A model generated the notes under the pieces. The model ran no database searches. It was not told where the DNA came from and saw only the letters and a list, made by a program, of their open reading frames with translations. The translations under genes were made by a program, and so were the position numbers. 24,211 bases of DNA, taken from a virus. How positions within the stretch are numbered: the first letter of the stretch is position 1; each line of letters begins with the position of its first letter. The stretch lies in IMG/VR virus record IMGVR_UViG_3300044993_000091, positions 1-24,211 of that record, one strand, 5' to 3'. Shown one piece after another: positions 1 to 24,211 of this stretch.

Positions 1-497
1 CTCTCCATTGTGTCCATAATCTGCTCCTCAATTGGTCGTTGATCGGCTACTTCACCGGCGCTTGTCTCTTCCTCTTGCCCTAGTCCGTAGTATTCAACTA
101 CGCCTAAGATTATCTTTTCATAGATTTGTTTAATAAGCTCCGGATTGTCTGTTCGGTAGCCTTTATTTACCTCAAATTGAAGATTTGCCCGGACAAGCGG
201 ATCATCTGCTCCTTTTTTTGTTAACTCCTCAATTTTCTCCTTTAGTGCCTTATCCTGCATCTCGTTTATCAGCTTATCCTTCATATCTTTTGCGTATTTG
301 TTGGCTATGTAGCGGGGAACGTGTTTTTTTCCTTTTCCAAATCCCACGTCCTTATTTTTATTTGGGATTAAATGTTTAAAGCCGTCCCAGATGACGTAGA
401 AGTCCTCATCTGTTGGGTTATAGACGCAAATCGTGTCCATTGATTTGCGGTACATCTCACGAAGGAGCGGTTCTCCTTTAAGTTGTTGATCTACCAT
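1..497 (-). CDS. Unknown phage protein, C-terminus cut by the window edge
   Basis: The frame opens at an ATG at 497 and stays open for about 165 codons to base 1, so the end of the protein is missing. It begins MVDQQLKGEPLLREMYRKSM and is hydrophilic and mixed in charge, with no membrane segment. A stretch around residues 30-60 (DEDFYVIWDGFKHLIPN, then a Gly/Lys-rich turn and VPRYIANKYA) suggests a compact folded domain. It is the last gene of the structural block, downstream of the fibre gene, so a virion-associated role is a fair guess. I do not recognise the family. Upstream lie an extended -10 box at 531-539 and the leader motif GAGTTAAAAATT. The same leader string, ending ACCAATAATATGG, also precedes the scaffold-like gene at 5235. 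Confidence 0.8.
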   Translation of the reverse strand, partial: MVDQQLKGEPLLREMYRKSMDTICVYNPTDEDFYVIWDGFKHLIPNKNKDVGFGKGKKHVPRYIANKYAKDMKDKLINEMQDKALKEKIEELTKKGADDPLVRANLQFEVNKGYRTDNPELIKQIYEKIILGVVEYYGLGQEEETSAGEVADQRPIEEQIMDTME

Positions 498-530
498 ATT
501 ATTGGTTATAATTTTTAACTCTATAATTTA

Positions 531-539
531 ATTATATCA
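531..539 (-). promoter_or_regulatory. Extended -10 promoter (TGATATAAT)
   Basis: On the minus strand this reads TGATATAAT, a perfect -10 box with an extended TG. A weak -35-like ATGACG lies 18 bases upstream. The leader to the ATG at 497 is about 30 bases. It matches the TGNTATAAT boxes before other structural genes. Confidence 0.55.
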
Positions 540-620
540 TACCCTAAATATTGTCGTCATATCCGTGAACCAAGTTGTTGTAAATTCTATATTTTGTAAA
601 TTAGTTTGTTCTCTCATAGG

Positions 621-2444
621 TTAAAGATAAGCACAGACTGCTTCTATAATAGTTTTTGTAGAAGTCGCATTACGATACAAAGTCATTAATCCTGAAGTGT
701 CTGTTAAATTATTTAAGTAATAAGTAGTTTTGTTGCTAAGGTTTAATACTTTTTGAGCAGACTGAATAAATGCACTTTGATGGTTAGTATTATGAGAAGC
801 ACCAGAAGAACATAGTAAATCTGTATCGCTTGCTGAATTATTTTGAATTGAAAGCGCAGTAGAAAAATACAAGATATCATTAGTGTTCTTATATCCACCT
901 ATAGCATTTACAAAACGCACATTCCACAAACCGATAGGGATTGTAATTGAGGCAGAACCAAGATTATACCACTGGTTCTGAGCTGGTGATATTTGTTCCG
1001 CATTACTATTTGAAGAATATCTAACTGTCCATTTAGTTGGGTCTAACGGGAACCCAACGGGTGCTTTATGAAATGAGTAATAATTATTTGATATTGTCGC
1101 ATTAGCAAGTGTATAATCTGTCCCACCATATACCGTTATTGTCGTGTTTGGCGCTGAATAAGAAACTGCCGTGATAATAAAATACTTAACCGTGCCGCTT
1201 TGAGTTAATTTTATTCTCATTCCAGGAGAATACTTTGATGTTTTATCGCCTGCTACAGTAAAAGTAAAAGTTGGGCTATCTGCTGATGCATAAGTCCAAG
1301 TCTCATTTGCTGGCATCCAACCACCTAAACTTTCAGAAACGATATAAAACTTATTGCCTGAACTATCAAGGATATATTGATTGCCTGATGTATCAACAAA
1401 AATAGTGTTTTTCCCACTTGCTGGGGTTGGGGGAGTGGAGGATTGTTGGGTAAGAGTGATTGTTTGGTCTTTTAACAATACACCATCTATTGTTACCCCA
1501 GCATTTGCTGTTTTTTCGTTTATTGTGTCGGTATATACCTGTTCATCCTTTAATTTTACCCCGTCAACGGTTACGCCATTGTCCGTAGTTTTCTCATTTA
1601 TCGTGTCTACTGCTATTGGATTGCCGAAGCTTTTATTTGTTAGTTCTTGCGTGTCTGACGTTCCGACGATATTTCCTGTTACGCCGTGTGTTGAGGTTTG
1701 CGATGCATGAGATGATACTAACGATGAGGCTGTTCCTGCTGGGTCAAAATCAGATGGAGAATAACCGCTATCTTTTATCAGTTTTCCTGTTGCTCCGTCA
1801 AATGAGGCGAAATTGTTGTTTGTTGAAGATGTTGGACCAACTACATCACCACCGCTTATATCCTCGCCTTTTTGTGCCAACATTTGCCAGTAGGTTGGAT
1901 TTGGCGGCTCTTGGTTAGTGTTTGCTTGAATACAAACGTAAGACGAACCTGAATGTTCTACCGCATCGTCAATTACATAAGACGTTGTATTGCTCCAAGC
2001 ACCTTTCCAGTTTAATCCTTTATCTCCTTGATCTCCCTTATCACCCTTATCACCCTTATCTCCTTGATCTCCCTTATCACCGGATAAGTTTATGTTCCAA
2101 TCGCTATACGTTCCTGAACCTCCGGTGTTGTCAACGTTTATTGTTAGTGATGTTCCTGAATATGAGGTCACGATTCCTTCCATATAGTTTGAAGGGTTAG
2201 AGTCTGATGCTATTCTCAAGCGTGTTCCGTTTGCGTAAGGTTTGCCATCTTGTGTCGTTAGTGTTTTTGAGCCTGTTCCTATTGTCAGCTCTGTTGTTGA
2301 GGTTGCCGCGTAAGATTGAGTTGTTACCTCAGCCAAGACAGCTCCGGTTACCGGATCAACGGATATGTTGGTTGGAGTCTCCAAATCAATGGATGACACC
2401 CCTTGCAACGTTGGAACATAATTTTGGTCTCTTTGTGCTGTCAT
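621..2444 (-). CDS. Tail fibre / appendage protein with collagen-like segment
   Basis: This 607-residue protein is probably a trimeric phage fibre used for host attachment. The N-terminus (about residues 1-45) has a GVSS...VDP.TGAVL pattern shared with the small protein encoded next to it at 2449-2622, and it may anchor the fibre to the virion. Residues of about 125-147 are Gly-X-Y repeats of GDK/GDQ triplets, which form collagen-like triple helices. The middle holds two copies of an INEKT...GVTVDGV.LKD repeat typical of fibre shafts. The C-terminal part is beta-rich and ends in CAYL. The stop is TAA, and the start follows the 57-residue gene by four bases. The family-level call is solid; the receptor and exact position in the virion are not known. 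Confidence 0.88.
   Translation of the reverse strand: MTAQRDQNYVPTLQGVSSIDLETPTNISVDPVTGAVLAEVTTQSYAATSTTELTIGTGSKTLTTQDGKPYANGTRLRIASDSNPSNYMEGIVTSYSGTSLTINVDNTGGSGTYSDWNINLSGDKGDQGDKGDKGDKGDQGDKGLNWKGAWSNTTSYVIDDAVEHSGSSYVCIQANTNQEPPNPTYWQMLAQKGEDISGGDVVGPTSSTNNNFASFDGATGKLIKDSGYSPSDFDPAGTASSLVSSHASQTSTHGVTGNIVGTSDTQELTNKSFGNPIAVDTINEKTTDNGVTVDGVKLKDEQVYTDTINEKTANAGVTIDGVLLKDQTITLTQQSSTPPTPASGKNTIFVDTSGNQYILDSSGNKFYIVSESLGGWMPANETWTYASADSPTFTFTVAGDKTSKYSPGMRIKLTQSGTVKYFIITAVSYSAPNTTITVYGGTDYTLANATISNNYYSFHKAPVGFPLDPTKWTVRYSSNSNAEQISPAQNQWYNLGSASITIPIGLWNVRFVNAIGGYKNTNDILYFSTALSIQNNSASDTDLLCSSGASHNTNHQSAFIQSAQKVLNLSNKTTYYLNNLTDTSGLMTLYRNATSTKTIIEAVCAYL
2016..2081 (-). repeat. Collagen-like Gly-X-Y repeat in the fibre gene
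   Basis: Seven full Gly-Asp-Lys/Gln triplets in tandem, encoded by near-identical 9-base units (GGTGATAAG and GGAGATCAA types). The low-complexity DNA could change length by slippage, which would alter fibre length without a frameshift. Confidence 0.85.
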
Positions 2445-2448
2445 AGTT

Positions 2449-2622
2449 TTATGATGCCGATGTTAATTGAATTGCCCCTGTTGCCGGATTTACTGCAACG
2501 GGAACAGGTGTTTTTCCTTTTTCAAATGTTTTTTCTCCAATTGTTATATTTTTACTTGACACACCGATTAAAACTGCCACTCGGTTATCGTCTTTTTTTG
2601 CGATAAATCTGGATGACGGCAT
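2449..2622 (-). CDS. Small protein resembling the fibre N-terminus (57 aa)
   Basis: The ATG at 2622 starts one base after the stop of the preceding gene, and the TAA at 2449 lies four bases before the fibre start, so the three genes are tightly packed. The protein begins MPSSRFIAKKDDNRVAVLIG and continues VSSKNIT..., ending with a VAVNPATGAIQL motif. That D-N-R-V...GVSS...VNPATGA layout parallels the first 45 residues of the following fibre (RDQNYVPTLQGVSS...VDPVTGAVL). I infer a shared virion-binding module, present once alone and once fused to a fibre. It is too short for confident family assignment, but its position and packing support a real gene. Confidence 0.72.
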   Translation of the reverse strand: MPSSRFIAKKDDNRVAVLIGVSSKNITIGEKTFEKGKTPVPVAVNPATGAIQLTSAS

Positions 2623-2623
2623 A

Positions 2624-2791
2624 TTATTTCAGTATTTTTTTATCAACTGTTAATGCATCCGGGTCGTTTATGTATTTTTGGAGGCGTTCTTTTATTGATA
2701 TGAATTTTTTAGCCTCATCAAGGCTGTATTGTTTTTCGTCTAGGAGATTTACCAGTATTTGTGCGTCGTCTTTTGTAATGTATTCTGCCAT
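2624..2791 (-). CDS. Small acidic/basic helical protein (55 aa), function unknown
   Basis: A short open frame from the ATG at 2791 to TAA, beginning MAEYITKDDAQILVNLLDEK. It looks mostly helical with alternating charges and has no Cys pairs or membrane segment. An extended -10 box ends eight bases before the ATG, so this gene may be made from a near-leaderless transcript and may open the fibre operon (this gene, the 57-aa protein, the fibre). The next gene starts one base after its stop. No family recognised; the promoter and tight spacing are the main support. Confidence 0.68.
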   Translation of the reverse strand: MAEYITKDDAQILVNLLDEKQYSLDEAKKFISIKERLQKYINDPDALTVDKKILK

Positions 2792-2799
2792 ATACCTTA

Positions 2800-2808
2800 A
2801 TTATACCA
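2800..2808 (-). promoter_or_regulatory. Extended -10 promoter close to the start (TGGTATAAT)
   Basis: The minus strand reads TGGTATAAT and the ATG at 2791 follows after eight bases. Transcription starting 6-8 bases after the box would begin at or next to the start codon. No Shine-Dalgarno fits in the gap. Confidence 0.6.
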
Positions 2809-2828
2809 AAGTGATTCGTCGCTTATTC

Positions 2829-2854
2829 CTGTTCCCGTCTTGCGACAGGAACAG
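2829..2854 (-). other. Inverted repeat between decoration-like gene and fibre operon
   Basis: Seven-base arms CTGTTCC and GGAACAG enclose a second short GTC/GAC pairing. It lies just downstream of the stop at 2871. No U-run follows on the minus strand, so it is not a classical terminator; it could protect the 3' end of the capsid-block mRNA. Confidence 0.4.
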
Positions 2855-2870
2855 TGTAAACGGCTAATCG

Positions 2871-3083
2871 TTAGGCTGACGCTGTAAATGATGCCCAAGT
2901 GGTATTACCGTCGGTATTGATATACAGACGTGTATCTTCCCCTGAAGCATCCTTCCTCACATAAAGCGTACCTTTGGGAGCCGCATGGTTGGGAGCACCA
3001 CTTCCCGATTGTACCTTCGGTCCCATTTTAGCTTCGGTATCAATGATACCGGCCGCCTCAGGTTTAAGATTTGTAGTTGCCAT
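2871..3083 (-). CDS. Small capsid-associated (decoration/head-fibre-like) protein
   Basis: Seventy residues, starting MATTNLKPEAAG. The second half, from about residue 35 (APKGTLYVRKDASGEDTRLY, then INTDGNTTWASFTA), has the pattern of short beta-rich phage proteins encoded next to major capsid genes, where G-T-L-Y-V-R and L-Y-I-N-T-D-G are recurrent. It follows the capsid gene by 35 bases. The leader carries the TTAAAAGTT motif instead of a Shine-Dalgarno. A decoration or head-fibre role is inferred from pattern and position. Confidence 0.75.
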   Translation of the reverse strand: MATTNLKPEAAGIIDTEAKMGPKVQSGSGAPNHAAPKGTLYVRKDASGEDTRLYINTDGNTTWASFTASA

Positions 3084-3118
3084 ATTTTTTTAGGTTTTCA
3101 ACTTTTAATTAACCGATC

Positions 3119-4216
3119 TTACACTCCTGTAATACCGGTTAGTTTGCCAGATCGTTTGAAACCGCTAGCCACCGTTTGACCGATGACATAGAATCTGGCG
3201 ACTGTTCCCGCCTGATTGGGAAGGATTAACGGTTTTTGATAGAACCAACCGTTGTATTCTGAAGGCATATCCAATGCTTCAGCTCCGGTTCCCTCATAGG
3301 CTTTCAACGTTCCAAGATTAACTTTTTCCAAGAAATCTTTGTATTCATCCGGAACAATTGTTCTCCCTTTCCAGTCGTAATAGTTCTCATTGAGGAAGAA
3401 CAGAACACCGGACGTTGCGAAATCATCCTTAATAATCGGCATTCCACGATAAGACAATGCCGAGAAGCCGGCGGCGTTTCTCAATTCCGCTTTGTTTTTC
3501 ATCGCATATTTACCTCTCAAAGACAAAGCCGGATATCCAGCCTCCGTGTAGGATGCTCGCACATTCGGGGTCAATAATTGCTCGTAAAGAGACCAAACGG
3601 TTTTCGTAGTCACACCGACGTTTGGTTCCTCCGATTGCAATCCCGCAGCTGAGACGGCATCAAATAACGTAGCCATCTTAGCAAGCGATAAAGTTCCGCC
3701 GGATGCGGTTACTGTTGCTTGAAGGACCGGATAACTAGCTCTTGATTGCCCTCCAATGGTTCCGGTATCCGAGACGATAATTCCAAGACCGTTCGGTCTG
3801 TTGGATGTCCCGTCAGCATAAATAGCAGAACCAAATCGTTGCAATGTCTCTGCGGCCGCCTTCTCATATTTGAAAACATCCAAAGGAATTACGCCATATT
3901 CTCCGGTGTTAGCGAAGCTTTCAAGCATAATTGAGACCTTCGGCTGAGTGAAGGCAGTGTGAGCGTAAGACAACGTGATTGTGGTGTTGGCTGCCGAACT
4001 ATTTAACGTTTCAAGACCGGTGAAGAATTCACCCTGATTGTCTGAAACCACGTCAACTGTCACATCTTCGGTTTTTCCCATGAAGGGTTTTCCCTGTGAC
4101 AGAATTCGTGAAAAGTAGGTTGGGGCGTTCAGGACATTGTCAACAACCTTCGCATATAGTTTGCGTTGAGTTGTTCCATCAATCCTTTGGCCGTATTGGA
4201 TTCCATCGTATGCCAT
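3119..4216 (-). CDS. Major capsid protein, HK97-like fold
   Basis: This 365-residue protein belongs to the broad phage major capsid group without an obvious cleaved N-terminal delta domain. Features consistent with that group are an N-terminal helical arm (residues 1-30), a beta-rich extended loop (VDVVSDNQGEFFTGLETL region, about 53-70), the central helix with PLDVFKYEKAAAETLQRFGS (about 112-131), the NGLGIIVSDTGTIGG turn near 142-156 and a C-terminal beta segment (TVARFYVIGQTVASG). It sits downstream of portal and scaffold-like genes, the usual head-gene order. Its leader is unusual: a promoter at 4308-4333 and a terminator-like hairpin at 4245-4279 come before the start, with no Shine-Dalgarno but a TTAAGTTAAAAATT stretch. 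Confidence 0.92.
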   Translation of the reverse strand: MAYDGIQYGQRIDGTTQRKLYAKVVDNVLNAPTYFSRILSQGKPFMGKTEDVTVDVVSDNQGEFFTGLETLNSSAANTTITLSYAHTAFTQPKVSIMLESFANTGEYGVIPLDVFKYEKAAAETLQRFGSAIYADGTSNRPNGLGIIVSDTGTIGGQSRASYPVLQATVTASGGTLSLAKMATLFDAVSAAGLQSEEPNVGVTTKTVWSLYEQLLTPNVRASYTEAGYPALSLRGKYAMKNKAELRNAAGFSALSYRGMPIIKDDFATSGVLFFLNENYYDWKGRTIVPDEYKDFLEKVNLGTLKAYEGTGAEALDMPSEYNGWFYQKPLILPNQAGTVARFYVIGQTVASGFKRSGKLTGITGV

Positions 4217-4244
4217 AGTTTTTTTGGTTTTTTAATTTTTAACT

Positions 4245-4279
4245 TAATAAAAAGACCACACCTTTTTGGAGTGTGGTCT
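4245..4279 (-). terminator. Intrinsic-terminator-like hairpin in the capsid gene leader
   Basis: Perfect 9-bp arms AGACCACAC / GTGTGGTCT with a nine-base loop, followed on the minus strand by TTTTTATT. It works as a terminator only in the leftward direction. It lies between the promoter at 4308-4333 and the capsid start at 4216, so it could attenuate capsid transcription, yield a short RNA, or end transcripts arriving from upstream while a fraction reads through. Confidence 0.7.
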
Positions 4280-4307
4280 ATGGCGACCTATTTAAGTCCT
4301 TAATTTA

Positions 4308-4333
4308 ATTATACCACAAATGGTATTTGTCAA
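4308..4333 (-). promoter_or_regulatory. Promoter ahead of the capsid gene, with palindromic spacer
   Basis: The minus strand has TTGACA at 4333-4328 and TGGTATAAT ending at 4308. The spacer is 14 bases, short for a standard promoter, so the extended -10 may dominate. Between and overlapping the boxes is an inverted repeat ATACCA...TGGTAT, which could be an operator. Confidence 0.5.
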
Positions 4334-4335
4334 TA

Positions 4336-5235
4336 TTATTTTTTGCTACTTAAGAACAGATCAACGAATGATTTTGGTTTGTGAATTTCTTCGTAGCTGT
4401 ATTCTCCCGTTTCATCAGTCGTTGCTCCGCTTCCTGCCATAACCGGTGCGTTTGCTCCGGCCGGCTGTCTTAAATTTGCCAAGATTTTGTTGTATTTATC
4501 GTTATATTTATGATAAATCTTATAGATTGACGTAATCGGCGGTTGTCCTGCTTCCCTTAATTGCTGATTAACCTCGTACATTGTTTGAAATATAGCTCGT
4601 CTTGCCATTTTAGCCTCTTGGTCTTTATCGTTGAAGACATTAGGAAGCTTTTTCTCATCAACTAATTCCTTTAATTCGGCATCAACAAACTTATTGAATG
4701 CATCAATTTGTTGTTTTGTTTGCTCCTCTCTTTGTTTTTTTTCTTCCTCAGCCCTTTTTTTAGCCTCCTCTTCCTCCCTTTTTATCTCCGATTTTACATC
4801 CTCTCGGATATAGGGGATTAACTCAAACCATGTAGGATTGCGACCATGTTTTTGGTAGAACTCATCGGCTATTTCTTGATATCGGTCTTTTTGTTCTTTT
4901 GTAGCTTCTTTTTCTCCGGTTAGAACCTGTGTGATTTTATCGGCGGTTTCTTTTGTTACCTCTTTTTTTATTTCCTCTTTTAGTTTATCAAGGGGAATAT
5001 CCTCAACTTCCTCCTCAGGCTTTTTTTCCTCCTCCGGTTCTGTTTTTACCTCTTCTTCCGGCTTTTCTTTTGTCTCTTCTTCTTTTTTTTCTTCCTCAAC
5101 GACTTTTCCGCCTTCAACTTTCTCACCTAAGAAATCCGATGTTATCTCATCGGCTAACTCCTGCTTTTGTTCTAACTCTTCTGGAAGATTTTTTGTTTCG
5201 TCCTCTTCCGAGACGACTTTTTTTCTCCTTGCCAT
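4336..5235 (-). CDS. Scaffold-like protein, highly charged coiled coil
   Basis: Of its 299 residues, about 1-105 are dominated by Glu and Lys and are probably disordered. Residues of about 106-160 form a more ordered segment (ADEFYQKHGRNPTWFELIPY). Residues of about 150-190 are again Lys/Glu-rich and predicted coiled coil, and the C-terminus ends in SFVDLFLSSKK. Scaffolding proteins between portal and capsid genes have this composition and position, and no protease motif is visible. The start has the leader AAAGTTAAAAATT rather than a Shine-Dalgarno. The capsid promoter begins directly after its TAA. The scaffold role is inferred from position and composition, not from a sequence family I can name. 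Confidence 0.75.
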   Translation of the reverse strand: MARRKKVVSEEDETKNLPEELEQKQELADEITSDFLGEKVEGGKVVEEEKKEEETKEKPEEEVKTEPEEEKKPEEEVEDIPLDKLKEEIKKEVTKETADKITQVLTGEKEATKEQKDRYQEIADEFYQKHGRNPTWFELIPYIREDVKSEIKREEEEAKKRAEEEKKQREEQTKQQIDAFNKFVDAELKELVDEKKLPNVFNDKDQEAKMARRAIFQTMYEVNQQLREAGQPPITSIYKIYHKYNDKYNKILANLRQPAGANAPVMAGSGATTDETGEYSYEEIHKPKSFVDLFLSSKK

Positions 5236-5253
5236 ATTATTGGTTATAAATTT

Positions 5254-5481
5254 TTAACTTTCTGTTGACTCATCGTCTTTCGTTTTTTCTTTTGATTCAT
5301 TTTCTTTTTTTTGTTCGCTTAATGCTATCGCAACCGCTTGTTTTCTGTCGGTTACGACTTTACCTTTTTTTGAGCCTGAATGAAGTTTACCTTCTTTCCA
5401 TTCGTGCATAACCTTTTCAACTTTTTTTCCTTTTTTTACTCTAATGTATTTTTTTCCGTTTTTTTTGACTACCTTTACCAT
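5254..5481 (-). CDS. DUF6496-like small basic protein
   Basis: Seventy-five residues with a very Lys-rich N-terminal half. The motif MHEWKEGKLHSGSKKGKVV, followed by RKQAVAIALSEQ (residues 25-56), matches the widespread phage/metagenome DUF6496 pattern (M-x-E-[WF]-K-x-G-x-L-x-S-G; RKQA-AIALSE). The C-terminal tail is acidic and disordered. It lies between portal and scaffold-like genes, so a head-assembly or nucleic-acid-binding role is possible, but the family has no assigned function that I know. An extended -10 box sits six bases before the ATG. Confidence 0.8.
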   Translation of the reverse strand: MVKVVKKNGKKYIRVKKGKKVEKVMHEWKEGKLHSGSKKGKVVTDRKQAVAIALSEQKKENESKEKTKDDESTES

Positions 5482-5487
5482 AGTTTT

Positions 5488-5496
5488 ATTATATCA
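5488..5496 (-). promoter_or_regulatory. Extended -10 six bases before ATG (TGATATAAT)
   Basis: The minus strand reads TGATATAAT-AAAACT-ATG. The box lies inside the space between the portal stop at 5501 and the next start, which predicts a leaderless transcript for the DUF6496-like gene. No -35 box is evident. Confidence 0.6.
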
Positions 5497-5500
5497 CAAT

Positions 5501-7573
5501 TTATAATGCTCGTGGGCTTGCTTGCGGTGGTCCTACGGGTGGCACCGGTATTTCGGCCGTATTGTTAATGCTTGGATTTCCTACGGGAGCTTGTGGCTCA
5601 GCTGGATTCGTTTGGGGACGACCAGTTTGGTTTGTTCCAAGTAGTTGGTTAAGCTGGTTTTCAGGGTTACCTTGAGGTGTATTACCGACAGGGGGTATTC
5701 CACCCAGCAAACTACCAACAAGCTCCTTCGTGTTTGAACCTAACTCTTGAATTTTTGCCATATAAGCGGCCGGATTGGTTTGGAATGTCATTAAGTCTAT
5801 CGTTCTTTGGACAGGGTTTGATGCCCCAATATCCCTAAAAAAGTTTAGCGGATCAATTAACTTTGCCGCTGCCATATCCATTGCTCTTTTCTCTGTTTTT
5901 AGCTTATCGGTTCCGGACGCCTTTATTCTTACCTCCATACCATCTTCTATCATATCACGATTTATCTTCTGAAATGTTACATCTCCTTTTGGTCCAATTA
6001 TCTTTCTAAAGTGGTCTTTTGTGTATCTTAGTTTGATAAACTGGAGCGACCATTGTGCCATCCATTCGGCCAGAGCGTTTATTGTATCCTCAACTAAATC
6101 ATCCGCCCTTGTGAAATCAGCCTCTCGTGCTATTTGGTTTGAGGTGGCCACGTCCGTTTGTAATTGCCCTCTTATTGCCGTTGCGCCGGATATTGCGTAC
6201 ATTCTTGACCGCGTATCATCTAAGTTTTTGTAATCGGCCGAGTCCGGACGCTCCGGTATTATTGCCGAATGAACTTTTGCTACATCACCATCAACTAAGA
6301 TATCCTGTTGTGGATCATCCAAGTCCATTTTCTCAATATCTTCAGCTCGCAGCCCTCCCTCTTTTGAGAAGATATGCTTAACTCTTGCTTTTATCTTGTC
6401 AATTATTGATTTACCTTGCGCATCAAGGTTTTCCTGATTTTTTATGTTTTGCTCAATTCGTGACGTCTCATCGTAAGGTATTTTCCCCCATTGGTCAAAG
6501 CCTAAAAGATAGAACGGCATTCGTGGTCTATCAAAGTAATTGCGATAAACTACCTCTTTTTTTACATTTGAGACATCCGCACCTGTTACCATCATTTGAA
6601 GCATGTCCTCCGGTTGTAGTTCTTTTTTTGTTACCGGATTATCGGCTTCCCCGTATTTGAAATACTTTATTTCTCCCTCATAATCGTAATTTGGGTTTTT
6701 TGTTTTATGAAGGATTACGTCTTTATACTTCCAGACGACACCGAAGACTTGTTCGTATTCATCCTCCGAGTCTTTTTTCTTTTGCCAGTACTTGAACCAT
6801 ACCTCTCTTATCTTAATCACCGACATCATATTTTCTTTTTTCACTTCGCCGTCCGGTGTTGCCGGTAGTATCCCGTCTTTTCTTAATTGCTCCAGCAGTT
6901 TTTCTTTTGCTTTTGGGAAGCGAATAGTTGCCTCCTCTACGGTTATTGGCACGATTTGGCTTATGAAGTTCATTTTATCGGTGTCTTTACTCGTCGCCGT
7001 CTCATCTACCTCAATGTAGTCGGGATGAACCACTTCAAACACATAGTCATCCTTTACCGGATCCCATCTTGTCTTAACTACGCCTGTAAAATATACCGGA
7101 AGGTGTCTGAATGCCATCCCCAATACTTGCCGCGTTTCTCTTTTTTTCAAGTCATCGTCTATTATCTTACTTACGTTTTCTGCCGTTTGTCTTGACTCCT
7201 CCGTGTCGTTTCCTGGTGTTACGATCATATCCGGAAGCCTTGACATTGCCGTTGCTTTTAACGTTGCCTCTATCTCGTAGAGAACGTTATCCACATATCT
7301 TGCTTCGTAGGGTTTTAGTTCTTTTTTCTTTTCTTTTTCTGTTATCTGCCGCCCGAACAAATACATTTCGTTTTTCTTTCGTCTTTCAAATAGGTCGTAT
7401 TTATCGGTGAAGAATTTCTGATAATTTGATATTTTCTTATCTATTATCTTAACTAACGTTTCATCGTCTATATCAAGAGTTAAAGGAGACGATTCTTGCA
7501 GAACATCTTCCTCATCTTTTATATCGTAATTTATACCTGTTTTTGCCAGTAGTTGTGAGTCTTGAAGTGCCAT
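5501..7573 (-). CDS. Portal protein
   Basis: This 690-residue protein is the dodecameric ring at the packaging vertex. After a short N-terminal arm, residues of about 35-330 form the portal core: an early KFFTDKYDLFERRKKNEMYL helix, a region with WDPVKDDYVFEVVHPDYIEV (about 170-190) typical of how portal proteins describe domain contacts, and later IPYDETSRIEQNIKNQENLD and a long stem/crown helix (ATSNQIAREADFTRADDLVE). The C-terminal ~70 residues are Pro/Gln/Asn-rich and disordered, as in long portals of P22-like phages. It directly follows the terminase and one small zinc-binding gene. The call rests on size, motifs and location. Confidence 0.88.
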   Translation of the reverse strand: MALQDSQLLAKTGINYDIKDEEDVLQESSPLTLDIDDETLVKIIDKKISNYQKFFTDKYDLFERRKKNEMYLFGRQITEKEKKKELKPYEARYVDNVLYEIEATLKATAMSRLPDMIVTPGNDTEESRQTAENVSKIIDDDLKKRETRQVLGMAFRHLPVYFTGVVKTRWDPVKDDYVFEVVHPDYIEVDETATSKDTDKMNFISQIVPITVEEATIRFPKAKEKLLEQLRKDGILPATPDGEVKKENMMSVIKIREVWFKYWQKKKDSEDEYEQVFGVVWKYKDVILHKTKNPNYDYEGEIKYFKYGEADNPVTKKELQPEDMLQMMVTGADVSNVKKEVVYRNYFDRPRMPFYLLGFDQWGKIPYDETSRIEQNIKNQENLDAQGKSIIDKIKARVKHIFSKEGGLRAEDIEKMDLDDPQQDILVDGDVAKVHSAIIPERPDSADYKNLDDTRSRMYAISGATAIRGQLQTDVATSNQIAREADFTRADDLVEDTINALAEWMAQWSLQFIKLRYTKDHFRKIIGPKGDVTFQKINRDMIEDGMEVRIKASGTDKLKTEKRAMDMAAAKLIDPLNFFRDIGASNPVQRTIDLMTFQTNPAAYMAKIQELGSNTKELVGSLLGGIPPVGNTPQGNPENQLNQLLGTNQTGRPQTNPAEPQAPVGNPSINNTAEIPVPPVGPPQASPRAL

Positions 7574-7579
7574 AGTTTA

Positions 7580-7588
7580 ATTATATCA
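7580..7588 (-). promoter_or_regulatory. Extended -10 six bases before the portal ATG (TGATATAAT)
   Basis: The minus strand reads TGATATAAT-TAAACT-ATG, the same spacing as the boxes before 5481 and 7843. It predicts a leaderless portal mRNA. Confidence 0.6.
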
Positions 7589-7594
7589 AAATCA

Positions 7595-7843
7595 CTATAA
7601 ACCATAAAAGTAGTAATGTTGTTTACATTTTGAATTTGAACAGCGGATTATTGTTGGAAGTTTTGCCGGAACCATTCCGGGTATGATTTTTACTACTGTT
7701 CCTTGAAATTGAAGGATTTTGTTTCCGCATTTCCAACAGTGGAACATATAGAGATTTTCACCTTTTGGGTCGTTTATATCCGGCGCTAAGATTACTGATG
7801 TTACCTGAATTTCCTTGTCCTCACCCATTATTTTCACTTTCAT
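7595..7843 (-). CDS. Small zinc-ribbon-like protein (82 aa)
   Basis: Two cysteine pairs are visible: C-W-K-C around residues 36-39 and C-S-N-S-K-C around 69-74. They are separated by a beta-rich stretch with IIPGMVPAKLPTII, the layout of a zinc ribbon. It lies between terminase and portal and reads MKVKIMGEDKEIQVTSVILA at its start. Stop is TAG. An extended -10 box is six bases upstream of the ATG, so it may be leaderless. Function unknown; a structural metal site or nucleic-acid contact is the most that can be inferred. Confidence 0.75.
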   Translation of the reverse strand: MKVKIMGEDKEIQVTSVILAPDINDPKGENLYMFHCWKCGNKILQFQGTVVKIIPGMVPAKLPTIIRCSNSKCKQHYYFYGL

Positions 7844-7849
7844 AATTTT

Positions 7850-7858
7850 ATTATAGCA
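7850..7858 (-). promoter_or_regulatory. Extended -10 six bases before ATG (TGCTATAAT)
   Basis: The minus strand reads TGCTATAAT-AAAATT-ATG. The ~105 bases upstream (7859-7963) hold no gene. They contain a small GC hairpin (CGCC...GGCG) and a GGCC-AAAAA-GGGC pairing, neither followed by a U-run. Confidence 0.6.
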
Positions 7859-7963
7859 AATTAAGGATTAGACATACTGCCCTATCTTTTTGACCCGCCT
7901 CAAATGGCGAATTTACCCCGTATCAAACTATATCAATTTGGTATTTTAGCCCTTTTTGGCCGT

Positions 7964-9415
7964 TTATTTGTAATAAACCCTTTTTCTTAATTTTTCCTCC
8001 GCTTGAGCAAATTTATCCAAGTTTATTGCCACCTGCCTTCCTTCTTTTGTCACCGCAGTTGTTATTATTTTCTTTGTTGTCTCTTTTGTTTTACCTACCC
8101 CGCCTGCTTTTGCATCAATCCATTTTAAGCTTTTTAAGGCATAACGTATCGCATCCGCTTGGTCATCCGGCCCTTCAGTGTCAACGTCCTCAACCCTATT
8201 CTCATCGTGAACAAGGGAGGGAAGGTTTGTTATTAGCTCGTGGCAATTTTCGGTTATCATCCAGTAAGGTGCGCCATCCGGTGCTATTGATAGCCAGTTG
8301 TGCATATTCTCCCATCCCCCTATCCTGTCATTTGATCCTGGTTTTAACCTTATCCCTTCCCTCAAGAATTGGTCGGCTATTGATATTGAGTTGTCCTGAC
8401 CTTTGGTAAATATTGCCGGATCTGCTTGAATTGAGTTGATTATATCCGGAGATAAATCAAAGAATTTCATTTTCTCCTTTATTATCTCTGCCCATTCTTT
8501 TGGTGTTTTATCTGTCCCTGTTACCTCAAAGAACGTCCACGCCCGATGGAATTTTACATCCCCGAACACCTTCTTTTGTAATGCCGTTAAATAGAACGCA
8601 AATGGACGTGTCCGTCCCCAGTCCATCCCGCCAACTATATAAAGTCCTTTTTTTGGGATAAACGGTGGGCAGACATGTAAATCTGTCCTAAATTCCTTGA
8701 AAAACTGCCCCGCAAATGTATTCCAGTCTCCATGCCTCCACGCCTTGTATAACTCGTAATCGTTATCTTTTAACGCATCCAGCTGTTTTATGTAGTCAGG
8801 GTCTATTTCGTTTAGCACCGGATTGTCGTCCAGTGTTGCCGGAATGAATATCCTTGTTCTGCCGGATATTTTGTCCCGAAAGATTGTATTTGGCGGTGCC
8901 GGATCAACGAATCTTTTCTTTACCCATTGATGTCCGACGCCGCCCGGATTTGTCGTTAGGAAGATTCTCGGCTCCAGTCCTTTTACCGTTGACCGACACG
9001 ATGCTATCAGTTGAAGGTATCTCTTCTCATCCGGTATCTGTGTTAGCTCCTCTATTAGTATCCTTTGGTATTCGTGTCCTTGATATTTTGTGTAGGCTTG
9101 GTCGTCTTTTAGATGTCCTGTCCTTATTATCGCGCCTGATGGGAAGGTTATTATTGCCGGACGGCTTACTATCTTTGCTCCCATCCCTGAATAAAACCTT
9201 ATTGCCCTATCAACCCAGTCTGATAAATCTTCAGCATTACGCCTTATTACAAGCGCCCTATATCGTGGATTTTCTGTGTCATACGTCAGCCATACCAATC
9301 CTGTTTCCGTCTTTCCCGGTCCTCGTGATCCACCAAACAATGTTTCAAATGCCGGAGACAGGAGAGCCATTTCCTGTTTTGGAAATGGCTTCCATATTTG
9401 TTTTTCCTCGCTCAT
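7964..9415 (-). CDS. terL: Terminase large subunit (ATPase-nuclease)
   Basis: This 483-residue protein powers DNA packaging into the head and cuts the concatemer. The Walker A motif is GGSRGPGKT at residues 28-36 and the Walker B is RILIEELTQ at 118-126, with E122/E123 as candidate catalytic residues. The coupling motif LTTNPGG is at 153-159. The C-terminal RNase H-like nuclease has its first acidic residue in GGMDWG (D265) and a late acidic pair in DDQADAIRYAL. All parts are present and the length is normal, so it should be active. The start is preceded by AAAGGA at six bases, which also follows a TAAAAT box. The small subunit is not adjacent; the DUF5681 protein at 13252-13563 is a candidate. 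Confidence 0.95.
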   Translation of the reverse strand: MSEEKQIWKPFPKQEMALLSPAFETLFGGSRGPGKTETGLVWLTYDTENPRYRALVIRRNAEDLSDWVDRAIRFYSGMGAKIVSRPAIITFPSGAIIRTGHLKDDQAYTKYQGHEYQRILIEELTQIPDEKRYLQLIASCRSTVKGLEPRIFLTTNPGGVGHQWVKKRFVDPAPPNTIFRDKISGRTRIFIPATLDDNPVLNEIDPDYIKQLDALKDNDYELYKAWRHGDWNTFAGQFFKEFRTDLHVCPPFIPKKGLYIVGGMDWGRTRPFAFYLTALQKKVFGDVKFHRAWTFFEVTGTDKTPKEWAEIIKEKMKFFDLSPDIINSIQADPAIFTKGQDNSISIADQFLREGIRLKPGSNDRIGGWENMHNWLSIAPDGAPYWMITENCHELITNLPSLVHDENRVEDVDTEGPDDQADAIRYALKSLKWIDAKAGGVGKTKETTKKIITTAVTKEGRQVAINLDKFAQAEEKLRKRVYYK

Positions 9416-9434
9416 TCCTTTATTTTAATACATT

Positions 9435-9596
9435 TTAATCCTTAAACGTCTCAAGATATTTTGCGGTAATATAGACGATAGAACCGAAATAAACCATCTC
9501 AAATGCGAACGTGTTTGACGGCGGAGTTGTCAATGCGTAAATCATCACTATAATGGTTAGCGCCAACACCGTCCACACAATAATTTTATTTATCAT
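9435..9596 (-). CDS. Small membrane protein, holin-like (53 aa)
   Basis: The start at 9596 has one of the best ribosome sites in the window, AAGGAGGTGA, nine bases upstream. The protein begins MINKIIVWTVLALTIIVMIY, a clear membrane helix, and has a second hydrophobic stretch (FEMVYFGSIVYITAKYL) separated by a short turn with TTPPSN. Two helices and a short charged tail (ETFKD) fit a small holin or a membrane accessory protein. It follows a three-helix membrane gene by a few bases and precedes terminase. There is no sequence family I can name, so holin is only a hypothesis. Confidence 0.7.
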   Translation of the reverse strand: MINKIIVWTVLALTIIVMIYALTTPPSNTFAFEMVYFGSIVYITAKYLETFKD

Positions 9597-9602
9597 TATT
9601 TC

Positions 9603-9881
9603 TCACCTCCTTATCACCATCAAATTTATAACAACCACAATAAAGTTTAATATGTTAAAAAGTGCTAAAGTCATTCTTGAAATCTTATATCTGTAATACT
9701 TCTTAAAGAGAAAATAAACAATCAAACTTACTATCCCGTTTATAGATAAGAAAATATAATCACTTTTATTAAGAAGGTATTGCTGAACTGGATTAAACTC
9801 CATTAAGCCTTTCTCAATGCCGATATAGGTAGTTGTTAGATCGGCAAATCTTAAAAGCAAAAATAGATTAAGATTGCTCAT
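9603..9881 (-). CDS. Membrane protein, DUF5658-like (92 aa)
   Basis: I chose the ATG at 9881 (MSNLNLFLLLRFADLTTTYI) because longer in-frame starts would overlap most of the upstream gene. Residues 5-17 are hydrophobic and lead into DLTTTYIGIEKGLMEFNPV, the pattern of DUF5658-like membrane proteins (D-x-x-x-T...E-x-NP). Two more hydrophobic segments follow (IFLSINGIVSLIVYFLF and LALFNILNFIVVVINLMV). It ends in UGA, whose bases also form part of the Shine-Dalgarno of the next gene, so the two are probably translationally coupled. If UGA were read through, this frame would run directly into that next protein. Confidence 0.75.
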   Translation of the reverse strand: MSNLNLFLLLRFADLTTTYIGIEKGLMEFNPVQQYLLNKSDYIFLSINGIVSLIVYFLFKKYYRYKISRMTLALFNILNFIVVVINLMVIRR

Positions 9882-10059
9882 TTGTTTCTTTTTCATTAAC
9901 TTTATAAACATAAGTTTGTAATCCATACCTATCGCATTTTTCATTAGGGCAATATGTAATTGATTGAGCGCCACTAAAAAGGTCAATAGCTACATCTTCT
10001 TTTAATTCTTCCCCGCATTTAATAAATCTTTTAATAGGAGTATTTAGTTTGTTTTTCAT
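9868..10059 (-). CDS. Small zinc-finger-like protein (63 aa)
   Basis: The start ATG at 10059 overlaps the UGA of the preceding gene, and the end overlaps the next gene by 14 bases, so it is embedded in a tight operon. It contains C15 and a later C-P-N-E-K-C pair (about residues 37-42), giving a probable single metal site. The start reads MKNKLNTPIKRFIKCGEELK. No membrane segment and no family recognised. Confidence 0.7.
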   Translation of the reverse strand: MKNKLNTPIKRFIKCGEELKEDVAIDLFSGAQSITYCPNEKCDRYGLQTYVYKVNEKETNEQS

Positions 10060-10268
10060 AGGTTTAATTTTGTATTTTTCAAATAGAAAAGAAAACTTTT
10101 TATACTTACTTCACCACCGCCCCATCGCCAATGATAGTACCAATGCTTGAAGCACCAGTGCCAACCTGCCCAATCAATAAGCCAAGCCATGTTTTTACAG
10201 CCACTACACCAACATTTATATTTTTGTTTTTTCAATTCTTCTTTAGTTGCTTGATATTGTAAATTCAT
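10056..10268 (-). CDS. Tryptophan-rich Cys/His protein (70 aa)
   Basis: Residues 19-49 contain eight tryptophans together with a C-W-C-S-G-C cluster and WHWCFKHWYYHWRWGGG, so Trp, Cys and His make up much of the core. The Cys/His set could bind one zinc ion. The tail is basic and hydrophobic (SIKSFLFYL). The ATG at 10268 lies just 24 bases downstream of the tRNA-Trp gene, behind the leader AAGTTAGAAGTTAAAAA. It ends in UGA inside the next ATG (ATGA-type overlap). Function unknown. Confidence 0.7.
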   Translation of the reverse strand: MNLQYQATKEELKKQKYKCWCSGCKNMAWLIDWAGWHWCFKHWYYHWRWGGGEVSIKSFLFYLKNTKLNL

Positions 10269-10292
10269 TTTATTTTTTAACTTCTAACTTAG

Positions 10293-10363
10293 CAGACAAG
10301 GTAGGACTTGAACCTACACCAACGACTTTGGAGGTCGTTATGCTGTCTTTACACCACTTGCCC
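10293..10363 (-). tRNA. trnW: tRNA-Trp (anticodon CCA)
   Basis: The 71-base minus-strand gene folds as a full cloverleaf. The acceptor is GGGCAAG/CTTGTCT (two G-U pairs), the D stem GTGT/GCAT, the anticodon stem ACGAC/GTCGT with loop CTCCAAA (anticodon CCA, reads UGG), the T stem GTAGG/CCTAC with loop TTCAAGT, and the discriminator is G73 as expected for bacterial tRNA-Trp. The 3' CCA is not encoded. Oddities: the D loop AAAGACA has no GG pair, which normally docks to the T loop. The D stem has a U11-A24 pair, the pair created by the Hirsh UGA-suppressor change in E. coli tRNA-Trp, though it is also natural in some bacteria. It lies in a small-gene operon between the genes at 10526 and 10268. 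Confidence 0.9.
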
Positions 10364-10379
10364 TATTATTTTTTAATTT

Positions 10380-10526
10380 CTAATTAACTTTCAAATACGC
10401 TTTAACTTCTTGATAATAGACTTTTCCATTTCTCTTAAACTTGACTAATTTTCCTTTTTTAACATATTCATTAAGAATTTTTCTCACTTGTTTTATATCT
10501 ACTTTCGTTAGGTGTTGATTGCTCAT
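10380..10526 (-). CDS. Small winged-helix-like protein (48 aa)
   Basis: The ATG at 10526 follows an AAAGGGGG ribosome site. The protein begins MSNQHLTKVDIKQVRKILNE and continues with KKGKLVKFKRNGKVYYQEVK, a helix-then-beta-hairpin layout seen in minimal winged-helix DNA-binding domains. It ends at TAG just upstream of tRNA-Trp. It overlaps the 3' end of the previous gene by about 56 bases in a different frame. Being very short and basic, a transcription-regulatory or DNA-binding role is plausible but unproven. Confidence 0.55.
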   Translation of the reverse strand: MSNQHLTKVDIKQVRKILNEYVKKGKLVKFKRNGKVYYQEVKAYLKVN

Positions 10527-10773
10527 TATTATTACCCCCTTTATTTTTAACTTCTAACTTCTCTCTTGCCAATTTAACAGCCTTTTTCATTAAAGTTAAG
10601 ACTTTATCCCATTTATCAAGTGTTTTTTTATTCCAAAGATTATCAAAGATAAAAGCTCTGGCGTCTCTATATGTTCTTATCTCAATATTTCCGTTATCGG
10701 TTAAAGACATTTTAATTTGATAATTGGCCTCCGTTAAGGTGTAGTTTCTTATTATCTGTTCGTCTATTTTCAT
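10471..10773 (-). CDS. Unknown small protein (100 aa)
   Basis: I take the ATG at 10773 (MKIDEQIIRNYTLTEANYQI), four bases after the upstream stop. Residues 1-45 look like a beta-sheet region (IKMSLTDNGNIEIRTYRDAR). Residues 55-80 form an amphipathic Lys-rich helix (LDKWDKVLTLMKKAVKLARE). The last ~20 residues are polar and overlap the next gene; the DNA there also carries that gene's leader (AAGTTAGAAGTTAAAAA plus AAAGGGGG). The functional C-terminus may therefore be the helix, with the tail a by-product. No family recognised. Confidence 0.65.
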   Translation of the reverse strand: MKIDEQIIRNYTLTEANYQIKMSLTDNGNIEIRTYRDARAFIFDNLWNKKTLDKWDKVLTLMKKAVKLAREKLEVKNKGGNNNEQSTPNESRYKTSEKNS

Positions 10774-10777
10774 AAAT

Positions 10778-11200
10778 TTATATTTCAACTTGTAATTTTT
10801 CTGGATTTTCAAATACATTTCCAATAACTTCAAATTCCCAACTGTTTAAAGGGTATTCTTTCGGGTGAAATACATAAACTTCATTATATTGTTTGTAAAA
10901 TTCTTTGTTATTTTTGCTGTATTCAAAGATTTTTTTAATATACCAGCCATAACCAGCTTCTCTATCTTCGTATAGTTCTCCGTTATCATAATAACCAAAT
11001 TCAACAATAGCAATTGAGTAACCTGCTGGATAAGAGTATTTTATTATGTCTTTTTCATATACATTTTTTTCATTTTTATCAGTTAGACCAGTATACTGTT
11101 GAACATCAAATCTTTCCCATTCCAAATGATGTTTTTCTGGTAATTGGTATAAAAATACTTTCAATTGCTTATCCCAAACCCTAAATTTTATTTCTTTCAT
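10778..11200 (-). CDS. YopX-family phage protein
   Basis: This 140-residue protein starts at the ATG at 11200 (MKEIKFRVWDKQLKVFLYQL), with leader AAAAGTTGAAAAATAGT; a TTG four codons earlier is possible but less likely. The K-F-R-V-W-D start, then YTGLTDKNEKNVYEKDIIKY (about residues 35-54) and the C-terminal EFEVIGNVFENPE are the hallmarks of the YopX family, common in phages and prophages. The role is unknown; the fold is a beta-barrel multimer. It lies in the small accessory gene cluster. Confidence 0.9.
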   Translation of the reverse strand: MKEIKFRVWDKQLKVFLYQLPEKHHLEWERFDVQQYTGLTDKNEKNVYEKDIIKYSYPAGYSIAIVEFGYYDNGELYEDREAGYGWYIKKIFEYSKNNKEFYKQYNEVYVFHPKEYPLNSWEFEVIGNVFENPEKLQVEI

Positions 11201-11219
11201 ACTATTTTTCAACTTTTAA

Positions 11220-11462
11220 CTATTTACACCATAATTCAAAAGATATTCCATATTCAATGTATTCCATCGGATCTTCATCTTTACCTCTTGCTATCTTTAT
11301 TGCCTCATCTAATGTTTTTGCTTTGCCTAATAAAGTGTATTTTTGACAGTTAAGACAATGTTTCTTATGACGACAAACACAAGAGGCTATACATAACCAT
11401 ACCTCATAAAAGCCTTTTTTGTTTTTTTTTGGTGTAATGTAGATGTAGGTGTCGGCACTCAT
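11220..11462 (-). CDS. Small Cys-rich protein (80 aa)
   Basis: It begins MSADTYIYITPKKNKKGFYE and holds a cluster of five cysteines/histidines between residues of about 24 and 39 (C-IAS-C-V-C-RHKKH-C-LN-C), probably a metal site. A helix follows with TLDEAIKIARGKDE, a D-E-A-I-x-x-A pattern seen in small single-stranded-binding or regulatory domains. Stop is TAG. The leader is the A-rich AAATTAAAAATT, with no Shine-Dalgarno. No family recognised. Confidence 0.7.
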   Translation of the reverse strand: MSADTYIYITPKKNKKGFYEVWLCIASCVCRHKKHCLNCQKYTLLGKAKTLDEAIKIARGKDEDPMEYIEYGISFELWCK

Positions 11463-11464
11463 AA

Positions 11465-11692
11465 TTATTTTTTAATTTTTAATTTTTTTAGTAATTCTTT
11501 AGCGTATTTCATACAACTAAGACAAGTTCCGCTTCCAATCATAGGCTCTCCACAAATTAAACATTCAGAGCAACCATCTGGTAAATAACCACCAGTTCGG
11601 GCGCATTTATTACAGTTTCTGAAATAAGAACCAATCAACCAACTTCTTTCTTGTTCATTTAGTCTTGCCCACATCTTTTTTGTATATTTCAT
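11465..11692 (-). CDS. Small double zinc-ribbon-like protein (75 aa)
   Basis: Eight cysteines lie between residues of about 27 and 60 (C-NK-C, C-SE-C-LI-C, C-LS-C), consistent with two metal sites. The ends are basic (MKYTKKMWARLNEQERSW at the start; KELLKKLKIKK at the end). No membrane segment. It follows the A-rich leader AGTTAAAAGTTAG and precedes the gene at 11462 by two bases. Nucleic-acid binding is a guess from charge and zinc pattern. Confidence 0.72.
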   Translation of the reverse strand: MKYTKKMWARLNEQERSWLIGSYFRNCNKCARTGGYLPDGCSECLICGEPMIGSGTCLSCMKYAKELLKKLKIKK

Positions 11693-11719
11693 ATCTTATG
11701 TATATTTTCTAACTTTTAA

Positions 11720-11794
11720 CTAAAACTTTCTTGATAAAAGCAATAAGATATAAAGTCCTACTGCCATTCCAAGACAAATGTAAACTGTTGTCAT
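11720..11794 (-). CDS. Tiny single-helix membrane peptide (24 aa)
   Basis: The open frame MTTVYICLGMAVGLYILLLL-SRKF has one hydrophobic helix and a positive tail. It starts just after the stop of the lytic transglycosylase gene and has no clear ribosome site, so translation is uncertain. If real it could be a lysis accessory or a membrane toxin-like peptide. Position after the muralytic enzyme is the only contextual support. Confidence 0.4.
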   Translation of the reverse strand: MTTVYICLGMAVGLYILLLLSRKF

Positions 11795-11795
11795 T

Positions 11796-12347
11796 TTATT
11801 TATTTAGAAAACTTAAATAACTTCCTGATGTATAGGCTACCCACGCTCCCCACCCTTTTTGTTCCTCAACGATTTGAGCTGCGACCTTTGCGTTATCCCA
11901 GCAGTTGTAAGGATCGCCATTAAATTTCTTGAACCTCCAATCGTGAATTGAGTTTATTTGAAACAATCCTCTATCTACTGTCCCATTTTTGTTGTAATTT
12001 GTCTTATGACAGGTTAAGCCACTTTCTGCTCTTGCCACCGCATAGGCTACCTTGTCTTTTCCAAAATAGATATATATTGCCTCTTGTGCTGGGTCTTTAA
12101 TCGTAGATGCCGAAATTTGCTTAAATTTTACCCATTCTTGCGACTTTTTCTTGTTTTCCGACTGTTGATACCTTTTTTCAATTGGCGACTGAATTTTTAA
12201 CAAAATCGGGCTTCTTAGACGATAACTGTCAAAGAATTTATTTAAGATATACAGTCCTGCTAATACCAATATGATATAGACTGTTGCTTTGGTAAATCCG
12301 TTTATGCCGGATTTGTATTTCTTGGTTTTGATTGATAAGTTTTTCAT
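11796..12347 (-). CDS. Membrane-anchored lytic transglycosylase / lysozyme-like protein
   Basis: I chose the ATG at 12347 (MKNLSIKTKKYKSGINGFTK), giving 183 residues; the longer frame begins inside an upstream hairpin. Residues 20-36 are a membrane helix (or uncleaved signal). The C-terminal ~90 residues carry an SLT/lysozyme-type core: AVARAESGLTC with catalytic E108, then DRGLFQINSIHDW and NCWDNAKVAAQIV, the usual G-L-x-Q-I and aligned helix motifs. It would cleave peptidoglycan, either for lysis or local wall opening during DNA entry. The leader is GGTTAAAAGTTA without a Shine-Dalgarno. The hairpin at 12380-12420 precedes it. Confidence 0.85.
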   Translation of the reverse strand: MKNLSIKTKKYKSGINGFTKATVYIILVLAGLYILNKFFDSYRLRSPILLKIQSPIEKRYQQSENKKKSQEWVKFKQISASTIKDPAQEAIYIYFGKDKVAYAVARAESGLTCHKTNYNKNGTVDRGLFQINSIHDWRFKKFNGDPYNCWDNAKVAAQIVEEQKGWGAWVAYTSGSYLSFLNK

Positions 12348-12355
12348 ATTTTCTT

Positions 12356-12373
12356 TAACTTTTAACCGCTCCT
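12356..12373 (-). repeat. 18-base direct repeat, copy 1, in the lysozyme leader
   Basis: The minus strand reads AGGAGCGGTTAAAAGTTA. The identical 18 bases occur at 12870-12887 in the leader of the preceding gene. In both places a strong hairpin lies just upstream and a start codon just downstream. Confidence 0.8.
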
Positions 12374-12379
12374 CATCTT

Positions 12380-12420
12380 TCCGGAGAAGCACTCTTGCGA
12401 CTTCTCCGGACAGTCAAGAG
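12380..12420 (-). promoter_or_regulatory. Strong hairpin with pseudoknot potential before the lysozyme gene
   Basis: Perfect 10-base arms TCCGGAGAAG / CTTCTCCGGA (12410-12401 and 12389-12380) enclose an 11-base loop. The loop contains CAAGAG, complementary to CTCTTG at 12420-12415 just upstream, giving the order of an H-type pseudoknot or two competing folds. No U-run follows, so it is not an intrinsic terminator. It may control translation or stability of the lytic gene. Confidence 0.55.
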
Positions 12421-12423
12421 CCG

Positions 12424-12843
12424 TTAGTCTTTTGCCCAGTATCCGTAGACACATCTCGTTCCGTTCCTGCTCGGGTCGTATGTGTCGTTGATTACTCCGT
12501 CTATAACCGCCGTTAGGTGTTTTGATGCTCTAACAATCAATCTTCCTGCCGGCAGTTCCTCTTTTCTTAAGTGAACCTGACATCCTGAGCCGATTTTCAT
12601 CGTTGCGTGCCATTTCCAGCCCAATTTTTCAAGGTATTTTTTGATCGTCCTCATTTTCGTGCCGCCATCTCTTGGACTTGCTCCTCTTAATCTTCCTTTT
12701 TGTTTCTTGTTTAGTTCAAACAAGTCGTTGTAAACCTCAAGGTAGTCTTTGCCGGTTGCTATTGCAATTGATCTTATTACGCAGTCTCCGGCTTCACCTT
12801 TGAAATATTTTGATCGTCCCCCGTCGTTTTGTTGAAATTCCAT
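12424..12843 (-). CDS. Papain-like cysteine peptidase fold protein (139 aa)
   Basis: The arrangement fits a small papain/C39-like domain: GDCVIRSIAIATGKDY with candidate nucleophile C21 at the head of a helix, SKHLTAVIDG with candidate H109, and NDTYDPS with D120/D123. Phages often encode such proteins, with roles that are mostly unknown. Length is short but all three elements are present. The ribosome site AAAGGGGGTGA is strong, following copy 2 of the 18-base leader repeat. It lies upstream of the lytic transglycosylase, so processing of a wall or virion protein is possible. Confidence 0.7.
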   Translation of the reverse strand: MEFQQNDGGRSKYFKGEAGDCVIRSIAIATGKDYLEVYNDLFELNKKQKGRLRGASPRDGGTKMRTIKKYLEKLGWKWHATMKIGSGCQVHLRKEELPAGRLIVRASKHLTAVIDGVINDTYDPSRNGTRCVYGYWAKD

Positions 12844-12869
12844 TTTATTTTTTCACCCCCTTTAATTTA

Positions 12870-12887
12870 TAACTTTTAACCGCTCCT
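12870..12887 (-). repeat. 18-base direct repeat, copy 2, in the peptidase-like gene leader
   Basis: Identical to 12356-12373. It sits between the hairpin at 12891-12920 and the Shine-Dalgarno AAAGGGGGTG of the gene starting at 12843. Confidence 0.8.
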
Positions 12888-12890
12888 AAT

Positions 12891-12920
12891 TTTAGCCCCT
12901 AACTATCGTTAGAGGCTAAA
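12891..12920 (-). promoter_or_regulatory. Stem-loop with GATA tetraloop in a gene leader
   Basis: Thirteen-base arms pair fully on the minus strand, counting one G-U pair, around loop GATA. The G-U pair would be a C-A mismatch on the plus strand, so the fold belongs to leftward RNA. It lies 11 bases after the stop of the gene at 12931 and lacks a U-run. Confidence 0.55.
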
Positions 12921-12930
12921 TCAAAAGCTG

Positions 12931-13161
12931 TTAATTTTTTACTTTTTCCGGATGTCCTTTACATTTTCCTTTTTCGTCGCAATTATCGCAGGAAGGGATA
13001 ACTTCATAGCCCACCCGATCTAATTGCTCGCAATACTTCAAAATCTCTTCTTTGCTTTTCCCGTAAAAAGTATCTTTGAATTTTTCATTCGTCAAGCTTT
13101 CGGCCAACATTCTAACGAAGCTTGTCGTCATCTGGACACAATGCGTTACTCCCATTTTCAT
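12931..13161 (-). CDS. Small Cys-containing protein (76 aa), first gene after a promoter
   Basis: The strong ribosome site AAAGGGGGTGAT supports the ATG at 13161. The protein begins MKMGVTHCVQMTTSFVRMLA, is helical in its first half (EEILKYCEQLDRVGYEV) and ends with C-DN-C-DEKGK-C-KGH, a four-ligand zinc knuckle-like cluster. It heads the accessory operon that follows the TTGACA promoter at 13214-13243. No family recognised; a regulatory role would suit its position but is not shown. Confidence 0.75.
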   Translation of the reverse strand: MKMGVTHCVQMTTSFVRMLAESLTNEKFKDTFYGKSKEEILKYCEQLDRVGYEVIPSCDNCDEKGKCKGHPEKVKN

Positions 13162-13213
13162 ATTTCAATCACCCCCTTTCTTTTGTCCCCTGAATTGTTA
13201 AGCATATACCACC

Positions 13214-13243
13214 ATTATATAATACCTTATTTCAGTTTGTCAA
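13214..13243 (-). promoter_or_regulatory. Consensus promoter, TTGACA-18-TATAAT
   Basis: TTGACA at 13243-13238 and TATAAT at 13219-13214 are both perfect, separated by 18 bases containing AATAAGGTATT. The same spacer core occurs in the promoters at 20515-20544 and, less exactly, 18177-18206. It drives the operon beginning at 13161, with a leader of about 45 bases. The -35 overlaps the sequence just after the stop at 13252. Confidence 0.85.
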
Positions 13244-13251
13244 GTGCAAAT

Positions 13252-13563
13252 TCATTTTTTACCCCGTTTTCCTTCATCTTCACGCTTCGGCCGGTAGATT
13301 ACAAGCCCTTGAATTTTCTTTCCGTCCGTTGTTAGATCCGTCGGTTGCATAGGATAGCCGTCCATCCGGTTGAATAGTTCCCTGTATGCGTTGTGATCTC
13401 CTTTTAGTGCCTCACGCCACACCCTTTCGGCTACCAGCCTTGCAAATTTCTTTCCTGAGGATGGCTCAACTTGCTCTCCTACCTCCTCAAGCACCTGCGA
13501 CCACGACCATTTTCTTTTTGGCCGGCCACCCGGATTTCCTGATTGTCCTTTAACCCACGGCAT
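13252..13563 (-). CDS. DUF5681-domain protein, possible small terminase analogue
   Basis: The N-terminus MPWVKGQSGNPGGRPKRKWS carries the KGQSGNPGGRP motif of DUF5681. This short basic domain is common in phage proteins near packaging or ParB-methylase genes. The rest (103 aa in total) is helical with VAERVWREALKGDHNAYREL, compatible with a DNA-binding helical bundle, and a very basic tail. It follows the ParB-methyltransferase by ten bases. A small terminase role is an inference from family context: no other small-subunit candidate is visible, but it is 4 kb from the large subunit. Stop is UGA. Confidence 0.78.
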   Translation of the reverse strand: MPWVKGQSGNPGGRPKRKWSWSQVLEEVGEQVEPSSGKKFARLVAERVWREALKGDHNAYRELFNRMDGYPMQPTDLTTDGKKIQGLVIYRPKREDEGKRGKK

Positions 13564-13572
13564 AGTTGTTTT

Positions 13573-15018
13573 TTACTGTTCTGAATAAATTCTAACTGGT
13601 TCTTGCTTTGAGAATTTCTCCCATCGTGTTAGAATTACCTCTGCGTATGTTGGTGACAACTCTATCGCTCTGCATCGTCTTTTCATTATCTCCGATGCTA
13701 TTATTGTCGTTCCTGATCCGGCGAATGGTTCAACTATTATCCCGTCTCTTGGTGATAGTACTTTGATATAAGGCACTATTACCTGCAGAGGCTTAGTTCC
13801 AAAGATAACACTTTGACCACTATTTGATTCTGTGCTTGCTGTCCACGTTACGTGATCCGTTACTACCCAGTATTTAGTTCCTTTTGCTTTTGAGAATTCC
13901 GATTCGCCTTTTTGGGCGTATAGGCATATCTCGTATGTGTCAAGAAGTTTTTGTCCTTCATCCTCCAGATACTGCATAAGCTCCGGTTCGTCTTCCCGGT
14001 TGTCTACTCCGTTTCCTGCCAGTGGTGCAATGTCGTACTTGTTGAAGAACCTTCCTTTTGCCGAGAAGCCTTGATGACGATTTGGGAGATGCCAGATTAT
14101 CATGTTGCGGATTTTCCAGTATTTTTCTATTGCTCTCCATAGCTCCGGTGTGTTGCTCCAGTGTTCGTATATCATCACATTTGCTCCTTTTGGATTTTGG
14201 TATTTGTTGGCAATTGAAAGCCATTCGTCAAACTCAGGCACTCCTCTGTGCATCTCAACACCTTCGTAGATTCGGTTTCCTTTGTATCCAAATCCTTGTT
14301 TTGGTTTATCATCAACAACCTCTCCCTCCCGTGTTGTTTCTCCTACCGACTCATATGTTCTTTCTCTTTTTAGTTTCCAGCCTTCTTTTGTTTTTACTTT
14401 TCTTACTCTCTTGTTGCTGTAGGCGAGTTTGTATGGTGGATAGGTGCACATGAAGTCAAATCTTTCATCACCTAGTAGTTTTTTCCAGTTTTCTTCATCG
14501 GTTGCGTCTCCTATTATAAGTTTATGATTTCCCAACTGCCAGATGTCTCCCATTTTTACTCCCCGCAGTTTTCCTTTAGTTGTTTTTTCCAGCTCTTTTT
14601 GCAGATTGAATTCTTCTGTTTCTTCAAGTCCGAAGATGTTATCTAGTTCATCCTCGCCGAATCCTACATCTTTTAGCATGTCTTCGCTGAAGTTGGCAAG
14701 AAGGTCTGTGTCCCATTGTGCCGTGTTTTTGTTTAAGCGAAGATTTAGTTCTCTTGCCTCATCATCAGTTAGCTCTCTTGATGGTACGCGCACGTCCACT
14801 TCTTCTATTCCTCTTTGTTTTAGTTGGGAAAGACGGAAGTTTCCGCCTATCACAGTTCCGTCTGTGTTTATCACTAGTGGATCTGCCACGTTAAACTTTT
14901 CTAATGATTTCTGAAGGTCCTCCACTTCTTTTTCATTGGCTTTTCGTGGATTTCCTTCAAAGGGTTTAAGTTCCGAGACTTTTCGCCTCTCGTTTAGCCA
15001 TTCTATTTTTTCTCTCAT
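13573..15018 (-). CDS. ParB-like nuclease domain fused to DNA methyltransferase, altered DPPY motif
   Basis: Residues 1-~110 are a ParB/Srx-type domain (VSELKPFEGNPRKANEKEVE; VIGGNFRLSQLKQRG). Residues of about 150-481 are an adenine/cytosine-N methyltransferase of the class with the catalytic motif before the SAM motif. The SAM motif EPFAGSGTTIIASE is intact near the C-terminus. The catalytic motif, normally (D/N/S)PP(Y/W), reads T-Y-P-P-Y at 192-196, so the key acidic/polar residue is Tyr193 (codon TAT at 14442-14440, one base from GAT). Activity is therefore doubtful. It is a common phage gene type, probably for protecting phage DNA. The leader has a hairpin at 15032-15067 and no Shine-Dalgarno. 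Confidence 0.9.
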   Translation of the reverse strand: MREKIEWLNERRKVSELKPFEGNPRKANEKEVEDLQKSLEKFNVADPLVINTDGTVIGGNFRLSQLKQRGIEEVDVRVPSRELTDDEARELNLRLNKNTAQWDTDLLANFSEDMLKDVGFGEDELDNIFGLEETEEFNLQKELEKTTKGKLRGVKMGDIWQLGNHKLIIGDATDEENWKKLLGDERFDFMCTYPPYKLAYSNKRVRKVKTKEGWKLKRERTYESVGETTREGEVVDDKPKQGFGYKGNRIYEGVEMHRGVPEFDEWLSIANKYQNPKGANVMIYEHWSNTPELWRAIEKYWKIRNMIIWHLPNRHQGFSAKGRFFNKYDIAPLAGNGVDNREDEPELMQYLEDEGQKLLDTYEICLYAQKGESEFSKAKGTKYWVVTDHVTWTASTESNSGQSVIFGTKPLQVIVPYIKVLSPRDGIIVEPFAGSGTTIIASEIMKRRCRAIELSPTYAEVILTRWEKFSKQEPVRIYSEQ

Positions 15019-15031
15019 AGTGTTTTTTTAG

Positions 15032-15067
15032 CTCTCCCCTATCGCACTTTTTGGCAGTGGAGGAGAG
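15032..15067 (-). promoter_or_regulatory. Leader hairpin of the ParB-methyltransferase gene
   Basis: Outer arms CTCTCC/GGAGAG and inner CACT/AGTG enclose GCCAAAAA. It ends 13 bases before the start codon and has no U-run. The apical CCAAAAAG resembles the loop of the capsid-leader hairpin at 4253-4279. Confidence 0.4.
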
Positions 15068-15101
15068 GTCATTTGCTAATTTTTAACCTCATCTTACTAT
15101 A

Positions 15102-15293
15102 TCATTCTATAACAATACCTTTTTCCTCGTATCCACCCCGACAAACTCCTGAATTTTTGTATTTTTTCTGATATTCCTTCGCTTTTTCTTTTGTTTTGAA
15201 CATTATCACCTTACCTAAATCGTCCTTTATTAGTTGGCTGTTGTCCTTGTCAAATAACTTATACAATAGTTTGTCCGGATTATTTTTATCCAT
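15102..15293 (-). CDS. Small unknown protein (63 aa)
   Basis: It begins MDKNNPDKLLYKLFDKDNSQ and has a FKTKEKAKEYQKKY helix, a pattern of small modification- or regulator-like phage proteins that describe an element to be looked up (L-G-K-V-I-M-F-K-T-K-E-x-A). The start overlaps the previous stop (ATGGATAA), a coupled arrangement also used at 19692. Ends in UGA. No family recognised. Confidence 0.68.
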   Translation of the reverse strand: MDKNNPDKLLYKLFDKDNSQLIKDDLGKVIMFKTKEKAKEYQKKYKNSGVCRGGYEEKGIVIE

Positions 15294-15549
15294 TTTTTTT
15301 GAAAAACTTATCTAATAGTTTTTTCATTTCCGTTTTTTCCTCCTTGATTTTTTTATAGTATGGATCTTTTTTCTCCAGGAGGTCTTTTTGTGTTGGCCGG
15401 TAGATTATTCCGGGCTTTATAGGGTTTAGTTTGTTTTTTACCTGTTTTTCAATTTTTTGGAAGGTTTCGCCGTTTATTGATTGCCGGCCTAAGATGTATC
15501 CTAGTAAGATTGAAGTTATCGTTATTGCGAATGTGGATATAATTTCCAT
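15286..15549 (-). CDS. Small membrane-anchored protein (87 aa)
   Basis: Residues 3-21 form one membrane helix (IISTFAITITSILLGYILG). The rest is a Lys-rich cytoplasmic helix/coil (EKQVKNKLNPIKPGIIYRPT and a KKIKEEKTEMKKLLDKFFKK tail). This N-in anchor plus basic soluble part resembles phage inner-membrane accessory proteins, but no family is recognised. An extended -10 box lies seven bases before the ATG, predicting a leaderless mRNA. The stop overlaps the next start. Confidence 0.72.
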   Translation of the reverse strand: MEIISTFAITITSILLGYILGRQSINGETFQKIEKQVKNKLNPIKPGIIYRPTQKDLLEKKDPYYKKIKEEKTEMKKLLDKFFKKNG

Positions 15550-15556
15550 ATACTTT

Positions 15557-15565
15557 ATTATACCA
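15557..15565 (-). promoter_or_regulatory. Extended -10 seven bases before ATG (TGGTATAAT)
   Basis: The minus strand reads TGGTATAAT-AAAGTAT-ATG, the same string as the box at 2800-2808. It lies directly upstream of the TAA at 15568. Confidence 0.6.
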
Positions 15566-15567
15566 AA

Positions 15568-15846
15568 TTAGTCCTTATCGGTTATTATTAACGTTTTTTC
15601 TACAGTGAATTTGTTTACCGGATCTGCCCAGTAGTTGTCCGGGAATGTTATCGTTTCAACGGCCATTTCGGTGTCTTTTCTGTAGCTTTTGTAGTCCCGC
15701 TGAAAGATTGCTGAGACGGGGACGGGATTTCCTCCATCCTCAAGGGGAGCAACGAGTATGCAGATATTAAATACCGAGACGACCATGAATGGTTTTCCGT
15801 CATTAACGTTTCGGATTATCATTCCGGTCTTAAAACGTGGTTTCAT
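15568..15846 (-). CDS. Unknown small protein, beta-rich (92 aa)
   Basis: It begins MKPRFKTGMIIRNVNDGKPF and continues MVVSVFNICILVAPLEDGG, suggesting an SH3-like small barrel, followed by a polar C-terminal half with FPDNYWADPVNKFTVEKTL. The leader ATAAAAGTTAAACAAAAAA is the A-rich type with no Shine-Dalgarno. It lies in the cluster of small genes downstream of GroEL. No function assigned. Confidence 0.7.
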   Translation of the reverse strand: MKPRFKTGMIIRNVNDGKPFMVVSVFNICILVAPLEDGGNPVPVSAIFQRDYKSYRKDTEMAVETITFPDNYWADPVNKFTVEKTLIITDKD

Positions 15847-15854
15847 TTTTTTGT

Positions 15855-16172
15855 TTAACTTTTATAATATTCCCCATCGTTCCAGACGTACTTTGCGTTT
15901 TTTATATCCTCCTCGCTTGGTTTTATTCCTTTCGTGCCGTATTGTTCCAAATATTCTTTTGATAATACTCCGTCTCTGTATGGTTGGATTATGTCTTTTT
16001 TGTATACCTTTCTTGCTTCTTTTATTTGCTCGCTTGTGAACTCAACCTGCCGTTTTGGTTTTGGTATCTTTCTTGCTTCCTCTTGACAACTTTTGCACGG
16101 CAAATAACCGAAATTTTCCGAAAATTCCGCTTTTTCCTTTCCACAGATTATGCACAATTTATCATTTTTCAT
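15855..16172 (-). CDS. Zinc-ribbon protein (105 aa)
   Basis: The first 30 residues contain C-I-I-C and C-K-S-C (about residues 7-10 and 26-29), a classic zinc ribbon as in small DksA/TraR- or HNH-associated proteins. A basic linker (RKIPKPKRQVEF) and a helical C-terminal domain with EQIKEARKVYKKDIIQPYRD follow. The ATG overlaps the end of groEL by 11 bases, so it belongs to the chaperonin operon. No catalytic motif is seen. DNA- or RNA-polymerase binding is possible but not shown. Confidence 0.75.
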   Translation of the reverse strand: MKNDKLCIICGKEKAEFSENFGYLPCKSCQEEARKIPKPKRQVEFTSEQIKEARKVYKKDIIQPYRDGVLSKEYLEQYGTKGIKPSEEDIKNAKYVWNDGEYYKS

Positions 16173-17736
16173 CTTTTGGACGATTGGGAACGATTAAAGC
16201 GTTTGTCGTTATAAGTTGTATGGCCACACTTACCGCATTTTTTATTGCCTGAATTGGGACGGCCACCGGATCTATTATTCCTGCTTTTATCATATCCTTA
16301 ACTTTACCGTCAATAACGTCTATTCCGTAGTTTTTCTTTATTTTTTTCATATCAATTTCTAATCCTGATAAATCTATCCCGGCGTTTTTGATAAGAAGCT
16401 GAAATGGCTCCTCTAAGACATCGTATAAGATAGGATTGTCAAAGATTTTATCCCGGACTTGAAGGTAGGATATCTCACCACCGGGAACTATTCCGTTTAA
16501 CATTGCCATTCTTGTTGCCGCGACAGCATCAAGAACTCTCTCTTTTCTTTCCTTCATTTCAATTTCCGTTTGTCCGCCTACCTTTATTAAGGCGACTCCA
16601 TTTGATAGTTTGGCCAGCCTTTCCCTCATTTTCTCACGATTGTATTCGGATGTTTCCGGGTCGTTTATTTGCTGTCTTAGATAGTTTACCCTTGCTTCAA
16701 TTGTATCTTTTGCCGATTTTTTTCCAACGATAATCGTTGCGTTTTTTGTTGATTTTACATATTCAGCTATTCCTATATCCTCAATTTTTACGTCTCTGAG
16801 GCTTCGTCCGGCTTCTTTTGATACCAACCTCCCGCCGGTTACAATGGATATATCCTCCAAGATTGCTCGCTGATATTCTCCAAATGATGGCGCTTGAACA
16901 CATAATGTAACGAATATGTTTTGAAGTTTTGAAGCAACAAGAGAAGGTAGCGCATCACCGCCGAAGTCCGGCGCGATTATTACCAGTTGCTTTGACCTTT
17001 GAGCATATTCTTTTTCAATGAACTCAGCCAGTTCCATTATGTTTGTCACCGGTATATCTGTTACCAAAACTCCTACATTCTGATGTGTTGCCGTCATCGT
17101 TTGTGGATCGGTTATGAAATATGGCGAGAAATAACCTTTGTCTATCTGCATACCTTCTTGGTGCTCAACGACCGTCTCCGTTCCTTTTGACTCCTCAACG
17201 GTCACCACTCCGTCCTTGCCGACTGTTTTTAGAGTTTTTGCGATTAACTCTCCCAATTCCTCATCCTCTGCCGATATTGTTGCTACTTGCTTTATCTCCT
17301 CGTATGTTTTTATCGGCATTGCTATTTTTTGTAGCTCGTTTGTTAGTTTTTTTGCTCCTTCCTCAAAGGTTTTCCGAAGCGCCATTGGGTTATCTCCTTT
17401 TTTTATTCTTTTTAGGCTTTCGTTTATAATGCTTTTTGCCAGAACTATAACGGCCGTTGTTCCGTCACCTACCTCATCCACTTGTTTTTGCGCCGCCTGA
17501 CGAAGAATTGCTGCTCCTAAATTTTCAAATTCATCTTCCGGATCAACAAACTTTGCGACAGTTACCCCATCGTGAACAACTACTCGCTCGTAGATTTCAC
17601 CTTTTGGATCTGCTTTTGCGATTGCTACATTTCGTCCTCTTGGTCCTAAAGTTGTTCCAACCGCCTTTGCGACCAGATTAACTCCCCTGTAAATTTTCTC
17701 TCGTGCCTCATCATCAAAGATTATTTGAGTCCTCAT
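16162..17736 (-). CDS. groEL: Chaperonin GroEL (phage-encoded)
   Basis: At 524 residues it is near full length (E. coli has 548). The ATP site is conserved: GTTLGPRGRNV at 27-37 and GDGTT at 90-94. The apical region EGMQIDKGYFSPYFITDP is recognisable, and the later nucleotide-binding DAVAATRMAMLNGIVPGGE region is present with GGE in place of the usual GGG. The C-terminal Gly-Gly-Met tail is missing; the protein ends RPKDEK. It overlaps groES by 23 bases, as an operon. Phage GroEL probably folds capsid or other virion proteins. The stop UGA is followed immediately by UAA. Confidence 0.96.
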   Translation of the reverse strand: MRTQIIFDDEAREKIYRGVNLVAKAVGTTLGPRGRNVAIAKADPKGEIYERVVVHDGVTVAKFVDPEDEFENLGAAILRQAAQKQVDEVGDGTTAVIVLAKSIINESLKRIKKGDNPMALRKTFEEGAKKLTNELQKIAMPIKTYEEIKQVATISAEDEELGELIAKTLKTVGKDGVVTVEESKGTETVVEHQEGMQIDKGYFSPYFITDPQTMTATHQNVGVLVTDIPVTNIMELAEFIEKEYAQRSKQLVIIAPDFGGDALPSLVASKLQNIFVTLCVQAPSFGEYQRAILEDISIVTGGRLVSKEAGRSLRDVKIEDIGIAEYVKSTKNATIIVGKKSAKDTIEARVNYLRQQINDPETSEYNREKMRERLAKLSNGVALIKVGGQTEIEMKERKERVLDAVAATRMAMLNGIVPGGEISYLQVRDKIFDNPILYDVLEEPFQLLIKNAGIDLSGLEIDMKKIKKNYGIDVIDGKVKDMIKAGIIDPVAVPIQAIKNAVSVAIQLITTNALIVPNRPKDEK

Positions 17737-18025
17737 ATTTTCCTAAAATATTGCCAAATTTTAACAACCGGTATTCATCAAAGTTTATTTTTACCGTCTC
17801 ATATCCTATTGATGCGTGGAGGATTACATCACCCGGCTTATATTCTGTTGTGTAGGGTTTGCCGTTAAACTCCCCAATTGTTGGTTTTCCAACAGCGATA
17901 ATTTTTGCTTTTCGTGCCGTTTTTTCCTCCTGTTTTATTACAAGTGATGTAGCTTTATCTTCCGCCTCCATTGGTTTGGCGAGAATGTATCCCGGAGCCG
18001 GTGTTAGTGGTACTTTACCAGACAT
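17714..18025 (-). CDS. groES: Co-chaperonin GroES (phage-encoded)
   Basis: At 103 residues it is of family length, with PLTPAPGYILAKPMEAEDKA for the first strand and mobile loop region, GDVILHASIGYETVKINFDE for the roof and core, and YRLLKFGNILGKYE at the end. The mobile-loop tripeptide that touches GroEL appears as LVI (TSLVIKQEEK) where many bacteria have I-V-L after two glycines, which may reflect co-evolution with the adjacent phage GroEL. Its end runs over the groEL start, with three UGA codons in a row closing the frame. The preceding basic gene overlaps its start by 11 bases. Confidence 0.94.
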   Translation of the reverse strand: MSGKVPLTPAPGYILAKPMEAEDKATSLVIKQEEKTARKAKIIAVGKPTIGEFNGKPYTTEYKPGDVILHASIGYETVKINFDEYRLLKFGNILGKYEDSNNL

Positions 18026-18170
18026 ATTTTCTTTCTTTTTTATTTAATTTTAGATATCGCTTTTTTACATGGCGATAATAATTTTTGAATTTGTTTGTCA
18101 ATTTTAGCACGTTATGTGAGAATTCTTTCATTGCTAATTTTCTTAGCGCTCTTGCTTTTTTCTGCCTCAT
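18015..18170 (-). CDS. Small very basic protein (51 aa) leading the chaperonin operon
   Basis: The frame reads MRQKKARALRKLAMKEFSHN and ends in RYLKLNKKERKYVW. About a third of residues are Lys or Arg, as in a small nucleic-acid-binding protein. It overlaps the groES start by 11 bases. A TAAACT -10 box belonging to a TTGACA promoter ends six bases before the ATG, so it may be leaderless or use the AAAAGA just upstream. No family recognised. Confidence 0.65.
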   Translation of the reverse strand: MRQKKARALRKLAMKEFSHNVLKLTNKFKNYYRHVKKRYLKLNKKERKYVW

Positions 18171-18176
18171 TCTTTT

Positions 18177-18206
18177 AGTTTAGAATACTTTATTATGTAT
18201 TGTCAA
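18177..18206 (-). promoter_or_regulatory. Promoter TTGACA-18-TAAACT ahead of the groES-groEL operon
   Basis: TTGACA is perfect (18206-18201) and the -10 is TAAACT (18182-18177). The 18-base spacer shares ATAATAA.GTATT with the promoters at 13214-13243 and 20515-20544. The -35 lies inside the 3' end of the 40-residue gene at 18193-18315. Confidence 0.65.
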
Positions 18207-18315
18207 GAGCATTTTTTATTGCTTCCTTTATTTTCTTAACGTTTTTTAGGTATTTTAGACGATCCTCTTCTCTAACCCATTCATCTTGATTTTTTATTTT
18301 TTCTTTTTTTTTCAT
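18193..18315 (-). CDS. Tiny charged protein (40 aa)
   Basis: It starts in an ATGA overlap with the nuclease gene and reads MKKKEKIKNQDEWVREEDRL, with a second Lys-rich helix to the end (YLKNVKKIKEAIKNALDNT). It is entirely helical and charged. The overlap with the preceding gene suggests translation, but part of the sequence also serves as the -35 of the next promoter, so it may be under little constraint as protein. Confidence 0.5.
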   Translation of the reverse strand: MKKKEKIKNQDEWVREEDRLKYLKNVKKIKEAIKNALDNT

Positions 18316-18695
18316 TTTATCAATATGAACTTATAATCCGGATAAAGCGCTTGAGCCAGTCGCCATTTTATCTTTGCCGAGTCGGTAAAATACCCTTTTG
18401 TCTCGTGGATTTCAATTTGTCCGGTTGTTTTCTCAACCAAGAAGTCGGCAATATAGTTTGTTATATGTTGTCCGTTTACCTCAAGCTTTAACCTATATTG
18501 CGGTGTCCAGTCTTTAATCTCGCCCATATTTTTCATATCATCAAGCGCCATCGCGTACTCTGCCTCTTTCCGGCTGTGATATACCCTTCCCTTATACTGA
18601 GATGGCGTGTTGTTGAATTTACTGCCACGAAGGATATACGACGGTAATCGTCCGGTCTGTCTTGCTTTTGAGAATTTAAAGTATGGGTTATACAT
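18312..18695 (-). CDS. DUF1064-type phage nuclease (PD-(D/E)XK-like)
   Basis: This 127-residue protein has the features of the phage DUF1064 family: YHSRKEAEYAMALDDMKNMG (39-58), GEIKDWTPQYRLKL (58-71), NYIADFLVE with D84, and IEIHETKGYF with E98 and K100, giving a D...E-x-K nuclease core. Family members are thought to act like endonucleases or junction resolvases in phage recombination. It follows the small helix-turn-helix gene and lies downstream of the annealing-protein gene, which fits a recombination module. The stop UGA overlaps the next ATG. Confidence 0.85.
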   Translation of the reverse strand: MYNPYFKFSKARQTGRLPSYILRGSKFNNTPSQYKGRVYHSRKEAEYAMALDDMKNMGEIKDWTPQYRLKLEVNGQHITNYIADFLVEKTTGQIEIHETKGYFTDSAKIKWRLAQALYPDYKFILIK

Positions 18696-18710
18696 TTATT
18701 TTTTCAAAAT

Positions 18711-18893
18711 TTACATCTCGCCATATCTTTTTCGTGCCCATGCAGGGATATCAAGCTCATCAATATACATCGGTGAGTTCGTTCCCTTTTTCATTTGGTG
18801 GGTTTTAATCCAGCCCCGTCTTATCCAATACCTTAAAGTTGGAGTTGGTATTCCGTATTTTTGCGAGATTTCTTTTATTCTTAGCATTCCCAT
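18711..18893 (-). CDS. MerR/AlpA-like helix-turn-helix protein (60 aa)
   Basis: It reads MGMLRIKEISQKYGIPTPTL, followed by RYWIRRGWIK. This is a winged-helix/MerR-type DNA-binding helix-turn-helix like those in AlpA regulators and excisionases. The C-terminal part (PMYIDELDIPAWARKRYG) lies where a MerR-type wing ends. It is free-standing, so a small regulator is likely; excision is unlikely as no integrase is present here. The extended -10 at 18901-18909 ends seven bases before the first ATG; the second ATG, two codons on, is also possible. Confidence 0.82.
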   Translation of the reverse strand: MGMLRIKEISQKYGIPTPTLRYWIRRGWIKTHQMKKGTNSPMYIDELDIPAWARKRYGEM

Positions 18894-18900
18894 ATATTAT

Positions 18901-18909
18901 AGTATATCA
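18901..18909 (-). promoter_or_regulatory. Extended -10 seven bases before ATG (TGATATACT)
   Basis: The minus strand reads TGATATACT-ATAATAT-ATG. A second overlapping TATAAT sits two bases before the ATG. It gives the regulator gene its own transcript start inside the recombination operon. Confidence 0.5.
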
Positions 18910-18916
18910 TAAACTA

Positions 18917-19288
18917 TTAACCTTTTTTAACCTTTATTTTTCCCTCAACGATTGCCCGTAATTCCCGGATCTTATCTACCGGTAGGTTTGACAGCATTCC
19001 GTTTAGGACGTTTATCTCCTCTTTTTTTGTTTTTGTCCTATACGGTTGCCAAGGGAAATAGCAAAGGTAGAAGTCCGGCGCTACTTTTTCCCCGTTTTCG
19101 TTTCTTTTTCCTTCCTGGAAATATTTTGCCACCGGCTTCTCACCTTTTTTTATGATCATATACTGCTTATCGTGAATTACCATACAGGTGTGATTCAGTT
19201 TTTTTTCCGGGATGCCTACATACATTTTGTCATCGTCAAGCCCTATTTTGTAACCGATGAATTTTGTTTTTGCCCGATATTTGTTCAT
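18917..19288 (-). CDS. Unknown protein of the recombination operon (123 aa)
   Basis: It begins MNKYRAKTKFIGYKIGLDDD. Residues of about 20-50 look beta-rich with MYVGIPEKKLNHTCMVIHDK, the middle has FYLCYFPWQPYRTKTKKEE, and the C-terminus is a helical Leu-rich segment (LPVDKIRELRAIVEGKIKVK). The start has a strong ribosome site, GGAGGTGA, and is translationally coupled by ATGA to the previous gene. No family recognised; its neighbours suggest a DNA-metabolism accessory role. Confidence 0.75.
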   Translation of the reverse strand: MNKYRAKTKFIGYKIGLDDDKMYVGIPEKKLNHTCMVIHDKQYMIIKKGEKPVAKYFQEGKRNENGEKVAPDFYLCYFPWQPYRTKTKKEEINVLNGMLSNLPVDKIRELRAIVEGKIKVKKG

Positions 19289-19692
19289 TTTTCCTTCACC
19301 TCCTTCCCTTTGGCAAGTCTTACTGCCACGTACTCGCTTTCTTTTGCCTCCAGCCCTTCAAGTTTTCTCCCGTCCTCAATAAGTTTTTTGAAGGTTAGGC
19401 TCATATAGTCGGCGAATACTTCTTTTGTGCCGTATGGGATGTTGTTTTTTTCAAGCTCTGCCTTTAAGGTTTCAAAATCAGTCACCTCCGGCGTCACTTT
19501 CTTGACCCTTGATATAGTGTAGTCTTCTGTTTTTAGAGTGACTACTCCCAGTTTTTTGGTTATCTCAAGCAGTTCCGCCTTTAGCTGATCTATTTCCGGC
19601 TTGATTTGTTTGTATAAAGCCTGGAGTTCCATCAGCCTTTTTGCTTTCGCAATCGCGGTTCTTGGCGACTTTGAGACGGTTATGTTATCCAT
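19285..19692 (-). CDS. Coiled-coil protein of the recombination operon (135 aa)
   Basis: I take the ATG at 19692 (MDNITVSKSPRTAIAKAKRL), which has an excellent GGAGGGAGGTGA ribosome site and overlaps the previous stop as ATGGATAA. Residues of about 10-50 are a coiled coil (LMELQALYKQIKPEIDQLKA). A compact alpha-beta domain with VVTLKTEDYTISRVKKVTPE follows, an arrangement seen in small phage proteins that sit next to single-strand annealing proteins (Siphovirus Gp157-like in character). The Gp157 comparison is tentative. Ends in UGA within the next start. Confidence 0.75.
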   Translation of the reverse strand: MDNITVSKSPRTAIAKAKRLMELQALYKQIKPEIDQLKAELLEITKKLGVVTLKTEDYTISRVKKVTPEVTDFETLKAELEKNNIPYGTKEVFADYMSLTFKKLIEDGRKLEGLEAKESEYVAVRLAKGKEVKEK

Positions 19693-20482
19693 TATTTTCA
19701 CCTCCCTCCTTTTTTTCCTCCGGTTTTTGAAGCTCTGAGGCCAGTTTGAATGTTCCAGGCTTGACTTTGAATGCCGCCTCAATTATCCGGCTCGCTTCTT
19801 TTTTTGAGATCTCGGTATAATCCTTATTTTCTATTCTCCCTTGAGCGATGAAATTTGTAATGAGTTTCAGTTGCGGAAAGGTTATCTTATCCGGCGATTC
19901 GCTCGGTTTTGTGACTTTAACTTCGGATCTAACCTCCGTTTGATTGCTTTCCGGAAGCTCCGGTTCCCGATGAGACTCAACCATTTTTTGCTCAACTATC
20001 TCCTCATCCTGGCTGAAGTAGTCAGATATGCCGAGCGAATTTATGACCGCATCAACCTTTGATCGTTTTTCGGCCAGTTTTACTGCGGTGTTTTCGTCTC
20101 TATCCATATGAAGTCCCCCGACACCCCGTCCTTCACCTATGATTTTTCCTTTTGGGTCATATATCTCACACTTCAAGCAGACGATTCCCGGACGTCGTCC
20201 GAACATTTCCCAGACCTCATCATCCCTGACCCATTTTGATCTTAATTTGAAGATTTTCAGAAGTTTTTCGGCTCCGGGCTTAAATAGGATGTCTTTGCTT
20301 TCAAAGACTTGTCCGGTGGTTTTACTTTTTACTTTGATTTTCCCATAATCCGCTCCTTCTTTTAGCTCGGATCGGACGTAATTTTTAATTATTTCACGAT
20401 ACTCTTTCTCATAGGCTATCCCTCTTCTTATTACATCAAGTTGATTGCCTTTTGTTATGGCCGTCCCCTTTTTGTTTTCCAT
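19685..20482 (-). CDS. Probable phage single-strand annealing / recombination protein
   Basis: This 265-residue protein begins MENKKGTAITKGNQLDVIRR. The core has LKEGADYGKI (about 40-49), LFKPGAEKLLKIFKL (66-80) and NTAVKLAEKRSKVDAVINSL (130-150). These mark a widespread group of phage recombination-module proteins that resemble annealing proteins. A linker rich in Glu/Pro follows, then a small C-terminal domain with FPQLKLITNFIAQGRIENKD and KKEASRIIEAAF, the K-K-E-A-S-x-x-I pattern found at the end of ERF- and Rad52-like phage proteins. It is first in its operon behind a strong promoter. I am fairly sure of the module, less of the exact family. Confidence 0.72.
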   Translation of the reverse strand: MENKKGTAITKGNQLDVIRRGIAYEKEYREIIKNYVRSELKEGADYGKIKVKSKTTGQVFESKDILFKPGAEKLLKIFKLRSKWVRDDEVWEMFGRRPGIVCLKCEIYDPKGKIIGEGRGVGGLHMDRDENTAVKLAEKRSKVDAVINSLGISDYFSQDEEIVEQKMVESHREPELPESNQTEVRSEVKVTKPSESPDKITFPQLKLITNFIAQGRIENKDYTEISKKEASRIIEAAFKVKPGTFKLASELQKPEEKKEGGENNG

Positions 20483-20514
20483 ATTGTTTGATGATAATAA
20501 TTTTTAACAATTCT

Positions 20515-20544
20515 ATTTTATAACACCTTATTATAGTTTGTCAA
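20515..20544 (-). promoter_or_regulatory. Promoter TTGACA-18-TAAAAT ahead of the recombination operon
   Basis: TTGACA (20544-20539) and TAAAAT (20520-20515) with an 18-base spacer containing AATAAGGTGTT. It shares TTGACAAACT and most of the spacer with the promoter at 13214-13243. The leader to the ATG at 20482 carries GTTAAAAATT. Confidence 0.82.
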
Positions 20545-20866
20545 GCGTATTTTTATTTTAAGGCTATTTTGCGGTTGCGGAATAAGTCAACTAGGGGTTC
20601 CCGAACAGGACGATTTTTTTAACCGGCCGCCGGTTTTATGTACATTAAGGTCATTTTTCCTTTTTTTCCTTTACGAAGGTCTTTTTTTCTTAGTCTATCC
20701 CCAGACCCCGACGTCCTCGTTGGATAAATCTTGGAAGAATAGATCTCTCATTTCTCCGATTTCTCTCGGATGAGATAAGCTTACCACCTGTCCCAAACCG
20801 ATGCTGTCGCTTCGGAAGGCGTGAGGCGTGGTACGACACCTTTCTCACCGCACATTTTCCGGCAAA

Positions 20867-21103
20867 TCATCCCCTGCCCGTTAGTCCCGCCGGCTGACTA
20901 TTGCTCTCCTCGTTTTTTAAGGTTGTTCCGTCCAACCCGGTGGGAGAGACCCCGTCAGTAGAGTCTTGGTCACCGTAACCTGTTAGGTTATTTTCTTTGT
21001 GTTTGTTTAGTTTTTTTAATGCGAACATATTGTAAATAACCGGAGCGTTTTTTTTAAGAAGTTGCCGAATGTAGATTATCTTTTTTTTTGTTTGATCGTC
21101 CAT
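20867..21103 (-). CDS. Doubtful small protein (78 aa) within the candidate RNA
   Basis: The ATG at 21103 follows an inverted repeat (AATTCAAT-T-ATTGAATT) and opens a frame starting MDDQTKKKIIYIRQLLKKNA. The first 40 residues are Lys-rich and use codons like neighbouring genes. The second half (GYGDQDSTDGVSPTGLDG and so on) is low in hydrophobics and coincides with the GC-rich, paired region. It ends in UGA, and the same frame stays open for 60 more sense codons to a TAA near 20684. It may be a real gene with a structured mRNA, or a chance frame in a noncoding RNA. No Shine-Dalgarno. Confidence 0.35.
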   Translation of the reverse strand: MDDQTKKKIIYIRQLLKKNAPVIYNMFALKKLNKHKENNLTGYGDQDSTDGVSPTGLDGTTLKNEESNSQPAGLTGRG

Positions 21104-21120
21104 AATTCAATAATTGAATT
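21104..21120. promoter_or_regulatory. 8+8 inverted repeat overlapping a possible start
   Basis: AATTCAAT and ATTGAATT flank one central base, directly before the ATG at 21103 and about 30 bases after the -10 box. It could be an operator for a dimeric repressor or the tip of an RNA stem. Confidence 0.45.
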
Positions 21121-21151
21121 GATCTACTCGCCGTCCCCAATATTTAACAGT

Positions 21152-21177
21152 ATTATAAATTTTTTTCCTTTTGTCAA
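21152..21177 (-). promoter_or_regulatory. Promoter-like TTGACA with TATAAT/TAATAC
   Basis: TTGACA at 21177-21172 is perfect. TATAAT lies at 21157-21152 with only 14 bases between (TAATAC would give 16). The same short spacing occurs in the capsid promoter at 4308-4333. It begins immediately after the TAG at 21180 and would transcribe the candidate RNA. Confidence 0.5.
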
Positions 21178-21179
21178 GT

Positions 21180-21506
21180 CTAAATTTTACTTTTGATTAC
21201 ATACCCCAAATATTCTATCACTTTTACCATTCCATTTTCATCTCTAAACGGAGCGTTATTATCATTCTCTGGAACGATATTTTCGTTATCATACCGAACA
21301 TACTGGTATCTTTCCTTCGGCTTCATTTTGGCCAGACCAAGTGCCGTTTGAAAGACTGTCGCAAAGATTTCCTCTGGTAGTTGCTCACCTTCATTTGCCT
21401 CGTGGTATTCAATTAACGGTATTTTTCCGTTTTTGAATTGGTTTATCTCAACAAAAGATTTAGACCCACGATGCCAAGTAAATCTTAGATTTTTTGGTAT
21501 TTCCAT
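21180..21506 (-). CDS. Unknown protein following the tail fibre (108 aa)
   Basis: It begins MEIPKNLRFTWHRGSKSFVE and has a mixed alpha-beta composition with IPLIEYHEANEGEQLPEEIF and a C-terminal VKVIEYLGYVIKSKI strand region. There are no cysteines or membrane segments. Its ATG overlaps the TAA that closes the frame beyond the fibre UGA (TAATG). That is an operon-style junction placed exactly where the full-length fibre would end, and it supports the idea that the longer fibre is the ancestral form. It may be a fibre chaperone or accessory by position. No family recognised. Confidence 0.7.
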   Translation of the reverse strand: MEIPKNLRFTWHRGSKSFVEINQFKNGKIPLIEYHEANEGEQLPEEIFATVFQTALGLAKMKPKERYQYVRYDNENIVPENDNNAPFRDENGMVKVIEYLGYVIKSKI

Positions 21507-21811
21507 TATCTACTTAATGATTTTAACTTCAAAGAAAAGAAATCAATTCTCAAATCTCTTGCTGTTGTTGATGTTGGAATAATTTGAAAGAATGGGTGAA
21601 GCCCAGTTGACGACGAAGGAATGTTTGTTGTGAGAGTCGCTTCTGAACCACCATCTACTTGAAATCCTATTGTTGATGAGTTTATTGCTCTTATTCTAAA
21701 TGTGTGAAAATTAGTATCCTGCGATAAAAGAGAAGAAGTTATTGTTTGAGAGGAAGATGCTCTTGTTAAACCATAAAAAATGTTATCGGTATTGAGTCTT
21801 TGAAAATATAA
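21506..21811 (-). other. In-frame continuation of the tail fibre after UGA (101 codons)
   Basis: Directly after the UGA at 21814-21812 the same frame continues for 101 sense codons to TAA at 21508-21506. The sequence starts LYFQRLNTDNIFYGLTRASS, has TNFHTFRIRAINSSTIGFQV and ends FFSLKLKSLSR. It reads as the second half of a beta-sandwich (lectin/LamG-like) domain whose first half is the end of the upstream frame. The UGA falls in PPAN-x-LYF, where related phage proteins commonly have Gly or another residue before an I/V/L-Y-F strand, and where Trp would also fit. GGA or TGG is one base from TGA. Whether it is translated by readthrough is unknown. Confidence 0.75.
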
Positions 21812-23056
21812 TCAGTTAGCTGGTGGATTTGATGAAACATTATCGGATAGACCAAATTTAACTGAAAAATCTGTGCCAGTTGTAACTAAGGAAACAGAGA
21901 AATAAACAGTATCAAACTCACTCTTCAAAAATGAAGGAGTTGAAGCAGAAGCGGATAAATACATATAAGCAACCTGATTAGCTGTTGTTCCGCTTCTTAA
22001 TGTAATAACTCCTGGTCTATTTGCTGATGAAGATGTTGCCACGATTGAACCATTAGCAAATGACCAACCCAACTCCCCTATCTCTCCAGTTTCGGTAGAT
22101 TGTGCGAAAAAATCATCATAAATAATAGGTGCTGTTGATGGAAGTGTCGGGTCTGAACCACCCGCAACTTCCCAGCTTACATTTGTACCGTTTGTAGTTA
22201 AGAATTTACCAGCATTGCCAGACTGACTTGGTAATACTTGGTTAGCAGTAACATTGTGAGGATTTGAAGTATTGTTGATATGACTATCTAAATCTGATTG
22301 ATTTGCTTTGAGATTAAGTGCCGTTTGGGTAGCGGTTGAGATTGGTTTATCTAAATCGGAAGTATTATCTACATTTTCCAACCCTAAATCTGCTTTTGTG
22401 ACATTATGAGGATTTCCTGATGTCAGTTGTGAGTGGTCGTATGCTACTTTCCCTCTATCACCCCTATAAGCAGTTGACGAGGTTTCACCTAATGCTAAAC
22501 TCGGTGATATTTCAACATAAGTAGTTCCCGACCAACGATAACTTAAATTTGTATCAAGAGCAATGTATATTTTTCCAGTCTCTCCTGTTTCAGGAAAAGA
22601 TGATAAATCATCATACTCCAAAACATCGTCAACATAAGAAGGTAATTGAGACGATAAAATTTTTCCATTTTCATCAAGTTCTGCTACTCCATTTGCTGTT
22701 CCTTTTTGACTTAATGGTATTTGAGCATCATTGGTAACATTGCCAAGCCCTATTTGTGATTTTGTAACGTTGTGAGGATTGTCGGTTCTTACATCGTGAT
22801 CACCATCAGTTATCTTATCAAGTTCTATCTTATTAGAATGAGTATGAGATTGATTAATTGCAGTTTTTACTTCTAATGCGGTTGAAGTATTTGTTCCGTC
22901 TGATACAGTTTCGGAAGCATCAACTATTCCGTCATTATCCGTGTCATAAACGGATTTTGTCATATCACCACTACTGGGAATTATTCCTTCAATATCAGAG
23001 ACATTATGTTTATGCGATAATGGCTCACCTAATATTTTATCAACAGTTATTCCCAT
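21812..23056 (-). CDS. Tail fibre protein with NPHNVTK repeats, ended by a suspicious UGA
   Basis: The 414-codon frame starts MGITVDKILGEPLSHKHNVS. It carries repeated shaft motifs: DNPHNVTKSQIGLGNVTND, GNPHNVTKADLGLENVDNT and SNPHNVTANQVLP, the hallmark repeats of long tail fibres, with SHTHS-type His motifs that can bind iron in trimeric fibres. A YVDDVLEYDDLSSFPETGE segment (GKIYIALDTNLSYRWSG) is a common fibre insert. From about residue 300 a lectin-like domain begins (IIYDDFFAQSTETGEIGELG) but is cut in mid-domain by UGA. The coding potential continues to 21506 in the same frame. The start is one base after the MazG stop. Confidence 0.9.
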   Translation of the reverse strand: MGITVDKILGEPLSHKHNVSDIEGIIPSSGDMTKSVYDTDNDGIVDASETVSDGTNTSTALEVKTAINQSHTHSNKIELDKITDGDHDVRTDNPHNVTKSQIGLGNVTNDAQIPLSQKGTANGVAELDENGKILSSQLPSYVDDVLEYDDLSSFPETGETGKIYIALDTNLSYRWSGTTYVEISPSLALGETSSTAYRGDRGKVAYDHSQLTSGNPHNVTKADLGLENVDNTSDLDKPISTATQTALNLKANQSDLDSHINNTSNPHNVTANQVLPSQSGNAGKFLTTNGTNVSWEVAGGSDPTLPSTAPIIYDDFFAQSTETGEIGELGWSFANGSIVATSSSANRPGVITLRSGTTANQVAYMYLSASASTPSFLKSEFDTVYFSVSLVTTGTDFSVKFGLSDNVSSNPPAN

Positions 23057-23057
23057 A

Positions 23058-23432
23058 TTATTTTTTCCATTGCTGTTTCATAACTTTCATAACCTCTTGC
23101 CAAGATAATCCTTGACTTCTTAGCTCCTGAGCTTTTACAGGATTATATTTAATCATATTTACCCCCATTTTCTCAAAAATCAGCCTTTCTATGTCAAAGC
23201 CCAATGCGTCCGCTACTCCTAATCCAACAATAAAAACATCAGCCAATTCCATTGCCGCCTCATAGTTTTTATCCAGTGTCCCGTCTAACTTTTTAATTGC
23301 TTGGTCTAATTCATTTACCTCTTCCATCATTCGGTTAAAACGAGACTGAGGTGTTCTTGCTTCATCGGGAATAAGTTTAGTTTCCCACTGTTGCTGAACC
23401 GCCTGAATTTCGTTTAACCTTTCAAACTTCAT
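23058..23432 (-). CDS. mazG: MazG-like nucleotide pyrophosphohydrolase
   Basis: This 124-residue protein has the all-alpha NTP pyrophosphatase signature: E-E-V-N-E (37-41) in FNRMMEEVNELDQAI, and E-L-A-D (62-65) in AAMELADVFIVGLGVADALG, the EExxE...ExxD metal-binding set. It should hydrolyse non-canonical or regulatory nucleotides (NTP or dNTP to NMP); phage MazG proteins are thought to manage host nucleotide pools or the starvation response. Length suits the single-domain form. The start overlaps the holin-like gene stop (ATGA), and its position beside lysis-type genes is unusual. Confidence 0.88.
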   Translation of the reverse strand: MKFERLNEIQAVQQQWETKLIPDEARTPQSRFNRMMEEVNELDQAIKKLDGTLDKNYEAAMELADVFIVGLGVADALGFDIERLIFEKMGVNMIKYNPVKAQELRSQGLSWQEVMKVMKQQWKK

Positions 23433-23605
23433 TTTATTTTGTCGGCAAACTTGCTACCGACATTCCCGATAAGATATCCTCCCGCAACAACCATCGTAAA
23501 ATCTATCCATTCTTTCGGACTTATTTTACCAACCAAGACTAAGACATACGACAAAGCTATTAACACGATTGAGAGGATATATTTGCGACTTAGAAATTTG
23601 TCCAT
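23429..23605 (-). CDS. Holin-like membrane protein (58 aa)
   Basis: It reads MDKFLSRKYILSIVLIALSY with a first membrane helix (residues 10-26) and a second, weaker one (residues 36-50, FTMVVAGGYLIGNVG), then a basic end (SKFADKIK). Two helices with a short loop (GKISPKEWID) and a charged tail are typical of small phage holins, which make the membrane hole that lets the muralytic enzyme out. It lies after an XhlA-like gene, as in many lysis cassettes. The ATG overlaps no gene but follows TTAAAAGTT. It ends in UGA within the MazG ATG. Confidence 0.75.
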   Translation of the reverse strand: MDKFLSRKYILSIVLIALSYVLVLVGKISPKEWIDFTMVVAGGYLIGNVGSKFADKIK

Positions 23606-23622
23606 AGGTATTTATTGAACTT

Positions 23623-23820
23623 TTAATATTTTTTTAGAAATATATCCTTCAAAAGTCCAGCAAAAAATCCAGCCATTGCTCCAGCTCCAAGAGACCAAGA
23701 TTTCCAACCTTTTAAGTCTTCAATATCACTTCTCATTCCCCTAATTTCATCAACAAGCATTTGTAAAGTTGCCTCTGTTTTACCTTTGAATTCCGCCATA
23801 TTGTTATTTTGACTTCTCAT
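23623..23820 (-). CDS. XhlA-like coiled coil plus membrane-tail protein (65 aa)
   Basis: Residues 8-40 form a coiled coil (MAEFKGKTEATLQMLVDEIR and RSDIEDLKGWKSW). Residues 44-60 are a membrane helix (LGAGAMAGFFAGLLKDIFL) with a basic tip. This order, a soluble helical region then a C-terminal membrane anchor, is that of XhlA-type proteins, which work with holins. The start at 23820 overlaps the previous stop as ATGA; an internal start at residue 8 is possible. XhlA family membership is likely from architecture, not from identity of residues. Confidence 0.72.
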   Translation of the reverse strand: MRSQNNNMAEFKGKTEATLQMLVDEIRGMRSDIEDLKGWKSWSLGAGAMAGFFAGLLKDIFLKKY

Positions 23821-24211
23821 TTCTTTCCAAAAATGTAGTCAATTAATAACTTTTTGATTGATGATTTTGTCGCATCGTATTTGGTTTGTAAAGTCTTTAT
23901 TTGTTTAATATAGTCAACTTCCTTTAACTGCCAAGAAGCTTTGCTATTTTCAAAATCAAGTTTCAGTTGATTTAATTCCTGCGTTACTTGAAGTAACTTG
24001 TTATTAAGCTCTTGATTGCTTTCACTTGCCTTCTGACAGACGGACAACTCGTCTGCCAATATATTTTTATCCTTCTCTAATTGTGCTATTTGACTGTTAA
24101 GATTTGATATTGTTTGGTCTTTTTCTCCTATCGTTTTTTGGAGATTGCTGATTTCTAATTTCCTATCGTTGCACCATTTTATTACATCATCAGCCGATAT
24201 TTCATAGTTAA
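23817..24211 (-). CDS. Coiled-coil protein, N-terminus cut by the window edge
   Basis: The frame is open from base 24211 leftward, so the true start is outside. A TTG at 24059 inside the frame is not needed as start. The visible ~131 residues include NYEISADDVIKWCNDRK, then heptad-rich stretches (LEISNLQKTIGEKDQTISNL; QELNNKLLQVTQELNQLKLD) that predict a long coiled coil, and end with KKLLIDYIFGKK. It ends in UGA in an ATGA overlap with the XhlA-like gene. It may be a lysis-cassette partner or the end of a structural protein. Confidence 0.7.
   Translation of the reverse strand, partial: NYEISADDVIKWCNDRKLEISNLQKTIGEKDQTISNLNSQIAQLEKDKNILADELSVCQKASESNQELNNKLLQVTQELNQLKLDFENSKASWQLKEVDYIKQIKTLQTKYDATKSSIKKLLIDYIFGKK

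Follow-up and report, generated by a model that had tools for sequence, protein, structure and literature searches.

A candidate family of structured noncoding RNA carried by otherwise dissimilar phages

Phages can place structured RNAs ahead of their genes, as in the put-type antitermination RNAs. Only a few structured RNAs of unknown function have been described in phages, and the ones that have been studied, GOLLD and ROOL, have proved structurally surprising. GOLLD is often >800 nt long, occurs near tRNA islands, and is more conserved in its 3′ region than in its 5′ region (PMC12286853). ROOL, which is phage-encoded and pseudoknotted and has no known protein partner (PMC12286853), is distinguished by forming a homo-octameric RNA nanocage. 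Here, we describe an RNA of ~0.3 kb that joins GOLLD and ROOL by kind and that is, as far as tested, separate from both in sequence and fold. We class it as a new family of an established broad type (structured phage ncRNA); it is a member of no Rfam family tested.

The window, by which we mean the whole stretch of DNA analyzed, is a linear virus record of 24,211 bases, the minus strand of which holds large genes for tail-fiber-like, MazG-like, Gp157-like, and GroES-/GroEL-like proteins, a ParB/methyltransferase fusion, the terminase, and the portal protein. The terminase is 59%–67% identical to those of several uncultivated viral contigs and 38% identical to that of a TM7 phage. Given this relationship to candidate-phylum (TM7-type) phages, the host is likely, but not proven, to be a candidate-phylum bacterium. 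The RNA lies on the coding strand, after the tail fiber gene and a 108-aa gene, and is followed by a 265-aa gene (19685–20482, minus strand). The tail-fiber-like gene (21506–23056, minus strand) contains one in-frame TGA, giving a stop at ~21812; its SO2946-like C-terminal domain (PF22237, Pfam) is matched at full length with 39.1 bits if the TGA is read through and with 19 bits if truncated. The TGA may be a site of readthrough, the mark of a broken gene, or a sequencing error. The same phage carries a tRNA-Trp(cca) (10292–10363), the one tRNA identified in the window by ARAGORN/Rfam, 10 kb from the RNA. GroEL- and GroES-like chaperonins are encoded at 16162–18025 (minus strand), and GroEL relatives recur in several terminase-related phages.

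The initial annotation had singled out positions 20621–21150 as a GC-rich, densely paired region with promoters on both sides and had proposed it as a candidate new structured RNA. Composition and promoters are as it described. GC content is 0.54 in 200-base bins over 20700–20999, compared with 0.39 for the whole window, and promoter-like sites occur on the minus strand at 21177–21149 (TTGACA-17-AATACT, also readable as TTGACA-14-TATAAT; 10/12, a consensus match only) and at 20544–20515 (TTGACA-18-TAAAAT; 11/12), the latter being a separate site for the downstream 265-aa gene. Overall, eight promoter-like sites were observed where 2.6 were expected. As for the dense pairing, the complementary arms are present, but folding energy alone is weak evidence: the 530-nt region has z-scores of −1.97 (plus strand) and −2.25 (minus strand), with three of 100 shuffles doing as well on each, and a 301-nt piece holding the RNA has a nonsignificant z-score of −0.5. 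Because these energies are at best mildly better than those of shuffled sequences, energy is insufficient to establish the RNA, and the proof of it is comparative, not energetic. The probable extent on the minus strand, as supported by comparison, is ~20690–20966 (a 5′ pseudoknot domain, the core, and the start of a 3′ part), and the flanks at 20621–20689 and 20967–21150 are unsupported.

Homologs came to light through both sequence and structure. An nhmmer search with the minus strand against phages fetched by their terminases returned a single match, of 163 bases (E 3e-4), in a 41.7-kb phage (G016). By eye, the window and G016 share the strand TTGGRAYAGRTGGTRAGCTTA followed by a hairpin of the same geometry with a wholly different outer stem (TCTCAT CCGA GAGAAA TCGG AGAA ATGAGA in the window and AACGGT CAG AGAAAAAA CTG ATTT ACCGTT in G016). 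A covariance model made from the window alone (R1; 20740–20893, the core on which R1–R3 were all built) gave the copy in G016 57.4 bits (E 8e-14), compared with 18 bits for sequence-only nhmmer. It also turned up a third copy, in G065 (28 bits, E 8e-7), likewise a terminase relative. A motif scan of a viral collection followed by a three-sequence model (R2) added G465 (locus L319; 79 bits, E 5e-20) and G466 (L287; 56 bits, E 1e-13). These two matches, which like the others had no part in the models that detected them, are intergenic, in phages without terminase similarity to the window. The family thus has five known members, of which only the window, G016, and G065 have a recognizable terminase in common; otherwise, the phages share little. 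The terminase large subunit of G466 (L329, 10300–12525, minus strand) carries an intein splicing domain.

In the five-sequence alignment, 86% of cells are paired, and 16 of the 27 modeled pairs are changed on both sides and still paired. The covariation score is 0.652, falling to ≤0.152 when the 3′ partners are slid by one to three columns, and none of 500 shuffles reaches the observed values. It should be noted that the structure model was used in making the alignment, which holds only five sequences, and that the counts are therefore biased toward the structure. The homologs were, however, detected with models of earlier members, and one stem (hairpin b, below) reappears when single segments of G016, G065, and L287 are folded freely. 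G-U cells outnumber A-C cells (12 vs. 3), which identifies the minus strand of the window as the RNA. The initial annotation had held that a lack of covariation in homologs, or codon-level conservation without pairing, would speak against its candidate; with covarying helices in four other phage records and no Rfam family at the gathering score, the outcome favors an RNA. We regard the existence of a conserved, previously uncatalogued RNA structure as very nearly certain.

All features of the RNA described here lie on the minus strand. Its 5′ part was delimited by two comparisons made by hand, one between the window and G016 and the other between G065 and L287. An H-type pseudoknot is clear in L287 (ACCGAC/GTCGGT with CTTATGC/GCATAAG; 8 bp, a length reached by 12 of 2000 shuffled loops) and in G065 (ACCGAC/GTCGGT with CATAGA/TCTATG; 7 bp, reached by 28 of 2000). 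By analogy with these two, the window would form hairpin P1 (AGACTC/GGGTCT, 20947–20966), the loop of which (CTGAC, 20954–20958) may pair with GTCAG (20894–20898) as a pseudoknot, and a similar pseudoknot may form in G016. None was recognized in L319, where the 5′ part differs. Comparison with G016 also indicates a helix P2 (20904–20948), in which CTCTCC/GGAGAG encloses the hairpin GGTTG/CAACC (20921–20937); at this position, G016 pairs by different bases (GCAACA/TGTTGC around AGCC/GGCT). P2 is common to the window and G016 and is absent from G065 and L287. As it overlaps the 3′ arm of P1 by two bases, one of the two must be shorter than given.

The conserved core (20740–20893) is defined by the R1 matches in G016 and G065, the two members added by R2, and covariation. 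Comparison shows three hairpins in it, with stems that vary in sequence yet remain paired. In the window, the first element is hairpin a (GGCAGG [GGATGA] TTTGCC, 20861–20878), for which G016 shows compensatory changes (TCAAGG [GATAA] CCTTGA) and which L287 and L319 do not retain in this form. There follow a hairpin with a GTGC/GTAC stem (20831–20853; 95% of cells paired across the five members) and hairpin b (20793–20819), where invariant CCTT … TTGG flanks enclose a stem (20798–20815) that is different in each member, with six of seven pairs changed on both sides. The next element, aligned in all five members, is a near-invariant strand, TTTGGGACAGGTGGTAAGCTTA (20776–20797; family consensus TTGGRAYAGRTRGTNRGCTKA, or UUGGRAYAGRURGU.AGCUUA as RNA); the invariant TTGG and the strand GRAYAGRTRGTNRGCTKA sit within it (20797–20776), 5′ of hairpin c. 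Hairpin c (20746–20775) has a 6-bp outer stem, a 3–4-bp inner stem, a 4-nt 3′ bulge, and a conserved A-rich loop, AGARAAA. All six outer pairs are changed on both sides, the geometry in G016 being identical. Tentatively, the near-invariant strand may also form a long-range pairing with sequence that follows the pseudoknot (L287, 8 bp; G016, 6; L319, 5); in the window, no such pairing reaches 5 bp.

The family is rare and patchy. A further model, R3, found no additional members in 80 terminase-related viral records or in 33 further motif-selected loci, and none at E ≤ 0.01 in 380 genomes of Patescibacteria (the phylum of L180), a set with no positive control genome, so that its empty result is no proof of absence. 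Four weak R1 matches in those genomes (E 0.004–0.03) vanished with R2. Nor did R3 find the RNA in two named relatives, the TM7 phage MG269973 and MW202566. BLASTN of the region against annotated phages gave no match, and neither did the G016 copy against phages and plasmids. The flanking 265-aa protein, used as an anchor, had no relative in the viral contigs or terminase relatives. Several candidates were rejected. These include, on inspection, a gap in G016 that precedes its Gp157-like gene (L103, 1086–1592) and, of 41 stretches of viral contigs with the motif ACCAYGCC..GGTRAGCTTA, all except G016. In a group of matches at E 0.008–0.18, L314 and L291 fall in coding sequence, and L293 and L317 match at their ends without the helices and were judged to be chance; the stems of L362 and L364 (E 0.004–0.04) are mostly broken.

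Could the region be mainly a protein-coding gene, with the pairing incidental? A 78-codon open reading frame (20867–21103, minus strand) covers the 5′ half of the RNA, and its codon usage resembles that of the phage's short genes (z 3.4, vs. 0.9 and 0.4 for the other frames). It thus has to be treated as a possible small gene; a frame also ends at a similar place in G016. The frame is, however, limited to the 5′ side: it stops inside hairpin a, the conserved core runs 127 bases past that stop, and across the core there are stops in every reading frame in all five members. Its 78-aa product has no relatives in Pfam, PHROGs, or the phage collection, and the covariation of the core contradicts a coding-only reading, which we consider exceedingly improbable. 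The initial annotation had counted this overlap against the RNA; the frame is real as a frame, but it does not explain the conservation. There may be a small protein besides the RNA. Immediately before the start codon of the frame is a palindrome, AATTCAATTATTGAATT (21104–21120), that could be an operator. It is likewise very unlikely that the RNA is a highly divergent GOLLD, ROOL, or other catalogued large RNA. It does resemble GOLLD in being a phage or prophage RNA of obscure function with an elaborate fold that is more conserved toward its 3′ end, and ROOL in being phage-encoded and pseudoknotted with no known protein partner (PMC12286853). The membership in GOLLD or ROOL that the initial annotation had thought plausible nevertheless found no match, either in the window at E ≤ 5 or in the four further members when these were scanned permissively. 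Moreover, the RNA is much shorter than GOLLD and has a different core, and there is no adjacent tRNA island (no tRNA occurs in the stretches fetched for the remaining members). At the gathering score, Rfam recognizes only the tRNA-Trp in the window. Of three weak matches in a permissive scan, the best is RAGATH-25 (RF03050; 20598–20640, minus strand; 21.9 bits, E 0.0068, compared with a gathering score of 49), which lies just 3′ of the RNA, outside the conserved core, and was not seen in the other four members. A near-palindrome, AACCGGCGGCCGGTT (20621–20635), sits inside this match, between the RNA and the next promoter. Full-text searching of the papers available yielded no report that could be linked to the RNA; at the sequence level, novelty is judged against Rfam.

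The more serious question is whether the structure is a free RNA or part of an mRNA. In four of the five members (the window, G016, G065, and G465), it occupies an intergenic position on the coding strand, with genes downstream, so that it may be co-transcribed as part of an mRNA. In G016 and G065, the late region ends with what appear, from their sequences, to be lysis genes, and the RNA comes after these. The window, G016, and G065 yielded neither a terminator nor a clear 3′ end, nor was a terminator recognized after the RNA in G465. The structure might then be a cis-acting leader or intergenic element controlling the downstream genes (e.g., by put-like antitermination, or through processing or stability). 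We consider this unlikely, owing mostly to G466 (L287), where the RNA runs antisense to the genes on either side. There, a promoter-like TTGACA-N17-TATTAT ends 12 bases short of P1, and downstream comes a GC stem with ATTTTT after it, read by eye as terminator-like. This arrangement, in which the RNA also differs from put-type elements, indicates that it is probably a free-standing ncRNA and not the leader of a downstream gene, and favors action in trans over action in cis. In addition, the next gene in the window has its own promoter match, and the downstream genes differ from phage to phage. Three of the five phages have HNH-type nuclease genes near the RNA (L101, 8878–9498; L278, 4635–5171; L319, 1760–2293), on the basis of a PHROGs match for L319 (G465) and of sequence judgment for G016 and G065. 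Together with the patchy occurrence of the RNA in unrelated phages, they could suggest a catalytic or mobile (intron-like) RNA spread by these nucleases. We think this very improbable, as no intron or ribozyme family of Rfam matches, the RNA does not interrupt a gene, and no HNH gene was seen adjoining it in the window or in G466. Intron-like and tRNA-like readings are both unsupported by ARAGORN or Rfam.

The reading that we prefer, and hold to be more likely than not, is that phages encode a new family of ncRNA here, free-standing, structured, and ~0.3 kb long, which would act in trans, as inferred from the arrangement in G466. A promoter of its own, close to where the tail and lysis genes end, would drive transcription of the RNA, which would fold into a compact body that holds out the invariant strand and the A-rich loop AGARAAA. 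These may contact a partner, either a host factor or another RNA, during infection. In its fullest form, the proposal would be of a wholly new class of trans-acting phage RNA in uncultivated (at least partly candidate-phylum) hosts, moving between otherwise dissimilar phages, with the invariant strand and A-rich loop shown to a host component so as to aid infection; for this, we judge the chances to be evenly balanced. The family combines clear covariation with a size small enough for in vitro synthesis, probing, and structure solution. It is carried by phages of poorly known hosts, and with the covariance model and motif in hand, its further spread is directly searchable.

Follow-up and report, generated by a model that had tools for sequence, protein, structure and literature searches.

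In phage Q-beta, the read-through coat protein A1 is produced across an in-frame UGA that is followed by a long open frame, and the coat domain is already complete when the UGA is reached. Reassignment of UGA to glycine (code 25) is described for Gracilibacteria, Absconditabacteria and their phages. Two lineages of Patescibacteria read UGA as Gly (PMC4032931), and for these lineages both code-25 phages and phages compatible with code 11 have been described, the code-25 phages being dense in in-frame TGA (PMC10746230). The locus reported here was compared with these systems and with the SO2946-like C-terminal domain (PF22237), represented by the crystal structure 2a5z of Shewanella oneidensis SO2946.

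The analysed window is a linear virus record of 24,211 bases. On its minus strand a tail-fibre gene begins with the ATG at 23056 and is open for 414 codons (21812..23056; open reading frame with PHROG tail-fibre matches), which encode fibre-shaft repeats and the first half of a lectin-like domain. It is then interrupted by an in-frame UGA at 21812..21814 (minus strand; context AAC UGA UUA), a position occupied by Gly in homologues. Past the UGA the same frame continues for 101 protein-like sense codons (21506..21811, minus strand), which hold the second half of the domain, and closes with a TAA at 21508-21506 that overlaps the next ATG as TAATG. The original prediction had described this arrangement, and all of its coordinates were confirmed. 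The UGA is likely to be a lone nonsense change in a fibre gene that is intact elsewhere, present either in a real mutant or through an assembly or consensus error.

With the region described by a first-order Markov model, the chance of 101 successive codons without a stop is about 0.0015. GC content by codon position was nearly equal before and after the UGA (0.38/0.51/0.17 and 0.30/0.49/0.20, respectively), and the remaining two frames contain 10 and 5 stops. The downstream half is undegraded, with no further stop and no frameshift. The change is judged either to be so recent that the gene shows no other decay, or to be a consensus error. That it is recent, that the product lacks function, and which of mutation and error produced it are inferences from a single contig.

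When the UGA was translated as a residue, the Pfam profile of the lectin/glucanase-like beta-sandwich SO2946-like_C (PF22237) matched 21542..22021 (minus strand) at 39-42 bits, residues 346-505 covering profile positions 1-163 of 163. The truncated protein scored 19 bits, under the curated Pfam cut-off of 27 bits. The profile thus passes its cut-off only when the UGA is read, which bears out the earlier claim that the codon cuts a beta-sandwich domain in half. Against a profile built from homologues only, the part after the UGA scored 44.9 bits and the part before it 35.3 bits, while shuffled downstream halves reached at most 5.9 bits; the stretch after the UGA is thus truly the other half of this domain. 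In no other gene of the window does reading past the stop extend a recognisable domain; the others run into noise or an adjoining gene. The read-through domain was modelled with AlphaFold2 at modest confidence (pLDDT 62), and the model matched lectin- and glucanase-like sandwiches, with 2a5z among the best (TM-score 0.67). A phmmer search against PDB sequences returned no match.

Homologues of the domain were drawn from Patescibacteria and Planctomycetota genomes, phage Pan5 and IMG/VR. Of the 13 homologues aligned, 11 had Gly in the column of the UGA, within sequences like TDGMYF, TDGAYF, SDGIYF or VSGVWW; those without Gly were one partial and one weak match. None of the 13 had a stop in this column, and the PF22237 matches in Patescibacteria or Planctomycetota genomes contained no internal stop. 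All other copies of PF22237 that were found are open, in contrast to the phage copy with its UGA at a conserved glycine. Since the aligned homologues carry Gly at this column, the residue lost was very probably Gly. GGA, the commonest glycine codon of the phage, is a single base change from UGA. The comparison of UGA with a GGA or TGG codon in relatives, which had been proposed as a check, thus found a sense codon, and at the level of these remote homologues it favours an ordinary nonsense change. Searches of IMG/VR with the domain, with a DNA pattern carrying NNN at the stop and with the downstream open reading frame gave no near-identical contigs or close fibre tips, and searches of phage and plasmid records found nothing either. 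Relatives identified by the portal and by the shaft repeats were without an SO2946-like_C domain.

The phage probably infects Patescibacteria, as its portal relatives and nearest named phages point there. The portal relatives, at 41-56% identity, are phages of Patescibacteria, and the nearest named phages are a TM7 phage and a contig of 39.8 kb from a Patescibacteria MAG. One contig of 39.8 kb (L053; PHFX01000165.1), whose portal is 49% identical to that of the phage, is binned in a Candidatus Brocadia MAG and is probably a mis-binned Patescibacteria phage. The small phage genome also carries a groES-groEL pair at 16162-18025 (minus strand). The relatives L010, L011, L015, L051, L052 and L054 also have groEL-like genes, and the pair seems to be a regular trait of this group of Patescibacteria phages. 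A second fibre gene at 621-2444 (minus strand) is intact; it includes a collagen-like segment, GDKGDQGDKG, and matches CBM5/12 weakly. Exact TATAAT sequences start 8-13 bases before five ATGs (5481, 7573, 7843, 15549 and 18893, minus strand), where about 0.2 would be expected by chance over all genes. Leaderless mRNAs are therefore probable for these five genes.

Where a phage of Patescibacteria has UGA in place of a conserved Gly, code 25 readily suggests itself; caution is needed here, since the rest of the contig contradicts it. UGA terminates ten other genes of the window, so the earlier statement that other genes end in UGA stands, and a code 25 or code 4 for the whole phage was ruled out on this ground. 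Three of these UGA stops lie in start/stop overlaps of the form ATGA (10059/10056, 19288/19285 and 23820/23817). The groES, groEL, DUF1064 and DUF5658 genes have their UGA where the domain ends or close to it: in groES the Cpn10 domain is full-length, reaching position 93 of 93 in the profile, and the gene closes with UGA-UGA-UGA inside the groEL start. Reading through UGA would lengthen groES by 12 residues and DUF5658 by 56. In-frame UGA is absent from the large genes of the window. UGA is a true stop in this phage, whose code is the standard one, and the overlaps and the groES and DUF5658 ends agree with the original view that UGA has not been generally reassigned.

A narrower form of the same idea is that Patescibacteria with UGA as Gly (Gracilibacteria or Absconditabacteria) at times host the phage, or only its fibre module, and would translate the codon as such. 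The Gly of the homologues and the Patescibacteria phages among the portal relatives fit this, as does the existence of both code-25 and code-11-compatible phages for such hosts. Set against them, the genes of the window contain 1 in-frame UGA and about 460 GGN glycine codons, whereas code-25 phages are dense in TGA (PMC10746230), and the ten UGA-ended genes, with their ATGA overlaps and the extensions that groES and DUF5658 would acquire, speak for stops throughout the window. A glycine origin is moreover not a rare event for a random change, as, among the 80 single-base changes that turn codons of the fibre gene into TGA, 15 (19%) start at GGA. A conflict of codes is accordingly considered very unlikely.

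Selenocysteine insertion was also considered, as it usually is when a bacterial-type gene contains UGA in frame. The Rfam scan recognised no element except tRNA, and no SECIS; no stable structure followed the UGA (MFE z-scores +0.5 and +1.3), and the homologues carry Gly, not Cys. The missing SECIS and the aligned Gly refute this candidate in practice, and its probability is negligible.

The remaining alternative is regulated or tolerated read-through, in which most fibres would end at the UGA and a few percent would be extended by a near-cognate tRNA-Trp, perhaps the A24 tRNA of the phage itself, giving a mixed fibre like that with Q-beta A1. As in Q-beta, both chains would share their N terminus, and the downstream half, at 44.9 bits, is intact. 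The fibre UGA differs from that of Q-beta in cutting a domain in two: it falls shortly after position 64 of 163 of the PF22237 profile and opens strand 7 of 13 in the AlphaFold2 model, so that neither a complete short product nor a stop at a domain border was found. The leaky context was likewise missing. The base after the UGA (+4) is U, and UGA followed by U generally terminates efficiently in E. coli; the z-scores and the Rfam scan revealed no stimulatory structure.

The tRNA-Trp (CCA) of the phage lies at 10292..10363 (minus strand). It has U11-A24 and G3-U70 pairs, the latter resembling an alanine identity pair, and its 3' CCA is not encoded. No tRNA-Trp was found at the relatives' loci. 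The sampled tRNA-Trp genes of Patescibacteria have C11-G24 in 13 of 13 cases, in contrast to the phage gene. The ordinary tRNA-Trp of B. subtilis also has A24. UGA read-through of about 6% has been reported for B. subtilis (as cited in PMC6316719). A24 is the base of the Hirsh UGA suppressor, in which G24A promotes UGA reading, while in E. coli the over-expression of an ordinary tRNA-Trp with a 5-bp stem left UGA read-through unraised (PMC13092985). The anticodon stem of the phage tRNA is complete, with an outer A-U pair added by ARAGORN. The suggestion that a phage-borne tRNA-Trp could raise read-through is therefore weakened by the complete stem and by the lack of effect of the ordinary tRNA, and retains the Hirsh base in its favour. 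During infection, an A24 tRNA-Trp may possibly cause low-level read-through at all UGA stops of the phage, which would not be specific to the fibre.

The oddity of this tRNA is the one positive point for programmed read-through by tRNA-Trp. Such read-through is disfavoured because neither a hairpin nor a SECIS is present, U occupies the +4 position, the stop interrupts the domain rather than marking its edge, and the expected residue is Gly, not Trp; with Gly in the homologues, insertion of Trp would not restore the native protein. Ten other genes also need UGA as a stop. Regulated or tolerated read-through is accordingly regarded as unlikely. Among the origins offered in the original prediction, a recent nonsense mutation or a read error is favoured and leaky read-through is not.

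Under the preferred explanation of an isolated nonsense change, the gene would encode a 516-residue tail fibre ending in the SO2946-like_C beta-sandwich, and a single nonsense codon, one base from GGA, would have arisen at the conserved glycine of that domain. In a host with the standard code, the ribosome would stop at the UGA and release a fibre without a folded C-terminal domain. The change would stem either from a loss-of-function mutation that arose very recently in the phage population or from an error in the consensus of the metagenome contig. An inverted repeat, TCAGTTA ... TAACTGA, lies at 21865-21812 (minus strand), its second arm including the UGA. A template switch at this repeat is a conceivable origin of the change; the pairing is not clearly above chance, as 18 of 200 shuffles folded equally well.

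The stop would also affect the next gene. A 108-aa open reading frame at 21180..21506 (minus strand; from the list of open reading frames) had no match in searches for families and relatives. As its start overlaps the fibre TAA in TAATG, its translation is probably coupled to that of the full-length fibre. Termination at the UGA would then uncouple it, and its translation may be weaker.

It is unlikely that the UGA is truly translated, as Gly in a second, Patescibacteria host with UGA as Gly or as Trp by the A24 tRNA-Trp of the phage, so that display of the fibre tip would depend on decoding by the host or the phage. If this were true, read-through would act as a host-dependent switch of the receptor-binding tip, and it would offer a route for testing decoding in uncultured Patescibacteria.
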